Assembly: GCA_022827265.1 (NCBI GenBank)
Contig: JAJDTF010000091.1
Span: 1-64,000 of the forward strand
DNA from: Acidimicrobiia bacterium
GTDB taxonomy: Bacteria; Actinomycetota; Acidimicrobiia; Acidimicrobiales; Poriferisodalaceae
Direction: 5' to 3'
DNA length: 64,000 bases
Shown: one piece after another, positions 1 to 64,000 of the stretch
Layout: every line of letters starts with the position of its first letter
Position numbering within the stretch: the first letter of the stretch is position 1
Notes under the pieces: model-generated
The model's database searches: none
Seen by the model: only the letters and a program-made list of their open reading frames with translations
Told to the model about the DNA's origin: nothing
Program-made: the position numbers and the translations under genes

Positions 1-141
1 CACGCCCCGCGCCTCGTCCAGCCGGTCGACGAGGTCTTCGATCTCGGCGTTGCCGTCGACCCTCGACGCAGTCAGCGAGACGGTGATGCCGCCGCCGGTC
101 CGGAACTGCGTCTCGCCCGTCTTCGTCTGTTCAGGGCTCAT
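1..141 (-). CDS. Anthranilate synthase (fused TrpE(G)-like), N-terminal fragment
   Basis: Only the first 47 codons are inside the window; the gene continues past base 1. The ATG is at 141. The fragment has a GGITVS segment followed by LVDRLDEARGV. This order resembles the start of the long fused TrpE-TrpG anthranilate synthases, in which a 'GG-I-V' strand is followed by a 'V-D-LD-RRG' helix ahead of the chorismate-binding domain. If so, it would make anthranilate from chorismate and glutamine in the cytoplasm. No catalytic residue lies in this fragment, so the call rests on N-terminal resemblance only. Another chorismate-utilising enzyme, or an unrelated protein, is possible. Confidence 0.45.
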   Translation of the reverse strand, partial: MSPEQTKTGETQFRTGGGITVSLTASRVDGNAEIEDLVDRLDEARGV

Positions 142-169
142 GGGTCCAAGCTGGCTCAGGGTCGCACGA

Positions 170-628
170 TCACAGATACAGGCCGGTGCTGCCGGGTTCG
201 ATGCGTGGTGCAGCGATGGCGTGCACGTCGCGCTCGCGCAGGATCAGGAAATCGTCGCCGTGCACCTCGACCTCGTGGCGATCCTCGGGGCTGAACAGCA
301 CCCGATCCCCCTCCTGGGCGGTCCGCACGTTCGGCCCTGCGCCGATGACCTCGCCCCACACGAGGCGCTTGTTCTGCTGAGCGGTCGCAGGAATCAGAAT
401 CCCGCCGCTGGTGCGCCGTTCCGAGCCGTCGTTGGGGAGCCGCACGAGCAGCCGATCGTGCAGCATCTTGATGGGCCGACGCTCGCCGTCGGAGTCGGGC
501 GGGGCGGACGGCTTCGGCTTGCTGGCAGCGGGCTTCGGACGACTGCTGGACTTCGAGCTCTTCGAGGGACGAGCGGGTTTCGTCGCCGAAGCGGCGCCGT
601 GCTCGTTGTTGGTCTCGGGAGCGCTCAC
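170..628 (-). CDS. GroES-domain (Cpn10-like) protein with basic N-terminal tail
   Basis: The C-terminal two thirds match the co-chaperonin 10 fold: PIKMLHDRLLVR, then the mobile-loop region SGGILIPATAQ, then GEVIGAGPN, GDRVLFSPED and a closing DDFLILRERDVHAI. From the GTG at 628 the protein is 152 residues, against about 95-100 for an ordinary GroES. The extra ~50 N-terminal residues are rich in Lys, Ser, Pro and Ala and look disordered. No groEL is next to it, so this is probably a paralogue rather than the main co-chaperonin. The GTG at 628 was chosen because a TACCGT hexamer lies 7 nt upstream; an in-frame GTG at 637 is the alternative. Confidence 0.8.
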   Translation of the reverse strand: MSAPETNNEHGAASATKPARPSKSSKSSSRPKPAASKPKPSAPPDSDGERRPIKMLHDRLLVRLPNDGSERRTSGGILIPATAQQNKRLVWGEVIGAGPNVRTAQEGDRVLFSPEDRHEVEVHGDDFLILRERDVHAIAAPRIEPGSTGLYL

Positions 629-635
629 CGCCCGC

Positions 636-641
636 ACGGTA
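636..641 (-). promoter_or_regulatory. -10 hexamer of the GroES-like gene
   Basis: TACCGT on the minus strand, 7 nt before the GTG at 628, with no ribosome binding site in between. It fits a leaderless transcript. Confidence 0.5.
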
Positions 642-731
642 CCGTTCACCGGCGTGAATGACGCAGAGAATTCGCAGCGGCCGCCCGCTCCCGGGCCGCC
701 ATTTGAGGTCGAGGCGTTCGCGGTCACCGCA

Positions 732-1397
732 GTGACTTCGGATGGCATCGAGCTCGAGGCCGAAGCTGCCTGGCCCGGCTCGACGGGGCCTGAGGGAGCT
801 GGGGCCGATGGCAGCGATACCGCCGGCACTGCCGCAGCAGTGGCTGTGCTGTCCCACCCGCACCCGCTCTACGGCGGGGACATGTGGAATCCGCTCGTCG
901 ATCACCTCTTCAGGGCGCTGCCCGCGAGCGGCATCGCAACGCTTCGCTACAACTTCCGGGGCACCGGCCGTTCCGGCGGCAGCCACGACGACGGGAAGGC
1001 CGAGCGGCTCGACGCCAAGGCGGCATTCGAAGCGGCCGTGCACCTCGCGGCAGACCGCTCACCCACCGCTGACCCGCCGCCGGTCGTCTCTGCCGGCTGG
1101 TCGTTCGGCGGCGATGTCTCGCTGGCGGCCGGCCACGACAGCTTGGCGGCATGGATCGGGATCGCTGCGCCCTTGCGGATCGTCGACCCGGCGTCGATGG
1201 GCGCCGCTACCGATCCTCGGCCCAAGCTGCTGCTCGTGCCCGAGCACGACCAGTTCCGCTCCCCCGCAGAGGCATCCGAGATCACCGAGGGCTGGGCCAA
1301 CACCCAGCTCGAGGTGATCTCAGGCGGCGATCACTTTCTCATGGGCCACGCACGAGCAGTGGCAGAACGAATCGTCTCGTTCGTCGGCGATCTATAG
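732..1397 (+). CDS. Alpha/beta hydrolase
   Basis: A serine hydrolase of about 221 residues. The N-terminal strand LSHPHPLYGGD is typical of the dienelactone-hydrolase/KANL3-like branch. It is followed by YNFRGTGRSGG (oxyanion region), the nucleophile elbow GWSFGG (Ser), the acid in VPEHDQF (Asp) and the base in GGDHFL (His), so the catalytic triad is complete. The substrate cannot be told from sequence. The gene is divergent from the GroES-like gene. The GTG at 732 was chosen because it leaves about 100 bp for divergent promoters; a GTG at 654 would add 26 residues with no conserved feature. Confidence 0.82.
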   Translation: MTSDGIELEAEAAWPGSTGPEGAGADGSDTAGTAAAVAVLSHPHPLYGGDMWNPLVDHLFRALPASGIATLRYNFRGTGRSGGSHDDGKAERLDAKAAFEAAVHLAADRSPTADPPPVVSAGWSFGGDVSLAAGHDSLAAWIGIAAPLRIVDPASMGAATDPRPKLLLVPEHDQFRSPAEASEITEGWANTQLEVISGGDHFLMGHARAVAERIVSFVGDL

Positions 1398-1437
1398 CGA
1401 CGCGAACGGAGGACTTGAGCCGCTAGGCACCGATGCC

Positions 1438-1527
1438 ATAGCGGAGGAGGCGGCAGGAGACTCTGCGACGTTGCGACCTGCTGGATCGCGGGAGCAGAGG
1501 GTCATGCCGCCTCCGCAGCGGGCACAC
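1438..1527 (+). repeat. Dispersed repeat A, copy 1
   Basis: About 90 bp, nearly identical in its core to 52151-52240 in the same orientation. The shared core runs from GGAGACTCTGCGACGTTGCG through CGGGAGCAGAGG. Both copies end in a G+C-rich inverted repeat (here GCCGCCTCCGCAGCGGGC). It lies between the convergent hydrolase and acyl-CoA ligase genes, so it may double as a bidirectional terminator. Confidence 0.85.
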
Positions 1528-1540
1528 CTCACCGCGCATC

Positions 1541-3097
1541 TCACACGATGCGCGAGGCACGGTCGCCCCAGTACTCGTCCCGCAGGATGCGCTTGTAGAG
1601 CTTGCCGGTGGGATGGCGGGGCAGCTCGTCGCGGAAGTCGACCGAGCGGGGCACCTTGTAGTTCGCGAGATGCTCCCGGCAGTACCCCAGCAGCTCGGTC
1701 GCCAATGCGTCGCCGACCTCCACGCCTGCCATGGGCTGCACCACCGCCTTCACTTCCTCGCCGAAGTCCTCGTTGGGAACACCGAATACCGCTGCGTCGG
1801 CCACCTTCGGGTGCAGCACCAAGCAGTCCTCGATCTCCTGGGGGTAGATATTCACCCCGCCCGAGATGATCATGAAGGCCTTGCGGTCGGTCAGGTACAG
1901 GTAGCCGTCGTCGTCGACACGCCCGACATCGCCCAGCGTCGACCACAGCTCGTTGGCGGCGTGCCGCGATTCGGCGGTCTTCGCGGGGTCGTTGTGGTAC
2001 TCGAAGGCCGGCACCTCACGCTCGAAGTAGATGGTGCCTGCCTCGCCGACCGGCAGCTCGTTGCCCTCGTCGTCGCAGATGTGGATGACCCCGATGAGCG
2101 GCTTGCCCACCGTGCCGGGCCGCTCGAGCCATTCGTCCGAGTTCACGTAGCAGAAGCCGTTCAGCTCGGTGCCGGCGTAGTACTCGTGCAGGATCGGACC
2201 CCACCAGGAGATCATCTGCTGCTTCACTTCGACGGGGCACGGCGCCGCTGCGTGCACGGCGACCTGGTGGCTGGAGAGGTCGTGCTGCGTGCGGGCCTCC
2301 TCGGGCAGCTTCAGCATGCGGCTGAACATCGTGGGCACCCACTGGCTGTGCGTGATGCGGTAGCGCTCGATGTACGACAGCGCCTCAGCGCCGTCGAAGC
2401 GGTCCATGACCACCGCTGTGCCGCCGACCGATTGCGTGCCGGTCGTGAACGACAGGGGCGCAGAGTGGTAGAGCGGCGCAGGCGAGAGATAGCGAGTGCC
2501 TTCGCCGAATCCGAAGACGCCGCCCAGCAGTCCGGCGCCGAGCAGATCGGGGTCGGTGATCGACGTTCCGTCCAGCGGACGCATGATGCCCTTGGGGCGG
2601 CCCGTAGTGCCGGAGCTGTACAGCATCGCCGACCCCCGCGGCTGTTCAGCCAGCGGTTCGGCGGGATAGGCCGCGATGGCATCTTCGAACGGGTCGAATC
2701 CATCGGCGGCATCGTCGAACATCAGCCGGACGTCGCATTCGCCGATGAGCGGCAGCATCTCGGTCGCCGCATCGATGACCGCAGGCGACGCCACGAGCAC
2801 TCGGGCCCCGCAGTCGTTGACGATGTACGCCGCCTCGTCGGCCGTCAGGTAGCGGTTGACCGTGGTGAAGTACAGGCCGCTGCGCATGGCCGCCCAGTAG
2901 GCATCGAAGTAGCCGATGTTGTTGTCGGCGAAGATCGCCACGTGATCGCCCGGCCGCAGGCCTGCCGCCCACATGAGCTGCGCGAACTGACAGCTGCGGG
3001 CCTCGAGCTCGCCGAACGTCCGGGTGTGGCCGTCGCGGGCCATGATCACCGCTGGACGGTCAGGGTCGGTCGCCGAGTACGTGCCGGGATAGCTCAT
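1541..3097 (-). CDS. AMP-dependent acyl-CoA synthetase/ligase (FadD-like)
   Basis: An ANL-superfamily adenylating enzyme of 518 residues that would activate a carboxylic acid with ATP and CoA. Motifs in order: A3 phosphate loop YSSGTTGRPKG, A5 region HEYYAGTELNG, A7/A8 LGDVGRVDDDGYLYLTDRKAF with ISGGVNIYPQEIE, and A10 HPTGKLYKRIL with the catalytic Lys. The YYAGTE element and fairly short N-terminus fit the medium/long-chain fatty acid or aromatic acid ligase group. The ATG at 3097 (MSYPGTYS) has a TAGCTT hexamer 7 nt upstream. It follows the his operon on the same strand with a 70-bp gap, so it may have its own promoter. Substrate unknown. Confidence 0.93.
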   Translation of the reverse strand: MSYPGTYSATDPDRPAVIMARDGHTRTFGELEARSCQFAQLMWAAGLRPGDHVAIFADNNIGYFDAYWAAMRSGLYFTTVNRYLTADEAAYIVNDCGARVLVASPAVIDAATEMLPLIGECDVRLMFDDAADGFDPFEDAIAAYPAEPLAEQPRGSAMLYSSGTTGRPKGIMRPLDGTSITDPDLLGAGLLGGVFGFGEGTRYLSPAPLYHSAPLSFTTGTQSVGGTAVVMDRFDGAEALSYIERYRITHSQWVPTMFSRMLKLPEEARTQHDLSSHQVAVHAAAPCPVEVKQQMISWWGPILHEYYAGTELNGFCYVNSDEWLERPGTVGKPLIGVIHICDDEGNELPVGEAGTIYFEREVPAFEYHNDPAKTAESRHAANELWSTLGDVGRVDDDGYLYLTDRKAFMIISGGVNIYPQEIEDCLVLHPKVADAAVFGVPNEDFGEEVKAVVQPMAGVEVGDALATELLGYCREHLANYKVPRSVDFRDELPRHPTGKLYKRILRDEYWGDRASRIV

Positions 3098-3104
3098 GGC
3101 GGGG

Positions 3105-3110
3105 AAGCTA
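3105..3110 (-). promoter_or_regulatory. -10 hexamer of the acyl-CoA ligase gene
   Basis: TAGCTT on the minus strand, 7 nt before the ATG at 3097. It suggests the ligase is transcribed independently of hisF upstream. Confidence 0.45.
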
Positions 3111-3167
3111 GCGGGCGCCTTCGAGCAGGACTGAAACCGTCTAGCGGCGCCCGAACCCGGCAATCAA

Positions 3168-3950
3168 TCAGGCAGTGGGCGGGCGGACGGCCACGCCTGC
3201 GTCGAGCAGTGCTCGCTTTGCGTCGGCAATCGTGTGCTCGCCGAAGTGGAAGATTGAGGCCGCGAGCACGGCATCGGCGTTGGCGATGAGGGCGCCATCC
3301 ACCAAGTGCTGCAACGTGCCCGCCCCCCCGCTGGCCACCACAGGCATCTCCACTGCGTCGACGACTGCCCGTGTGAGCTCGAGGTCGAAGCCAGCCTTGG
3401 TGCCGTCGGCGTCCATGGAGTTCAGCAGGATCTCGCCGACGCCCAGCTCAGCCACTTGGCGCACCCAGCCGAGCGCGTCGATGCCGGTGTCTTCCCGGCC
3501 GCCCTTGACGTAGACGTTCCAGCTTGTGCTGCCATCAGCGCCGGCGCCGTTCGATTTCGCGTCGACCGACACCACGACGCACTGGGTGCCGAACTCGTCG
3601 GCGATCTCGCGCACCAGCTCTGGGCGGGCAACCGCAGCCGAGCCCACCGACACCTTGTCGGCTCCGGCCCGCAGCAGCGCCCGGGCGTCGTCGACCGAGC
3701 GGATTCCCCCGCCGATCGTGAACGGAATGAAGACCTCCTCGGCGGTGTGACGGGCAAGCTCGATGATCGTGTCGCGGTCGTGCGCGGACGCCGTGATGTC
3801 GAGGAATACGATCTCATCGGCGCCTTGGCGGTCGTACGCAGCCGCCAGCTCGACCGGGTCGCCGGCGTCGCGCAGCCCGACAAAGTTGACCCCCTTGACG
3901 ACCCGCCCGTCGTCCACGTCGAGGCACGGGATGACCCGCACGGTCTTCAT
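3168..3950 (-). CDS. hisF: Imidazole glycerol phosphate synthase, cyclase subunit HisF
   Basis: 260 residues, the usual HisF length. Together with HisH it turns PRFAR and glutamine-derived ammonia into imidazole glycerol phosphate and AICAR. The N-terminus [20 protein letters not shown] carries catalytic Asp11. The second acid is in VVSVDAKS. Phosphate-binding GGGIRS and ASGGAG loops are present, as in other (beta-alpha)8 barrels of the HisA/HisF family. It is the last his gene on this strand, 31 bp after hisA, in the order hisD-C-B-H-A-F. No hisG, hisI or hisE is in the window. Confidence 0.98.
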
Positions 3951-3981
3951 GTCGGCTCAGCCTCTCGTGCGGGTGCCCCGG

Positions 3982-4794
3982 TCACTGGCCCAGCCCCGGG
4001 CCGGGCTCGTCTACCGCTGCACTGCCGCGGGCCACCACCACCGCGGCGACGGGCGAGATCACGCCGTCATGGAGGGCCTTGCCCACGATGGCCCCAGCGA
4101 GCGTGTGCCCGTGCGGCGAGCGCAGGTCGCGCAGGTCGGCGATGTCAGCGAGGCAGCCCACCCCGCCGCTGGCGATCACCGACATCGCCGGAGGCCGCTG
4201 GGGCGCGTCCAGCACGTCCCGCAGCCCGGCCAGGTCACTCCCTCCGCCCATGCCGTCGTGGGCGATCTGCGTCACGATCACCGCTTCGGCACCGCTGCCG
4301 GCCAGCCGGGCGATGGCATCGCCGAGACTGACCCCGCTCTGGTGTTCCCAGCCCCGGGTGGCCACCTCGGTGCCCCGCACATCGAGACCCACTGCGATGC
4401 GGTGACCGGCGGAGGTCAATTCCCCCACGAGATTGGGGTTCTCGATCGCAGCGGTGCCCACCACGCATCGGGCGACTCCCGCGTCGTACAGGGCTTCGGC
4501 GCGCTCACGGCTGCGCACGCCGCCGCCGACCTGCACGTGCACACCGGCGTCGCCCACCGCGGCCACGACCGACCGGATCACGGCCCGGTTCTGCGGCTGC
4601 GGCTCACCCGTGCGAGCAGCGTCGAGATCGACCATGTGGATCCAGCGGGTGCCCGCCTCTGCGAACTCGTGCGCCACCTCGACCGGGTTGGCGTCATAGC
4701 GCACCTCGCGGTCGTAGTCGCCCTGCACCAGGCGCACGCAGCGCCCGCCTCGCAGGTCGATCGCGGGATACAGATCGAAGCTCACCGGCGGCAT
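3982..4794 (-). CDS. hisA: ProFAR isomerase HisA
   Basis: A (beta-alpha)8-barrel isomerase that converts ProFAR to PRFAR in histidine synthesis. From the ATG at 4794 (MPPVSFDLYPAIDLRGG) it is 270 residues. Visible motifs are YPAIDLRGGRCVRLVQGDY (catalytic Asp in AIDLRGG), the VQVGGGVRS phosphate loop, VGLDVRG (second Asp region) and ASGGVG. The first 13 bases overlap the end of hisH, which argues for translational coupling. In some actinobacteria HisA is the bifunctional PriA, also used for tryptophan. The sequence alone does not decide which applies here. Confidence 0.97.
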   Translation of the reverse strand: MPPVSFDLYPAIDLRGGRCVRLVQGDYDREVRYDANPVEVAHEFAEAGTRWIHMVDLDAARTGEPQPQNRAVIRSVVAAVGDAGVHVQVGGGVRSRERAEALYDAGVARCVVGTAAIENPNLVGELTSAGHRIAVGLDVRGTEVATRGWEHQSGVSLGDAIARLAGSGAEAVIVTQIAHDGMGGGSDLAGLRDVLDAPQRPPAMSVIASGGVGCLADIADLRDLRSPHGHTLAGAIVGKALHDGVISPVAAVVVARGSAAVDEPGPGLGQ

Positions 4795-5423
4795 TTGTCG
4801 GCCCTCACTGCGGCGAGGAAGTTCTGTGCCAGCCGCTTGCCGGCATCGCCGGATTTCTCCGGATGGAACTGTGTGGCCCACAGCCGGCCGCGCTCGACAA
4901 CGGCGGTGATCGGCGTGGGGTAGTCGCAGGTCGCCGCCACGAGGCCGTCGTCGGTATCGGGGGCGTAGCTGTGGACGAAGTACATCCAGGCGCCGTCGGT
5001 CAGTCCGGCCAGCAGCGGGCAGCTCGGCCGCTGCACATCGAGCCGGTTCCACTGCATCTGCGGGCGCACGATGCCGTCGGGCAGCAGTCGCACCGTGCCG
5101 GGCATCACGCCCATGCCCGGAACGCCCGGCGCCTCCTCGGATGCCTCGAACAGCATCTGCATGCCCACGCAGATGCCGAGGAACGGCAGCCCGCTCTCGA
5201 TGGCATCGAGCGCAGGCGGTTCGAGGCCCGTCGCCCGCAGCTGATCCATGCAGGTGCCGAAATGCCCCACGCCTGGCAGCACGACACCGGCGGCGTCGGC
5301 GATCAGCCCGGCGTCGGCAGTCAAGCGGGCGTCGGCGCCGACCCGTTCGAGCGCCTTCTGCGCCGACCGCAGGTTGCCGATGCCGTAGTCGAGGACCGCT
5401 ACGAGAGGACGATCGCCATTCAC
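4782..5423 (-). CDS. hisH: Imidazole glycerol phosphate synthase, glutaminase subunit HisH
   Basis: A class I glutamine amidotransferase of 213 residues that feeds ammonia to HisF. The triad is visible: Cys85 in LGICVGMQM, then His187 and Glu189 in QFHPEKSG. The N-terminus VAVLDYGIGNLRS is characteristic. It starts 10 bp after hisB and its end overlaps the hisA start, in keeping with a single his transcript. Confidence 0.98.
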   Translation of the reverse strand: MNGDRPLVAVLDYGIGNLRSAQKALERVGADARLTADAGLIADAAGVVLPGVGHFGTCMDQLRATGLEPPALDAIESGLPFLGICVGMQMLFEASEEAPGVPGMGVMPGTVRLLPDGIVRPQMQWNRLDVQRPSCPLLAGLTDGAWMYFVHSYAPDTDDGLVAATCDYPTPITAVVERGRLWATQFHPEKSGDAGKRLAQNFLAAVRADKCRR

Positions 5424-5433
5424 ATGACGTCCT

Positions 5434-6042
5434 TCACAGGACGCCCTTGGTGGAGGGCAGCACGTCGTCGGCGACGCGGATGGCGTCGTAGAAGGCGCGT
5501 GCCGCTCCCTTGAAGCTGGCCTCGATGATGTGGTGGGTGTTGCGGCCGCGCAGCATCACCAAGTGCAAGGTGATGCCCGCGGACATCACGAGTCCACGCC
5601 AGAACTCCTCACAGAGCTGGGGGTCGAAGGGCGGATCGCCCAGGATCTTCTCGCCGGGCGGCTCGATGTCGTAGTGCAGGAACGGCCGGCCCGACAGGTC
5701 GAGCACCACTTCGACGGCCGCCTCATCGAGCGGCACCACATAGGACGCAAAGCGGCGCACACCGGCCTTGTCGCCCCAGGCCTGCCGCATTGCCTCGCCG
5801 AGCGCGATGCCGGTGTCCTCGACGGTGTGGTGCGCGTCGATCTCGAGATCGCCGACGGTGCGCAGCTGCAGATCGAAGCGGGCGTGCTTGGCGAGCTGGG
5901 CGACCATGTGGTCGAAGAACGGCAGGCCGGTCGAGATGTCGTTCTGGCCGCTGCCGTCGAGGTCGAGCGTGAGGTCGATCTGGGTTTCCTTGGTGTTGCG
6001 CTGCACGGTGCTGGCGCGTTGGAGTACGGGTCGAGCAGTCAT
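5434..6042 (-). CDS. hisB: Imidazoleglycerol-phosphate dehydratase HisB
   Basis: A manganese enzyme of about 202 residues that dehydrates imidazole glycerol phosphate to imidazole acetol phosphate. The metal-binding motifs are present: FFDHM, DAHHTVED and, near the C-terminus, NTHHIIE. It is monofunctional, without the histidinol-phosphatase domain of the enterobacterial protein. The ATG at 6042 (MTARPVLQRAS) was chosen over an upstream ATG at 6075 because family similarity begins there. The 81-bp gap after hisC is the largest inside the operon before hisF. Confidence 0.97.
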   Translation of the reverse strand: MTARPVLQRASTVQRNTKETQIDLTLDLDGSGQNDISTGLPFFDHMVAQLAKHARFDLQLRTVGDLEIDAHHTVEDTGIALGEAMRQAWGDKAGVRRFASYVVPLDEAAVEVVLDLSGRPFLHYDIEPPGEKILGDPPFDPQLCEEFWRGLVMSAGITLHLVMLRGRNTHHIIEASFKGAARAFYDAIRVADDVLPSTKGVL

Positions 6043-6123
6043 GGTGCACTCTCTGGGTGTTGCAGATTCGGCCACATCAGCCTGCGGCCCCGACGCAGGT
6101 TTCGCACCCTCGCCATCGCACGT

Positions 6124-7197
6124 TCACGAGACAATCTCAGCCAGCGCCTCAAGGAAGCGATCATTCTCGGGCGGGGTTCCCACCGTCACACGCAGGCAAT
6201 CGGCCAGGCGGGGCCACCCCGAGCAATTCCGCACGAGCACCGATCGGTCCACGAGCGCCTGCCAGGTGCCGTCGCCGCTGTGCCCGCTGGGAGTCGTGCG
6301 GAACAGGATGAAGTTGGACTGCGAGGGCCAGACGTCGAGGCCCATCCCGCTCAGCGCGGCTTCGATCCGCTCTCGCTCGGACACGATCGCGGCGATCCGC
6401 TGTTCCATGTCATCGGTGAAGCGCAAGGCCACCCGTCCGGCGATCTGCTTGAAGGTGTCGACGTGGTACGGCAGCACCACCTTCTCGAACTCTGCGGCCA
6501 TGCCCGCCGGAATGACGGCGTAGCCCAGCCGCGCCCCGGCCATCGCCCACGTCTTCGAGTAGGTACGCGTGACGACCAGGTTGTCGGGTCCGCCGACGCT
6601 GTCGCACAGATCGATCGCGCTCCAGTCGGCGAACTGCCCGTAGGCCTCGTCGACGACGACGAGGCCGGGTGCGATCTCCAGCGCGCGCTGGAGCACTTCG
6701 AGGCGCTCGGGCGTGCCGGTGGGATTGTTGGGCGAGCACAGGAACACGATCGAGGGCTGGTGCCGCTGGACGATGCGCTCCAGCTCACACACGCTGACGC
6801 TGCCGTCGGCCTGGCGCTCGCCCTCGACGACGGCGCATTGGGTGCTGCGGGCAATCTGGCCGTACATCGCATAGGTGGGCTCGAAGGTGGCCACGCTGCG
6901 ACCTGCCCCTCCGTAGGTGAGGCACAGCGTCTGCAGCACTTCGTTGGAGCCGTTGGCCACGAAGATCCGCTCCGCATCGGTGCCGGCCAGCTTGGCAAGA
7001 TCGGCTCGCAAGGCAGCGGCCGTACGGTCCGGGTAGCGGTGCCATTCGACCATGTGCAGCTCGGCAGCGAGGGCGTCGGCGAATTCCGGCGGCGGGCCCA
7101 CGGGCGCCTCATTGGTGTTGAGCCGCACCTCCACGTCGATCTGCGGCGAGTGGTATCCGTCGAGCAGGCGCAGATCGTCGCGCACTCGCGGCTTCAC
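6124..7197 (-). CDS. hisC: Histidinol-phosphate aminotransferase HisC
   Basis: A PLP enzyme of fold type I, 357 residues. It transaminates imidazole acetol phosphate with glutamate. Visible are RLNTNEAPVGPPP at the N-terminus, FLCSPNNPTGT, VVDEAYGQF (Asp and Tyr touching PLP) and TYSKTWAMAGARLGY with Schiff-base Lys215. The GTG at 7197 forms a GTGA overlap with the hisD stop, which is the reason for preferring it over in-frame starts further upstream. Confidence 0.96.
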   Translation of the reverse strand: MKPRVRDDLRLLDGYHSPQIDVEVRLNTNEAPVGPPPEFADALAAELHMVEWHRYPDRTAAALRADLAKLAGTDAERIFVANGSNEVLQTLCLTYGGAGRSVATFEPTYAMYGQIARSTQCAVVEGERQADGSVSVCELERIVQRHQPSIVFLCSPNNPTGTPERLEVLQRALEIAPGLVVVDEAYGQFADWSAIDLCDSVGGPDNLVVTRTYSKTWAMAGARLGYAVIPAGMAAEFEKVVLPYHVDTFKQIAGRVALRFTDDMEQRIAAIVSERERIEAALSGMGLDVWPSQSNFILFRTTPSGHSGDGTWQALVDRSVLVRNCSGWPRLADCLRVTVGTPPENDRFLEALAEIVS

Positions 7198-8531
7198 GGC
7201 CGTACTCCCGAGGTTGACCACTCCTTGCGGCGCGACACCGAGGCGGCGTGCGCCCACAGGCCCTCGGCCTCAGCTAGCTCAGCCACCGCCGGTGCAAGCT
7301 GATCGAACCCGGCTTCGGACACGTCCACAACGTGCATGCGCTTGGTGAAGTCGTCGGTGGTAAGCGCTCCGGCGAATCGGGCCGTGCCGGCCGTAGGCAG
7401 CACGTGAGACGGCCCCGCCACGTAGTCACCGACTGATGCGGGTGCCCAGGGCCCGATGAAGACCGCACCAGCATGACGGATGCTGCCCACGAGCTCTTCG
7501 GCACCCTCGCACATGAGTTGGAGGTGCTCGGGTGCGACGAAGTTGGCGACCTCGGCGGCCTGCGGCGGCCCGTCCACGAGACACACGAACCCGTCAGCCT
7601 CCAGCGTGGCCAGGGTCTCCTCCCGGCGGGGCGACAGGTCGACGATCTGGCCGATGGCTTCGCAAACGGCATCGGCGCACCCGTCATCCCACGTGACCAG
7701 CCAGGCGCGCCCGCCGGGGCCATGCTCGGCTTGCAGCACCACATCGGTTGCGGCCGCTGCCGACGGGCAGGTCGCGTCGGCGATCACCACGATCTCCGAC
7801 GGTCCGGCGAACGCCGAGGCCACGCCCACGTCACCGGCCACGAGCTGCTTGGCGGTGGCCACCCAGGCATTTCCGGGACCCGCCACGACGTCAGCGGGCC
7901 GGATCGTTTCGGTGCCGTAGGCGAGCGCGGCGACAGCCTGCACGCCGCCCACCCGGTGCACCTCAGTAACTCCGCACAGGTGCGCTGCCGCCAGCACCGG
8001 TGCGGCGAGGTCGCCGTCGGGACCGGGCGGCGAGCAGAGCACGATGTCGTCGACGCCGGCAGCGCGGGCAACCAGCACGGTCATCAGCACGGTGGACGGG
8101 TAGGCAGCCAGGCCACCGGGCACGTAGATGCCAGCCCGATCCACCGGCTGGCTGACCGAACGCACGGTGACGCCATCGCGCTCGTACGTGTGACCGGCGG
8201 CGGCCTCGGCCTGGTGAAACTCCAAGATGCGCCGGTGGGCGGTTTCCATCGCCGAGCGCAGGTCAGGCGACAGGCTCTCCCACGCTGCAGACATCTCCGC
8301 AGCCGGCACCAGCGTGTCGGCAACATCGACGCCATCGAAGCGAGCCGTCAGCTCCCGCACAGCCGCGTCGCCGCCGTCGCGAACCTCGTCAATCAGCCGA
8401 CGGACTGCGTCATGCGACACCGCATGGCCCGCCTGCGGGCGCGGCAACAGGTCAGTCAGGTCATTGCTCCGACCTCGCAGATCCAGCCGCTCCAGCACCG
8501 CGCTGAGGGTACCTGCGCCCTGGTTCGCCAC
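7194..8531 (-). CDS. hisD: Histidinol dehydrogenase HisD
   Basis: A zinc, NAD-dependent enzyme that oxidises L-histidinol to histidine in two steps. About 445 residues. Motifs include the NAD-binding GPGNAWVATAKQLVAG, FAGPSEIVVIAD, LQAEHGPGG with the Gln and His zinc ligands, and FVAPEHLQL with another His. It is the first gene of the his operon (D-C-B-H-A-F). The GTG at 8531 gives the full length; a GTG at 8498 would remove eleven poorly conserved residues. Neither has a convincing ribosome binding site. Confidence 0.96.
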   Translation of the reverse strand: MANQGAGTLSAVLERLDLRGRSNDLTDLLPRPQAGHAVSHDAVRRLIDEVRDGGDAAVRELTARFDGVDVADTLVPAAEMSAAWESLSPDLRSAMETAHRRILEFHQAEAAAGHTYERDGVTVRSVSQPVDRAGIYVPGGLAAYPSTVLMTVLVARAAGVDDIVLCSPPGPDGDLAAPVLAAAHLCGVTEVHRVGGVQAVAALAYGTETIRPADVVAGPGNAWVATAKQLVAGDVGVASAFAGPSEIVVIADATCPSAAAATDVVLQAEHGPGGRAWLVTWDDGCADAVCEAIGQIVDLSPRREETLATLEADGFVCLVDGPPQAAEVANFVAPEHLQLMCEGAEELVGSIRHAGAVFIGPWAPASVGDYVAGPSHVLPTAGTARFAGALTTDDFTKRMHVVDVSEAGFDQLAPAVAELAEAEGLWAHAASVSRRKEWSTSGVRP

Positions 8532-8562
8532 TGTTGTGATTTTGGGCGGCCTGAGCGATGGC

Positions 8563-8568
8563 TAGCGT
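8563..8568 (+). promoter_or_regulatory. -10 hexamer of the 62-residue gene
   Basis: TAGCGT, 7 nt before the GTG at 8576. It decides this start over an ATG at 8558 that would overlap the hexamer. Confidence 0.4.
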
Positions 8569-8575
8569 GCCGCGG

Positions 8576-8764
8576 GTGATCAGCGCTGCTGAGCTGTCGT
8601 CGATCGAGACTGCCGTGGGCGAACTTGGCAACCGCGTCGTGCAGGCTGCCGATGAGCTGATGGGCACGCCGAATGAGGATGTCGGCGTGGAGCTCTACGA
8701 GGTGGAACGCTCGTTGCGGATGGCTCGCCGCCGTTTGGCCCAGGCCACCGAAGCACTTCGCTGA
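8576..8764 (+). CDS. Small protein of unknown function, helical
   Basis: A 62-residue product that is not recognised. It is predicted mostly helical: IETAVGELGNRVVQAADEL, a short turn around GTPNED, then VGVELYEVERSLRMARRRLAQATEAL, whose second half is strongly amphipathic and basic. The gene is divergent from hisD, with about 45 bp between the starts. An ATG at 8558 would make it 68 residues. The hydrophobic/charged periodicity and codon use look genuine, but there is no family assignment. Confidence 0.55.
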   Translation: MISAAELSSIETAVGELGNRVVQAADELMGTPNEDVGVELYEVERSLRMARRRLAQATEALR

Positions 8765-8806
8765 ACTCCCAGTCGGTGGCCGCTGCCCGCAGGGCCTCCG
8801 ACCCGA

Positions 8807-9724
8807 TCAGGATCGTGCAGCAATCGCTTCCGCCGTGGCGACGATCTTGCGGGCTCGGGTGAGATGGGGCACGTCCACCATCTGGCCCTTGTGGGCGAAC
8901 GCCATGAGGCCGGCCGCCTCGGCCTCAGCGAATGCTTCGAGCAGCTCGCGGGCGTCGGCCATCTCGGTGTCGCTCGGCGTGAACGCGGCGTTGACGATGT
9001 CGATCTGGGCGGGATGGATGGTGATCTTGCCGGTGAAGCCCATGGCGGCTGAGGTGGCGCACTCGGCGGCCAGCCCCTCGTCGTCACGGAAATCCACGAA
9101 CACCGTGTCGAGCGGCTGCTTGCCCCACGCCGTGGCGCCCACCAGGCACATCACCCGGGCGTACTCGAACACCGGCAGGTAGGCGCCTGTGGCGTCCCGG
9201 TTGGCCTTCGAGCCCATGGCCGCGGAGAGATCCTCGGCACCCCAGCTCAGGGCATCGACCCGGTCATGGCGGGCCAGCTCGCCGATGTTCAGCAGCCCCT
9301 GCGGAGTCTCGGTCCCCAGCACCAGCAGCACCACGCCGCCGGGCGGATGGCCGTGTTCCAGCTCCCAGCGGGCGATCATGCTGTCCAGCTCGGCGACCTC
9401 GGCGGCATTGTTCACCTTCGGCACCAGGTAGGCGTCGGGCGGCGACACCATCGTCTCGGCGACATCGGCAGCGCACCACGGGGTGTCGAGCGGGTTGATC
9501 CGCACCACCCGCTCCTTGGCGCCGAAGTCGACATCGGCCAGCCAGCCCGCGACCGTGGTGCGGGCGCTGTCCTTGTTGTCAGGGGTGACGGCGTCTTCGA
9601 GATCGAGCACGAGGCTGTCGGCATCTGTCGCGATCGACTTCTCCAGCATGCGCTCGTTCGCACCGGGCACGAAGTGCGATGACCTGCGCACCGTGCCGCT
9701 GGCGGGATTCGCTGACTCAATCAT
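8807..9724 (-). CDS. CitE/HpcH-type CoA-ester lyase
   Basis: 305 residues of the HpcH/HpaI aldolase superfamily, CitE-like branch. These enzymes cleave or hydrolyse (3S)-malyl-CoA, citramalyl-CoA or related beta-hydroxyacyl-CoA esters with Mg2+. The N-terminal RRSSHFVPGANERMLEKS and DSLVLDLEDAVTP (Asp/Glu metal site and Arg) are diagnostic. VRINPLDTPW, LGTETPQGLLN (second Glu) and SWGAEDLSAAMG follow. A GAGAGGTG purine stretch precedes the ATG at 9724. It stands alone between a small gene and nth, so the exact substrate is open. Confidence 0.9.
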   Translation of the reverse strand: MIESANPASGTVRRSSHFVPGANERMLEKSIATDADSLVLDLEDAVTPDNKDSARTTVAGWLADVDFGAKERVVRINPLDTPWCAADVAETMVSPPDAYLVPKVNNAAEVAELDSMIARWELEHGHPPGGVVLLVLGTETPQGLLNIGELARHDRVDALSWGAEDLSAAMGSKANRDATGAYLPVFEYARVMCLVGATAWGKQPLDTVFVDFRDDEGLAAECATSAAMGFTGKITIHPAQIDIVNAAFTPSDTEMADARELLEAFAEAEAAGLMAFAHKGQMVDVPHLTRARKIVATAEAIAARS

Positions 9725-9778
9725 TCGGTCGCACCTCTCGGGTCTCGCATTCGCACTACAGCCGCCTTGGGCGCCGGT

Positions 9779-10420
9779 TCAGACCGCGAAGGCGCTCGGG
9801 CAGAAGTCGTTGAGCACGCAGTCGTCGCACGCAGGCTTGCGGGACGAGCAGACGCGCCTGCCGTGCAGGATCAGGCGCAGGCTGAAGTCGCCCCGCTCGT
9901 ACTGGGGGATCATCGGATTCAAGGCCAGCTCCACCTTCACCGGATCCTCCTCGGCGGTGATGCCGAGGCGCCGCACCAAGCGGCCGACATGGGTGTCCAC
10001 CGGCAGCCCCGGCAGATCGAACGCCACCGAACGGATGACGTTGGCGGTCTTGCGGCCGACGCCCGGCAGCTTCACCAAGTCCTTCAGGTTGGTCGGCACC
10101 TCGCCGCCGTAGTCGGCCAGCAGCCGGCGGGCCATTCCCTGCAGGTTGCGCGCCTTGCTGCGGAAGAAGCCGGTGGGATGCACCAGTTCTTCGAGGTCTT
10201 CGAGATCAGCCGAAGCCAGTGCTTCGGCGTCGGGATACTTCGCGAACACAGCAGGCACGGTGGCATTGACACGAGCATCGGTGCACTGTGCAGACAGGAT
10301 CGTTGCCACCAGCAGCTCGAATGGGTTGCGATGCTCGAGCTCGCAGACGGCCTCGTACTCGCCCTTGAGCCGCTCGTGGGTTCGCTGGGCGCGCCCCTTC
10401 GGCGAGCGCGGCTTGGCCAT
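9779..10420 (-). CDS. nth: Endonuclease III
   Basis: A bifunctional DNA glycosylase/AP lyase of 213 residues that removes oxidised pyrimidines. The helix-hairpin-helix LPGVGRKTANV carries catalytic Lys124 and the next strand has Asp142 in VDTHVGRL. The [4Fe-4S] loop is complete, with Cys191-x6-Cys198-x2-Cys201-x5-Cys207. Length and order match the bacterial family. It is followed 55 bp later by the CitE-like gene on the same strand; a functional link is not obvious. Confidence 0.97.
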   Translation of the reverse strand: MAKPRSPKGRAQRTHERLKGEYEAVCELEHRNPFELLVATILSAQCTDARVNATVPAVFAKYPDAEALASADLEDLEELVHPTGFFRSKARNLQGMARRLLADYGGEVPTNLKDLVKLPGVGRKTANVIRSVAFDLPGLPVDTHVGRLVRRLGITAEEDPVKVELALNPMIPQYERGDFSLRLILHGRRVCSSRKPACDDCVLNDFCPSAFAV

Positions 10421-10491
10421 GGCGAGTGTCTAGCAGGCAGTTCAAGAAGCTTCCGGCAGCACCTTGGTGCGAGTGGATGTGACGGGTCGGG

Positions 10492-10874
10492 CTAGTCGTT
10501 GCCGTTGATGGTGATGGTGTAGGTGGCGATGTCGCCGAGGGTGTAGCCGGGGCCGTTGAGCAAGCGGATGACGATGGTCTCGCTGGGTTCTCGGACGCTG
10601 TCGTCGATGAAATAGACCGTGGGCAGCCGCCAGTAGCCATAGGCAGGCGCAGCCACAGGCGCGGTGATGGTGCCTTCCCAGATGCCGTCCCGGTCGTTGT
10701 CGTGGAGCGTGTAGTGCTGGTGCCACCAGATCCGGTAATCGACGCCCAGCTCGGCTGTGGAGGCGTTGGTGTCGATGGCGAAACGGACGGTGATGGCGCC
10801 TTGGAGGGCGGGGCTGATCTCGAACGTGGGATAGCGGGCGACGGTGTGCTCGTCCTGTCCCGTGTCAGGGTTTT
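10492..10874 (-). pseudogene. 3' remnant of a Calx-beta-domain surface protein gene
   Basis: About 127 codons in one frame ending at a TAG. The translation contains [20 protein letters not shown] and then [36 protein letters not shown]. This is the last part of a Calx-beta repeat (DD-EP-ET-L-LGD-T-TI), a module of secreted and surface adhesion proteins. The 5' part is missing: similarity stops at the left end of the IS256 remnant at 10875. It is a broken gene, cut by the insertion or a later deletion, and probably not expressed. Confidence 0.7.
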
Positions 10875-12075
10875 TGAGACAGGTCGTTGTTTGGTGCTGA
10901 CCTGAAGGAGTGTCCTGATGGGCCGTCAGCCTGTGAAGTCCGTGGAGGACAAGACGAGGATCGTGCTGGGGGTGTAGATCACCTTGCGGATGTCGGGCGG
11001 GTAGTCCAGGAACGGGGTGAACTGCTCCCATTGGCGGCGCCACATCTGGCCGATGGCGGGATAGCGGGCGCCGATGCCGGCCTCGAACGCCTCCAGGGCC
11101 GCCTCGGCGGCGGCTGCGTCGATGGCGGTGTAGACGGGCTTGAGGTCTGCGTCCGGACCTGTGAGGTCGGTCTGCACTGGTTCTCTCCCGCCGACGCGGA
11201 TGACACCCCGAACCCTTCGGGGCCCGCCCATGATGAACCAACGAGGTCTGCACGGTGGCCCGCGGCCAGGTGGCCCAGATGACGTCGGGCAGGCCCGCGA
11301 GTCCGTCGCAGCACACGATCAGCACGTCGCCGACGCCTCGGTTGGCGAGCTCGGTGAGCACCCCCAGCCAGAACGATGCGCCTTCGCCGTCGGTGTCGCC
11401 GACCCCGGATGTCCCCCACGTGCTTGGGGCCCTCGACGTCGACGCCGACGGCCAGACAGGCGGGCCGGTCGGCGACGATGCCGTCGCGGATCTTGACCTG
11501 CAGCGCGTCGATGAAGACGATCGGGTACACGGCGTCGAGAGGCCGGCTGCGCCACGCCTCGACCTCGTCCCACACACCGTCGGTGACCCTCGACACCAGA
11601 TCGTGGGACACGTCCACGCCGTACATCTCGGCCAGGTGCGCCTGGATGTCGCGAACGGTCATGCCCCGCGCATACAGGGCGACGATCTTGTCGTCGAACC
11701 CCTCGAAACGGGTGCGGCCCTTGGGCACGATCCGCGGCTCGAAATCGCCGTTGCGGTCCCGGGGCACGTCCAGATCGACTGACCCGATCCCGGTGTGGAT
11801 CCGCTTGGGGGTGGTGCCGTTGCGCGAGTTCCCCGACCCCGCGCCGGCAGGATCGTCCTTCTCATAGCCCAGATGACCGGTCAGCTCCTCCCCCAGAGCA
11901 CGCTCGAGCACTGCCTTGGTCAGCTGCCCCAGCAGCCCGTCGGGGCCGAGCAGCTCGACGCCCTCGCCATGGGCGCGTTCCAACAGCGCGTCCAGCGTCT
12001 CGCCGTCGACCAGCGACACCGCGTCCGGCGGTCCTCTCCGCCGCTCCGGAATCCATCACCGAAGCAACTGTCTCA
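10875..12075 (-). mobile_element. Decayed IS256-family insertion sequence
   Basis: About 1.2 kb bounded by short inverted ends: TGAGACAG at 10875-10882 and its complement CTGTCTCA at 12068-12075, with weaker matching inward. It encloses the transposase pseudogene. No 8-bp target duplication is seen in the flanks (AGGGTTTT against GACCACCC), which suggests rearrangement after insertion. The left flank is a broken surface-protein gene and the right flank an IS110 remnant. Confidence 0.7.
10926..12019 (-). pseudogene. IS256-family (mutator-type DDE) transposase, frameshifted
   Basis: Reads well from MSLVDGETLDALLERA through GHLGYEKDD, GNSRNGTTPKRI and [16 protein letters not shown] (first catalytic Asp). 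The frame then shifts near 11400. The second frame gives [19 protein letters not shown] and [10 protein letters not shown] (second Asp). Around 11165-11235 the frame is lost again, and the third piece reads [12 protein letters not shown] and [14 protein letters not shown]. The usual NAIE-containing C-terminus with the catalytic Glu is absent and the protein stops soon after. Two frameshifts plus loss of the C-terminus mean it is inactive. Confidence 0.85.
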
Positions 12076-12086
12076 GACCACCCCCC

Positions 12087-12533
12087 TTACACAGAGCAAA
12101 TGACAGTCTCCTCGTCGCTGGGCACCACCCAGCTGAGCCGGTCGGCGTTGCGGCGGGCGTAGTCCGCGAGCACGAACGCGTCCTTGGGATCGGTCTTGGC
12201 CGCTCCCGCGTACAGGTCCGCTGCCCGGCGCATCGCCAGTCCCGTCACATAGGCCACCCGCACCGCCCGCACAGCAGCGACCTCGATCAAGAGCGACGCC
12301 GCCGACCCGGTCGTGTCGATCACCAAGCACGCCGCGCCGTGCGCCTCGGCGTCATCGATCAACGCAGCGATCGAGCTCTGGTCATTGGGCACACCGCGAG
12401 CGAGCACCTCGCCGCCCGCAGCCCTCACAGCACACGCGTAATGGTCGCCCTTGGCGACGTCGACGCCGACGAACACCTCAACGCCGACAGGGGAACAATC
12501 TTGCATCTGAGGCTCCAGTGACTCCGGGGGCAA
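12087..12533 (-). pseudogene. IS110-family transposase, N-terminal remnant
   Basis: 148 codons from the ATG at 12533. The N-terminal RuvC-like DEDD domain of IS110/IS1111 transposases is recognisable: VFVGVDVAKGDHYACAV (first Asp), LVIDTTGSAASLL, YVTGLAMRRAADLYAG and AKTDPKDAFVLADYAR. The C-terminal Transposase_20 half with the catalytic Ser is missing. The frame breaks about 10 bp from the right end of the IS256 remnant, so IS256 insertion or a deletion beside it probably truncated the gene. No second half is found on the other side of IS256. Confidence 0.85.
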
Positions 12534-12958
12534 TCTGGCACGGATGCTCCCGGCGCCTGCGCCTCAACCACTTTACGACCAGCCCAAAAGGCATGTCCCT
12601 GTCAGAGGTCATACGACACCCGACCCCAGCAAGCGGCAACACCCCCCAGGCCATCAACATGACAAGTGGTCACAGCCCTACCCGCCAGAACGAGCAACCA
12701 ACCCCAACGCAACCACGCCGAGGCCACTCAACAACGTAAAGGGGATCAACTCGTTACCTGTGTCTTGACGGTTGCTAACGGTGAATCAGAAGGGGACAGC
12801 GCACGCAATAGCGGGATGCGCTCTCCCCAGACCCCGGAGGTCGCCACTGCACACTCGCCCGATCAGCTCCGAAAATCATTGGGTGCAACAAAATACAGCG
12901 ATCTACAGTGAGAACCGTTACCTCAGCCATCGACAGTGGAACGAGCGCAGGAGCCGCC
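12534..12958 (+). other. Gene-free stretch next to the IS110 remnant
   Basis: No convincing gene is seen on either strand. The part near 12534-12770 lies upstream of the IS110 transposase start. In that family this side carries the left end and the bridge RNA, so a decayed bridge-RNA region may be here. The part from about 12770 to 12958 is less G+C-rich and leads to the membrane-anchored coiled-coil gene. Confidence 0.4.
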
Positions 12959-13411
12959 ATGAGTACCATCGCCACTGTGTCCGACAGCGACGCCCCGGCC
13001 GGATCCCCGACGACGACGGCCGCTGGAACAACAGATGCGGCAGGTGACGTCACGGCGGCTGGGCGGAGACGGCAACCCCGCACGCTGACGATCCGGCTCC
13101 CCACAGCCGTCGTGGGCGCGCTCGTCGCCGGAATGTTCGGCCTGCTGTTCTTCAGCCTCAACAGCCTGAGCACCGACATCGCCGCCCTGCGCACCGAAAT
13201 GAACCAGCGGTTCGCCGACACAAACGGGCAGATAGACACCCTCCGCGCCGAGGCGAACCAGCGGTTCGCCGAGGTGCACACAATCCTGCTTGATCACACG
13301 GACCGGCTGGCCCGCATCGAGACCGTCCTCGAAATCGAGCCTCGGGTCGGCACCACGCACGACAGCGAAGCCTCAGTTCAGGAGGAGACTCAGGGCTCGG
13401 GAGCAGGCTGA
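12959..13411 (+). CDS. Membrane-anchored coiled-coil protein of unknown function
   Basis: 150 residues from an ATG preceded by GCAGGAG at good spacing. The first ~45 residues are Ala/Thr/Asp-rich and probably disordered. A single membrane segment follows (PTAVVGALVAGMFGLLFFSL), then a coiled coil in which the unit 'aeNQRFAd..' occurs twice (EMNQRFADTNGQIDTLRAE and EANQRFAEVHTILLDHTDR). It resembles small actinobacterial membrane proteins with a DUF1640-like or apolipoprotein-like helix. No enzyme motif is visible. Its last 22 bases overlap the end of rlmN in convergent orientation. It sits beside IS debris, so it may belong to the accessory block. Confidence 0.72.
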   Translation: MSTIATVSDSDAPAGSPTTTAAGTTDAAGDVTAAGRRRQPRTLTIRLPTAVVGALVAGMFGLLFFSLNSLSTDIAALRTEMNQRFADTNGQIDTLRAEANQRFAEVHTILLDHTDRLARIETVLEIEPRVGTTHDSEASVQEETQGSGAG

Positions 13412-14505
13412 TGAGCAGGACGAACGCGAGAGCGTGATCGCTTCGCCTCAGTGCGGATCGAGACGAGCTTGTCGGCGCGTAGCTGACCGCATGCAGCGTC
13501 GATCGACGTGCCGCGGTTCTGGCGCACAGTGGCGTTCACGCCATGGGATGACAGCTCGGCAGCGAATTGCTCGATTCGCCCGGCCGGCGAGGGCTGGTGG
13601 CCGTATCCCGGAGTGGGATTGAGCGGGATGAGATTGACATGGGCCGCCAGCGGCCGTGCATATGCAGCAAGCTCGGCCGCGTCGCGGTCGGTGTCGTTGA
13701 CGCCGCCGATCATCGCCCACTCGAAGCTGATGCGCCGTCGCTTGGCGCGTCGGTAGCCGGCCAGCGAGCGCGCCAGGTCACGCAGCGGGTACGTGCGATT
13801 GATGGGCGCAATACGGTTGCGCAGTCGGTCGTTGGCGGCATGCAGCGACACCGCCAGGTTGACCGGCAGTGCCTCCGCTGCAAGGCGCTCGATGCCGGGA
13901 ATGACGCCGACGGTCGACACGGTGATGTGCCGGGCGCCGATGCCCATGTCGCCGTGGAACCGCTCCACCGCTGCCCACACCGCGTCGTAGTTGGCCAGCG
14001 GCTCGCCCATGCCCATGAACACGATGTTGACGGCTCTGCCGGGGGCGGCTCGATCATCCGGGCCTGCCTCCTGCAGCGTGCCCAGCACTTGCTCGACGAT
14101 CTCGCCCACGCTGAGGTTGCGGTCGAAGCCCACTTGGCCTGTCGCGCAGAAGCTGCACGCCATCGCGCAGCCGGCTTGGCTGCTGATGCACAGCGTCGTC
14201 CGGTTCCGGTAGCGCATCAGCACCGACTCCACCAGACGGCCGTCACGCAGCGACCACAGGTGCTTGGCGGTGGCGCCCCGGTCTGCGGACTGCGTGCGGA
14301 CGAGCGTCAGCGCAGGCGGCAGCAGCTCGCCGATGGCCTGGCGCAGGCTCTTGGGCACATTGGTGAGCTCAGACAACGGGCGGCGCTGGCGGTACAGGCC
14401 GTCCCACACCTGGTCCAGCCGGTAGGCCGGCTCGCCGTCGAGCAGTTCCCCCAGCTCTGCCCGGCCCAAGTCGCCGAGCGAGGGATCGGTGCCGACGGAT
14501 ATCAC
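13390..14505 (-). CDS. rlmN: Dual-specificity rRNA/tRNA methyltransferase RlmN
   Basis: A radical-SAM enzyme that methylates C2 of A2503 in 23S rRNA and A37 in some tRNAs. About 371 residues from a GTG. The cluster motif Cys113-x3-Cys117-x2-Cys120 (CAMACSFCATG) is clear. It is followed by NIVFMGMGEPLANYD (SAM-binding GGE-like), HITVSTVGVIPGI, LAVSLHAAND and the C-terminal VRQNRGTSIDAACGQL, whose Cys forms the methyl-transfer intermediate. It follows mshD by 14 bp on the same strand, so the two are probably co-transcribed. Confidence 0.96.
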   Translation of the reverse strand: MISVGTDPSLGDLGRAELGELLDGEPAYRLDQVWDGLYRQRRPLSELTNVPKSLRQAIGELLPPALTLVRTQSADRGATAKHLWSLRDGRLVESVLMRYRNRTTLCISSQAGCAMACSFCATGQVGFDRNLSVGEIVEQVLGTLQEAGPDDRAAPGRAVNIVFMGMGEPLANYDAVWAAVERFHGDMGIGARHITVSTVGVIPGIERLAAEALPVNLAVSLHAANDRLRNRIAPINRTYPLRDLARSLAGYRRAKRRRISFEWAMIGGVNDTDRDAAELAAYARPLAAHVNLIPLNPTPGYGHQPSPAGRIEQFAAELSSHGVNATVRQNRGTSIDAACGQLRADKLVSIRTEAKRSRSRVRPAHQPAPEP

Positions 14506-14519
14506 GGCCGCTCAGCTCG

Positions 14520-15278
14520 CTAGGAGTTCAGCAGGCCGGTGCCGGTGAACAGCCGACGCACTACGGCCACCTCCAGGCCGAGGTCGAGGTAGAGCGTGAC
14601 GGCCGGTGTGTTGTCGGCGTCGACGTAGAGCATTGCCCGTGTCAGGCCTGCTTCGGTGAGATGCTCGTAGCCGGCCAGCGTCAGCGCCCGGCCAAGGCCG
14701 CGGCCGTGATACTGCGGGTCGACCGCGATGACGTACACCTCGCCGACCGGCGGGTCCTCATCGGCGTGCACCTTGGTCCAGCAGTAGGCGGCGATGTGGC
14801 CGTCGATGTCGTGCACCCGGAAGCCGTCGGCGTCGAACCACGGCTCGGCTTGGCGCTCGGCAACCTGGGCCAGCGTCCAGCCGCCCTGCTCACGGTGCCA
14901 CGAGAATGCCCGGTTGTTGACATCCACCCACGCCTGCTCGTCCTGGCCGACCACGAACGAACGGGTCTCGATGCCGCTGGGCTGATCCATCGGCAGGGAT
15001 CGCTCCATGCGGTAGAGATCGCGCTCGAACGTCAGGCCGAGCGCAGTGAGCCCTCGCCCGAACTCCGTCCCGGTCGGCGCAAGATCGCCGCCATCTGTTT
15101 CGCCATGGTCCGGGTGGTCGATCCAGACCGACACGGGCCCCGAGACCTCGCGGAGATGCGGGAGCAATGCGGCAGCCAGTGCGCCGGGAGGCCAGTGCGC
15201 GGCATTGGCCTCCACGACAGCGCCGTGCTGGTCGGCGCCGATCGAGATCACGGGATCGGCACTCGCTGCGGCACTCAC
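14520..15278 (-). CDS. mshD: Mycothiol synthase-like GNAT acetyltransferase
   Basis: The C-terminal half matches mycothiol synthase, which acetylates Cys-GlcN-Ins in the last step of mycothiol synthesis: NNRAFSWHREQGGW, EPWFDADGFRVHD, AYCWTKVH, then the acetyl-CoA loop VYVIAVDPQYHGRGLGRALT and MLYVDADNTPAV. MshD has two GNAT domains, and the N-terminal one is poorly conserved here. From the GTG at 15278 the product is 252 residues, somewhat shorter than the usual ~300. Starts further upstream would run into the divergent gene at 15400. Mycothiol is restricted to actinobacteria, which supports the taxonomic placement. Confidence 0.85.
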   Translation of the reverse strand: MSAAASADPVISIGADQHGAVVEANAAHWPPGALAAALLPHLREVSGPVSVWIDHPDHGETDGGDLAPTGTEFGRGLTALGLTFERDLYRMERSLPMDQPSGIETRSFVVGQDEQAWVDVNNRAFSWHREQGGWTLAQVAERQAEPWFDADGFRVHDIDGHIAAYCWTKVHADEDPPVGEVYVIAVDPQYHGRGLGRALTLAGYEHLTEAGLTRAMLYVDADNTPAVTLYLDLGLEVAVVRRLFTGTGLLNS

Positions 15279-15399
15279 CGGGGCGAGGCTACTGCTGCTC
15301 GCGCGCAGTGTCCGGGCGGCACGCTGGTCTTCTGCCAAGACTGCGCTGCGACTGTGCCGCTGGCAGCCGGCAAGCGGCAACGGGTGCCACACTTGCGCG

Positions 15400-15843
15400 G
15401 TGAACCAGATGCGGTGGCTCAACCGCAGCCAGCCCCAGACGCTGTTCAGCGCCGTGCTGCTGAGCTATTTCTCAGCCGGATTCCTGCTGCTCGGAACTCG
15501 CATCGACCCGCAGTTGGCGAACGACATCTTCGAGACCATCGTCTCGCTGTTCGCCAGCGACCGCACAGCGGCCGATCTGAGCGACAGCATCATTCCGCCG
15601 GCCGTCACCCTCCTGCTCGCCGGTGCGTACGTCGCCGGTGGTGCCGGCACCGCCAATGAACGTCGCTGGGGCCACTGGCTGTGCTCCGCTGCGGCTGTCT
15701 ACGCGGCCATCGCGACGCTGTGGTGGGGTGTCCGATGGGGTTTTCAATTGGGCGTGCTCATGCATCTCATGGTCCGAGGACTGCTGCTGATACTGCTGTT
15801 TCACCCGATGAGCCGCAGCCATCGCCGCGTCTGGTTCACGTGA
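15400..15843 (+). CDS. Small integral membrane protein of unknown function
   Basis: 147 residues with about four hydrophobic segments: around FSAVLLSYFSAGFLLLG, AVTLLLAGAYVAGGAG, WLCSAAAVYAAIATLWW and LMVRGLLLILLF. A conserved family is not recognised. An ATG at 15409 is an alternative start. Its stop overlaps the GTG of the downstream methyltransferase gene (GTGA), so the two are probably translated together; a role near the quinone pathway is only a guess from this context. Confidence 0.72.
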   Translation: MNQMRWLNRSQPQTLFSAVLLSYFSAGFLLLGTRIDPQLANDIFETIVSLFASDRTAADLSDSIIPPAVTLLLAGAYVAGGAGTANERRWGHWLCSAAAVYAAIATLWWGVRWGFQLGVLMHLMVRGLLLILLFHPMSRSHRRVWFT

Positions 15844-16556
15844 AGTCTCGCCGGCGGCGTGCGTCAGAGCTGCCGCGCCCGCATGACAAGGCCCAGGCCG
15901 TCGAAGACATGTTCGACGAGATCGCGCCCCGCTACGACCTGCTGAACCGGCTGCTGACGTTCCGCCTCGATACTCGCTGGAGGCGCCGCACCGTTGCGGC
16001 CCTCGGCCTGACGCCCGGAGAAACCGTGCTCGACGTGGCATGCGGAACCGGCGACCTGTGCAACGAGCTCGAATCGGCCGGGCTGCGGCCCGTGGGTGTC
16101 GACTTCTCCACAGGGATGCTCGCGGCAGCTACCACGGCTGCTCCCCTGGTGCGCTCCGACGCGCTCAGGCTCGGCGTGCGCGACGCGTCGCTCGACGGCG
16201 CGACGTGCGGCTTCGCAATGCGGAACTTCACAAGCCTCGAACCGTTCTTCGCGGAGCTGGCCCGGGTGCTCCGGCCCGGCGCCCGGATCGCGCTGCTCGA
16301 GGTTGCCGAGCCGGCCAACCCGCTGCTGCGGGCCGGTCACCAGGTATATTTCGGCAGAGTGGTGCCGGCGGTCGGCAGCCTGCTCTCCAGCAGATCCGCC
16401 TACCGGTACCTGCCCGAGTCGGTGGCATACCTGCCGGAGGCGAGGGTGCTGCTGGCCCAGCTCGCCAATGCCGGATTCGACTCCCTCGACAGGGCGCTGC
16501 TGAGCGGCGGCATCGCCCAGCTCATCACGGCCACGCGAGAGGGCGCTGCCCCTTAG
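15840..16556 (+). CDS. menG: Demethylmenaquinone methyltransferase (MenG/UbiE family)
   Basis: A SAM-dependent methyltransferase, 238 residues from the GTG at 15840. It would carry out the last step of menaquinone synthesis. Family signatures are VEDMFDEIAPRYDLLNRLLT, the SAM motif VLDVACGTGDL (65-72), CGFAMRNFTSLEPFFAEL (the UbiE 'G-GLRN' region) and RPGARIALLEVAEPANP with the following YFGRVVPAVGSL. MenA lies 640 bp further on, on the opposite strand. The start overlaps the preceding membrane protein stop. Confidence 0.93.
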   Translation: MKSRRRRASELPRPHDKAQAVEDMFDEIAPRYDLLNRLLTFRLDTRWRRRTVAALGLTPGETVLDVACGTGDLCNELESAGLRPVGVDFSTGMLAAATTAAPLVRSDALRLGVRDASLDGATCGFAMRNFTSLEPFFAELARVLRPGARIALLEVAEPANPLLRAGHQVYFGRVVPAVGSLLSSRSAYRYLPESVAYLPEARVLLAQLANAGFDSLDRALLSGGIAQLITATREGAAP

Positions 16557-16560
16557 CTGA

Positions 16561-16624
16561 CCGCTCTTGTTCGCTTTCGCTCACGGGCCGCTCGGGCCAC
16601 GGCTTCGCCATTCGGCTCAGCCTC
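16561..16624 (+). repeat. Dispersed repeat B, copy 1
   Basis: 64 bp that fill almost exactly the gap between the menG stop (16556) and the ybaK stop (16625). The reverse complement of 59437-59500 matches with only a few differences; the longest identical part is CTCACGGGCCGCTCGGGCCA and its continuation. The inner part is rich in self-complementary GGCC/CCGG steps. Confidence 0.85.
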
Positions 16625-17131
16625 TCAGCTGGCCGGCGGGATCGTCTTGGCCAGATCGGTGACGACTTCAGCCGTGGGGAGCTCGGCCAGCGAGGCGGGC
16701 GGGCAGAGGATCTTGCAGTCGCGGGAGCCGCCGCCCACGATGACCTCGGTGCAGTCCATCACCCGGCTGTCGATCCAGACCGGGATGTCTGCGGGCAGCC
16801 CGAACGGCGTCACGCCGCCGATCATCATCCCGGTGCGTGCGATGGTCTCGTCGGCGTCGGCGAAGGATGCCTTGCGCGTGCCCAGCCGGCGCCGCACGAC
16901 ACCGTTCACATCGAGCCGCGTCGACGCCAGCACGACGCAGCACGCCATCGGCCGCTCGGCCGACTTGCCCACCACGCAGATGGCGTTCGCCGACGCATCC
17001 ATCGAATAGCCGTAGCGCTCGCAGAATTGCGCCGTGTCGGCGAAGTCGGGATCGCACTCCACCACCTCGTACGCCACGCCCAGCGCAGCGAGATGATCCA
17101 GCACTGCTCCCGAAATTGGTTCTGTGCTCAT
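16625..17131 (-). CDS. YbaK/EbsC-type aminoacyl-tRNA deacylase-like protein
   Basis: 168 residues of the YbaK/ProX superfamily, which hydrolyses misacylated tRNAs such as Cys-tRNAPro or Ala-tRNAPro in trans. Recognisable are AQFCERYGYSMDASANAICVVGKS, MACCVVLASTRLDVNGVVRR, KASFADADETIARTGMMIGG and VTPFGLPADIPVWIDSRVM, the core of the fold with its conserved Gly-Thr-Pro/Phe turn. Which tRNA is edited cannot be decided. The gene is convergent with menG, with repeat B between them. Confidence 0.88.
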   Translation of the reverse strand: MSTEPISGAVLDHLAALGVAYEVVECDPDFADTAQFCERYGYSMDASANAICVVGKSAERPMACCVVLASTRLDVNGVVRRRLGTRKASFADADETIARTGMMIGGVTPFGLPADIPVWIDSRVMDCTEVIVGGGSRDCKILCPPASLAELPTAEVVTDLAKTIPPAS

Positions 17132-17192
17132 CGGGACATCAGTGCGGATGGCGCGGGCAGGGCCACGGGTCGCAGCCGGGGTGTCGCCGATG

Positions 17193-18071
17193 TCATGGCC
17201 CCAGAGCCAAGCCGACAGTCAGCAGCGCGCCCACCACGATCTGCAGGCGGCCGGTTGCGGCGAGCACCCCCACCAGCGCAGCACCGGTGGCGCCGCGGAC
17301 CACAGCGCGAACGGGCGCGACAGCAAACGCGACGGCGGCGAGCCCCAGCATCGTCCACGGCCGCAGCAGCGACAGGTACATGGGCGAGAACACCATCAGC
17401 ACCACGACCACCGCGTACATCGCGCGGGTGGGGCCGTCGCCCAGCCGGACCGCCAGCGTGCGCTTGCCGGCCTGCGCGTCGGTCGGCAGGTCGCGCAGGT
17501 TGTTCGAGATGAGCAGCGCCACCGAGCCCAGCCCCACCGGGATCGACGCAGCGATGCCCAGCATGGTGATGCGGGCGTCCTGCACGAACGCCGATCCTGC
17601 CGTCGCCACCAGGCCGAAGAAGACGAATACGAACGGCTCGCCGAGACCCCGGTAGCCGTATGGATGTCGGCCGCCGGTGTAGTACCACGCTGCGAGCATC
17701 GACGCCCCACCGGCCACGATGAGCCACCACGACACGGCTGCTGCCACCGCGATGCCGAACACGGCGGCTACGCCGAAGGCTGCGAACGCTGCGTTCCGCA
17801 CTGCGGCCGGCGACGCCGCCCCCGAGGCCACCAAGCGCTGCGGGCCCACCCGGGCCACATCGGTGCCCCGCACCCCATCGCTGTAGTCGTTGGCGTAGTT
17901 GACGGCGATCTGGATGCACAGCGACACGATCAGCGCGAACGCGGCTCGCCACCACACGATGCCGCCGTCTGCTGCGGCATCGGACGCCGCGGCGCCCACG
18001 AAGGGCGGCACCAGCGACGCCGGCCAGGTGCGAGGCCGTGCCCCGGCCAGCCACGTGCGCAGGCCCGTCAT
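17193..18071 (-). CDS. menA: 1,4-dihydroxy-2-naphthoate polyprenyltransferase MenA
   Basis: A membrane UbiA-family prenyltransferase of 292 residues that joins DHNA to a polyprenyl diphosphate to make demethylmenaquinone. The first Asp-rich motif is NYANDYSDGVRGTD (58-71) and the second is NNLRDLPTDAQAGKRTLAVRLG, both typical of MenA. Eight or so hydrophobic helices are visible. The ATG at 18071 forms an ATGA overlap with the stop of the thioesterase gene, which argues for a shared transcript and possibly a shared pathway. Confidence 0.96.
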   Translation of the reverse strand: MTGLRTWLAGARPRTWPASLVPPFVGAAASDAAADGGIVWWRAAFALIVSLCIQIAVNYANDYSDGVRGTDVARVGPQRLVASGAASPAAVRNAAFAAFGVAAVFGIAVAAAVSWWLIVAGGASMLAAWYYTGGRHPYGYRGLGEPFVFVFFGLVATAGSAFVQDARITMLGIAASIPVGLGSVALLISNNLRDLPTDAQAGKRTLAVRLGDGPTRAMYAVVVVLMVFSPMYLSLLRPWTMLGLAAVAFAVAPVRAVVRGATGAALVGVLAATGRLQIVVGALLTVGLALGP

Positions 18072-18901
18072 TGCTGCGGCGAGCCCAGCGGGCCCGTGAT
18101 GCGTGTGATCGCGAACGACTGAGTGCCGGTGGCCAGCAGTCCCCCATCGGAGGCATAGATGCGAACGATGCCGTTGCCGATGGCGTTGTGCACGGCGTCC
18201 GATTCGATGTCCAGGAGCACCCATTCGCTCTCGGCCTCACCGGAGATCCGCACCGTGTTGTCGAGGCTGGACCCCCTGAACCCGGCATCGAGACTGACGC
18301 GCATCCCGCTCGGCAGCAGGTCGGCCAGCGCCGTCAGGCCCGGCCCGGTCGATGCCAGCGTGCCGTCGAGGCGCGCCCAGTACCGCACGTGGCGCTCGCC
18401 CGGCTGCTGCCCGGCGAGCCGGATGTCTGCGTGGTCGGTGAACGAGCGGCCTTCGATCGACGTCGGGCCGCGGGGCTCGCATACCTCCGGCGGCGGCACG
18501 TCCGGGGCGGTCGTCCACGTCTGGTCGATGCCCAGCTGCCGACCGCCGAGGGACACGAGCGCACGCAGGATGACCCGGCCGTCGGCAGCATCGGTGATCT
18601 CAGCGGAGGCCTGGGTCATGCGGTTGCCGCTGGCGCCGATATCGAGTGCGACGGCCGCGCATCCGTCCACCGGCAGCCGCGCCAGGTATTGGGCCGATGC
18701 AGCGGCCATCGGCCGGCCGGTGACGCTTTCGAGGGCCGCCACGGCGGCCGCAAGCGCGCACCCGCCATGCAATGTGCCCGTGGCACCGGCCACGTCGTAG
18801 GTGACCGGCAGCATCCAGCGCAACTCTTCGGCCGTCGACTCGAGACCGAAGAACTCGATCACCTCGCCGACGTGCGGATCCTGCGGCGCAGCATCACTCA
18901 T
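18068..18901 (-). CDS. Double-hotdog acyl-CoA thioesterase-like protein
   Basis: 277 residues. The first half (TLHGGCALAAAVAALE, SAQYLARLPVDGCAAV, GNRMTQASAEITDAADGRV) looks like a PaaI/4HBT hotdog. The second half (HVRYWARLDGT, ALADLLPSGM, SLDNTVRISGEAESEWVLLDIE, GNGIVRIYASDGGLLATG) looks like the TesB-type hotdog, so it is a fused pair as in acyl-CoA thioesterase II. The start at 18901 (MSDAAPQD) was chosen by domain length. It is translationally coupled to menA, so hydrolysis of 1,4-dihydroxy-2-naphthoyl-CoA is a reasonable but unproven suggestion. Fatty acyl-CoA hydrolysis is the alternative. Confidence 0.85.
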   Translation of the reverse strand: MSDAAPQDPHVGEVIEFFGLESTAEELRWMLPVTYDVAGATGTLHGGCALAAAVAALESVTGRPMAAASAQYLARLPVDGCAAVALDIGASGNRMTQASAEITDAADGRVILRALVSLGGRQLGIDQTWTTAPDVPPPEVCEPRGPTSIEGRSFTDHADIRLAGQQPGERHVRYWARLDGTLASTGPGLTALADLLPSGMRVSLDAGFRGSSLDNTVRISGEAESEWVLLDIESDAVHNAIGNGIVRIYASDGGLLATGTQSFAITRITGPLGSPQQ

Positions 18902-18986
18902 CGCAGCCTCGGCGCTCACGCAGCCGAAAGCTAGTGCTGCCGAGACTGCGGACACGGGTCCAAGGCGCGCACCGGCGCGCCCAGAC

Positions 18987-19583
18987 TCAACCTGCAGCGG
19001 CGGCCCAAGGGGCAGATTGGCCGGCTTGGTAGTGGTCGGGCCGGATGCCGAAGGCTTCGATCATCCGATGCCAGCCGCTGCAGACCGCGAGCAAGGCGCC
19101 GAGCCGCAGGATCTGCTGCTCGTTGAAGTGTCGCTGCAGCCGCTCGTAGTGCTCGGGCGGGATCTTCCCCGAATGCTCCTGTCCGGAGAGCCAGTCGGCC
19201 AAGGCGAGCGCAGCTTTCCAGCCGTCGTCGAGATCGGAGTTCTCGTAGTCGTCCAGCTTGGCCACGACCTCGTCGGTCAGCCCAGTGCGCACCAACGATG
19301 CGCTCTTGACCAAGCTTCAGTGGAAGCACTCGTTGCGGTTCGCCATGCGGATGCGGCACATCTCGAGCATGTGACGATCGAGCGCTCCGGGGTCTTCTTC
19401 GGGCGTGCCTCCGTACACCGTGCCCACCCAGCCCAAGAACATGTCCATCGTCGTCCCGTCCGCAGCCAGCGTCCGGAACAGGTTGTCGTCGGTGTAGGCC
19501 TTCGCGTACCACGTGTCCAAGCGGCGTTGCTGCTTGTCGTCCAGCTCGCTCACCTTCGGCAAGTAGCCGTGCTCATTCGCCAT
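18987..19583 (-). CDS. Candidate selenoprotein: carboxymuconolactone decarboxylase/AhpD-like with CxxU
   Basis: Read through one in-frame TGA (19319-19317), this is a single 198-residue protein with a GAGGGGAAG ribosome binding site before the ATG at 19583. The first 88 codons include MLEMCRIRMANRNECFH. After the TGA, SLVKSASLVRTGLTDE, LDDYENSDLDD and WKAALALADWL continue in the same frame with the usual AhpD/CMD helices. In that family the redox motif is C-x-x-C; here it reads Cys86-Phe-His-UGA89, so selenocysteine would replace the second Cys. No other stop interrupts the next 108 codons. A hairpin fitting a bacterial SECIS follows (19275-19311). Likely role: peroxide or thiol redox enzyme. 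A plain nonsense mutation is the alternative; no sel genes are in the window. Confidence 0.72.
19275..19319 (-). other. UGA codon and putative bacterial SECIS hairpin
   Basis: After the TGA the minus strand folds as a nested hairpin. The outer arms are GGTCA (19311-19307) and TGACC (19279-19275); the inner arms are GCGCA (19303-19299) and TGCGC (19291-19287). They close a 7-nt loop TCGTTGG with its first G 21 nt after the TGA. Bacterial SECIS elements need a loop G about 16-37 nt downstream, so position and shape agree. Folding was done by eye. Confidence 0.6.
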
Positions 19584-19762
19584 GACTTCCCCTCGACGGC
19601 CGCGGTCCGCTGTAAACGACGCTACCGCACCCTCCGCCTGGGTGGCCGATTGCGGCCCGGCCGCGATCGGCGGCGGCGGGCACGCGTTTGCGGCGACGCG
19701 CCTAATCTCGGCAGCGTCAAGCGAAGCCACTCACGTGGCCGCACTACGCGAGGGGGCGTGAC

Positions 19763-20854
19763 ATGAAGGCTGCTGTGCTCTGCGAACAGCCGGGCGACTT
19801 GGAGCTCGAGGACTTGCGCATCGACGCGCCGGGGCCGAACGAGGTGCTCATCCAGACTCTGGGCGCCGGTCTGTGCCACAGCGATCTGCACTTCATGGAA
19901 GGGCTGTTCCGGACGCCGCTTCCCATGGTGATGGGCCACGAGTCGGCCGGTGTGGTGGAGGCCGTGGGCAGCGACGTGAGCTACGTGAAGCCCGGCGACC
20001 ACGTCGTTGCGTGCCTGTCGATCTTCTGCGGCCAGTGCCGTCGCTGCCTGTCGGGCAACCCGCACCGTTGCACCAATGTCCGGGCCACCTCCCGGTCGAG
20101 AGATGCCGCAGCCCGGCTGACCCGCGAAGACGGCACTTCGGTTGACCAGATGGCTCGGCTCGGCGGCTTCGCCGAGCAGATGCTGGTGCATCAGAACGCT
20201 GTCGTGAAGGTGCGTCCCGACATGCCGCTCGACCGGGCGTGCCTGATCGGCTGCGGCGTGACGACGGGCTTCGGTGCAGCGGTCAACACCGCAGGCGTCG
20301 GCGTGGGCAGCGTGGTGTGCGTGATCGGCTGCGGCGGCATCGGCCTGTCGGCTGTGCAGGGCGCCCGGGTGGCGGGTGCCGGCCGCATCATCGCCGTGGA
20401 CATGACCGAGGCGAAGCTTGAGACCGCCCGCCAGATGGGCGCCACCGACACCGTGAATGCCGCCGAGGTGGACGACGTGGTGACCGCCGTGAAGGACATG
20501 ACCAAGGGCGGCGTGGAGTACAGCTTCGAAGCCATCGGCCTGGCCACCACGGTGCAGCAGGCGTTCAACATGCTTGACATCGGCGGCACGGCCACCGTGA
20601 TCGGCATGGTGCCGTCGAAGACGAGAGTGGAGCTGCGAGGCATCGACTTCCTGTCGGAGAAGAAGCTGCAGGGCTCGATGATGGGTTCGAACCAGTTCCG
20701 CAGCGACATCCCGATGATGATCGACCTCTACCTCGACGGCCGCCTCATGCTCGACGAGATGATCTCGGCGCGCATCGACCTCGAGCAGATCAACGAGGGC
20801 TACGGCTGGATGAAGGCCGGCGAGGCCACCCGCACCGTCATCACCTTCGACTGA
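19763..20854 (+). CDS. Zinc-dependent alcohol dehydrogenase (class III-like MDR)
   Basis: 363 residues of the medium-chain dehydrogenase/reductase family. Catalytic zinc ligands are Cys38 (GLCHSD), His59-Glu60 (MGHESAG) and the Cys in LIGCGVTTG. The structural-zinc lobe Cys89-x2-Cys92-x2-Cys95-x7-Cys103 is complete. The Rossmann motif is VIGCGGIGLSAVQGA followed by an acidic VDMTEAK, which points to NAD(H). The long loop with CGQCRRCLSGNPHRC and its spacing are like formaldehyde/NDMA-type dehydrogenases, but the substrate is unknown. A GAGGGGG sequence precedes the ATG. The gene is divergent from the candidate selenoprotein gene. Confidence 0.92.
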   Translation: MKAAVLCEQPGDLELEDLRIDAPGPNEVLIQTLGAGLCHSDLHFMEGLFRTPLPMVMGHESAGVVEAVGSDVSYVKPGDHVVACLSIFCGQCRRCLSGNPHRCTNVRATSRSRDAAARLTREDGTSVDQMARLGGFAEQMLVHQNAVVKVRPDMPLDRACLIGCGVTTGFGAAVNTAGVGVGSVVCVIGCGGIGLSAVQGARVAGAGRIIAVDMTEAKLETARQMGATDTVNAAEVDDVVTAVKDMTKGGVEYSFEAIGLATTVQQAFNMLDIGGTATVIGMVPSKTRVELRGIDFLSEKKLQGSMMGSNQFRSDIPMMIDLYLDGRLMLDEMISARIDLEQINEGYGWMKAGEATRTVITFD

Positions 20855-20866
20855 CGCCCGGAGCCG

Positions 20867-21982
20867 ATGGCCGTTGCGACGGTCGGGGCTGAACGCATCA
20901 CGACGCTCGACGCGGTGCGCGGCGTGGCCGTGCTCGGCATCTTGACGATGAATGCCGTGGCATTCGGCTTGCCCGCGGCGGCTTACGCCAACCTCAATGC
21001 CGGCGGAACACGCACGTGGCTGGACTGGATCGTCGGCGGCGCCGGAGAGATCTTCGCCGACCAGAAGTTCATGGGCCTGTTCTCGATGCTGTTCGGCGCC
21101 GGCGTTGTGCTGTTCGCCGAGCGTGCCGCAGCGAAGGGCAGGCGCAGCGTGCTGCTAAGCCTGTGGCGCAACGCGCTGCTGCTGGGCATCGGCATCGTGC
21201 ACCTGTTGTACTGGGAAGGCGACGTGCTGTTCGCTTATGCCTTGTGCGCGCCGGTCGTGCTGGTACTGCGACGCCTGCCCGCCAAGGTGCTGCTCGCAAT
21301 GGGCGGCGGGTGCTACGTCGCTGTTGCGGCCATCTCTTGGAGTGTGCAGTCGTCGCTGCGCAGCTTCTCCAGCGTGCTCATCGACTTCTGGCACTACGGC
21401 GATTACTACGGCGTCATCGAGGCGTGGTTCCTGGCCGACTACTTCGGCAGAGCCTTGGGCGCGATGCTCATCGGGGCGGCGCTCTACCGGACCGGTGTCA
21501 TCAGCGGCAACCGGGCACCGTCGTTCTACCGCCGCATGGCCGCATGGGGCCTCGGCATCGGGTTGCCGCAGTCGACTGCCGGGTTCGTCCTGATGGCCGG
21601 CACGGGCTTCGATATCGACTGGGCCGTGGCGGGCACCATCCCCAACACGCTGGCCACGCTGCCGCTGTGCTTGGCCTACCTCAGCCTGATTGCGCTGTGG
21701 AACTCGGCGAGCGACGGTGGCTTGCGGCAGCGCATCCGTGCTGCGGGACGCATGGCGCTCACCAACTACCTCACCCAGACCGCACTTGGCCTGCTCGTGC
21801 TGGGCGCTCTGCTGGAAGACCTAGACCTGAGCCGCAGCGGCATCGCCGTGTTCGTCGTGGCCGTGTGGATGGTGCAGCTGTGGTGGTCGAAGGCCTGGCT
21901 GGACCGTTTCGCCTTCGGTCCCGTCGAATGGCTGTGGCGCTGCGCGACGTACCGCCGCTGGCAACCGTTGCGCTCCCGCTAG
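20867..21982 (+). CDS. DUF418 (YeiB-like) multispanning membrane protein
   Basis: 371 residues. The N-terminal RITTLDAVRGVAVLGILTMNAVAFG is the hallmark of the DUF418/YeiB family, and the C-terminal AAGRMALTNYLTQTALG with the later FAFGPVEWLWRCATYRRWQP is the family's end motif. Around eight to ten membrane helices are visible. The biochemical role of the family is not established; it is related to acyltransferase-like membrane proteins. It begins 12 bp after the alcohol dehydrogenase stop with CGGAG upstream, so the two genes are likely an operon. Confidence 0.9.
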   Translation: MAVATVGAERITTLDAVRGVAVLGILTMNAVAFGLPAAAYANLNAGGTRTWLDWIVGGAGEIFADQKFMGLFSMLFGAGVVLFAERAAAKGRRSVLLSLWRNALLLGIGIVHLLYWEGDVLFAYALCAPVVLVLRRLPAKVLLAMGGGCYVAVAAISWSVQSSLRSFSSVLIDFWHYGDYYGVIEAWFLADYFGRALGAMLIGAALYRTGVISGNRAPSFYRRMAAWGLGIGLPQSTAGFVLMAGTGFDIDWAVAGTIPNTLATLPLCLAYLSLIALWNSASDGGLRQRIRAAGRMALTNYLTQTALGLLVLGALLEDLDLSRSGIAVFVVAVWMVQLWWSKAWLDRFAFGPVEWLWRCATYRRWQPLRSR

Positions 21983-22052
21983 CGAACTGCTGAACCGCAA
22001 TCATTCGGACTTGAGTAGGCCAAATTGCTAGAAGGCTGCCACGGCGCGCCGT

Positions 22053-22058
22053 TACAGT
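22053..22058 (+). promoter_or_regulatory. -10 hexamer of the restriction-modification gene
   Basis: TACAGT, 7 nt before the GTG at 22066. No ribosome binding site fits between them. Confidence 0.5.
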
Positions 22059-22065
22059 CGAATAG

Positions 22066-25000
22066 GTGAATCCACAGGCCGCGGTCGACGTGAACGCCGT
22101 CGTCCGCAGGCTCTGCGATCGCAACGATCCAGGCCGGACCGAGGCCACCGTCCAGTCGGACATCCGCCTCCTGCTGATCGCCTCGGGACTCAACATTGCC
22201 GACGACGACATCCTCGATGTGACCTTGGAAGCCCCACTCGGCGACCGCCGCAGGATCGACATCGAGATCGGACGAACCGTCATCGAGGTCAAGAGATCGC
22301 TCGCCAGCGGTGCGTCGCTCGAAGACGCGACTGCGCAGCTGAGCGGCTACGTCGCCCAACGCGAGCGCCAACTCAGTCAGCGCTACGTCGGAATCGTCAC
22401 GGACGGCTGCGACTGGCACCTCTTCCACCATGTCGAAGACGGCCTCAGGCCGGTGGCCGTGCACAAGGCGGATCTCGCGTACCCGGAACCCGAGCCGCTG
22501 ATCACATGGCTCGCCGCAGTGCTAGCCACGCAGCACGAGGTCGTTCCGACCCGTGAGGCGCTGTCGAGTCGGCTCGGTGCAGACAGCCCTGGGCATGAAC
22601 TCGAGCGCGTCGCGCTGCGCGAGATGTACGAAACGAACCGAGGCAATCCGGAAATCCGGATCAAGCGAGAGCTGTGGGCCAAGCTCCTGACGACGGCGCT
22701 CGGTACGCAATTCGGCGACAACGAAGACGGCCTCTTCGTCGAGCACACTCTTCTCGTCGCCACCGCCGAGTGCGTGGCACACGCAGTGCTCGGCTATCCG
22801 ATCACCCAGCTCACGCCGGCCAGCCTGCTGCGTGGCGAGCTGTTCGGACAGCAGTCACAGATACACGGAGTCGTGGACCACGATTTCTTCGACTGGCCCC
22901 TCAACTGTGGCGAGTCTGGCACCGTGTGGATCGCAGCTCTCGCGAGGCGCCTGCAACAGTTCGATTGGTCGAACGTGACGCATGACGTCATGAAGACGAT
23001 CTACGAGTCGGTCATCGGCGTCGACACTCGAAAGCGGCTCGGTGAGTACTACACGCCTGACTTTCTGGCCGAAGCCATGATCGAAGAAGTCGTGACCGAT
23101 CCTGTGCAGATGACGGTCTTGGATCCCAGCTGCGGCTCTGGCACGTTCCTCTTTCACGCAGTGCGCGGCTACTTGGCGGCCGCCGAGCGCGCCGGCATCG
23201 CCAATGGAGAAGCTGTGGCAGGAGTTGCTCAGCGGGTTTTCGGCGTCGATGTGCATCCGGTGGCGGTGACGCTGGCTCGCGTCACCTATCTGCTCGCAAT
23301 CGGCGCCGAGCGGCTGTCAGCGTCCGACAGAGGGCCGCTGAGAATTCCCGTATTTCTCGGCGACGCGCTCCAATGGGGGCAACGTGGCGACATGTTTGCG
23401 TCCGAAACGCTCAACGTGGCCACGAGCGACGGTGCACACCTGTTTGCCGACCAGCTTCGGTTCCCTCAGGCCCTCTTGGCCGATGCCGATCGCTTCGACG
23501 CGCTCGTGTCTGATCTTGCGGAGACGGCCACGACACGCGAACCCAGCTCTCGTCCCACCGTCTTTGCTTCGATTGCGAATCGACATGGTCTCTCTGAAGC
23601 GGATGCCGTCACCGTGCGCGCCACTTTCGAGGCCATGTGCCGCCTTCACGATGAGCGCCGCGACCACATCTGGGGCTACTACGTCCGCAATCTGGCCCGC
23701 CCCGCTTGGCTGGCGCTGCCGGACAATCGCTGTGATGTCTTGATCGGCAATCCGCCATGGCTGGCGTACCGGCACATGACAGAGTCCATGAAGGTGATTT
23801 TTCGCGAAATGTCGACCACACGTGGACTGTGGTCGGGCAGGCATGTCGCGACGCATCAGGATCTCGCCGACTTGTTCGTCGTCCGGGCTGTGGAGCAATA
23901 CCTGCGGGACGACGGGCACTTGGCGTTTGTCATGCCGGCCGGAGTGCGAACGAGAGCACAGTCGGAGGGGCTTCGCGCAGGTCGGTACGCGGTCGGGAAG
24001 AGTGACAATGTGTGCATCAACTGGCGGATGCCTTGGGAGCTGTCGGACATCAGTCATACCTTTTTTCCTCGTACGGCCTGCGTCGTGTTCGGCACAAGAT
24101 CTCGTGAAGGCCAGACGCTCGCTCCCCAGTTCGAGCGGTGGACAGGCAAGCTGCACAACCCGAACGCCGATTGGGACTCCGTCCGCGCCGCCCTCTCGCG
24201 CACGGTTCAGGTTGACGAATCTGTCGAAGCAACCCAGCCGTTGTCGCCCTACAAGCCAATATTTCGAAACGGGGCCAACATTTACCCCCGTCTCTTGACG
24301 ACAGTCAAACCAGACGTGGCACCGCCGCTCGGCGCCGGGTCCGGCCGTCGGGCCGTGCGCTCGGACCGTGGGATATATGCCAAGTATGCATGGAAGACAC
24401 TGCCTGATCTACGCGGAGTAGTGGAGCAGGAGTTTGTGTTTCCTCTCCTGATGGGCGAGTCGGTCCTTCCATTCATGCAACGGCAGCCGATGGAAGCGCT
24501 GCTCCCGTTCGACGGAAGAAAGATGCTGGACGACGCGGGTATCGACGCTCATGAAGGTCTCGCACGCTGGTGGCAGGCAGCGTCATCTCTCTGGGATGAG
24601 CACGCCGTCTCATCACTGAGCTTGCAAGAGTCGTTGGACCATTACGGCAAGCTCTCGTCGCAATACCCCCTCTCGGGAATACGAGTCGTGTGCGCTGTCT
24701 CGGGCATGCACGTCACCGCATGCCGGGTGACTGCCCCGGATGCGCTGGTCGAGCATCAACTCGACTGGGCACCGATGCGTTCAGTGGAAGAAGCCCAGTA
24801 TCTGTGCGCTGTCCTGAACAGCGCAGCTGTCACCAAGGCCGTCGAGCCGTACATGGTCTCGGGAAAGGGAGGCGGACGCCACATCGGGTCGCACCTCTGG
24901 AAGCTGCCGATACCTCTCTACGACAGCCTCAACCGCCTACATCGCAATCTGGCATCTCTCGGTGCCGAGGCAGAGCGATTCGTGGCAACACTCGAGATTC

Positions 25001-25122
25001 CGGAGATGAGGGCCCACGGCAGAATGCGCGCCCGAGTCAGAGAGTGCCTCGCATCGAGCGATCTCGGCCCCAAAATCGAGCAAGCCGTCGCGGAACTCTT
25101 CAAGATGCCGCTTCGTGCGTGA
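22066..25122 (+). CDS. Type IIG-like restriction-modification enzyme (single polypeptide)
   Basis: 1018 residues. An N-terminal PD-(D/E)xK-type nuclease is suggested by RRIDIEIG (Asp65) and VIEVKR (Glu74-x-Lys76). A helical linker is followed by the gamma-type N6-adenine methyltransferase core: GEYYTPDFLAEAMIEE, motif I DPSCGSGTFLFHA from 353, and motif IV NPPW at 562-565. The C-terminal ~350 residues, with ISHTFFPRTACVVF and GGRHIGSHLWKLPIPL, resemble the target recognition domain of Eco57I-like enzymes. One protein would methylate and cut DNA, acting as phage defence. No separate R, S or M gene is adjacent. G+C is a little below that of its neighbours, which suggests horizontal transfer. 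Confidence 0.85.
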   Translation: MNPQAAVDVNAVVRRLCDRNDPGRTEATVQSDIRLLLIASGLNIADDDILDVTLEAPLGDRRRIDIEIGRTVIEVKRSLASGASLEDATAQLSGYVAQRERQLSQRYVGIVTDGCDWHLFHHVEDGLRPVAVHKADLAYPEPEPLITWLAAVLATQHEVVPTREALSSRLGADSPGHELERVALREMYETNRGNPEIRIKRELWAKLLTTALGTQFGDNEDGLFVEHTLLVATAECVAHAVLGYPITQLTPASLLRGELFGQQSQIHGVVDHDFFDWPLNCGESGTVWIAALARRLQQFDWSNVTHDVMKTIYESVIGVDTRKRLGEYYTPDFLAEAMIEEVVTDPVQMTVLDPSCGSGTFLFHAVRGYLAAAERAGIANGEAVAGVAQRVFGVDVHPVAVTLARVTYLLAIGAERLSASDRGPLRIPVFLGDALQWGQRGDMFASETLNVATSDGAHLFADQLRFPQALLADADRFDALVSDLAETATTREPSSRPTVFASIANRHGLSEADAVTVRATFEAMCRLHDERRDHIWGYYVRNLARPAWLALPDNRCDVLIGNPPWLAYRHMTESMKVIFREMSTTRGLWSGRHVATHQDLADLFVVRAVEQYLRDDGHLAFVMPAGVRTRAQSEGLRAGRYAVGKSDNVCINWRMPWELSDISHTFFPRTACVVFGTRSREGQTLAPQFERWTGKLHNPNADWDSVRAALSRTVQVDESVEATQPLSPYKPIFRNGANIYPRLLTTVKPDVAPPLGAGSGRRAVRSDRGIYAKYAWKTLPDLRGVVEQEFVFPLLMGESVLPFMQRQPMEALLPFDGRKMLDDAGIDAHEGLARWWQAASSLWDEHAVSSLSLQESLDHYGKLSSQYPLSGIRVVCAVSGMHVTACRVTAPDALVEHQLDWAPMRSVEEAQYLCAVLNSAAVTKAVEPYMVSGKGGGRHIGSHLWKLPIPLYDSLNRLHRNLASLGAEAERFVATLEIPEMRAHGRMRARVRECLASSDLGPKIEQAVAELFKMPLRA

Positions 25123-25132
25123 CGAGGGCGCA

Positions 25133-26044
25133 CTACGGCAGGATGGGTGTCGCTTCCATGTAGCCGGGTTCGAGGAACTCGACGTTCGGCGTGACCCGGG
25201 CCAGCTCGGCCGCGATGGACGACGTGTCGGTGGGCACTGAGAAGCCCGGCAGCCAGTTGTCGTGGTGTCCGAGGATGACCTTGCGGGGCCGCAGCAGGTC
25301 GGCTTGGCGGCCGATGAACTGTGCCAGCGAACCCTGGATGGGCTCGCCGTCGATATTGCCGCGGCCGGCCGCCGCGAGAATCGCCACGTCGGGGCGGAGG
25401 TCGCGCATCACCCCCGACCAGTGTCCCGAGGTGTCCTGGAACAGCACTGAGCCGTCCGGCGCCTCGATCAGGAACAGCAGCGCTCCCCCGTCGCCCCGGT
25501 CGCTGTGGCCCGCGGCCGACGCAGCGATGTGCGCGCTGGTGTCGGCATCGACCTCCGTCGCCAAGTACTTCATGAGCTCGGCGAAGCGCTGCTGCTGCTC
25601 CTGCCAGGTCACGCCGAGATCGCCCAGGCAGACGTGGTCGGGCTGGTCCATCTGGGTGTGCGACCAGACGCAGGAGTGCTGGCTCGGATATACCGACACT
25701 CGCACGCCGGCTCCCCGGTCTCCCCGAGCGAGATCCACCGTCTCGCCGCCCGCCACGCAGATCATCCGGTCTTCGGGGATTCCCGCCTCCGCCATCACCC
25801 GCACCGACTCGTAGGACGCGACGAGGGTGGCATCGGTATTGGCCACGATGCGCTCCGCCCCGTAGAGATGATCGAAATGGGAATGGCCCACGAGCACCCA
25901 GTCCGCCTCGGTGACGTCGTCGGCAGACAAGCCAGGACCCACGGCATTTTGCGCCCGGTCGATGTATGCGTCGAGAAAGATCGTGAGGCCGGCCGTGCGC
26001 ATCCGGAACGTCGCGCACCCGTACCAGTCGAGCGTCGTAGCCAT
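25133..26044 (-). CDS. UlaG-like metallo-beta-lactamase-fold hydrolase
   Basis: 303 residues from the ATG at 26044. The fold's metal motif appears as GHSHFDHLYGAE (HxHxDH-type), with upstream WYGCATFRMRTAGLTIFLD and downstream YPSQHSC, VLFQDTSGHW and LGHHDNWLPGF supplying further His/Asp ligands. The order fits the L-ascorbate-6-phosphate lactonase/MBL-fold group. The substrate is unknown and there is no ascorbate operon nearby. It is convergent with the restriction-modification gene (10-bp gap). A TAGGGT hexamer 7 nt before the start overlaps the stop of the upstream small gene. Confidence 0.87.
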   Translation of the reverse strand: MATTLDWYGCATFRMRTAGLTIFLDAYIDRAQNAVGPGLSADDVTEADWVLVGHSHFDHLYGAERIVANTDATLVASYESVRVMAEAGIPEDRMICVAGGETVDLARGDRGAGVRVSVYPSQHSCVWSHTQMDQPDHVCLGDLGVTWQEQQQRFAELMKYLATEVDADTSAHIAASAAGHSDRGDGGALLFLIEAPDGSVLFQDTSGHWSGVMRDLRPDVAILAAAGRGNIDGEPIQGSLAQFIGRQADLLRPRKVILGHHDNWLPGFSVPTDTSSIAAELARVTPNVEFLEPGYMEATPILP

Positions 26045-26051
26045 GCTGAGG

Positions 26052-26057
26052 ACCCTA
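26052..26057 (-). promoter_or_regulatory. -10 hexamer of the UlaG-like hydrolase gene
   Basis: TAGGGT on the minus strand, 7 nt before the ATG at 26044. It includes part of the stop codon of the small membrane-protein gene. Confidence 0.4.
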
Positions 26058-26306
26058 TTCGTCCGCTGCTGGCGGCTCCGTTGCTGGTCCCGATGAGTCG
26101 CCCCGATTCGCGAAGAGGACCTCCAAGCGCGCGACGCGTTCGCGCACATGCCCGATCTCATCGGATTGATGGTCGATGCGGCCAGCGAGATGGAACGTGA
26201 TCGACAGGCCGGTGCCCAAGACAGTGATCACGATGCCCGCAGCGGCCACCAGCAGCGCCCACGCGTCGACCACGATCTGAGTGGCAGCGGGAACTTCGGC
26301 CACCAT
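26055..26306 (-). CDS. Small membrane protein with C-terminal coiled coil
   Basis: 83 residues. One membrane segment (ALLVAAAGIVITVLGTGLSITF) is followed by an amphipathic helix, HLAGRIDHQSDEIGHVRERV and ARLEVLFA, and a short acidic tail. The layout is like the protein at 12959-13411 but without sequence repeats. Function unknown; such proteins are often small scaffolds or holin-like, which cannot be claimed here. The ATG at 26306 has TATGGT 6 nt upstream. An ATG at 26357 would overlap the divergent modA start and is less likely. Confidence 0.62.
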   Translation of the reverse strand: MVAEVPAATQIVVDAWALLVAAAGIVITVLGTGLSITFHLAGRIDHQSDEIGHVRERVARLEVLFANRGDSSGPATEPPAADE

Positions 26307-26312
26307 GGCTCC

Positions 26313-26318
26313 ACCATA
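26313..26318 (-). promoter_or_regulatory. -10 hexamer of the small membrane-protein gene
   Basis: TATGGT on the minus strand, 6 nt before the ATG at 26306. Confidence 0.45.
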
Positions 26319-26359
26319 GAGCGCTTGCTGCTGGACATCGCGCCGAATTTTCGACATCC

Positions 26360-27241
26360 GTGAGCGTCGGGCACACTGGCGAAGCTATGGGCGGCGTATG
26401 CGCGGCGACGCACGATACGGATGTCGCGCACCGTGCGACGTGGACACGCCGCTGTGCCGCACTGACGCTGCTGGTGATGACACCGCTGGCAGCAGGCTGC
26501 GCGGCGGCTGAAGGCGACGTTGATGGACCCAACCGCTCTGGCGCAAGCGTCAGCGGCGCAGCAACGCTCCAAGGCAGCCTGCATGTCCTAGTCGCTGCGT
26601 CACTGTTGCCGGTGGCCGAGGTGCTAGCTGGTGATTTCGAACTGCTCCATCCGGGAGTGGATGTGCAGATCGCGGGAGCCGGGAGCTCGACGCTGCGAGA
26701 GCAGGTGCTCGCCGGTGCGCCAGCCGATGTCTTCATCCCCGCCGACCCGAGTCATCTGCAGGCAGTCCGCCACGAGGTCGGCATCAGCGGCGAGTCCGTC
26801 GTAGTGGCTCGCAACTCGTTGGTGCTCGCAGTGCCTGCGGGCAACGACGCCGGAGTTGCTGCGCTCGCCGACCTGACTCGCCCTGAGCTGCTGATCGGAT
26901 TGTGTGCCGCCGAAGTGCCGTGCGGTGCCCATGCGCGGGCAGGCCTGTCCCGTGCCGGCATCGAGCCTGTGCCCGACACCGACGAGCCCAATGTGCGCGC
27001 TCTGGTCACCAAGCTGGCTGCCGGGGAGCTGGACGCCGCCGTGGTGTACGCCAGCGACGCACGGACCGCCGCTGGAATCGAGAGCTTGGGCTGGGGCGCC
27101 GGTTCGGCCCCCGAGACGACCTACGAGGCCGCCATGCTCACAGAAGCGCCCAACACCCAGGCGGCCGAGGCATTCCTGGACTTCTTGGGCTCCGCTGCCG
27201 CCCGAGACGCGTTTGTCTCCCACGGTTTTGGGGCACCATGA
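26360..27241 (+). CDS. modA: Molybdate ABC transporter substrate-binding protein ModA
   Basis: A lipoprotein of about 293 residues. A hydrophobic signal ends in the lipobox LAAGC, so it would be tethered to the membrane. The mature part has the ModA fold: LHVLVAASLLPVAEVLAG, IAGAGSSTLREQVLAGAPADVFIPAD (oxyanion-binding Ser/Ala positions), VVARNSLVLAVPAG, LIGLCAAEVPCG and DAAVVYASDA. It binds molybdate or tungstate. An ATG at 26387 is an alternative start with a more normal signal length. The stop overlaps the modB start (ATGA). Molybdate would serve Moco enzymes elsewhere in the genome. Confidence 0.92.
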   Translation: MSVGHTGEAMGGVCAATHDTDVAHRATWTRRCAALTLLVMTPLAAGCAAAEGDVDGPNRSGASVSGAATLQGSLHVLVAASLLPVAEVLAGDFELLHPGVDVQIAGAGSSTLREQVLAGAPADVFIPADPSHLQAVRHEVGISGESVVVARNSLVLAVPAGNDAGVAALADLTRPELLIGLCAAEVPCGAHARAGLSRAGIEPVPDTDEPNVRALVTKLAAGELDAAVVYASDARTAAGIESLGWGAGSAPETTYEAAMLTEAPNTQAAEAFLDFLGSAAARDAFVSHGFGAP

Positions 27242-28083
27242 CCAGCACGACCGCCTCCACCAGTGCCCCTGAGTCCGCTCGTCGGCCGGCGCGCCGGACG
27301 GCGCGTGAACTGCCTCCTTGGCCGATCGCGCTGCTCGCTGGCATCGGCGTCGTGCTGTTCGCACTGCCGCTCGTGGGCCTTGTTGCGCGTGCGCCCTGGA
27401 CCGGGCTGTGGGCGCACCTGTCGAGCAGGTTCGTGGTGGACGCGGCCGTGCTGTCGGTGGTGTCCTCGATCGCTGCGGCGGCGGTTGCTGCGCTGGTCGG
27501 CGTGCCGCTCGCATGGGTGCTTGCGCGGGTGTCATTCCCAGGCCGCTCGGTAGTGCGAGCGCTCGTGACGCTGCCGATGGTGCTGCCGCCGGTCGTGGGT
27601 GGTGCCGCATTGCTGTTCGCGCTCGGACGACGGGGCGTGGTCGGCGGGCCGCTGCATGACGCCACCGGCCTGCTGCTTCCCTACTCGATCTGGGGCGTCA
27701 TCCTGGCCAACGCGTTTGTGGCCACCCCGCTCGTGATCCTGACGGTCGAAGGTGCGCTGCGGAATCTGGATCGGCAATACGAGCATGCAGCCGCCACGCT
27801 GGGTGCGTCGCGGCTGCGCGTGCTGTGGCGGGTGACGCTGCCGATGATCGGGCCGGCGCTGGGCGTCGCGGTGGTGGTGGCGTGGGCGCGAGCCCTGGGG
27901 GAGTTCGGCGCGACCGTCACGTTTGCCGGCAGTCTCGGCGGGCGCACCCAGACGCTGCCGCTGGCGGTGTTCGTGGCGCTGGAGTCGAACCGGGATGCGG
28001 CCGTGGCCATCAGCCTGGTGCTCGTCGCGCTGTCGCTGGGCCTGCTGATCGCCCTGCGCGACCGCTGGTGGCCGAGCCGATGA
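27238..28083 (+). CDS. modB: Molybdate ABC transporter permease ModB
   Basis: 281 residues with about six membrane helices. The cytoplasmic EAA loop that contacts the ATPase reads YEHAAATLGASRLRVLWRVT, followed by LPMIGPALGVAVVVAWARAL and GEFGATVTFAGSLGGRTQTL, which is characteristic of ModB/CysT-type permeases. The first ~30 residues are Ser/Thr/Arg-rich. It overlaps modA and modC by four bases at each end, so the three genes are one translationally coupled operon. Confidence 0.95.
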   Translation: MTSTTASTSAPESARRPARRTARELPPWPIALLAGIGVVLFALPLVGLVARAPWTGLWAHLSSRFVVDAAVLSVVSSIAAAAVAALVGVPLAWVLARVSFPGRSVVRALVTLPMVLPPVVGGAALLFALGRRGVVGGPLHDATGLLLPYSIWGVILANAFVATPLVILTVEGALRNLDRQYEHAAATLGASRLRVLWRVTLPMIGPALGVAVVVAWARALGEFGATVTFAGSLGGRTQTLPLAVFVALESNRDAAVAISLVLVALSLGLLIALRDRWWPSR

Positions 28084-29345
28084 GCTCCAACGACCCCGGC
28101 GCGATGAGCGCCACGAGCAACGCTGCCGGCGGGCTGCAGGCTGACATCCGGCTGCGGCGCGGTGACTTCGAGCTGGACGTGTCGCTGAGCGTCGAAGCCG
28201 GCGAGACCGCTGCACTGCTCGGGCCCAACGGCGCCGGCAAGTCCACGATCGTGGCTGCGATCGCCGGGTTGCTGCGGCTCGACGGCGGCGTGGTACGGCT
28301 TGCCGGCAGGGTCCTCGACGATCCCGCTGACGGCGTCTTCGTTCCGCCCGAAGGGCGCCGCATCGGCGTGGTGTTCCAAGACCAAGTGCTGTTCGGGCAT
28401 CTCAATGCGCTCGACAACGTGGCGTTCGGCCTGACATCCCGCGGCATGCGTCGGGCGCCTGCTCGCGAGCGGGCACAGGACTGGCTGGATGCCATGGATC
28501 TCGGCGACCTGGGTCATCGACGGCCCCGTGCGCTGTCGGGCGGCCAGCGTCAACGGGTGGCCCTCGCCCGGGCTCTGGCCTGCGAGCCCGATCTGCTGGT
28601 TGCCGATGAGCCGCTGGGCTCGTTGGACGTCACCGCCCGCAACCGGCTGCGGCGCAACCTGGCCGCCCATCTCAGCAGCAGGCGCAACGGCGGCACTGCG
28701 TCGCCGACGGCCCCGCGTCACGGCGCGGGCGATGTGCCGCGCCTGCTGATCACCCACGATCCCACCGACGCATTCGTGCTTGCCGATCGCGTTCATATCC
28801 TTGAGAACGGTCGGCTCACCCAATCGGGAACGCCCGACGAGCTGCGACGCTCTCCGGCGACCGCGTACGCCGCCGATCTGTCGGGCATCAACCTGGTGCG
28901 CGGCACCGCACGCGACGGCGAGATCAGCGTGACGACCGACAACGCGACGCCGTCGCAGCCCGGCCGCCACCCCGCTGTGGTGCTGCACGCGGCCGACACG
29001 TCGATGTTCGGGGCGGTCTTGGCCACCATCCACCCGCGGGCCATCGCCCTGCACCGGGAGCGGCCCACCGGCAGCCCCCGCAACGTCTGGCGCACGACCG
29101 CCGAGGCAGTCGAGCCGCTGGGCGACATCACCCGCGTGCTGCTCGGCTCTCCGTTGCCGCTCACGGCGGACATCACGCCAGGGGCCGCCCACGAGCTGCT
29201 GATCCGACCCGGCACCACGCTGTGGGTTTCCGTCAAGGCCACCGAAGTCGAACTCGCCCCCGACGCCGCGACTGATCAGTCTGAACGTCTGACGGAAACC
29301 CACCCCTTGCGGGCGCCGGGGCGGTCGTCGAATTCGGCGGCATAG
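28080..29345 (+). CDS. modC: Molybdate ABC transporter ATP-binding protein ModC
   Basis: 421 residues. Walker A GPNGAGKST (48-56), Q-loop VVFQDQVLF, signature LSGGQRQRVALARAL, Walker B LLVADEP and the switch His in LLITHDPTDAF are complete. An insertion rich in Arg, Gly and Thr (RRNGGTASPTAPRHGAGD) sits between Walker B and the H-loop and is unusual. The C-terminal ~130 residues form a TOBE/MOP-like regulatory domain, with FGAVLATIHPRAIAL and ITRVLLGSPLPLTADIT. The last 70 bases overlap the convergent SDR gene. Confidence 0.94.
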   Translation: MSSNDPGAMSATSNAAGGLQADIRLRRGDFELDVSLSVEAGETAALLGPNGAGKSTIVAAIAGLLRLDGGVVRLAGRVLDDPADGVFVPPEGRRIGVVFQDQVLFGHLNALDNVAFGLTSRGMRRAPARERAQDWLDAMDLGDLGHRRPRALSGGQRQRVALARALACEPDLLVADEPLGSLDVTARNRLRRNLAAHLSSRRNGGTASPTAPRHGAGDVPRLLITHDPTDAFVLADRVHILENGRLTQSGTPDELRRSPATAYAADLSGINLVRGTARDGEISVTTDNATPSQPGRHPAVVLHAADTSMFGAVLATIHPRAIALHRERPTGSPRNVWRTTAEAVEPLGDITRVLLGSPLPLTADITPGAAHELLIRPGTTLWVSVKATEVELAPDAATDQSERLTETHPLRAPGRSSNSAA

Positions 29346-30430
29346 CGATCGAAGAACCCGGGATCGGCCGCGGCCGCTGCAACGGCGATGTCGTCGGCGG
29401 CGATCGCGGCCTGCCAAGCGTCCATCAGTCGATCTTCGGCCTCGTAGTCGAAGCGGTCCACAATCGAGCGTTCCATGGCGCCGCCGGGCTCCGGGTGATT
29501 CTCGTCACGGGCCAGCCAGCGCGCCGTGTCGGTCAATCCCTGCACCGGATCCACGACATCTCGATACCCGAGCTGGTAGATCGCCTTGTCGCAGTTGATG
29601 ACACGGTGATGGGGCGTGCTGCGCTGGGTGAAATGGTGGGACACCGCTGCGTACTCCCAGGGGATCGAGACGATCTCGAAGCTGTGGTCCAGCGCCGCAG
29701 CAATGATCTCGACCCACTGCAGCAGCGTCGGCGTCCACTCGTCGGAGACGTTGTACGCCTGGCCCGACGAGCGTGCCCCGGCATCGACGGTCGCCAGCAC
29801 CATCGCCGCGGCATTGCGGGCGTCAGCACACCCCTGCAACGTCACGCCCCCGTCGGGCAGCACGATGCGGGTGCGGCCATCGAGCACGCGGCGCACGATC
29901 TTCCACTCGCGCGGGCTGATCTGGCCGGGCCCGTAGATCCACGGATAGCGCAGGTGCGACGCCGTGGGGTGCTCGCGGAACACGACGAGCTCGGTATTGG
30001 CGATCTGGCGCACCTTGTTGTTGACACGGAACTCGGGCGGCTCGTCGGAGACCAGGCGATCGTGCTCGCGCGTCGGCACCCGCATGCCGGCCGGCCACAG
30101 TGCATCGGCATCGCCCCAGCCGCTGTAGACGGGGAAGCCGCCGATGCTCACGAACTTGGACACGCGACCGGCCATCGCCCGGGCGATCTCGCGCAGCCGG
30201 CCGTACATGACCACCGACAGGTCATAGGTGGCCGAGCCGATGGCAGCGGTGAACTGGTCGACATCGAACGGGTCCGTGTGGATGTGCTCGACGAGATCGG
30301 TGATCTCATCGACCTCGTGGCGTCCCGTGTGCAGAATCGTCACGCGGTAGCCGCGCTCCAGCAAGCCCCTCACCACATGGGGCCCTGTCGGACCGGTGCC
30401 GCCCACAACCAAAGCTGTCTGCTCGCTCAC
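29276..30430 (-). CDS. NAD(P)-dependent epimerase/SDR-like protein
   Basis: 384 residues from the GTG at 30430. An extended-SDR nucleotide-binding motif LVVGGTGPTGPHVVRGLLERG opens the protein. YDLSVVMYGRLREIARAM, KFVSIGGFPVY, SHLRYPWIYGPGQISPREW and YNVSDEWTPTLLQWVEIIAA resemble plant isoflavone-reductase or NDP-sugar epimerase-type proteins. The classic YxxxK is not obvious, so the catalytic activity is uncertain. The start has TAGATT 8 nt upstream. An ATG at 30472 would add 14 residues. Its 3' end overlaps modC by 70 bp. Confidence 0.82.
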   Translation of the reverse strand: MSEQTALVVGGTGPTGPHVVRGLLERGYRVTILHTGRHEVDEITDLVEHIHTDPFDVDQFTAAIGSATYDLSVVMYGRLREIARAMAGRVSKFVSIGGFPVYSGWGDADALWPAGMRVPTREHDRLVSDEPPEFRVNNKVRQIANTELVVFREHPTASHLRYPWIYGPGQISPREWKIVRRVLDGRTRIVLPDGGVTLQGCADARNAAAMVLATVDAGARSSGQAYNVSDEWTPTLLQWVEIIAAALDHSFEIVSIPWEYAAVSHHFTQRSTPHHRVINCDKAIYQLGYRDVVDPVQGLTDTARWLARDENHPEPGGAMERSIVDRFDYEAEDRLMDAWQAAIAADDIAVAAAAADPGFFDRYAAEFDDRPGARKGWVSVRRSD

Positions 30431-30438
30431 GAGGTCTG

Positions 30439-30444
30439 AATCTA
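30439..30444 (-). promoter_or_regulatory. -10 hexamer of the SDR gene
   Basis: TAGATT on the minus strand, 8 nt before the GTG at 30430. Confidence 0.4.
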
Positions 30445-30523
30445 CGACGGGTGCCGGTGAAGCTGGCCTCATTCGCCGGTACGCTCCCGCAACGATGAGC
30501 GTGAGCGTCAGCGGAACCGGGTC

Positions 30524-31246
30524 ATGAGCGAGTACAAGCGCGGCACCCGGGTAGTAGTCAACGAGGACCTTCCCGGCGTCCCCGAAGGCACGCCGGGCAA
30601 GTGCGGCCGTGGCCTCGGCTTCGCCATCAAGCGCTACCGGGTGCGCTTCGACAACGGCGTCGAAGTCATCTCGGTGGCCCACAACAAGCTGGTGCCCGAG
30701 GGCGAGTGGCCGCAATTCCTGGCCCGCAGGGCGCGAGAGGAGATCGAGGCCGCGCAGGAACGAGCGCGCATCGCCGAAGCCCGCGCCGCAGCTGCGGAGT
30801 CGCGCGGGCTGCCGGCAGGGAGTACCGACGAGCCGGCTGCAGAAGCCGCCGAGGCCGCGGCGGCAGCAGCGCCCGCGCCTGAGGCACCGGCCGCCGATGA
30901 CGGCGGAGCGGATCCCCGACTTGCCGCGATACTCGCCCGTTCCAAGTCCGCGCGCGAGGCCACCGGTGTCCCCGCCCCCGAGAGCAGCCCGGCCCCAGCG
31001 GCAGAGAGTTCGACAGACGCGGCAGAGAGCACGTCTGCTGAGCCGACACCGGTACCCGCAGCCGAACCCGCTGCACCCCCACCCCCACCCGCACCTGCAG
31101 CCGCGCCGGCGCGTTCAGCGCCGCCGTCTGGTCCCGAGCGCGTCGAGATACCGGAGTTCGTGCCGGGCCCTGAGGTCGATCCCGACTACGCCCCGGCGGC
31201 GAATCGGGTGAGCGAGCTCATCTCCGAGGCTCGCAAAGACGACTGA
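30524..31246 (+). CDS. Protein with N-terminal KOW/SH3-like domain and Ala/Pro-rich tail
   Basis: 240 residues; family not recognised. The first ~65 residues form a compact beta-rich unit: YKRGTRVVVNEDLPGVPEGT, GKCGRGLGFAIKRYRVRFDN, GVEVISVAHNKLVPEGEW. Its V-V-PG-GTPGKV and RVRFDNG strands recall small SH3/KOW-type barrels. A basic/acidic helix follows (REEIEAAQERARIAEARAAA), then ~110 residues of Ala, Pro, Glu and Ser that look disordered, and a conserved-looking end, IPEFVPGPEVDPDYAPAAN with VSELISEARKDD. This suggests an adaptor or nucleic-acid-associated protein, which is an inference only. Codon use fits its neighbours. Confidence 0.75.
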   Translation: MSEYKRGTRVVVNEDLPGVPEGTPGKCGRGLGFAIKRYRVRFDNGVEVISVAHNKLVPEGEWPQFLARRAREEIEAAQERARIAEARAAAAESRGLPAGSTDEPAAEAAEAAAAAAPAPEAPAADDGGADPRLAAILARSKSAREATGVPAPESSPAPAAESSTDAAESTSAEPTPVPAAEPAAPPPPPAPAAAPARSAPPSGPERVEIPEFVPGPEVDPDYAPAANRVSELISEARKDD

Positions 31247-31267
31247 CCGGCAGCCCCGCGCTGCCGC

Positions 31268-33562
31268 TTATGCGGCGGGCAGCGGGAAGGGCTCTGGATC
31301 GGCGAAGCGTCGCACCACGTTGGCCGTGATGCGCGCGATGTCGTTGTCGAAGCCGTCACGCGCCAGCGCGCCGAACCACGAGATCGAGCCCACCGAGAAC
31401 ACCGCCCCGCCGTTGGGCGTCTCGTAGAACACCATGTCGGCGCGCACCATCGGGTCGGGCGTCGGGAAGAACACCGAGCCTTCGAACTCTTCCTTCGTTC
31501 GGAGCATGTCGGGCCCGAACGTCGTCGCCGAGGCCAGCACCACGGCGTGACGGGGCGATCCCAGCCGCACGTCATAACGGTCCAGCTCCTGCCCCGCGGC
31601 GCCGCCGCCCAACCCCGATGTACCGATGCGCTCGCCCGGGACCCCGTCGAGGATCCACGCTGCCCGTGAGTCGTCCACCCCGGGATCGCGGACGAAATAG
31701 GTGGCCTTGTCGAACCCCTGCGCGGCGAAGCCGATGCCGCAGATCTCGTTGGGTGCTCGCCCCTGACGCCGCCACATCCCGCCGTACTCGCCGCCCCAGG
31801 CGTGATAGCTCTCCCCCGGCCCGGTTTGCCAGTTCCGCACGCCGTCCTCGGCCCGGCGCAGCTCGATCGCGCCCGGCCAGTCGTCGCTGAACGCCACCTT
31901 CCAGTAGAAGCCGTTGCCGCCCAGGTACATGAGCCGCCCGCCGTTGCGCTGCCACTCGGCGAGCGCGTCCAGCATGGCCGTCGACCAGTACTCCGGGTGG
32001 CTTCCGGTCACCAGCACGCGGTAGGGCGCAATGGCCTCGACGCCCTCGAAGTGCAGATCCTCGTCGGTGACGATGTCGTGGCCCACTTCGAGGTGCTCGA
32101 GGAATGCGTTGATGTCGGTGTCGGGGGTGAAGTTCCAGCCGTCGGCCCCGGGTCGAAGGTTGAGCACCGGCCTGCGGCGCGAGCTGAACATGACACCGCT
32201 GCCGTCAGGGTGCTTCTCGTAGTGGCTGAGACCCAGCTCGGGATGGTCCCGGACATAGGCATGCTCGGGTCGCAGTCGAGTCCGAGTCGACATGAAATCT
32301 GCCCCGTCGATGAGCATCCGATGATTGGCGTAGGCCATGTAGGTGGCTGTCGGCATCAGCAGCGCCACGTCGGCGCTGCGGGCACCGCGTGCGGGGCGCA
32401 CGAAGAACGGCACCCGGTCTTCACCCGCGTCGCTGCGCACCCGGAAGGCGTAGATCCCACTCGGCAGGTCATCGGGCAGCGTCGCCTCCACGGTGCTCTG
32501 CCAGCCAGCGTCATGCAGATCGTCGTGATGAAAATGCACCGCGTCGTAGTGCGGTGGATGGCTGGCCCACGAGTGCGCCGTTCCGTCCCACGCAGGACCC
32601 GTGATGGAGCGTGTCGGCAGTTGGTGCAGCACGATCGGCCCGAAAGCAGCATCGTCGGCGGGCATGCTGCGACCGGCCATGTCGGCAGCGAGATCCCACG
32701 ACACGACGGCCTCACCGATCCGCAGCATCGGTCGTGCCAGCCGTCCGTCGAAGCGCTCTCCCCCGGGCCCCGCCGCGAGCCACAGCTCGGTCAGGGCGAG
32801 GTCGCCCGCGCCGAGCGGCGCCGTCATGCGTGCGGTGCCGCCGATGCCGTGCCGGGACACGCCGTCATGTGCCGATCCCGCCAGCTCCGCCTCCAGCTTC
32901 GAGACCGTCAGGTCGCTCAGCCGGCTTCCCTCCACCGCATCGCGCCCCGGAGAATCGGAGACTGCGGTGGTCACCGCTGCGCTCAGGGTGCTCGCGTCGA
33001 GGTCCAGCTCGACATCGAGCAGATACCACCGGTTGCGCTTCAGCGGCAGCTCGTCAATAACGACCTGGGACTCGCCGCCGAGCGCCGACGTCGACGCGAC
33101 GGCACACCCTCCGGAGAGATCGAGTCGCAGTGCCTCGATCGGCGCTGAGCCCGGCGACGCGCCCGCGCCGTGCGCGCAGAGCGTCGCGATGCGCGCCGGC
33201 CGATCCGGCAGGGTGGGCATCAGCCAGACCCGGAGGCCGACACGGCGCACGCCGGGCATGCCGTCGAGAGCGGCGATCCCGTACGAGCCAGGAGTGAGCG
33301 GCTGCTCGTCGAGCGTCACCGACCAGCTGCCGGCCGCCGGGACCGGTCGCTCGTCGAAGCCGGGTCCGTAGCGGGTCGGGTCACCGCAGACAATCCGGGT
33401 GATGTCGACCTCGGCCGGGCCAGGCTGGTGCGACGACGCCATCAGCGCGATGGACTCGCCGACACGCAGTGTCCACGGCTCGCAGTACCCGGTCACCTGC
33501 TTTGAGGGATCGGCACCGGAGGCGTCGGGCGCAGGCGATTCGGGCGCGGGCGATTGAGTCAT
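31268..33562 (-). CDS. N,N-dimethylformamidase large (beta) subunit-like protein
   Basis: 764 residues, almost exactly the length of the DMFase large subunit. The N-terminal half is a lectin-like beta-sandwich (KQVTGYCEPWTLRVGESI, ELWLAAGPGGERFDG). The C-terminal half has the DMFase domain: VALLMPTATYMAYANHRML, FTPDTDINAFLEHL, VTGSHPEYWSTAMLDAL and RLMYLGGNGFYWKVAF. His522 and Glu524 in SHPEYW align with the known mononuclear-iron ligands (His519/Glu521 in the Paracoccus enzyme). It would hydrolyse DMF or another small N-alkyl amide. The small alpha subunit gene of DMFase is not seen nearby, so the substrate or assembly may differ. Confidence 0.85.
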   Translation of the reverse strand: MTQSPAPESPAPDASGADPSKQVTGYCEPWTLRVGESIALMASSHQPGPAEVDITRIVCGDPTRYGPGFDERPVPAAGSWSVTLDEQPLTPGSYGIAALDGMPGVRRVGLRVWLMPTLPDRPARIATLCAHGAGASPGSAPIEALRLDLSGGCAVASTSALGGESQVVIDELPLKRNRWYLLDVELDLDASTLSAAVTTAVSDSPGRDAVEGSRLSDLTVSKLEAELAGSAHDGVSRHGIGGTARMTAPLGAGDLALTELWLAAGPGGERFDGRLARPMLRIGEAVVSWDLAADMAGRSMPADDAAFGPIVLHQLPTRSITGPAWDGTAHSWASHPPHYDAVHFHHDDLHDAGWQSTVEATLPDDLPSGIYAFRVRSDAGEDRVPFFVRPARGARSADVALLMPTATYMAYANHRMLIDGADFMSTRTRLRPEHAYVRDHPELGLSHYEKHPDGSGVMFSSRRRPVLNLRPGADGWNFTPDTDINAFLEHLEVGHDIVTDEDLHFEGVEAIAPYRVLVTGSHPEYWSTAMLDALAEWQRNGGRLMYLGGNGFYWKVAFSDDWPGAIELRRAEDGVRNWQTGPGESYHAWGGEYGGMWRRQGRAPNEICGIGFAAQGFDKATYFVRDPGVDDSRAAWILDGVPGERIGTSGLGGGAAGQELDRYDVRLGSPRHAVVLASATTFGPDMLRTKEEFEGSVFFPTPDPMVRADMVFYETPNGGAVFSVGSISWFGALARDGFDNDIARITANVVRRFADPEPFPLPAA

Positions 33563-33607
33563 GAGGCTGCTTTGGCTTTGCTCAGCGGGCTCGGCTGCGT
33601 ACAGAAC

Positions 33608-34015
33608 TCAGCGCTGTGACCGGAACGTGTCGTAGTCAGTCACCGGCATGCCGTCCGCTCGCCAGCCGCCGAAGCCAGTCTCAACGTGGCTGACCTTCTC
33701 GACGCCCATGTCCTGCATGGTGTCCGCGGACAGGGCCGAGCGGCCGCCTCCCGCACAGCACAGGATGAGCTCGCGACCCTCCTGGAAGACATCTTTGGTG
33801 TAAGGCGAGTCAGGCGACACCCAGAACTCGAGCATCCCGCGGGGCGCATGCACCGAATCGGGGATTGCGCCTTCGCGCTGCAGCTCGCGCACATCACGGA
33901 TGTCCACGATCAACGCGTTCTCCTCGATGACACGCCGGTGCGCCTCTGCCGGGGAGATGTTGTCGATGCGGGTCTTGGCCTCCGCAACCATCTCATTCAC
34001 TGACTTGACGCCCAT
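33608..34015 (-). CDS. Rhodanese-like sulfurtransferase
   Basis: 135 residues from an ATG with a strong CAGGAGG eight bases upstream. The single rhodanese domain has LIVDIRDVRELQREGAIPDS, VHAPRGMLEFWV and the active loop LCCAGGGRSALSA, with the persulfide Cys at 87 and an adjacent Cys86, then GFGGWRADGMPV. It could transfer sulfane sulfur to thiols or cyanide. It lies on the same strand as the DMFase-like gene, 45 bp upstream of it, so they may be co-transcribed. Confidence 0.93.
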   Translation of the reverse strand: MGVKSVNEMVAEAKTRIDNISPAEAHRRVIEENALIVDIRDVRELQREGAIPDSVHAPRGMLEFWVSPDSPYTKDVFQEGRELILCCAGGGRSALSADTMQDMGVEKVSHVETGFGGWRADGMPVTDYDTFRSQR

Positions 34016-34179
34016 CGGGTCCTCCTGGTGGCACTGCAATCGGAAAGCGGCTGACCCTCGCACTGCCCGAGGCCATGCGGCGGGTCGCCGTGCCCGCAGT
34101 CTCACCGACGCGGGCGGCCGAGTCCACTCGACGCACAGGTCGCCGCGCCCAGACGGCTCCCGCTGGCACACTTTCAGCG

Positions 34180-36513
34180 GTGACGACACCGTTCCGGCCG
34201 GCGTCAGGCCGCTACTGCTTGGGCATCGACACTGGCGGCACGTTCACCGATGCCGTCGTGTACGCAGAGGGTGCCGACGGGGGCGGCGGTCACGTGTTGG
34301 CGGCCCTCAAGGTTCCCACCAGCCACGATGACCTCTACGGCTGTGTGGTCAACGCCATGGCAGGGGTGCTCAGCGCTGGCGACAGTCCTGCAGGTGCGAG
34401 CCTGAGCGCTGGCGACATCGGTCTGGTGGCAGTCTCGACAACCCTTGCGACCAACGCACTGGTGGAAGGCGCGGTCCGCCCGGCTGCGCTGATCGCCATT
34501 GGCTTCGAACCCGAAGCTCTGGCTCGCGCAGGCCTGAACGTGGGCGCCGCGGGCCACACCGGAGTCCGCCCCGGCGCAGTCCCCCACGAATCCCCAGACG
34601 CTTCAGCGACCGACCGCGTGCGGGGCACGCTCGCATCGGCGCCGGTCGTTCTGGTGGGCGGCGGGCACACTGCCCAAGGCGACATGCGCGCTCCGCTCGA
34701 CCTCGACGAGCTGGCGCGGGTCACAGAACGCATCGACGCCTCGGTCGAGGCGTACGCGGTCGCCGCGCAGTTCAGCGTCCGCAACAACGCTCACGAGCTC
34801 GCAGCGCGGGACGCGATCCGGCAACTCACCGGCAAGCCGGTGACCTGCAGCCACGAGCTGTCGCCCCAGCTCGGCGGGCCGCGCCGCGCCGTGACGACGC
34901 TGCTCAACGCACAGCTCATCTCGGTCACGGCGCAGTTCACCGAGGCAATCGAGGCGGCGATGGCATCTTTGGGCCTCGCCGCTCCGCTCATGGTCGTGCG
35001 CGGCGATGGCTCGCTCGTAGCAGCGGACTTCGTGGCCCAGCGCCCGATCGAGACCGTCCTGTCGGGCCCCGCCGCGAGCGTGCTCGGGGCGCGCCACCTC
35101 GCAACATCGGAGCTGCCGGCGGGACACGAGGTCGATGCGGGCTGCCTCATCGCGGACATTGGCGGCACGACGACCGATATCGCAGCGATCCGTGACGGCG
35201 TCGCGGTGACCGCCTCCCCCGACGGCGACGACAGCGCGATCGTCGCCGGTCACGCCACGATGGTGACGGCGCTGCCCACCACCACTGTCGGACTGGGAGG
35301 AGACAGCGAGGTACGCATCCCGCTCGACGGGGCCAGCGGTGAACTGACGGTGGGGCCGCGCCGCGTCGTACCGCTGTGCGTCGCAGCCCTGCGACACCCC
35401 GACGTGGTGCTGCCGATGCTCCAGAGCCAGCGTGCCGCAGAGACGCCGCTGGCCGAATTCGGCCAAGTCGTCATCGACGCGCGACCCAGCGCAGCGTTGG
35501 CTGAGACCGACGGCATCGACAGCGAAGTGCTGCGGCTGGTTCGTGCAGCGGGCGGGGCTCTTGCCTTGGCGGACCTGAAGAGATCGGCTCGCTGGCGTGG
35601 CGCTCTGGGCCGGCTCGAGCGTCGGGGCGCGCTCCGGCGAGCGGCCCTGACGCCCACCGATGCGTGCGTCGTGCTCGGCCTGATCGACGCCGGCGCCATC
35701 GGCGACGAAGGCGCGGCGCACTCGGGAGCCGAGCTGTTCAGCCGCCAGCGCGACCGCTACGGGGTGGACATCGGCGCAGGCGCACGCGAGCTGTCGCGTC
35801 GCATCCTGCGAACAGTGTTGCGGGATGCCGCAGAGGCGCTGCTCGGCGTGGCACTCGGCTCAGACGGCATCCTCGCCAGCGAGGCCCGGCGGCCCCTGGT
35901 CCAGGCAGCCCTCGATCGGCGGCAGTCCTCTCTCGCCAGCCCGGCTGCTGACACGCCCGCCGACAGCGTCCCTGCGGGAGCTGCAAACCCCTTGTGGGGC
36001 CTGCTCGAGGCCAGCGAGTCGCCTGGTGTTCCAGTCGCCGGTGATGTCGCGCCCGCGTCATCCCATTCAGTGCCGCTGGCGCGCATCGATGCCGGCGTGG
36101 CCGTCCCGATCGTCGTCATCGGTGCACCGGCGCCAACCCTGGCGCCCCTGGTCGCTGACCTGCTGGGCACCGTCGCATCGGTCCCGGCACATGCCGAGGT
36201 TGCAAATGCGGTGGGCGCAGCGGTCGCTCGCATCCGCGTCACCAAGCAGGTGACGGTGACGGCGCCCCGCCGCGGCAGTTACCGCGCGCACTGGGGCGAC
36301 GATCCGCCGGTCTGGCACAGCCTGGACGAGGCCCGGGAGTGGGCCACCGCGCAGGCAACCGAGGCTGCCCGCGCCGAAGCCGCCGCCGCAGGCGCGCACG
36401 ATGCCGAACTGACCATCGACTTCCAGACCCGGACGGCTCCGAGCAACGGCCGCGAGCTCTTCGTCGAGGCCACGCTCAAGGTCACCGCAGCGGGACGCCC
36501 ATCACTGGCCTGA
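34180..36513 (+). CDS. Hydantoinase/oxoprolinase family protein (HyuA-like)
   Basis: 777 residues from the GTG at 34180. The N-terminal actin-like fold opens with CLGIDTGGTFTDAVVY, and AVSTTLATNALVEG follows. The second half of the fold has VVRGDGSLVAADFVAQRP, VLSGPAASVLGAR, CLIADIGGTTTDIAAIRDG and TTVGLGGDSEVRI. These are the ATP/metal motifs of N-methylhydantoinase A and 5-oxoprolinase. The usual partner HyuB is not adjacent. The C-terminus holds a longer, poorly conserved region from residue ~480, including an Ala-rich helical stretch. An ATP-dependent amidohydrolase on a cyclic amide is the likely activity. Confidence 0.86.
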   Translation: MTTPFRPASGRYCLGIDTGGTFTDAVVYAEGADGGGGHVLAALKVPTSHDDLYGCVVNAMAGVLSAGDSPAGASLSAGDIGLVAVSTTLATNALVEGAVRPAALIAIGFEPEALARAGLNVGAAGHTGVRPGAVPHESPDASATDRVRGTLASAPVVLVGGGHTAQGDMRAPLDLDELARVTERIDASVEAYAVAAQFSVRNNAHELAARDAIRQLTGKPVTCSHELSPQLGGPRRAVTTLLNAQLISVTAQFTEAIEAAMASLGLAAPLMVVRGDGSLVAADFVAQRPIETVLSGPAASVLGARHLATSELPAGHEVDAGCLIADIGGTTTDIAAIRDGVAVTASPDGDDSAIVAGHATMVTALPTTTVGLGGDSEVRIPLDGASGELTVGPRRVVPLCVAALRHPDVVLPMLQSQRAAETPLAEFGQVVIDARPSAALAETDGIDSEVLRLVRAAGGALALADLKRSARWRGALGRLERRGALRRAALTPTDACVVLGLIDAGAIGDEGAAHSGAELFSRQRDRYGVDIGAGARELSRRILRTVLRDAAEALLGVALGSDGILASEARRPLVQAALDRRQSSLASPAADTPADSVPAGAANPLWGLLEASESPGVPVAGDVAPASSHSVPLARIDAGVAVPIVVIGAPAPTLAPLVADLLGTVASVPAHAEVANAVGAAVARIRVTKQVTVTAPRRGSYRAHWGDDPPVWHSLDEAREWATAQATEAARAEAAAAGAHDAELTIDFQTRTAPSNGRELFVEATLKVTAAGRPSLA

Positions 36514-36521
36514 GTACTGGT

Positions 36522-38057
36522 CTATTGGGGCGGAGCGGACGCGTGCACGAGCCTGCCCTCGGTGCGACAGGTGGTCTCCACCGTTGCCAACCAGTCCGCT
36601 TCTGGTGCGGGCCTTGCGGTGACCGGGTCGTCGGCGAAGGCGGTCTCCAGCGCCGCAGCGACGCCGAGCAGCCGCCTGTCGCTGTAGCTCGGCCCGACGA
36701 TCTGCAAACCGAACGGCGTGCCCTGGCCGTCGAGACCGCATGGGAGAGCCGTGGTGGGGTGACCCACGACGGTGAGCGCCGCCGACAGCCCCAGCCAGGC
36801 CATGTAGTTGCGGACGGGCTGGTCGTCGATCTCGGCGGGGTACAGCTGGTGCCAGTCGAACGGGGGCACGCTGACCCCCGGGCAGATCAGCACGTCGAAC
36901 TCGTCGAACAGCGCATCGGTGGCCCGGTACAACTCCACCTGGCGCCGGCGGGCCTTGGCGATGTCGAGCACCGTGGTGTTCAGCGCTTCGTCGTAGGTGG
37001 CCCGGATATTCGGGTTGAAGCCACCGTCAGAGGTCTGGGCAGCAGCCCCGGCAGTGCCGGAGTCGAACTTGTGAATGCTGCGGTGATAATTGGTGGCGAA
37101 GATGTCCGAGCGGAGCTGCCAGTCGACGTCCAGCGCATCGCTCAGGTCGATGTCGGCCTCGTCGACTGAGCCGACGATCCCGGCGAGTCGTTCGACGCGG
37201 TCCTCAAAGACAGCCCGCACGGCTCGGGACACCAGCAGCCCGCCCAGGTCGGCGCTGACACCCACGCGCAGTCCGGCCACGTCGACCTCAGGCAGATCGG
37301 CGAATGCAGCAGCGTCCAGCGGGAATGCCATGGCGTCTCGCCGGGCAGCGCGGTCGCGGCCCGCGATCACCGACAGCAGCAACGCCGCGTCGGCAACGGT
37401 GCGGGCCATCGGACCCTGCACGCTGTAGTTGGTGCGGCCGATCGTGCGCTCGTCGTGAGCCACGGTTCCAGGCGTGGAGCGGTGGGCGACCACCCCGCAA
37501 TACGAGGCCGGGATGCGCAGGCTGCCGCCATGGTCCGACCCCGTGGCAAGCGGCGCCATCCCGCAGGACAGTGCAACGGCTGAGCCCCCAGAGCTGCCGC
37601 CGCAGGTCAGCGACGGCTCGAACGGGTTGCCGGTGGCGCCGAACAGCCGGTTGACGGTGTTGGCCCCGATGCTCAGCTCGGGCGTGTTCGTCTTGCCGAT
37701 GATGACGGCCCCGGCTGCCCGGACGCGCGCCACGATGCCGTCGTCGGCGGTCGGCACGTTTCGCGCGAACGGCACGGCGCCGTAGGTGGTCGTCAACCCC
37801 GCAGTCGCCTGGATGTCCTTGATCGCCACCGGCAGGCCCGCCAGCGGACCCATGGGCTCCCCCCGAGCGCGGGCATCGTCCGACGCCTGCGCCGTCGACA
37901 TCGCTGCGTCGTCGTCGCGAACGACGAGTGCGTTCACGGCGCTGTCGGTCGCATCGGCCCGCGCCAAGCACGACGCCAGCAAGTCCACTGCCGACAGCTC
38001 GCCGGCTGCCATCAGCTCTCGTGCCCTTGTCGCGGTGAGGTCGCACGGCTCGGCCAT
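36522..38057 (-). CDS. Amidase (amidase signature family)
   Basis: 511 residues. The Ser-cisSer-Lys triad is complete: Lys80 (GLPVAIKD), Ser155 in GGSSGGSAVAL and nucleophile Ser179 in GSDHGGSLRIPAS. The later MARTVADAALLL and the final FGLQIVGPSYSD are typical of the family. It is more like a stand-alone amide or nitrile-pathway amidase than GatA, as no gatB/C are nearby. The ATG at 38057 was chosen over one at 38075. It converges on the hydantoinase gene (8-bp gap) and diverges from the monooxygenase gene. Substrate unknown; the neighbours suggest small amides. Confidence 0.9.
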   Translation of the reverse strand: MAEPCDLTATRARELMAAGELSAVDLLASCLARADATDSAVNALVVRDDDAAMSTAQASDDARARGEPMGPLAGLPVAIKDIQATAGLTTTYGAVPFARNVPTADDGIVARVRAAGAVIIGKTNTPELSIGANTVNRLFGATGNPFEPSLTCGGSSGGSAVALSCGMAPLATGSDHGGSLRIPASYCGVVAHRSTPGTVAHDERTIGRTNYSVQGPMARTVADAALLLSVIAGRDRAARRDAMAFPLDAAAFADLPEVDVAGLRVGVSADLGGLLVSRAVRAVFEDRVERLAGIVGSVDEADIDLSDALDVDWQLRSDIFATNYHRSIHKFDSGTAGAAAQTSDGGFNPNIRATYDEALNTTVLDIAKARRRQVELYRATDALFDEFDVLICPGVSVPPFDWHQLYPAEIDDQPVRNYMAWLGLSAALTVVGHPTTALPCGLDGQGTPFGLQIVGPSYSDRRLLGVAAALETAFADDPVTARPAPEADWLATVETTCRTEGRLVHASAPPQ

Positions 38058-38109
38058 TCCCGGAGCGTGGCACATCGCCGCACCTCAGACCGCACTGGAC
38101 CGGCATCGG

Positions 38110-38115
38110 TAGTCT
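38110..38115 (+). promoter_or_regulatory. -10 hexamer of the Baeyer-Villiger monooxygenase gene
   Basis: TAGTCT, 8 nt before the ATG at 38124. Confidence 0.4.
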
Positions 38116-38123
38116 CTGCGCCC

Positions 38124-39749
38124 ATGAGCAGCGGGGATGGGCTGAACTCGAACGGCCAAGATCCGGACGCACATGACGTGGTCGTGGTGGGCGCCGGCTT
38201 CGCCGGCATGTACGCACTCCACAAGCTGCGCGGGCTCGGCTTCGACGTAGTGGTGGTGGAACGAGCAGGCGGCGTGGGCGGCACCTGGTACTGGAATCGC
38301 TACCCGGGCGCCCGGTGCGATGTCGAGTCGATGCAGTACTCGTACTCGTTCGACCCCGAGCTCGAACAGGAGTGGGAATGGTCCGAGCGCTACTCGGGCC
38401 AGCCCGAGATCCTGCGCTATGCCAACCATGTCGCCGACCGGTACGACCTGCGGCGTGACATCCATTTCGAGACGACGGTCGAGCGTGTCGATTGGGACGA
38501 CGCCGGCCATCAGTGGCGTCTTCAGACTGATCGGGGCCTCTACCGGGCGCGCTTCGTGGTGATGGCCACCGGCTGCCTCTCGACGGCGAACGTCCCCCAG
38601 TTCGACGGCGCTTCGACGTTCGAGGGGCCGACGTATCACACCGGCCGGTGGCCGCACGAGGGCGTCGACTTCAGCGGCATGTCGGTGGGAGTGATCGGCA
38701 CGGGCTCGTCCGCAATACAGGCCATTCCCGTCATCGCTGCTGAATGCCGGGAGCTGACGATCTTTCAGCGCACGCCGAACTACTCGGTTCCTGCCCGCAA
38801 CGAACCGCTCGACCCGGCTGAGCAGGCTCGCTGGAAGGACAACTATCGCGAGCTGCGGGCCAAGATGGCAGAACAGAACGCGGCCATGGTTCAGCGACTG
38901 CCCGACAGCGAAGACCTCGCCAAAGAAGCCAGCAACGAGTCGTTCAACGAGCGCATGCAAGAGCGCTGGGAGGTGGGCGGCTTCACGTTCTACCGGGCAT
39001 ACGGAGACGTCGCACTCGACGCAGAGTCCAACGGCCGAGTGGCGGAATTCGTCCGCGCCAAGATCGCCGAGATCGTCGACGATCCAGAGATTGCGGCCAA
39101 GCTCACCCCGCACAACACCATCGCCTGCAAGCGTCCCTGCCTCGACACCAACTACTACGAGACGTTCAACCAGCCGCATGTGCAGTTGGTCGATGTGTCG
39201 GACTCGCCCATTGAACGCATCTCGCCAGCCGGTGTCGTGGTCGGCGGCCAGGAGTACCCGGTCGATGCGCTCGTGTACGCAACCGGCTTCGATGCGATGA
39301 CCGGAACGCTGCTGCGCATGAACATCACCGGGCGTGACGGCGTGCGGCTGGCCGATCACTGGGACGCCGGCCCGCGCACCTACCTCGGCCTGGGTGTGAC
39401 GGGCTTCCCGAACATGTTCACCGTGTCCGGTCCCGGCAGCCCGTCGGTGCTGACCAACATGATCCCGTCCATCGAGCAGCACGTCGACTGGATCTCGCGC
39501 TGCCTGGTCGAGCTGCGCGAGCGCGGCACCGCCACCATCGAGCCCGAGCCCGATGCGGAGGCCTACTGGGTCGACTACGTCAATGCCGTGGCCGACCTGA
39601 CGCTGTATCCCACATGCAACTCGTGGTACCTCGGGGCCAATATCCCCGGCAAGACTCGCGTGTTCATGCCGCTGCCGGGCTTCCCGCCCTATGTCGAGGT
39701 CTGCGAGGACGTGGCGTCCGACAACTACCGCGGCTTCGCCCTGACCTAG
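38124..39749 (+). CDS. Flavin-dependent Baeyer-Villiger monooxygenase
   Basis: 541 residues. The FAD Rossmann motif is VVGAGFAGMYALHKL (22-36), followed by GGVGGTWYWNRYPGARCDVES. The Baeyer-Villiger fingerprint FxGxxxHxxxWP is present as FEGPTYHTGRWP (166-177). The NADPH motif is VGVIGTGSSAIQ. The family is cyclohexanone/phenylacetone monooxygenase-like, inserting oxygen next to a ketone. It leads a run of genes with two acyl-CoA dehydrogenases (34 bp to the next start), which suggests a degradation pathway for a cyclic or branched ketone or steroid side chain. The actual substrate cannot be read from sequence. Confidence 0.93.
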   Translation: MSSGDGLNSNGQDPDAHDVVVVGAGFAGMYALHKLRGLGFDVVVVERAGGVGGTWYWNRYPGARCDVESMQYSYSFDPELEQEWEWSERYSGQPEILRYANHVADRYDLRRDIHFETTVERVDWDDAGHQWRLQTDRGLYRARFVVMATGCLSTANVPQFDGASTFEGPTYHTGRWPHEGVDFSGMSVGVIGTGSSAIQAIPVIAAECRELTIFQRTPNYSVPARNEPLDPAEQARWKDNYRELRAKMAEQNAAMVQRLPDSEDLAKEASNESFNERMQERWEVGGFTFYRAYGDVALDAESNGRVAEFVRAKIAEIVDDPEIAAKLTPHNTIACKRPCLDTNYYETFNQPHVQLVDVSDSPIERISPAGVVVGGQEYPVDALVYATGFDAMTGTLLRMNITGRDGVRLADHWDAGPRTYLGLGVTGFPNMFTVSGPGSPSVLTNMIPSIEQHVDWISRCLVELRERGTATIEPEPDAEAYWVDYVNAVADLTLYPTCNSWYLGANIPGKTRVFMPLPGFPPYVEVCEDVASDNYRGFALT

Positions 39750-39782
39750 AGAAATCGCGCATCTTCCTGCGGAGGCCTGCCG

Positions 39783-40934
39783 ATGAGATTCACACCCACC
39801 GAATTGACCGGTCCGGAGCTCGACCTCCAGACGGAGGTGCGCGAGTTCCTGGCGGCCGAGTTGCCGCCCGGCGCCCACGAGCCGTGCCTGGGCATGGCGG
39901 CAGACCACGACCGGGAGTTCTCGGCCAAGATGGCCGCCCGGGGCTGGGTGGGCATGGCGCTGCCCTCACGCTGGGGCGGCTCGGACCGCACCGCCGTGCA
40001 GCGCTTCATCGTGGTGGAGGAGATGCTGCGCTGGGGCGCGCCGGTGGGGCACCACTGGGTGGCCGACCGCCAGACCGGCAACGTCATCCTGAAGTTCGGC
40101 AGCGACGAGCAGCGGGAGCGGTTCCTGCCGCCGATCTGCCGGGGCGAGCTGGGCTTCTCGATCGGCATGAGCGAGCCCGACAGCGGTTCGGACTTGGCCT
40201 CGGTGTCGACCCGGGCCGAGCGCGCCGATGACGGATGGGTGGTGAACGGCACCAAGATCTGGACGTCGAACGCGCATATGAACGACTGGTTCATCTGCCT
40301 GCTGCGCACGGCGCCGATGGAAGACGGCAACAAGCACGCGGGCCTGTCGCAGTTCCTGATCGACCTGCAATCGCCGGGCCTCGAGATCAGCCCGATCCCG
40401 TTCCTCGACGGCAGCCACCACTTCAACGAGGTGACGTTCCACGACGTGTTCGTGCCTGATGTCAACGTGGTGGGCCAGCCGGGGATGGGCTGGCACCAGA
40501 ACACCACCGAGATGGCGTACGAGCGCGGCGGACCCGACCGCTGGCTGTCGCCGTTCTCGACGGTGGAGCAGCTGCTGCGCGAGGCGGCGGGCACGCCGAT
40601 GGAGGACGCGGTGTCAGACTTGTTCGGCGAGCTGGCAGCTCGCTGGTGGGGCATTCGGAACCTGTCGCTGTCGGTGGCACGGCTCATCGACGAGGGCGAG
40701 GCGCCGTCGGTGGAGTCGGCACTGGTGAAGGAGATGGGGACCCGCTACGAGCAGGAGGTCGTCGAGAAGCTGGTGCAGCTCATCGACGAGGAGTACTCGC
40801 CGGAGTCCGAATCGCTATTCGAGCGACTGCTGGCGCAGTGCGTGGTGACGTTCCCGGGCAACACGATCCGGGGCGGCACCATCGAGATCCTGCGCTCGGT
40901 CGCCTCGAAGGGTCTGCAGGGGCTGCCGGCATGA
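39783..40934 (+). CDS. Acyl-CoA dehydrogenase, subunit-like copy 1
   Basis: 383 residues with GGAGG ahead of the ATG. Features include PSRWGGSDRTAVQRFIVVEE, FSIGMSEPDSGSDLASVSTRAE (FAD/substrate loop), VVNGTKIWTSNAHMNDW and, at the C-terminus, VTFPGNTIRGGTIEILRSV, where actinobacterial steroid-type enzymes also have this turn. The downstream gene begins in an ATGA overlap and encodes a second, more divergent acyl-CoA dehydrogenase. Such pairs often form alpha2beta2 heterotetramers in cholesterol side-chain degradation (FadE26/27 type). The pair arrangement is seen; the heterotetramer is inferred. Confidence 0.92.
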   Translation: MRFTPTELTGPELDLQTEVREFLAAELPPGAHEPCLGMAADHDREFSAKMAARGWVGMALPSRWGGSDRTAVQRFIVVEEMLRWGAPVGHHWVADRQTGNVILKFGSDEQRERFLPPICRGELGFSIGMSEPDSGSDLASVSTRAERADDGWVVNGTKIWTSNAHMNDWFICLLRTAPMEDGNKHAGLSQFLIDLQSPGLEISPIPFLDGSHHFNEVTFHDVFVPDVNVVGQPGMGWHQNTTEMAYERGGPDRWLSPFSTVEQLLREAAGTPMEDAVSDLFGELAARWWGIRNLSLSVARLIDEGEAPSVESALVKEMGTRYEQEVVEKLVQLIDEEYSPESESLFERLLAQCVVTFPGNTIRGGTIEILRSVASKGLQGLPA

Positions 40935-42052
40935 GCGTCAGGATTGCGCCCGAGCCAGTCGTCGTCGACGAGCTGATCACCGAGACCGCCGGCCGGTTGT
41001 TCGGCGAGCTGTGCACCCACGAAGCGGTGCAGGCTGCCGAGGACAGCGGCGGCGCACCCGACATCTGGGAGGCGTTCTGCGAGACCGGCTTCGACCTGAT
41101 CGCTGTGCCCGAGGAAGCAGGCGGATCGGGCGGCACGCTCGCAGAGGCCATCGAAGTGCTGCGCCTGGTCGGCTATCACTCAGCACCGATCCCGGCCGCC
41201 GAGAACGGCATCCTCGGCGGCTGGCTGCTGGCCCAGGCCGGCCTCGAACGCCCCGACGGCCTGGTCACGGTCGTCCCGCCCCGCGCAGCCGACGGAGGCT
41301 GGTCGGGCGGCGAGACATGCTCGGTGAGCCTCAACGGCGACGGCACCGCAGTGCTGAGCGGCGACGCCCACCGGGTGCCATGGGCACGCAGCGCCGAGAC
41401 CGTCGTGTGCGTCTGCGGATTCGACGGCACGTCGACCGTTGTGTCGGTTCCAGCATCGGAGTGCACGATCACGCCGCTGCCGAACATGGCGGGCGAACCC
41501 CGCGACACCGTCAGTTTCGATGGAGCCACGGGGCGAGCGGCACCCGCGCCCCACGGCGTCGACGCCGACGCGCTGGCGCAGCGCGGCGCGCTGTCACGGG
41601 TGGCGCTGATGGCGGGAGCAATCGAGAAGATGTGCCAGCTCACCGTCAGCTACACCAACGAGCGGGTCCAGTTCGGCCGTCCTGTGGCGCGCTTCCAGGC
41701 AGTCCAGCAGCACCTGGTCTGGGCAGCACAGGACGCGGCGCTGGTGCGCATGGCCGCCGAGGTCGCAGCCCGCGAAGCCACCCGGGGCGATGCACCCTTC
41801 GAGATCGCCGCGGCCAAGCTCGTCGCCAACCAGGCAGCGGCCCGGGCCACCAAGGCCTGCCACCAGGCCCACGGCGCCATGGGCATGACCCAGGAGTACC
41901 CGCTGCACCACTTCAGCCGCCGGCTGTGGAGCTGGCGCAAGGAATACGGCTCCGACGCCCATTGGTCGGCCGTACTCGGCCAGATGGCCACCGGCGTCGG
42001 CGCCGACGGCCTCTACCCCCTCATCACCAGCGGCACCGCCGCTCTGGCCTGA
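40931..42052 (+). CDS. Acyl-CoA dehydrogenase, subunit-like copy 2
   Basis: 373 residues starting inside the stop of copy 1 (ATGA). It has the N-terminal helical part (GFDLIAVPEEAGGSGGTLAEA), a reduced middle domain, and the C-terminal RVALMAGAIEKMCQLTVSYTNERVQFGRPV, ACHQAHGAMGMTQEYPLHHF and RRLWSWRKEYGSDAHW. The middle beta-domain is less conserved than in copy 1, as expected for the non-catalytic partner of a heteromeric enzyme. The last 92 bp recur at 44027-44118 beyond a lower-G+C block. Confidence 0.9.
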   Translation: MSVRIAPEPVVVDELITETAGRLFGELCTHEAVQAAEDSGGAPDIWEAFCETGFDLIAVPEEAGGSGGTLAEAIEVLRLVGYHSAPIPAAENGILGGWLLAQAGLERPDGLVTVVPPRAADGGWSGGETCSVSLNGDGTAVLSGDAHRVPWARSAETVVCVCGFDGTSTVVSVPASECTITPLPNMAGEPRDTVSFDGATGRAAPAPHGVDADALAQRGALSRVALMAGAIEKMCQLTVSYTNERVQFGRPVARFQAVQQHLVWAAQDAALVRMAAEVAAREATRGDAPFEIAAAKLVANQAAARATKACHQAHGAMGMTQEYPLHHFSRRLWSWRKEYGSDAHWSAVLGQMATGVGADGLYPLITSGTAALA

Positions 42053-42054
42053 GC
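41963..42054 (+). repeat. Duplicated acyl-CoA dehydrogenase 3' end, copy 1
   Basis: 92 bp running through the stop codon of the acyl-CoA dehydrogenase gene. They differ at about four positions from 44027-44118, in the same orientation. The two copies bracket a roughly 2-kb segment of lower G+C. Confidence 0.9.
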
Positions 42055-42076
42055 GGAGACAGGCTGCCGCAGGACG

Positions 42077-42271
42077 ATGGCTGTGTCGTCAATGGACTCC
42101 GAGATCATCTTCGAGGTCAGTGATGATGAAGTAGATGGTGGCTACTCTGCCAGCGCCCTCGGCTTCGGCATCCACACCCAAGCGGAAACCATCGAGGAAA
42201 TCCGCGACAACATCCGCGAAGCAGTCGAGTGCTACTTCGACAACGCCTCGGCCAATACGAGAGCCATATAG
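42077..42271 (+). CDS. HicB-like antitoxin, apparently orphan
   Basis: 64 residues (or 59 from an ATG at 42092). IIFEVSDDEVDGGYSASALGFGIHTQAETIEEIRDNIREAV is the partial RNase-H-like fold of HicB antitoxins. The usual end of the family, a stretch after 'CHFD' rich in Arg/His and leading to EV(L/V)A, is missing: the protein stops at DNASANTRAI. No HicA-like gene with a conserved His was found upstream or within the 95 bp downstream. The gene is 24 bp after the acyl-CoA dehydrogenase stop. It may be a truncated relic or a solitary regulator. Confidence 0.72.
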   Translation: MAVSSMDSEIIFEVSDDEVDGGYSASALGFGIHTQAETIEEIRDNIREAVECYFDNASANTRAI

Positions 42272-42366
42272 TAGATCCTCCGCCGGAATCGCATCGCGTG
42301 GCCACGCGTAGTGAATTCGCTGAACTACAGATCCCGTAATGCGACGTCAGAGGGCGAGGCGATGAC

Positions 42367-43041
42367 TTATGTTCCTATGTCGTCGCATCGTGAATTGAGC
42401 TCGTTGCCTATTGCACGAGCCAAGTCATCGTCACCCGCCCGCCAAGACGCTTCGACGCTAGCATCACCAAACCTGCTCGAGTCAAGTGGCACACCATCGC
42501 GAAACTCAAAATACCAGTATCTGCGCACGTCGGCCGTTCTCCTGCCATAAACATGCGCTAGGTCGTCACAGCTAGCGACATCAGAGGGATGAGTTTCTCC
42601 CCGCAGCATAGAGATATATAGGCCATCAATGAGACTATCGTATGGGTAAGGATCTGCGTATTGTTCAAGCGGTGGAATTGTGAACTCATCAGTGCTGCCG
42701 TCAAGAATGACGTCAATTGCGACCCAAGACACTATGACGGCGACGATTCCCGCGAAAGTGGCAATTAGCTCATTGCGTGTGACGCGCCATTTGTATTTCT
42801 TGGCTCGAAGACGCCACTCACACGAATGCAACCCACAACATGGTCGAGAAGGCTTGTGATATTCGTGCCAACAGTCCGCACAGAAATATCTGGGCGCAGC
42901 TTCGAATCTGCTATCGGAATCGACTAGATGGTCGAGCAAGACATCTGTGTCGCCACACTCTGGACATTCCCCTTGTTCATATGAGTGTTGATGTGGACCG
43001 AGGGAATAGCAGTTGCAATACGAACAGGTCGCGCGTTTCAT
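42367..43041 (-). CDS. Unrecognised zinc-ribbon membrane protein
   Basis: 224 residues from the ATG at 43041. The N-terminal ~70 residues have several Cys pairs, namely CSYCNC, CPECGDTDVLL, YFCADCWHEYH and CCGLHSC, which look like one or two zinc ribbons. A membrane helix follows (ELIATFAGIVAVIVSWVAID). The rest is soluble with Asp, Tyr and Trp residues but no known motif. G+C and codon use are clearly lower than in the flanking catabolic genes, which points to recent acquisition. Function unknown; the position inside an island with toxin-antitoxin-like genes makes a defence or mobile-element role possible but unproven. Confidence 0.68.
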   Translation of the reverse strand: MKRATCSYCNCYSLGPHQHSYEQGECPECGDTDVLLDHLVDSDSRFEAAPRYFCADCWHEYHKPSRPCCGLHSCEWRLRAKKYKWRVTRNELIATFAGIVAVIVSWVAIDVILDGSTDEFTIPPLEQYADPYPYDSLIDGLYISMLRGETHPSDVASCDDLAHVYGRRTADVRRYWYFEFRDGVPLDSSRFGDASVEASWRAGDDDLARAIGNELNSRCDDIGT

Positions 43042-43186
43042 CCAAGTCTCCACTCAGGTCCGACAACATTCTTCATTTGAACGCCGTGACAACAAACTCA
43101 CGCCTCACTTGGGCATCTTGTTCGTACTCAATCTATTTGACGAAACTCGCTCGCATCGCGTTATCTAGCTGCAGCAGCTAGTTCAT

Positions 43187-43924
43187 TCAGTTGGCCAGCA
43201 ATGCAATCAATCCGATTATCGGTAGCGCAGCAGCTAAGCTACTAGTTATAGACTTCAACAAGGGAAACCGGCCGCCCTCACGCTCGGGACATACGGCTAA
43301 GCTGAGCAATGTCGCCAACCCGAAGATAACTACGCCAATCACACCTGTTGTCATCTCGTCACTGTCTTCAGCAGTGATGACCCCGAACCAGAGAATGGCG
43401 ATCGTTAGATACCTAAGTGCCAAATGAGCGATATAACTCGATTCACTGTCCCTGTACCGCCAAGTTCGATTTATGCGTACCAACCTCTGTGATGACGATC
43501 CGATAGCGAGCTTCGCTGGATTTGACGGGGACGCTGATGCAAGCCGTGCTTGTGAAGGGCGGTCAGTTACAGTCGTGCCGACGTTCTTCTGTAGTTCTAT
43601 TGCCCCATCGACCCGCGACAGTCTTGCCGATCGACGTGAGCTACGGCCTCGCGCCATGAAGCGCAGCCCAGCTCCGATAAGCGTTGCACCACCGAGCACG
43701 AATACGAGGGAGACGTAGGACGCATTGCCACGGGACACGCCCTGAACAAATTCGTAGCCAGTCCCGATGAGTATGCCGAATCCGTAGAGCAAAAGGATGG
43801 CACCGAGAATCGGGCGCCGTCGCTTCGTTCTTGGTACCCCGCCGGATGATGAGCGTGCCCTCGGATGCGGCTCAGACCGTCTAGCTTGATGACGAGCAGT
43901 CATCCCGTGCCGCTGCGAGTTCAT
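43187..43924 (-). CDS. Unrecognised multispanning membrane protein
   Basis: 245 residues. A basic N-terminus (TARHQARRSEPHPRARSS, then TKRRRP) is followed by hydrophobic helices: ILGAILLLYGFGILIGTGYEF, YVSLVFVLGGATLIGAGLRFM, LALRYLTIAILWFGVITA, VIGVVIFGLATLLSLAVC and SLAAALPIIGLIALLAN. The loop between helices 2 and 3 is long and Ser/Arg-rich. No family is recognised. It lies on the same strand as the zinc-ribbon gene, 145 bp upstream of it, and the two share low G+C and could be expressed together. An ATG at 43903 (MTARHQ) would shorten the N-terminus by seven residues. Confidence 0.62.
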   Translation of the reverse strand: MNSQRHGMTARHQARRSEPHPRARSSSGGVPRTKRRRPILGAILLLYGFGILIGTGYEFVQGVSRGNASYVSLVFVLGGATLIGAGLRFMARGRSSRRSARLSRVDGAIELQKNVGTTVTDRPSQARLASASPSNPAKLAIGSSSQRLVRINRTWRYRDSESSYIAHLALRYLTIAILWFGVITAEDSDEMTTGVIGVVIFGLATLLSLAVCPEREGGRFPLLKSITSSLAAALPIIGLIALLAN

Positions 43925-44026
43925 AGTTACACGCTAATCGGCACGATTGCGCTACTCACCACTGAACCCAGCCGCGGAAGCGTGGGCGCTGCGAACTTGC
44001 GCAACGAGTGCTTGTCCCCCACTCGC

Positions 44027-44116
44027 TGGTCGGCCGTGCTCGGCGAGATGGCCACCGGCGTCGGCGCCGACGGCCTGTACCCCCTCATCACCAGCGGCAC
44101 CGCCGCCCTGGCCTGA
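44027..44116 (+). pseudogene. 3' fragment of an acyl-CoA dehydrogenase gene
   Basis: A stretch encoding WSAVLGEMATGVGADGLYPL and ITSGTAALA with its own TGA, in frame and about 96 percent identical to the end of the gene ending at 42052. The 40 bp before it (LRNECLSPTR) still resemble the corresponding EYGSDAHW region but are degraded. It has no start or upstream domains, so it is a relic from duplication, recombination or the insertion that brought in the low-G+C block. Confidence 0.85.
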
Positions 44117-44130
44117 GCCGCAACCGGCAC

Positions 44131-44142
44131 GAACTGCAGTTC
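44131..44142 (+). promoter_or_regulatory. 12-bp perfect palindrome GAACTGCAGTTC
   Basis: It lies about 160 bp before the RHH antitoxin gene. GCAGTTC recurs once more at 44155-44161. It is a possible operator half-site; no bound regulator can be named. Confidence 0.3.
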
Positions 44143-44286
44143 ACCGAGGGGACGGCAGTTCAGGTAATGCCGGGCGCGCGACAAAACGGTTTGGTCGAGG
44201 TGCTCTCGGGGACCCATGATCCCAACGTGTGTTCGACGCCGGCCCAGTTGGCGGGTATGTCAGGAGTAGGCGTGCTACGGACGTAT

Positions 44287-44292
44287 TACAAT
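44287..44292 (+). promoter_or_regulatory. -10 hexamer of the toxin-antitoxin operon
   Basis: TACAAT, five of six positions as in TATAAT, 6 nt before the ATG at 44299. The transcript would begin at or next to the start codon. Confidence 0.55.
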
Positions 44293-44298
44293 GCAGGC

Positions 44299-44532
44299 AT
44301 GGGCGGTACGACCACGATCCGCCTGAGTGACGAGGATCGGCAACTGCTGGCCCAGTTGGTCCCCGAGTACGGCGACCAGTCAAGCGTCATCAGGCATGGC
44401 ATCCGCAGACTTGCCGAGGAACAGCGACAGCGACAAGAGCTCCGGGCGCTGCTGGAGGACTGGGAGGCCGAGTCAGGCCCGGTCGATGAAGACATGGTTG
44501 CCGAGATGCAGCGGCGCTACTTCAACCGGTGA
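44299..44532 (+). CDS. Ribbon-helix-helix antitoxin
   Basis: 77 residues. The N-terminal TTTIRLSDEDRQLLAQLVPE and QSSVIRHGIRRLAEEQ form a ribbon-helix-helix DNA-binding unit (a ParD/CopG-like dimer that would bind its own operator). A charged C-terminal tail (ALLEDWEAESGPVDEDMVAE) would wrap the toxin. Its stop overlaps the GTG of the PIN gene (GTGA), typical of antitoxin-toxin coupling. The ATG at 44299 was chosen over one at 44252 because of the -10 hexamer and because the RHH strand begins there. Confidence 0.82.
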   Translation: MGGTTTIRLSDEDRQLLAQLVPEYGDQSSVIRHGIRRLAEEQRQRQELRALLEDWEAESGPVDEDMVAEMQRRYFNR

Positions 44533-44906
44533 TCCTCGACGCCGGTGTGCTCATCGCGATTGATCGCGGCACCGAGACCGGCAGGGCCTTGCTCGTTAGC
44601 GTGGACCGGCTCGCCGAGCCGCTCCACACGACTGCACCGGTCGCGGCACAGGTGTGGCGCAACGGCGGTCGACAGGCTCGCCTCGCACAGGCGCTCAGAG
44701 CAATGACGCTGCACCCATTTGAGCCGGCAGACATTGCCGTGGTGGGCGAAACCCTGCGCAGATCGGGCACTGCCGACGCTGTCGACGCGCATCTCTACGT
44801 AGTGGCGGAGCGCATTGGTCACGACATCCTCACCTCCGATGTCGACGACTTCACGTCGCTTCGCACGGCGGCGCCGAATGCCCCGCAGGTGCTGGCGTGG
44901 CAATGA
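44529..44906 (+). CDS. PIN-domain toxin (VapC-like ribonuclease)
   Basis: 125 residues. PIN-domain acids appear in order: Asp in MILDAGVLIAID, Glu or Asp near TAPVAAQVW (the usual Glu is replaced by Gln here), Asp in GTADAVDAHLYVVAE and Asp in ILTSDVDDF. Such Mg2+-dependent nucleases cut tRNA or rRNA when freed from the antitoxin. The missing Glu in the second motif may weaken activity or mark a subfamily. It is coupled to the RHH gene, giving a VapBC-type module although the antitoxin is RHH. Partner and target are inferred. Confidence 0.82.
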   Translation: MILDAGVLIAIDRGTETGRALLVSVDRLAEPLHTTAPVAAQVWRNGGRQARLAQALRAMTLHPFEPADIAVVGETLRRSGTADAVDAHLYVVAERIGHDILTSDVDDFTSLRTAAPNAPQVLAWQ

Positions 44907-45199
44907 CCTCGCCCTTCGAACGCACGCCCGGTTGAGAGCGGCGGGCACCGGCGGCCGGCCGAGTTGATCGACGCAACCTGGCCTCAGCGCACACCGGGAG
45001 GATCGACCTCCCACCGGAGTGGCCGGTCTCTGCCGCCGCATCGAACTGAATCGAAGTTCTGCGCGGTGGATTGGCTCGAAGCAATCTTGACCGACATTGA
45101 ATATGATTCAAATAAATTGAAACTATTTGCAATATATTTGTAACCAATTGATTTGCATATGAGTGCTTTCGTGTGACACTCCGCCGGTAGAGTGAACGT
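44907..45199 (+). other. Intergenic region with a strongly AT-rich segment
   Basis: No gene is seen. From about 45090 to 45175 the sequence is almost all A/T (runs such as TTCAAATAAATTGAAACTA), in sharp contrast to the G+C-rich surroundings. It precedes the HNH gene. It may be an upstream activating or xenogeneic-silencer binding region, or an insertion scar. Confidence 0.6.
45188..45193 (+). promoter_or_regulatory. -10 hexamer of the DUF222-HNH gene
   Basis: TAGAGT, 6 nt before the ATG at 45200. Confidence 0.45.
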
Positions 45200-46567
45200 A
45201 TGTTCTCGCAAGTGCAGCAGGCGCTCGAATGCCTCAGCTCAGCCCTTGCCGGCATCGATGCCGCACCGACGGCCGAACTGCGTCGCACGCTCGAGACGGC
45301 AAAGTCGCTGCGGTCGCGTGTCGAACTGCTCGAGACCAGGGCTGCGTCGCTTATCGCGCGGCGAGAGCGCCACGGCGACGGCGGCGCCGGACTGCTGAAC
45401 CAGGTCGGCGGGCGCTCGCGTGCCGAGGCCGCCCGCAACGTCCGAACCGACGCAGAGCTCGCTGAGCTGCCCGCGGCTCACACGGCGGTTTCAGAGGGCG
45501 AGATGAGCCTTGCGAATGCCGCCAAGCTCGCAAGGGCAGCCCGCAAGACCAGCCCCGACGCAGTGCAGGGCGATACCGATCTGGTCCAGATGGCCAAGAC
45601 GCTGCCCGAGGACGAGTTCGCCCAGGCTGCCCAGCGCTGGACGATCCGGCACCAGAGCACCGACGACCTTGCCGCTCAGCATCGCCGCAACCGGCGCAAC
45701 CGCCATGTGCGGTTCTGGAACGGCGACGACGGCACCGTGCAGATGCGCGGTTCGTTCGATGCCGAGATGGGCGCCCGCATCCAGCAACGCCTGCGGCGCC
45801 AAGCCGAGCAGCTGCGCCAGGCAGACCGCCGGCGGCAGACGCAGTCCCAATCCTCGAAGTCCGCGCTCAACGCCGAAGAAGACCACGACGCCGCCAGCGC
45901 GACGCCCAGCACGGCCACTCGAAGCCGCGATCAACGCATGGCCGACGCCCTCGACACACTCCTCTCTGCGGCAATTGAGACCCAACCGGCAGACAGCCCC
46001 GACGCCGTGCGCTCCACGGCGGCGGAGATCATCATTCGCGCAGACCTTGCGGCCCTGACTGGCGAACCTGGCGGCATCGCCGAAATCTGCGGCATTGGTC
46101 CGATCCCTCCCAGCACCCTGCAGCGGCTGGCTTGCAACTCCGATGTCTGGATCGAGGTCTTCGGCGACGAGCTCACACCGCTGTATGAGACTGTCGTCAG
46201 TCGAGCGCCCACCGCCGCACAACGGCGCGCGCTGATCGCTCGCGACGGGGCGTGCATCGGCTGCGGGGAGCCGCCAGGCGAGTGCGAAGCCCACCACATC
46301 ATCCCGTGCCAAAGCGGCGGCAAGACCCGCCTCGACAACCTCGTGCTCGTGTGCTGGTCATGCCACGACCTCATTCACGACCACAACTGGCGGGTGCTCA
46401 TCCGCGCCGGCCGCTACCGGCTGGCACCTCCCGACCCAGCACACCGCGTCAACCCTGCCCCCCAGCGCAAACCCAAACCCCGAGCCTCGCGGGGCACACG
46501 GAACACAACCGGAGTCCCGCCGCCCTCGGCCGTCGCCAAGTCGCTGTGGGAAGAGCCTGCAGCCTGA
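45200..46567 (+). CDS. DUF222 and HNH endonuclease domain protein
   Basis: 455 residues. The N-terminal DUF222 part is helical (LECLSSALAGIDAAPTAELR, ARNVRTDAELAELPAAHTAV). The C-terminal HNH nuclease is clear: IARDGACIGCGEPPGECEAH, HHIIPCQSGGKTRLDNLVLV and CWSCHDLIHDHNW, with a CxxC...CxxC zinc site and the His-Asn-His metal site. This architecture is widespread and multi-copy in actinobacteria and often linked to mobile DNA. Its biological role is not established. It stands alone after the TA pair behind the AT-rich segment. Confidence 0.93.
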   Translation: MFSQVQQALECLSSALAGIDAAPTAELRRTLETAKSLRSRVELLETRAASLIARRERHGDGGAGLLNQVGGRSRAEAARNVRTDAELAELPAAHTAVSEGEMSLANAAKLARAARKTSPDAVQGDTDLVQMAKTLPEDEFAQAAQRWTIRHQSTDDLAAQHRRNRRNRHVRFWNGDDGTVQMRGSFDAEMGARIQQRLRRQAEQLRQADRRRQTQSQSSKSALNAEEDHDAASATPSTATRSRDQRMADALDTLLSAAIETQPADSPDAVRSTAAEIIIRADLAALTGEPGGIAEICGIGPIPPSTLQRLACNSDVWIEVFGDELTPLYETVVSRAPTAAQRRALIARDGACIGCGEPPGECEAHHIIPCQSGGKTRLDNLVLVCWSCHDLIHDHNWRVLIRAGRYRLAPPDPAHRVNPAPQRKPKPRASRGTRNTTGVPPPSAVAKSLWEEPAA

Positions 46568-46742
46568 GCGGCCGAAACCGAAACACAGCCAACCCACGCG
46601 CTTTGATTCGCTGACGCAGCCGGGGTCTTGCGCGGGCCTGTCAGGAAATTTCTGTATCGGGCGTGATCTGAGGTTCCGCAGCCAGGGGCTGTGGGCAATC
46701 CCGAGTCGGAGGTCGCACTGAGCGCTCCGGTGGTGGCGCATC

Positions 46743-46748
46743 TACGCT
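46743..46748 (+). promoter_or_regulatory. -10 hexamer of the enoyl-CoA hydratase gene
   Basis: TACGCT, 6 nt before the ATG at 46755. Confidence 0.4.
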
Positions 46749-46754
46749 CGCCGC

Positions 46755-47573
46755 ATGGATGAGAGCGCATTTGACGAATTCGGCCAGTACGGGGATGTCT
46801 CGGTCAAGCTGAGCGAGGACCACGTGGCGGTCGTGGAGATTCACCGGCCGCCGAACAACTTCTTCGATCTGGAGCTGATCGACGGGCTGGTTGCTGCGTT
46901 CGGCGACCTCGACGAAGAGGACGGCTGCCGGGCCAGCGTGCTGTGCTCGGAGGGCAAGAATTTCTGTGCGGGCGCCCAGTTCGGCAGCGACGGGCGCCGG
47001 GGCGGCGAGATCACCGCCACCAACGCAGACGGCACCCCCCGCCACCTGTACGACGCGGCATTCGACCTGTTCTCCAAGAGCAAGCCGGTGGTCGGGGCCA
47101 TCCAAGGGGCAGCAGTCGGCGGCGGCTTGGGCGTGGCCTGCTTCCCGGACTTCCGCATCGCAGCACCAGAGGCCCGCTTCACGGCCAACTTCGCCCGACT
47201 CGGGTTCCACCACGGCTTCGGGCTGACCGTGACGCTGCCTCTGCTGGTCGGCAACCAGCAGGCGTTGGACTTGCTCTACACCGGTCGGCGCGTCAAGGGC
47301 GACGAGGCCGTTGAGATCGGGCTGGCCGACAAGCTGGTGCCGCTCGACGACCTGCGCGAGGCCGCCTACGACTTCGCTTGCGAGATCGCCGGTTCGGCGC
47401 CGCTGGCCGTCGAATCGATCCGCTACACCATGCGAGGCCACCTGGCCGATGCCATCAAGGTGGCCACCGACAACGAGAAGGCCGAGCAGGATCGCCTGCG
47501 CACCACTAACGACTGGCGCGAGGGCGTGAGCGCCATGAACGAACGCCGAAAGCCCGACTTCACGCGCAGCTGA
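46755..47573 (+). CDS. Enoyl-CoA hydratase/isomerase family protein
   Basis: 272 residues of the crotonase fold. The oxyanion-hole motifs are NFCAGAQF and GAIQGAAVGGGLGVACFPDFRIAAPEARF. The usual catalytic Glu after 'GLxPxxG' is not clear: the region reads LGFHHGFGLTVTLPLLVG. The activity could therefore be hydratase, isomerase or hydrolase. The C-terminal KGDEAVEIGLADKLVP is typical. It is followed by an acyl-CoA dehydrogenase gene with a one-base overlap (TGATG). Likely part of a short beta-oxidation operon, substrate unknown. Confidence 0.92.
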   Translation: MDESAFDEFGQYGDVSVKLSEDHVAVVEIHRPPNNFFDLELIDGLVAAFGDLDEEDGCRASVLCSEGKNFCAGAQFGSDGRRGGEITATNADGTPRHLYDAAFDLFSKSKPVVGAIQGAAVGGGLGVACFPDFRIAAPEARFTANFARLGFHHGFGLTVTLPLLVGNQQALDLLYTGRRVKGDEAVEIGLADKLVPLDDLREAAYDFACEIAGSAPLAVESIRYTMRGHLADAIKVATDNEKAEQDRLRTTNDWREGVSAMNERRKPDFTRS

Positions 47574-48763
47574 TGCTGACCGCAGACAACATCCGTGCGG
47601 CGCTCGACGGGCTGCTCGAGCGACGCACCGACCAGACGCGCCTGACGTCGATGGGGGCCGGCAGCGATGACCTCGACGACGGCCGGGCCTACCTTGGGGC
47701 GACCGTGGAAGGCGGCTGGCACGTGCCGACCTGGCCGACCGCGCATGGCGGCCGGGATGCCTCGGTGGCAGAGAACCAGCTCATCGGCTCGGTGCTGCGC
47801 GAGTACGTCGTGCCCGACCTCTACCCGTTCGCCATCGGGCTCGGCATGGTGGGCCCGGCCCTGCTGGCGCACGGAACCGCAGAGCAGCAGGAGCGCTGGC
47901 TGCGGCAGATCGCGTCGGGCGCCGAGATCTGGTGCCAGATGTTCTCCGAGCCCGAGGCCGGCTCGGACCTTGCCAACGTGGCACTGAGCGCCGAGCGGGA
48001 CGGCGACGTGTGGCGGCTGGGCGGCCAGAAGACCTGGACCAGCCGGGCAATGTGGTCGAAATGGGCCATCTGCCTGGCCCGCACCGACCCAGCGCAGCCC
48101 AAGCACAAGGGCCTCACGATGTTCGTGATCTCCATGGACGCACCTGGCGTAGACGTGCGGCCGCTGCGGCAGATGAACAACGACGCCCACTTCAGCGAGG
48201 TGTTCGTGGACGGCGCTGTGGTGTCCGATGCTTGTCGGGTCGGCGACGTGGGCGAGGGTTGGCGGGTGGCCATGACGATCCTCTCGCACGAACGGGCAGG
48301 CGCCGGCAGCCGCGGCGGTGGCGACGGAGCGAAACGTGGCTCTCGCATTCCCACGTGGATCGCCGATCTGGCCGCGCTCGGCGCGCTCGATGACAAGGTG
48401 ATGCGGGACGAGGCCATGTCGATCTACCCCGCCGACATGGCGTCGCGGTGGACGGCGCAGCGGGCGGCCGACGAGGCCCGGTCCGGCGGCAGTCCGGGAC
48501 CGGCCGGCAGCGGTGCAAAGCTGAGGACGGTGTCGTCGTACAAACGGCGCTCATATCTGGCGAATCGCGCCGCGGGAGCCGCAGGCATGCTCGAAGACGG
48601 ACACGGCTACATCGAGACGGTGACGGCACCCTCGATGTCGATTCGGGGCGGCACCGACGAGATCCAGCGGAACATCCTGGGAGAGCGGGTGCTCGGCCTG
48701 CCCGGCGAACCCCGCCTCGACCGTGATGTGCCCTGGCGCGAATCCCGGCGGGGATTGCTATGA
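47573..48763 (+). CDS. Acyl-CoA dehydrogenase
   Basis: 396 residues. The hallmarks are WCQMFSEPEAGSDLANVALS, GGQKTWTSRAMWSKWAICLA, HFSEVFVDGAVVSDACRVG, the C-terminal GYIETVTAPSMSIRGGTDEIQRNIL split as APSMSIRGGTDEIQRNILGE, and VLGLPGEPRLD. The RGGTDEIQRN turn binds FAD and is strongly conserved. The segment between residues ~255 and ~300 (GGGDGAKRGSRIPTWIADLA) is unusually long. It is coupled to the enoyl-CoA hydratase gene. A separate event from the pair at 39783-42052. Confidence 0.94.
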   Translation: MLTADNIRAALDGLLERRTDQTRLTSMGAGSDDLDDGRAYLGATVEGGWHVPTWPTAHGGRDASVAENQLIGSVLREYVVPDLYPFAIGLGMVGPALLAHGTAEQQERWLRQIASGAEIWCQMFSEPEAGSDLANVALSAERDGDVWRLGGQKTWTSRAMWSKWAICLARTDPAQPKHKGLTMFVISMDAPGVDVRPLRQMNNDAHFSEVFVDGAVVSDACRVGDVGEGWRVAMTILSHERAGAGSRGGGDGAKRGSRIPTWIADLAALGALDDKVMRDEAMSIYPADMASRWTAQRAADEARSGGSPGPAGSGAKLRTVSSYKRRSYLANRAAGAAGMLEDGHGYIETVTAPSMSIRGGTDEIQRNILGERVLGLPGEPRLDRDVPWRESRRGLL

Positions 48764-48895
48764 GCCAGCGCTATTCCCGATGGGGACTGCTCTAGGCGGC
48801 GCGTGCACTGGCGCCCGGCGCGGCCCAATTCGATCGCGATCGTCAGCACCTGCGAGCCGCGCTAGACACTGGCAAACCCGAGCGAGGTGTCCACC

Positions 48896-49714
48896 ATGAG
48901 CGACTGGCCCACGACCTATGGCGAGGTCATGTTCCTGGAGGAACACGGCCCCGACACCTATGTGGGCGTCAGCCCCGAGTACATGTGGGGTCGCATCTAC
49001 GGCGGGCAGGTCATCGCCCAGGGCCTGTGGGCAGCGTTTCAGACCGTCGACGAAACGTTCGTGCCGCATTCCGTGCACGCCTATTTCATCCGCGGCGGCA
49101 CGCTCGACGAGCCGGTCCGCTACGAGGTGGACCGCTTGCGCAACGGCCGCTCGTTCTGCACCCGGGCAATCGTGGCACGCCAGAGCGGCGGCGCCATCTT
49201 GAACCTGTCGTGCTCATTCCATGTGGCCGAGCAGGACGCCGAAGTGCAGACTGCACGAATCCCGCTTGCCCCCGACCCGCAGGACTGCCGCAACATCGAC
49301 GAAGAGCGCTGGCCGTGGATCATGGAGCGCCGCCCGCTTCCGAGCCATCCGGGGGCGGGACAGTCGATGGGCTGGGTGCGCATTATCGATCCAATCGGCG
49401 ACGATGCCCGGCTGCACATCTGCGGGCTGGCGTTCACCTCCGATGCCATCCAGTTCAACGCCGCCCGCTCGCTGCACCCGCTGCAGGTGCCCCGCGAGCA
49501 GTACCAGGAGTCGTTCATGGGTGCGTCACTGGATCACGCCATGTGGTTCCACCGCCCGATGCGCGCCGATGAGTGGCACCTGTACCAGTTCGACTGCCAC
49601 GGTCTCACGAGCGCTCGCGGCATGACCGTGGGCAACCTGTTCGCTCCCGACGGCAGCCACGTCGCGACGATCGCCCAAGAAGTGCTGCTGCGCGAACGCC
49701 GCCCCCAGAACTAG
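48896..49714 (+). CDS. tesB: Acyl-CoA thioesterase II (TesB-like)
   Basis: 272 residues, double hotdog fold. Typical segments are RIYGGQVIAQGLWAAFQTVD, PHSVHAYFIRGGTLDEPVRY, VDRLRNGRSFCTRAIVARQSG, SLDHAMWFHRPMRADEWHLY, and the catalytic Asp in ASLDHAMWF. It would hydrolyse medium- to long-chain acyl-CoA. The ATG at 48896 has GAGGTG at suitable distance; a GTG at 48887 is an alternative. It begins 132 bp after the acyl-CoA dehydrogenase gene and probably belongs to the same fatty acid block. Confidence 0.93.
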   Translation: MSDWPTTYGEVMFLEEHGPDTYVGVSPEYMWGRIYGGQVIAQGLWAAFQTVDETFVPHSVHAYFIRGGTLDEPVRYEVDRLRNGRSFCTRAIVARQSGGAILNLSCSFHVAEQDAEVQTARIPLAPDPQDCRNIDEERWPWIMERRPLPSHPGAGQSMGWVRIIDPIGDDARLHICGLAFTSDAIQFNAARSLHPLQVPREQYQESFMGASLDHAMWFHRPMRADEWHLYQFDCHGLTSARGMTVGNLFAPDGSHVATIAQEVLLRERRPQN

Positions 49715-49792
49715 AGACTGCCGCGGTCGGGCTCGGCGGCCAGCAGCGCGGCAACCTGCTGCGGCGCCCCGTCGCGTTGGGGCTCAGTGCCG

Positions 49793-50236
49793 CTATGCGC
49801 AGCAGGCGTCGTCAGCGTGACTCTCGCGCTCCACACCGTCGCCACGTCGTGACAGCACCACGTTGTTCTTCACCTCGACATCGCCCTGCTTCACGTACCA
49901 CTCCCAGTCGATGCCGTGCGGATCGGTGGCCCAAGTCTCCACCTTCTCGGCGTAGCAGCACATGGTCTCGTCGATGGTGGAGGTGGTGAGGCCGGCTTCG
50001 ACCATGCGGGCGTGAGCCTGCTCCACCTCCGTGGCGGATTCGGTCTCGACTCCGAGATGGTTGATGGTGCCCCCGTCGCCGTCGGACTCGAACAGCACCA
50101 GCTTCAGCGGCGGCTCGTCGATCGCAAAATTGGCATAGCCGGGTCGCCGTTTGGCAGGTTCTGCGCCGAACAGCCGCGAGTAGAAGTCGACCGCATCGTC
50201 GATGTCGTCCACATTGAGTGCCAGCTGCAACCTCAT
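49793..50236 (-). CDS. ArsI-like C-As lyase (VOC family)
   Basis: 147 residues of the vicinal-oxygen-chelate fold, with the cadmium/arsenic-induced branch signature GYANFAIDEPPLKLVLFE and INHLGVE. The residues known from ArsI line up: metal ligands Gln4, His60 and Glu112, and the vicinal thiol pair Cys93-Cys94 (TMCCYAEK) that binds organic As(III). ArsI cleaves the C-As bond of methylarsenite and aromatic arsenicals. CadI is the close alternative. A second Cys pair sits at the very C-terminus (DACCA). No arsR or arsenic efflux gene is nearby. A TAGTGT hexamer lies 6 nt before the ATG. Confidence 0.82.
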   Translation of the reverse strand: MRLQLALNVDDIDDAVDFYSRLFGAEPAKRRPGYANFAIDEPPLKLVLFESDGDGGTINHLGVETESATEVEQAHARMVEAGLTTSTIDETMCCYAEKVETWATDPHGIDWEWYVKQGDVEVKNNVVLSRRGDGVERESHADDACCA

Positions 50237-50242
50237 GGGCTC

Positions 50243-50248
50243 ACACTA
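50243..50248 (-). promoter_or_regulatory. -10 hexamer of the ArsI-like gene
   Basis: TAGTGT on the minus strand, 6 nt before the ATG at 50236. Confidence 0.45.
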
Positions 50249-50312
50249 CGGCGAGCGCCGTGTACCGCACAGGACGATCCCGGACATCTGAACCCGCTGG
50301 CCGCGAGCCATC

Positions 50313-50318
50313 TAAGGT
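50313..50318 (+). promoter_or_regulatory. -10 hexamer of the hydratase-like gene
   Basis: TAAGGT, 8 nt before the GTG at 50327. Confidence 0.4.
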
Positions 50319-50326
50319 GCGCCGCT

Positions 50327-51106
50327 GTGACTCCGCCACAACCGCTCAACACCGATCAGCTCGCGGCTGCAGACGCCCTGACCGCCTACTTCGCCGATGG
50401 AGGCGAGGCGCCGTCCGAGGCGTTCGCCGAGCTGGGCTTCGAGGACGGGCTTGCCATCCAGTGCGAGATGCAGCGACGAGCCGTCGCAGGCGGCGCTGTG
50501 CATGCCGGCTGGAAGGTCGGGCTCACATCGGACCGGGCCCGCACGACAGTGGGCATCGACGACCGGCCGTTCGGGCATGTCAACCGGGTGCTCACTTCGC
50601 CCGCCGATCTGCCGTCGGCGGAGATCCGCAAGGTGAGCATCGAACCCGAGATGTGCTTCGTGATCGGCGAGCGCATCGCCGGCGACAATGTCGATCCGGC
50701 CTCGGTGCCCGCCCGGATCGCACTGGTCTGCGCCGGCTACGAGGTGAACGAGGCACGGGTTGCCGTGGGAGGCAACCTGGCCATGCTCGTTGCCGACAAC
50801 CTGACGAACTGGGCCATCGTGCGAGGCTCAGGCGTGGACGCACCGCCGGCGGGAGAACTCGACCGCTGCGTGGTGACAGTGTCATGCGATGGCGAGGAGC
50901 AGTTCAGCTGTACCGCCGCAGACGAGGTCGATAACCCCTACCTGTCGATTGCCCGGCTCGCGGCCACGCTGCACCGGCACGGCATGGCACTCGAGCCGGG
51001 CCAGAGCGTGATCACCGGCGCGTATGCCCGCTTCCGGGCAGAACCCGGTCAACGCTGGGTAACCAACTACAGCGGTATAGGAGACGTGGAGGCGACGATC
51101 TCATGA
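50327..51106 (+). CDS. 2-keto-4-pentenoate hydratase/FAH-superfamily protein
   Basis: 259 residues, resembling the MhpD/DmpE hydratase and decarboxylase group of the fumarylacetoacetate hydrolase superfamily. Visible are AGWKVGLTSDRARTTVGIDD, KVSIEPEMCFVIGERIAG (metal-binding Glu), VCAGYEVNEARVAVGGNL, LVADNLTNWAIVRGSG and the final PGQSVITGAYARFRAEPGQR. It would add water to a 2-oxopent-4-enoate in meta-cleavage pathways, but the ring-cleaving enzymes are not here. The start is chosen by the -10 hexamer. The stop overlaps the next gene's ATG (ATGA). Confidence 0.85.
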   Translation: MTPPQPLNTDQLAAADALTAYFADGGEAPSEAFAELGFEDGLAIQCEMQRRAVAGGAVHAGWKVGLTSDRARTTVGIDDRPFGHVNRVLTSPADLPSAEIRKVSIEPEMCFVIGERIAGDNVDPASVPARIALVCAGYEVNEARVAVGGNLAMLVADNLTNWAIVRGSGVDAPPAGELDRCVVTVSCDGEEQFSCTAADEVDNPYLSIARLAATLHRHGMALEPGQSVITGAYARFRAEPGQRWVTNYSGIGDVEATIS

Positions 51107-52128
51107 GCTCAGCACTGCCAGGCCCGACGATCCTCGACGTGCCCGACGGGCCGCTCAACGTGCTGGTCACCAAGACCCTCACGCTGCCCGATGTCAGCCC
51201 CGCCGACGAGGCCGCCATCCGCGACGCGGCTGGGCCAGGCGCCGTCGTGAACATCGTGGACCGTGTGCGAGACGGCGTCCCGCTGGCCGGCGACGCACAG
51301 GTGATCCTTGGCATCGTGCCCGAGTGGCTGTTCGACGCAGCCCCGAACCTGCGCTGGATCCATGCGACGGCATCGGGCGTCGACATGTTCATGTACCCCA
51401 AGTTCCTCGCCAGCGATGTGGTGCTCACCGGCGAGAAGGGACTGGTCGGCAGCCACCTGGCCGACCACGCATTCGGCCTGCTGCTGGCGCTGGTCAGGCG
51501 CATCGCAACCGCAGTGAAGCTCGGGCCCGAAGGATGGGACAACGACCTGCGCGAGCAGATGCGCTACAGCGAGCTGGAACTGGAGGGCCTCACGATGGGC
51601 ATCCTCGGCTTCGGCGGCACTGGCCGGCACATCGCCCGCCGCGCAACCGCGTTCGGCATGAAGGTGCAGGCCATGGACCTGTACCCAGTACCGCCCGGCG
51701 AGGGCGTCGAGACAGTCGGCGGTCCCGAGTCGCTTCGCGACATCGTGGCCACCAGCGACGTGCTGGCTGTGGGGCTTCCGCTCACTGCCGACACCCGGTC
51801 GATGTTCGACGACGAGATGTTCGCTCTGATGCCCGCCGGCGCCGTGCTGCTGAACGTGACCCGCGGCGAGATCATCGACGGTCCGTCGCTGGAGCGAGCG
51901 CTGGCCGACGGGCGGATCGGCGGGGCCGCCCTCGATGTCGCCCCGGTCGAGCCGCTGCCCGCTGACAGCCCGCTATGGGGGTTCGACAACTGCGTCATGA
52001 CGCCCCACACCGCAGGCGCAAGCCAGCACCGAGCACGGCGCAACCTCGAGCGCTTCTGCCGCAACCTCGTGGCCCTGCGCGAGGGTCGCCCGCTCGAAGG
52101 CGTCGTCGACAAGCAAACCGGCTTTTAG
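51103..52128 (+). CDS. D-2-hydroxyacid dehydrogenase
   Basis: 341 residues. The NAD-binding loop reads MGILGFGGTGRHIARRATAFG with a following acidic MDLYP. The catalytic residues of the family are present: Arg in NVTRGEIIDGP, Glu in VAPVEPLPAD and His in MTPHTAGAS. It would reduce a 2-oxo acid to the D-hydroxy acid. The overlap with the hydratase-like gene suggests the two act on the same intermediate, the hydratase product being a 4-hydroxy-2-oxo acid. The substrate is not readable from sequence. Confidence 0.93.
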   Translation: MSSALPGPTILDVPDGPLNVLVTKTLTLPDVSPADEAAIRDAAGPGAVVNIVDRVRDGVPLAGDAQVILGIVPEWLFDAAPNLRWIHATASGVDMFMYPKFLASDVVLTGEKGLVGSHLADHAFGLLLALVRRIATAVKLGPEGWDNDLREQMRYSELELEGLTMGILGFGGTGRHIARRATAFGMKVQAMDLYPVPPGEGVETVGGPESLRDIVATSDVLAVGLPLTADTRSMFDDEMFALMPAGAVLLNVTRGEIIDGPSLERALADGRIGGAALDVAPVEPLPADSPLWGFDNCVMTPHTAGASQHRARRNLERFCRNLVALREGRPLEGVVDKQTGF

Positions 52129-52150
52129 ACCCGCGCACGAAGCAGATCCA

Positions 52151-52240
52151 ATAGCTGCGGAGACGGCGGGAGACTCTGCGACGTTGCGACCTGCGGGATC
52201 GCGGGAGCAGAGGATCCCGCCGCCTTCGCGGCGGGCGCAC
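52151..52240 (+). repeat. Dispersed repeat A, copy 2
   Basis: Same orientation as copy 1 at 1438-1527. The 3' part contains an almost perfect inverted repeat, CCCGCCGC-CTTC-GCGGCGGG, which could form a strong hairpin. It lies 22 bp after the D-2-hydroxyacid dehydrogenase stop and about 35 bp before the metY operator. Confidence 0.88.
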
Positions 52241-52274
52241 GCACCTGGGCCGCACTGCAACCGACCTGTCACAG

Positions 52275-52301
52275 AAAATCCGACTGGATTGGTCGGGTTT
52301 T
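52275..52301 (+). promoter_or_regulatory. Inverted-repeat operator upstream of metY
   Basis: Arms AAAATCCGAC (52275-52284) and GTCGGGTTTT (52292-52301), with 7 bases between them and one mismatch. The spacing and symmetry fit a dimeric repressor. It lies 82 bp before the metY start. Because metY belongs to sulfur amino acid metabolism, an Rrf2- or MarR-type sulfur regulator is a reasonable candidate, which is an inference. Confidence 0.6.
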
Positions 52302-52382
52302 ACCGGTACCCTGCTGCGCGCTCGGCAATCCCGCCGAGACAGGCATAGCCCGCCTCATGGGGCGCAAGAAATGGAGCTCGTC

Positions 52383-53717
<1,335 letters not shown>

Positions 53718-53784
53718 CGCTTGGCACCATCGGCGGGCGGGCTGGCGGCACAAGGTCGCCAGCCCGCTGCCAGATGCAATTCAT

Positions 53785-53837
53785 GCAGGAACTCGCGGGG
53801 TAACTCCTGCTGATTCCCGCGGGATAACTCCTGCGGG
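53785..53837 (+). terminator. Two hairpins between convergent genes
   Basis: Arms GCAGGA (53785-53790) with TCCTGC (53805-53810), and CCCGC (53816-53820) with GCGGG (53833-53837). Two direct copies of a 'cgcggg-taactcctgc' unit make up the site. It separates metY from the CoA transferase gene. A bidirectional terminator is likely, though there is no U-tract. Confidence 0.5.
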
Positions 53838-53852
53838 CCTTTGCGGTTTGCG

Positions 53853-55055
53853 CTAACGGACGGCGCCGGCGTCGCGCAGGGCGGCGATCTCGTCGGGCCC
53901 CAGTCCGAACTGGGCCAGGATCTCGTCGGTGTGCTCGCCCTGCGCGGGGCTGGGCCGTCGGATCTCACCGGGCACCCCGTCGATCTGGGTGGCATTGCGC
54001 ACGATGCGGATGTCGCCCATCACCGGGTGATGCACCGGCGCGGCCATGCCCAGATGCTGAACCTGCGGGTCGGCGAAGGCTTCAGCCACGCTGTTGACGC
54101 GCCCGCACGGGATACCCACCGCGTTGAGGCGCTCCACCCATTCGTCGCAGCCTGCGGTGGCGAGCCGCTCGCCGATGAGCTTGTTCAGCTCGATCCGATT
54201 GGCAGAGCGCAGTTTGATCGATGAGAACCGCTCGTCGTCAGGCAGATCAGGCCGGCCGATCTCGGCACAGAACGCCCGCCACAGCCGCCCGCCGGGCGCC
54301 GCGATGTTGATGTAGCCGTCCGCGGCCGCGTAGGTGCCCATCGGGATCATCGTGGGATGGTCGTTGCCGGCCTGCGGCGGGTCCTCCCCCGCCACCGTCC
54401 AGCGAGCCGCCTGGAAGTCGAGCATGCCGATCATCGACTCGAGCAGCGACGTGTGCACCCAGCGACCCTCGCGTGTTCGGGATCGCTCGATGAGGGCCAC
54501 CAGCACGCCGATCGCAAGCTGCAGGCCGGCTGTCACATCGCTGATCGCCACGCCGGCACGCACCGGACCGTGGCCCGGCAGCCCCGTCACCGCCATCATC
54601 CCGCCGAGGCCCTGCGCGATCTGGTCGACACCGCCGCGAGTCGCGTACGGGCCGTCCTGCCCGAAACCCGAGATGGATCCCATCACCAGTGCGGGATTCA
54701 CGGCGTGCAGGGTGTCCCAGTCGAATCCCAGCCGGTACTTGACGGTCGGTCGCAGGTTCTCGATGAGCACGTCGGCAGACCGAACAAGACGGTGGAGCAG
54801 TTCACGACCCGACGGGTTCTTCAAGTCGATGACCAGCGAGCGCTTGTTGCGGTGGATGTTGAGGTGGTCCGGCGATGCCTCCCGGCCTTCCTCGAAGCCG
54901 TCGGTGGGGGCGTCCACCCGGATGACGTCGGCGCCCCAGTCCGCAAGCTGCCGCACGGCCGTCGGGCCCGCACGGGCGATCGTCAGGTCAATGACGATCA
55001 GGCCGGCCAGCGGCAGCCCCGCGTTGCCAGCATCGCCCGCAACGGCCGAGGTCAT
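53853..55055 (-). CDS. Family III CoA transferase-like protein (CaiB/BaiF)
   Basis: 400 residues. The N-terminal VIDLTIARAGPTAVRQLADWGADVIRVDAP, HRNKRSLVIDLKNPSGRELL and LIENLRPTVKYRLGFD with ISGFGQDGPYATRGGVDQIAQ are diagnostic of the interlocked-dimer CoA transferases. The nucleophile Asp (Asp169 in formyl-CoA transferase) aligns with Glu206 in TSLLESMIGML, so catalysis may differ from the standard mechanism or the activity may be lost. The ATG at 55055 was selected because the gene upstream stops at 55120. It lies 64 bp downstream of the amidohydrolase gene, likely co-transcribed. Confidence 0.9.
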   Translation of the reverse strand: MTSAVAGDAGNAGLPLAGLIVIDLTIARAGPTAVRQLADWGADVIRVDAPTDGFEEGREASPDHLNIHRNKRSLVIDLKNPSGRELLHRLVRSADVLIENLRPTVKYRLGFDWDTLHAVNPALVMGSISGFGQDGPYATRGGVDQIAQGLGGMMAVTGLPGHGPVRAGVAISDVTAGLQLAIGVLVALIERSRTREGRWVHTSLLESMIGMLDFQAARWTVAGEDPPQAGNDHPTMIPMGTYAAADGYINIAAPGGRLWRAFCAEIGRPDLPDDERFSSIKLRSANRIELNKLIGERLATAGCDEWVERLNAVGIPCGRVNSVAEAFADPQVQHLGMAAPVHHPVMGDIRIVRNATQIDGVPGEIRRPSPAQGEHTDEILAQFGLGPDEIAALRDAGAVR

Positions 55056-55119
55056 CCGCGTGCCGTCGGCGGGAGCATTGACGCTCGCACCGTGCAGGTC
55101 TTCGGCACCGCCATGGCGG

Positions 55120-56835
<1,716 letters not shown>

Positions 56836-56842
56836 GTGTGCG

Positions 56843-56848
56843 AGCGTA
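56843..56848 (-). promoter_or_regulatory. -10 hexamer of the amidohydrolase gene
   Basis: TACGCT on the minus strand, 7 nt before the ATG at 56835. Confidence 0.45.
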
Positions 56849-56907
56849 CCGAGTGGCACCGAACCGGAACCGAGGTCACCCAGCAGATCGAAATGGCCGG
56901 TGCTGCG

Positions 56908-57924
56908 TCACCTCTCGCCGTCTGCCGCCCAATCCGTCGGCGGCATGCGCTCGTCGCGGCGGCGGCCGATCAGAAAACCCGTTCCCCACGACAGGTGCAT
57001 GACGGCGAAGGCCACCGCTGCCCGCAAGTGATCACCGACGGAGGGAAGGCGCTGACGGAGCCGGGCTGCGGCCAGCGCGCACGCAGCCAGATAGGTGGCC
57101 GGCACGATTCCGCCTCGCAGGCGACCACGCGCCAGCTCGAACACAGACACCGCCAAGCCGACGACCAGCGCGGGCGCTGCAAGCTGCCGCGGCCGCATCG
57201 AGCGCGGGTGGCGGCTGATCACTACACGTTTCCAGGCCCCGTACTCGAAATACTGGCGCGCCAGCGCAGCCCAGCTCGACCGGGGCTGGTACTCCACGAC
57301 CAAGCTCGGGTCCAGCCACACCACGTGGCCCTGCTCGCGCAGGCGCCAATTCAGTTCGTAGTCCTGGTTCCGCACCAACGACTCGTCGAACCCGCCCACA
57401 GACGCGAGCGCGGCAGCGTCGAACACGCCCAGGTACACCGTGTCGACGGGTCCTTCATCGCTCCCCTGCCGGAAGGCGGCTGGACCGCCCCCGAATGGCG
57501 ACGACAGCGCCGAAGCAATGACCTGGCCCACGTCACCCTGGCCTACCGGCCGTTGCACACCGCCGACGTTCGCCGCACCCGTGCGCTGCAGTGTGACCAC
57601 CGCTTGTTCCACGTAGTCAGTTGGGAGTCTGGCCTGGGCGTCGACTCGCACGATGATCTCGCCGGCGGCGGCACTGATCGCCAGGTTGAGACCCGACGAC
57701 GTGGTGCCCGCCGGGTTCTGGATCACCTGCAACGGCCGCGTGCAGTGGGCCGCCGCAGCGACACTGCTGGTGTCGTCGGCGCTCGGTGCAACCGACACGA
57801 GCACCTCGAGCCTTCCCTGGTAGGTCTGCGCGCTCACCGCGTCCAGGCATCCGGGCAGTTCAGCGGCGCAGTTGCGCGCCGGAATCACCACCGAGACGAG
57901 GGGCAGGTACCCGTTGCTGCTCAC
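56908..57924 (-). CDS. Family 2 glycosyltransferase, membrane-anchored
   Basis: 338 residues starting in a GTGA overlap with the upstream transferase gene. The GT-A fold begins with PLVSVVIPARNCAAELPGCLD; then IIVRVDAQARLPTDY (DxD-like metal site), VGGVQRPVG, and GGFDESLVRNQDYELNWRLREQG with the catalytic acid in the ED-like element. Two or more hydrophobic helices follow (LAAPALVVGLAVSVFEL, ATYLAACALAAA). It likely adds a sugar to a polyprenyl-linked precursor of a surface polysaccharide. Donor and acceptor unknown. Confidence 0.9.
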   Translation of the reverse strand: MSSNGYLPLVSVVIPARNCAAELPGCLDAVSAQTYQGRLEVLVSVAPSADDTSSVAAAAHCTRPLQVIQNPAGTTSSGLNLAISAAAGEIIVRVDAQARLPTDYVEQAVVTLQRTGAANVGGVQRPVGQGDVGQVIASALSSPFGGGPAAFRQGSDEGPVDTVYLGVFDAAALASVGGFDESLVRNQDYELNWRLREQGHVVWLDPSLVVEYQPRSSWAALARQYFEYGAWKRVVISRHPRSMRPRQLAAPALVVGLAVSVFELARGRLRGGIVPATYLAACALAAARLRQRLPSVGDHLRAAVAFAVMHLSWGTGFLIGRRRDERMPPTDWAADGER

Positions 57925-59321
57925 CGGGCGTTGCGGCGAGCCATGACCACGAGGCTCTTCGCCATGATCTCCCAGTCGAGCACCGGTGACCAGTTGACGA
58001 CGTACTGCAAGTCGTGGCCGAGTTTGTAGCCGGGGTCGGTCTGGTAGTGGCCTTGGGTCTGCGCGAGTCCAGTGATGCCGGGCGGCACGTCGTGGCGCCT
58101 TGTGTACCCGGCGATCTCGCGCTCGAGCCGGGCGACGAACTGCGGCCGCTCGGGCCGGGGTCCCACCAGCGACATCGCGCCGGTCAGCACGTTCCACAGC
58201 TGCGGTAACTCATCGAGCCGGCTGCGGCGCAGCCAACCCATGCCGCTCACCACCCGGGGATCATTCGAGGCAGCCAGCACAGGGCCGTTGGCCTCGGCAT
58301 CGCGCGTCATCGTGCGGAACTTCAGCAGCACGAACGGCGCGCCGCTGCGCCCCACACGTTCCTGCCGGTACAGCACGCCGCGGCCGCCCACGATCCTGAC
58401 GTAGATAGCAACGGCGGCAGCGAGTGGCAGCGCAAACGGGGCGAGCAGCACCAAGTACGCCAGATCCAACAGCCGCTTGAAGCGCAGGCGGCACACCGGC
58501 AGCGCATGGGTTCGGAGCGCCACGAACGGCATTCCCCCGATCTGCCGACTGCGCTGCAGGCCGAGCAGTGTGTCCGCCGGTGTGATGCGCCGGAAGACGC
58601 CGACATTGCGCAGCTCCAGTTCGCCCAGCGGCTCGGGATAAATGGACTCGAGTGGTTCGCCCGAGAGGAGCAGCAGCTCGGTGACCTCGAGCCGATCTGC
58701 TTCGGAGATGATCAGCGCAGCGTCGGTCAGGCTGCCCGCAACCACTGCGGCCGCCTCGGCGTCAGCGAGGTGCTCGGTGGCGGACTCGATGTCAGCAGCC
58801 GAACCCACCAGCAGCACCCGGGGCTTCCCGAAACGCAGCAGGCGCACGCGATGTGCACCCCAGCGGTTGAACGAGATCAGCACCGCGCCCGTCACGGCGA
58901 GCACCACCAGGTTTCCCCTCGGCATCAGGTACCGGCCCGTCAGCAACGTGACCGTGGCGTCACCGCCCACGGCCATGAATGTCAGGAGCATGGCGCGCGG
59001 CAACCACGGCCGATGGCCCAGACGTTGCTCGAACTCGTAGAGCCCGCCGAAGTAATAGACGGTCATGTGCAGCAGGGTCGCGACCCCGAAGCCGATCAGG
59101 TAGTGGATCCGCGGGTACGTCGGCCAGTCCACACCGAAGCGCACGATGGTGATTGCCACCATCAAGGCGAATAACGTCACAGCGTCGACGACGTAGAGGA
59201 ACCGGAATCCGCGCCGGCCGGGCGGCACCACGGATGAGGTGACTGCTTCGCCGGCCGGCTCAGCCCCTACGGCGATATCCGGTGTGGCGTCCGGCAGTCG
59301 ATGCCGCTCCTGGACCACCAT
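57921..59321 (-). CDS. Polyprenyl glycosylphosphotransferase (exopolysaccharide initiating enzyme)
   Basis: 466 residues with N-terminal membrane helices, for example FLYVVDAVTLFALMVAITIV and YLIGFGVATLLHMTVYYFGG, then a nucleotide-binding-like middle domain (PRVLLVGSAADIESA) and the C-terminal bacterial sugar transferase domain. Its motifs are RFKRLLDLAYLVLLAPFALP, LLKFRTMTRDAE, RRSRLDELPQLWNVLTG and AMSLVGPRPERPQFV. It transfers a sugar phosphate to undecaprenyl phosphate, the first step of an exopolysaccharide or O-antigen-like unit. The ATG at 59321 has TAGTAT 7 nt upstream. Confidence 0.94.
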   Translation of the reverse strand: MVVQERHRLPDATPDIAVGAEPAGEAVTSSVVPPGRRGFRFLYVVDAVTLFALMVAITIVRFGVDWPTYPRIHYLIGFGVATLLHMTVYYFGGLYEFEQRLGHRPWLPRAMLLTFMAVGGDATVTLLTGRYLMPRGNLVVLAVTGAVLISFNRWGAHRVRLLRFGKPRVLLVGSAADIESATEHLADAEAAAVVAGSLTDAALIISEADRLEVTELLLLSGEPLESIYPEPLGELELRNVGVFRRITPADTLLGLQRSRQIGGMPFVALRTHALPVCRLRFKRLLDLAYLVLLAPFALPLAAAVAIYVRIVGGRGVLYRQERVGRSGAPFVLLKFRTMTRDAEANGPVLAASNDPRVVSGMGWLRRSRLDELPQLWNVLTGAMSLVGPRPERPQFVARLEREIAGYTRRHDVPPGITGLAQTQGHYQTDPGYKLGHDLQYVVNWSPVLDWEIMAKSLVVMARRNAR

Positions 59322-59328
59322 CGGGCCG

Positions 59329-59334
59329 ATACTA
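59329..59334 (-). promoter_or_regulatory. -10 hexamer of the sugar-phosphate transferase gene
   Basis: TAGTAT on the minus strand, 7 nt before the ATG at 59321. It is the likely promoter of the two-gene polysaccharide operon. Confidence 0.5.
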
Positions 59335-59436
59335 CGCTGCGTCCCTCCGGACGGTGGGAGCGGCGATCAGCATCGCAGCGGTCAGAATCCGGCGATCGGA
59401 CACGACGGATCCCTCATGCTCACTCCAGGACGTCCA

Positions 59437-59500
59437 GAGGCTGAGCCGCAGGGCGAAGCCGTGGCCCGAGCGGCCCGTGAGCGCAGCGAACAAGAGCGGG
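59437..59500 (-). repeat. Dispersed repeat B, copy 2
   Basis: Reverse complement of 16561-16624 with few differences. It ends 5 bp before the ATG at 59506. If the membrane glycosyltransferase instead starts at 59416, the repeat would be translated as part of its N-terminus (QGEAVARAARERSEQER). Confidence 0.85.
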
Positions 59501-59505
59501 AAGCA

Positions 59506-61128
59506 ATGGGCGGCTTGCAAGGAAGGTTCGGCAGTCCGCGCATCGTCCTCGCCCGGCTGCGCTCGGGCTGGACCGCCGTGGCCCTTATCTGCATAGGCGT
59601 GCTGCTGCTGTGGGCGCCGGACCTCAACTTGCCGCTCGGCAACAGCGACGACGGCCGGATCTTCGGCCGCGCGGGCATCCAGGCACGCAACTTCTGGGAC
59701 CTCGGGCCGCTCGACTCCAGTCTGGGCGCCCGGACCGACCCGTTCATCAGGGCTGAATTCGAGGTGCCGCCCAGGACCGAGCCGCCCGCCGAGGCAGTCA
59801 CCTACGCGCATCACCCGCCCCTGAAGCAGTTCCTCACCATCGTTTCCGTGGGTGCACTCGGCGACAGCCCGCAGGCGGTACGCATCACCGATTTCCTGCT
59901 CGGAGCGGCCACCGTGGCATTCATGGCCGCACTGCTGCGCGCCGTCGGCATGCGATGGGGGCCAACGCTGCTCGCATTGCTCGCGATGGTGAGCACCGGC
60001 TTTTTCTATGTGTACGCCCGCATGGGCATCAGCTTCTCGATGCTGCTGGCGCTCACCGCGGCGATCGCATGGCTGCGTCAGGTCGAACGGCCATCCCGAT
60101 GGGCACTCGTGGGCGCTGGCTCGCTGGCTGCCCTCACGGCTATGCACTCCTGGATCGCCATCGCATCGCTCGGCCTGCTGTTGCCGTGGCTGTTCTGGGG
60201 CACACTGCAACGGCGACGTTCGGTCACCGACACCGGCGCTCTCGCCATGTCAGCCGGAGGCGTGGCCGGGTGGCTGCGCCGGGGATGGTCACCGGCATTG
60301 ACCGCGGTGACGGCCGGTGCCCTGCTGGGAGGTCTGCTGACCGCCGGTTGGCTGCTGAACGCAACCGACATCTCGGAGCTCAGCGAGAGGGTCGCCTTCC
60401 GAACCGGCAACGACGTCTCGACCGCGGCCGAACAGGCTCAGTTCACGTTCGGCGAGTTCCTCCAGCGCCAATGGACGTTCGCAGGTCACGAGCTGCTGAC
60501 CTCGTGGTGGCTGCGCCTGCTGTTCCTCCCTGCGCTCATCGCCGGCCTCATCGACCGGCGAACCCGTGGACCGGTGGTGGTGACGCTCGCTGTAGCCATG
60601 TCGCTCACGTTCGCGCTGCAACAGGGGGCGTGGATCCATCGCCTGTGGAACTTCCCTTGGGTGGCTCCCACATCCATCGGCATCGCGGCCCTTGCCGACG
60701 CGATCCGTCGACTGCTGCGGGGCCCCACAGCCAAGCTGCGAGCACCGTTGGGAGCAGCCGCTGCGGCACTCACGCTAGTGACGCTGGCCTTCGTGGTGAC
60801 GGGCTCGACGCGGGATTTCTATCTCGACAACCCAGCCGACGCCGGGGCTGTTCTGGAACAGGCACAAGATGATCCACGAGTCGGCGAAGCGGAATTGGTG
60901 TGGTTCACCTCGGGCATCTGGACGCCGCGTTGGATCTCGTACTACCTCGACCTGCCGGTGTGGATGCTCGACGAGTCCGGCCTCGGCCACGTCGCCGCCA
61001 CCGACGTGATTCTCGTGCGCAACGACCGGGTGCCCTCCTTCGTGCCCCCCGAATCGATGGCCGCTCCTCTGGCCGCCGGCGAGAGCTACACGTTGATCTC
61101 GGCGCAGGAACTCGCGAATCGCCAGTGA
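59506..61128 (+). CDS. Multispanning membrane glycosyltransferase-like protein (GT39/GT83-like)
   Basis: 540 residues from the ATG at 59506. About ten to twelve hydrophobic helices. After the first helix comes LNLPLGNSDDGRIFGRAGIQ, an acidic first extracytoplasmic loop typical of GT-C fold enzymes that use polyprenyl-phosphate sugars, and then YAHHPPLKQFLTIV. The C-terminal tail after the last helix is soluble (AELVWFTSGIWTPRWISYYL). An upstream ATG at 59416 would include repeat B and gives a highly charged, atypical N-terminus. It fits the surface-polysaccharide neighbourhood. The 3' end overlaps galE by 43 bp in convergent orientation. Confidence 0.82.
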   Translation: MGGLQGRFGSPRIVLARLRSGWTAVALICIGVLLLWAPDLNLPLGNSDDGRIFGRAGIQARNFWDLGPLDSSLGARTDPFIRAEFEVPPRTEPPAEAVTYAHHPPLKQFLTIVSVGALGDSPQAVRITDFLLGAATVAFMAALLRAVGMRWGPTLLALLAMVSTGFFYVYARMGISFSMLLALTAAIAWLRQVERPSRWALVGAGSLAALTAMHSWIAIASLGLLLPWLFWGTLQRRRSVTDTGALAMSAGGVAGWLRRGWSPALTAVTAGALLGGLLTAGWLLNATDISELSERVAFRTGNDVSTAAEQAQFTFGEFLQRQWTFAGHELLTSWWLRLLFLPALIAGLIDRRTRGPVVVTLAVAMSLTFALQQGAWIHRLWNFPWVAPTSIGIAALADAIRRLLRGPTAKLRAPLGAAAAALTLVTLAFVVTGSTRDFYLDNPADAGAVLEQAQDDPRVGEAELVWFTSGIWTPRWISYYLDLPVWMLDESGLGHVAATDVILVRNDRVPSFVPPESMAAPLAAGESYTLISAQELANRQ

Positions 61129-62093
61129 TCGGCAAGCATCTGGCCCAGGTCTCGTTGCGCGCTCCAGCCGAGTTCGTCTGCAGCGCGGCGGCAGTCCGCC
61201 CATGACTCTGCGATATCGCCAGGCCGGCGGCCCACGATCTCGCAGGGGATCAGCCGGCCGGTGGCCGCCTCCGCCGTCGCCACCAACTCGAGAACCGTGG
61301 TGCCGGCCCCGGTACCGAGATTGAACACGCGGCTGCGGCGGGTGCCGAGATCGGCATCGAGCGCCGCAACATGCCCCTCAGCCAGATCCGCCACGTGGAC
61401 GAAGTCGCGCACGGCTGTGCCGTCGCGAGTGTCGTAGTCATCGCCGAAAACCTGCAACCGGCTGCGAGCGCCCAGCGCCACACGCATGACCGCTGGTACG
61501 AGATTCTGGCCAGCGGTGATCGGCTGCTCCCCGATACGTCCCGAGGTGTGCGCACCGACCGGGTTGAAGTAGCGCAAGATGACCGCCTGCATGGCGGAGG
61601 ATGCCGCAGTGTCGGCGAGGATGCGCTCGCACATCAGCTTGGTGGTGCCGTACGGGCTCTGAGGTGCAGGCGGTGTGTCCTCGCTGACCGGCAGCTGCTC
61701 GGGCGTTCCGTACACCACTGCCGACGAGCTGAAGACGAAGCGATCAATGCCGCGCTCCACCGCGATCTCCGCCAGGCACAGCGTTGAGAGAAGGTTGTTC
61801 CGGTAGTACCGCAGCGGATCGGCAAACGACTCCGGAACGCTCTTGTGCGCCGCGAAGTGCATGATCGAATCGAAGTCGTGTTCGTCGCAGAGCTGGCGGA
61901 CTGCGGTGCGATCCGCCGCATCACCTGCGATGACGGCCAAGTCTGGCGTCGTCAGCAGTCGAAGCTCGCCGACCGCGTCGCGCCGGGCGTTGGAGAAATC
62001 ATCCAGCACGACGACATCGCGTCCGGCCGCATGCAGAGCCGCCACCGTGTGGCTCCCGACGTATCCGGCGCCACCGGAGACGAGCGTCGTCAT
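61086..62093 (-). CDS. galE: UDP-glucose 4-epimerase
   Basis: 335 residues of the extended SDR family. The NAD motif is LVSGGAGYVGSHTVAALH; catalytic Ser/Tyr/Lys appear as SSSAVVYG, then Tyr148-x3-Lys152 (SPYGTTKLMCE). DFVHVADLAEGHVAALD and VFNLGTGAGTTVLELV follow in the usual order, with GRRPGDIAESWAD near the end. It supplies UDP-galactose for polysaccharide synthesis and matches the adjacent glycosyltransferase genes. The ATG at 62093 (MTTLVSGG) is preferred to one at 62174. Confidence 0.96.
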   Translation of the reverse strand: MTTLVSGGAGYVGSHTVAALHAAGRDVVVLDDFSNARRDAVGELRLLTTPDLAVIAGDAADRTAVRQLCDEHDFDSIMHFAAHKSVPESFADPLRYYRNNLLSTLCLAEIAVERGIDRFVFSSSAVVYGTPEQLPVSEDTPPAPQSPYGTTKLMCERILADTAASSAMQAVILRYFNPVGAHTSGRIGEQPITAGQNLVPAVMRVALGARSRLQVFGDDYDTRDGTAVRDFVHVADLAEGHVAALDADLGTRRSRVFNLGTGAGTTVLELVATAEAATGRLIPCEIVGRRPGDIAESWADCRRAADELGWSAQRDLGQMLADHWRFASSCAEINV

Positions 62094-62150
62094 GTGCGCA
62101 GTGTGCCACCCTTCCGCGAGAGGCGACCGGTATGGTGAATATTCGGTCGG

Positions 62151-63404
62151 ATGGCCGCCGTGGCCCTGCTGCACATGTCAAGGAGCAGACCTTTGGAGCA
62201 TGTCCGCAAACCGTTCGACGTAGGCCGCCAGGGCGCGGTCAGGAGATGCGGTCGCACCGGTGTCCCTGCAGGCAGAACGCACCGACCGTCGAGCTGGGCG
62301 ACTTGGCTCGTGGCACTGATGCTGCTGGCGGCGTGCTCACCCATCTCCGTGCCGGAGACGACCGAGGTTCCATCCGCACCGGCCACCACGCCGGCGACGA
62401 CCGTCACACCGCCCACGACTGCCGCACCGACCGTTGGGACGGCACCGCCGACGACTGCAGCGCCGGTCACCCCGGTGGCCGCCACCGAGCCCGCGACTCC
62501 CACCACTGCCGCTGGGCCGCAGTTCACAGCACCCTTCACCGGCTTGCCGACACCCACTGAGATTCTGCGGCCCGCCGCAGTCGTGAAGATCGACAACCAC
62601 CCCCGAGCCTTGCCGCAGTGGGGCCTCAACCATGCCGACGTAGTCTATGAGGAACTCGTCGAGGCCCGGCTGACGCGATTCGCAGCGATCTTCCATTCCA
62701 CCAATGTCGACGTGGTCGGTCCTGTCCGATCGGCTCGCACCGGCGACTTTGCACTGCTGTCGAACCTCAACCGTCCCATCTTTGTCAACTCGGGAGCCAA
62801 CGATTACACCGCGCGAGCCATCCGCAGCGTCGACGCCGTCGCCATCATCGACGGGGCCGCCATCGCCAAAGACGTGTTCGAACGCTCGCCAGAGAAGAAC
62901 GCCCCCCACAATCTCATTACCGACACCGCTCGTATCTATGCAGCGGGTGCAGCCGAAGGCAGGACACCCCCGAAGTACTTCCAGTTCCGTGCCGAGGGCG
63001 AGCCGCTGCCGCGGGGCACGGCGGTCAGCGGTGTGGACGTCGACTATGGGCAGATCAAGGTGTCATATCACTGGGACGCTGCCGCGGCTGGCTGGGCTCG
63101 CACGCAGAATGGCAACGACCACACCGACTTCGGCGGCGTGCGGATTGCACCCGAGAACGTCATCGTGCAGTTCGTGCGGTATCGCCAGAGCCCAGCGGAC
63201 GCTGCCACACCAGAGCCCGTGCTGACGGGCAGCGGAGAGGCGTGGGTCTTCAGCGACGGCATGCTGGTGCGAGGCACCTGGGAGCGCCTGTCCGAGCTCG
63301 ACGTCACGGTGTTCCGGTCCGACAACGCGCTCATCGTGCCGCTGACACCCGGGCGCACGTGGATCGCTCTCGCCCCAGCGGGTGCGGCGCAAATCGTCCC
63401 CTGA
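62151..63404 (+). CDS. DUF3048 (YerB-like) lipoprotein
   Basis: 417 residues. A hydrophobic segment ends in LMLLAAC, a lipobox, followed by a ~70-residue Thr/Pro/Ala-rich linker typical of actinobacterial surface lipoproteins. The DUF3048 domain follows: VVKIDNHPRALPQWGLNHADVVYEELVEARLTRFAAIF, GPVRSARTGDFALLSNLN, FVNSGANDY and ENVIVQFVRY. Its function in the family is not established. The first ~50 residues before the hydrophobic core are long and basic; an ATG at 62175 is equally possible. Divergent from galE. Confidence 0.88.
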   Translation: MAAVALLHMSRSRPLEHVRKPFDVGRQGAVRRCGRTGVPAGRTHRPSSWATWLVALMLLAACSPISVPETTEVPSAPATTPATTVTPPTTAAPTVGTAPPTTAAPVTPVAATEPATPTTAAGPQFTAPFTGLPTPTEILRPAAVVKIDNHPRALPQWGLNHADVVYEELVEARLTRFAAIFHSTNVDVVGPVRSARTGDFALLSNLNRPIFVNSGANDYTARAIRSVDAVAIIDGAAIAKDVFERSPEKNAPHNLITDTARIYAAGAAEGRTPPKYFQFRAEGEPLPRGTAVSGVDVDYGQIKVSYHWDAAAAGWARTQNGNDHTDFGGVRIAPENVIVQFVRYRQSPADAATPEPVLTGSGEAWVFSDGMLVRGTWERLSELDVTVFRSDNALIVPLTPGRTWIALAPAGAAQIVP

Positions 63405-63426
63405 TCCGTTTGACTCAGCCCGTCGA

Positions 63427-63852
63427 TCAGTCGAACTCGTGGCGAGGCACGTCCGACCACAGTCGTTCGAGGTCGTAGTACTCGCGGCTGGGCTCGTGGA
63501 ATATGTGCGCCACGAACTCGCCGAAGTCGAGCAGCACCCATTGCGCCTCATCAAGCCCCTCGGTTCGAATCGGCCCGAGACCGCCGGCCGCTTTCACGTG
63601 CGCTTCCATCAGCTCGGCGATGCGTCGCACGCGTCGCACATTGGGGGCGCTCGCGATGATGAACCAATCGGTGATTGCGAGTACATCGCCCACATCGAGT
63701 GCCACGATGCGCTCAGCAGACATTTCCGCGGCGCCGTCCACAGCGGCTTGCACCAGCGGCGGCACGTCGGCGCATGTGTTGATCGGGTCCCGCTGCAAGG
63801 CGTGAACCCCGGAGGAGACCGGGGATGCCTGCGGAACCGATGCCACGTTCAC
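63427..63852 (-). CDS. rsfS: Ribosomal silencing factor RsfS
   Basis: 141 residues from the GTG at 63852. The RsfS/DUF143 fold has VQAAVDGAAEMSAERIVALDVGDVLAITDWFIIASA, RRIAELMEAHVKAAGG, WVLLDFGEFVAHIFHEPSREYYDLERLW. It binds ribosomal protein L14 and blocks subunit joining when nutrients are low. The start overlaps the stop of the upstream gene in a GTGA, the usual nadD-rsfS arrangement. The first ~25 residues are not conserved. Confidence 0.95.
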   Translation of the reverse strand: MNVASVPQASPVSSGVHALQRDPINTCADVPPLVQAAVDGAAEMSAERIVALDVGDVLAITDWFIIASAPNVRRVRRIAELMEAHVKAAGGLGPIRTEGLDEAQWVLLDFGEFVAHIFHEPSREYYDLERLWSDVPRHEFD

Positions 63853-64000
63853 GGAGAATAGAGCCTGTGCTCGACGATGTAGCTCATGACGGCGGGTGGC
63901 ACGAGCTGAACTGCCTGAGGCGGGATCTCCTGATGGGCGCGGCGGGTCAACAACTCGCGCACGAGCGTGGCTGAGGCCTCGACCGGTTCCATCAGCACAG
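63849..64000 (-). CDS. nadD: Nicotinate-nucleotide adenylyltransferase NadD, C-terminal part
   Basis: The 3' end of a gene that runs off the window; 49 complete codons before the stop at 63851-63849. The end SATLVRELL, LVPPAVMSYIVEHRLY matches the last helix of NadD (S-T-RE and LVP-AV--YI-EH-LY). The enzyme makes deamido-NAD from nicotinate mononucleotide and ATP. Placement directly before rsfS with a four-base overlap is the normal bacterial order and supports the call. Confidence 0.78.
   Translation of the reverse strand, partial: VLMEPVEASATLVRELLTRRAHQEIPPQAVQLVPPAVMSYIVEHRLYSP

What the first reader, a model, noticed from the sequence alone, without database searches (positions are those of the whole stretch)
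18987..19583. Candidate selenoprotein of the AhpD/carboxymuconolactone decarboxylase family with a CxxU active site
Two open stretches on the minus strand lie in the same frame and are separated by one TGA (19319-19317). Read through, they give one 198-residue protein with intact family helices on both sides. The TGA falls exactly where the family has the second Cys of its C-x-x-C redox motif (Cys86-Phe-His-TGA). Replacement of just that Cys by Sec, with no other lesion in 108 following codons and a strong ribosome binding site at the ATG, is what a selenoprotein looks like. AhpD-like selenoproteins are a known class, but one in this kind of actinobacterium, next to a thioesterase-menA operon, is worth attention.
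Basis: partly seen in the sequence, partly recalled or inferred. Interest (0 to 1): 0.9.

Follow-up and report, generated by a model that had tools for sequence, protein, structure and literature searches.

The report
A selenium-containing AhpD-like redox protein
A gene in a marine/sponge-type actinobacterium uses an internal UGA 'stop' codon to insert the rare amino acid selenocysteine into the active site of an AhpD-like redox protein; the evidence is very strong, and it adds a so far unnamed branch to a class of selenoproteins that is already known.

Summary
The finding holds. Window 18990-19583 (minus) encodes a 198-residue protein with one in-frame UGA at codon 89, in a C86-F-H-U89 motif. 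All 35 orthologues found in 148 related genomes (about 40-99% identity, own genome included) carry UGA at that column; none has Cys there. More distant AhpD-like homologues have Cys (49) or UGA (22) in the column.

A hairpin starts 13 nt after the UGA and meets the published bacterial SECIS rules. In 30 genomes of the family the five codons around its loop show no synonymous variation, while the rest of the gene varies freely. More distant orthologues keep the stem by compensatory changes.

The genome has tRNA-Sec, selA, selB and a selD that is itself UGA-encoded. All 35 genomes with the gene have selA.

It is best explained as a selenocysteine thiol/peroxide oxidoreductase of the AhpD-like superfamily. 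Four of five M. tuberculosis AhpD relay positions match (Glu74, Cys86, His88, Sec89 for Cys133); His137 is Lys/Arg. It falls below every curated family cut-off tested, so it is an unnamed, Sec-only subfamily of a known kind. The catalytic role is inferred, not tested.

The parts
18990..19583 (-). Coding sequence of the AhpD-like selenoprotein, 198 residues with Sec at 89; terminal stop TGA at 18987-18989
   Evidence: one reading frame; start and approximate length (189-204 residues) conserved in 35 orthologues
19317..19319 (-). UGA codon read as selenocysteine (residue 89)
   Evidence: UGA in the same column in 35/35 orthologues; Cys or UGA in the column in other homologues
19326..19328 (-). 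Cys86 codon, first residue of the C-F-H-U redox motif
   Evidence: invariant
19287..19303 (-). Bacterial SECIS hairpin GCGCAUC-GUU-GGUGCGC; apical loop begins 20 nt after the UGA
   Evidence: fold; no synonymous variation over codons +5 to +9; compensatory pairs
19588..19594 (-). Probable ribosome-binding site GAGGGGA
   Evidence: read from the sequence; purine-rich stretch kept in the genus
18068..18955 (-). Acyl-CoA thioesterase (4HBT_3 family) directly downstream
   Evidence: PF20789, PF13622; a thioesterase gene follows in 27 of the 29 other family loci L021-L049
17193..18224 (-). menA, 1,4-dihydroxy-2-naphthoate polyprenyltransferase (true start probably inside this ORF)
   Evidence: NF004751, 336 bits, over cut-off; downstream in loci of the same genus
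19763..20854 (+). Divergent zinc alcohol dehydrogenase gene (nearest to NDMA- and mycothiol-dependent models, below their cut-offs)
   Evidence: conserved divergent neighbour in most family loci

Best explanation
The gene encodes a selenoprotein of the AhpD-like superfamily. UGA-89 is decoded as selenocysteine by the cell's SelA/SelB/SelC/SelD machinery, directed by the hairpin that starts 13 nt downstream in the reading frame. The product is inferred to be a small, mainly helical thiol/selenol oxidoreductase: Sec89, at the position of M. tuberculosis AhpD Cys133, would attack a peroxide or disulfide substrate, and Cys86 (Cys130) would resolve the selenenyl-sulfide, with Glu74 and His88 (Glu118, His132) in the proton relay and Lys/Arg93 in place of His137. 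The UGA, its column, the hairpin and the sel genes are shown; Sec insertion follows from them by established knowledge. The chemistry and the substrate are inferred (about 0.6 for a peroxide/disulfide role).
For: UGA in the same column in 35/35 orthologues at about 40-99% identity; in the wider sample of 90 homologous domains the column is Cys in 49 and UGA in 31, 9 of these from the query clade. Purifying selection on both sides of the UGA. Hairpin meeting the bSECIS rules of PMC13188914: 7-bp stem, GUU loop, 20-nt spacing, -10.3 kcal/mol. Codons +5 to +9 have zero synonymous variation in 30 genomes; over +4 to +10 relative synonymous diversity is 0.19 against 0.89 elsewhere, permutation p about 1e-5. 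Compensatory pairs, 100% of cells paired. tRNA-Sec, selA, selB next to it, selD with its own Sec codon. selA present in all 35 carriers, Fisher p 1.8e-7 ignoring phylogeny. Homology to AhpD-like structures 2ijc/2o4d, E 5e-10 to 8e-10 with the profile, and to PF02627 in 12/12 members.
Against: No protein or selenium measurement. The own sequence alone is below the Pfam CMD gathering score (16.6 against 23). The AlphaFold model from a shallow alignment is poor (pLDDT 47), so the fold is not shown. His137 of AhpD is not conserved. The fold of the 56-nt stretch alone is not unusual (z -0.72). The most distant orthologue (L066) has a different, weaker hairpin. Rfam has no match.
Confidence: 0.95

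Rival explanations
1. Pseudogene or assembly/sequencing error: the TGA is a lesion in an ordinary Cys gene.
For: A Cys codon (TGC/TGT) becomes TGA by one change.
Against: The same TGA in 35 genomes, about 40-99% identical, with conservation on both sides and silent changes dominating; no Cys version in the clade.
Confidence: 0.01
2. UGA is read as another amino acid (code change or Trp/Cys suppression), not selenocysteine.
For: The frame stays open if UGA is read as any residue.
Against: Neighbouring genes and this gene itself end in TGA; tRNA-Sec, selA, selB and selD are present; the hairpin downstream of this UGA is under selection.
Confidence: 0.02
3. The UGA is mainly a regulated stop: under low selenium an 88-residue fragment is made or the mRNA is lost, and the full-length protein is a minor, selenium-responsive product.
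For: UGA/Sec decoding is generally inefficient and selenium-dependent (established knowledge, not tested here).
Against: The C-terminal half is as conserved as the first, so the full-length protein is what selection sees. This does not exclude the main explanation.
Confidence: 0.1
4. Same selenoprotein, but not a peroxidase or disulfide reductase: a reductive dehalogenase-like or other specialised thiol enzyme, as the AhpD-like debrominase Bmp8 is.
For: Bmp8 (6ohi/6ohj) is among the few solved homologues.
Against: The similarity to Bmp8 is weaker than to PA0269-type peroxidase-like proteins; no gene context for halogenated compounds was seen.
Confidence: 0.06

Closest known systems
AhpD-like selenoproteins with CxxU (AhpD-like 1/2 of the GOS survey, PMC2398784; catalogue of PMC13188914: TIGR01926, PF02627, NF041047, NF041238)
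   Same: CxxU active site with Sec in place of the second Cys; same superfamily
   Different: Below the curated cut-offs (TIGR01926 27 of 81.8 bits, NF041238 22.9 of 175, PF02627 16.6 of 23; NF041047 not hit); has an invariant His before Sec (C-x-H-U) that none of the other homologues examined has
NF053654 YciW-related (seleno)protein from groundwater
   Same: Best NCBIfam hit, also annotated as a (seleno)protein
   Different: 33.4 bits against a cut-off of 310, and only residues 64-167 align
M. tuberculosis AhpD and P. aeruginosa PA0269 (2o4d), AhpD-like family
   Same: Glu74, Cys86, His88 and position 89 fall on Glu118, Cys130, His132, Cys133 (PMC3141380); profile E 5e-10 to 2ijc and 7.5e-10 to 2o4d
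   Different: Sec for Cys133; Lys/Arg for His137, which PMC3141380 reports as invariant in the solved members
Debrominase Bmp8 (6ohi)
   Same: Same superfamily, detectable sequence similarity (E 0.00015 alone, 0.001 with the profile)
   Different: Weaker similarity than PA0269; no shared gene context seen

Membership tests
Bacterial selenoproteins | In-frame UGA at a column where homologues have Cys | tested here: met
Bacterial selenoproteins | SECIS hairpin after the UGA: 3-9 nt loop, 4-16 bp stem, G in first two loop positions, 16-37 nt spacing, MFE at most -7.5 kcal/mol (PMC13188914) | tested here: met
   3-nt GUU loop, 7 bp, 20 nt, -10.3 kcal/mol; selection on it
Bacterial selenoproteins | Genome encodes tRNA-Sec, SelA, SelB and SelD | tested here: met
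Bacterial selenoproteins | Full-length product that contains selenium | not testable with these tools
   needs 75Se labelling or mass spectrometry
AhpD-like family (PF02627/AhpD core) | Significant sequence homology to family members | tested here: met
   2ijc, E 5e-10; PF02627 in 12/12 orthologues, best 3.5e-11
AhpD-like family (PF02627/AhpD core) | Own sequence over the Pfam gathering score | tested here: not met
   16.6 bits against 23
AhpD-like family (PF02627/AhpD core) | C-x-x-C (or U) preceded by the relay Glu | tested here: met
   Glu at U-15 in 35/35; Cys at U-3 in all
AhpD-like family (PF02627/AhpD core) | His four residues after the second Cys (His137) | tested here: not met
   Lys 30, Arg 5; but Arg is also the commonest residue there in the other homologues
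AhpD-like family (PF02627/AhpD core) | All-helical AhpD fold | tested here: inconclusive
   helical model, but pLDDT 47
AhpD-like family (PF02627/AhpD core) | Peroxidase or disulfide reductase activity | not testable with these tools
   needs purified protein
NCBIfam TIGR01926, NF053654, NF041238 | Score over the curated cut-off | tested here: not met

The most novel reading that the evidence does not exclude
A Sec-only AhpD-like subfamily (C-x-H-U, Lys/Arg for His137) that has specialised away from general peroxide reduction, for example selenium-dependent reductive dehalogenation by a Bmp8-like enzyme, or repair of an acyl or quinone-linked peroxide in concert with the neighbouring thioesterase and menaquinone genes.
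Probability: 0.07. Interest if true: 0.65.

Novelty: new member of a known kind. Interest (0 to 1): 0.36.

Why it matters
It is a clear, well-conserved selenoprotein subfamily in an actinobacterial class for which the paper library held no dedicated selenoprotein study. It is over the cut-off of no curated model tested, so automatic annotation will probably split it into two fragments or call it a pseudogene (inference). The clade is Sec-only within a superfamily that otherwise swaps Sec and Cys repeatedly, which makes it a useful test of why some active sites never revert to Cys.

Tried and rejected
Pseudogene, assembly error and code change were rejected. The AlphaFold model from 13 close sequences was too poor for a fold search, so none was run. 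Rfam gave no match at the hairpin. Single-sequence folding of 56 nt was uninformative (z -0.72); the comparative tests decided. The first alignment of SECIS stretches had ragged ends and was replaced. One script failed and was corrected. No paper on Bmp8 was held, so what Bmp8 does rests on the PDB title and my own knowledge.

Full report
Observation. The reverse strand of 18990-19583 reads MANEHGYLPK...NECFH*SLVKSASL...AAAAG with one TGA, codon 89 at 19319-19317. The terminal stop at 18987-18989 is also TGA, so the same codon has two meanings in one gene. 109 codons follow the internal TGA.

Conservation of the UGA. A search of 148 related genomes with the read-through protein found 35 orthologues, own genome included; every one has one TGA inside the gene, always at column 89. 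One listed extra TAG (G022) is that gene's terminal stop. Thirty are in the window's family (about 60-99% identity) and five in three other families of the order (about 40-53%); a 36th was met later, G796. Third-position and silent changes dominate on both sides of the TGA, and amino-acid identity is about the same before and after it. The loci come from named Acidimicrobiia MAGs and are probably in part the same genomes, so I do not count them again. Nine of the 38 genomes of the family lack a close copy; several of these are incomplete.

Homologous column. In a wider sample drawn from order, class and phylum I read the residue at the column in 90 homologous domains: C-x-x-C in 49, C-x-x-U (TGA) in 31, and 10 without the pair. 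Nine of the 31 are rows of the query clade, and a few loci were fetched twice. A tree of 89 rows puts the query clade together, 14 rows all Sec, support 99/98, and needs several Sec/Cys exchanges elsewhere, at least four forced by well-supported branches.

SECIS. After the UGA come 13 nt and then GCGCAUC-GUU-GGUGCGC. The rules in PMC13188914 are a 3-9 nt loop, 4-16 bp stem, G in the first two loop positions, 16-37 nt from UGA to loop and at most -7.5 kcal/mol; here they are 3, 7, G first, 20 and -10.3. More telling, codons +5 to +9 (AGC GCA TCG TTG GTG) are identical in all 30 family genomes, although Ser, Ala, Leu and Val have four to six codons each; relative synonymous diversity over +4 to +10 is 0.19 against 0.89 in the rest of the gene, p about 1e-5 by shuffling columns (relatedness is not modelled, but it applies to the whole gene alike). 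In the other families the stem is kept by paired changes: GCUCAUC-GUU-GAUGAGC in L062 and GUUCAUC-GUU-GAUGGAC in L065; all 112 cells pair, with two pairs changed on both sides, and sliding the partner destroys this. The furthest orthologue, L066, has another sequence with a weaker possible hairpin at about the same place.

Machinery. The genome (3.8 Mb, 163 contigs, 93% complete) has tRNA-Sec with anticodon TCA, selA and selB next to each other, and selD. selD has its own TGA at SHGAG-U-ACKLG, the known Sec/Cys site of SelD (the site from my own knowledge). selA is over its cut-off in 101 of 148 relatives; all 35 carriers of the gene have it, and none of the 47 others carries the gene. Part of that link is shared ancestry.

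What the protein is. No curated model tested claims it: Pfam CMD 16.6 bits of 23, TIGR01926 27 of 81.8, NF053654 33.4 of 310, NF041238 22.9 of 175. With the clade as a whole the relation is clear: PF02627 hits 12/12 members, and the solved AhpD-like proteins 2ijc/7xw1/2o4d match at E below 1e-9. PMC3141380 gives the M. tuberculosis AhpD relay as Glu118, Cys130, His132, Cys133, His137. By spacing from the motif these are Glu74, Cys86, His88, Sec89 and Lys/Arg93 here; the first four are invariant in 35/35. His88 next to Sec is found in none of the other 71 motif-bearing rows examined. Arg in place of His137 is common in Cys homologues too, so it is not a result of having Sec.

How it would work (inferred). 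A selenolate at 89 attacks peroxide or disulfide; Cys86 resolves it; an external thiol reduces the pair. The reductant and the substrate are unknown. The neighbours are a divergent alcohol dehydrogenase and a downstream acyl-CoA thioesterase in most family loci, and menA in the genus; this is conserved context but does not name a pathway.

Place among known things. AhpD-like CxxU selenoproteins are in the Sargasso Sea and GOS surveys (PMC1088965 in the list; PMC2398784) and in the 2026 catalogue (PMC13188914). This is therefore a new, unnamed, Sec-only subfamily of a known kind. The paper library held no dedicated study of Acidimicrobiia selenoproteins, which says little about subscription journals.

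Noticed in passing
L082 (G000:C39:37080-38033, minus): selD of the same genome is itself a selenoprotein gene: in-frame TGA at SHGAG-U-ACKLGP, with a possible SECIS GCGCAG-GUU-CUGCGC whose loop starts about 33 nt later.
   Followed up: partly
L126, L132, L135, L136, L138, L139: An AhpD-like selenoprotein gene (CNYU) lies close to a paralogue with D-P-Y-F in place of C-x-x-C; this looks like a catalytic/non-catalytic pair.
   Followed up: no
L129 and L099: Close relatives with CVVU (G741) and CVVC (G447) at the same column, both in genomes that keep selA: a recent Sec/Cys exchange.
   Followed up: partly
L070, L071, L078, L130, L140: Another AhpD-like selenoprotein clade (C-H-[IV]-U); in L070, L071 and L078 the SECIS-like hairpin CUGCAUC-GGC-GAUGCAG sits at about the same distance from the UGA as here.
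   Followed up: partly
L050 3594-4513 compared with window 18068-18987: Several close relatives have two tandem thioesterase genes between the selenoprotein gene and menA; the window has one directly downstream, as if one copy was lost.
   Followed up: partly
window 22066-25122 (+): Long ORF that looks like an Eco57I-type DNA methyltransferase/restriction protein (read by eye only).
   Followed up: no
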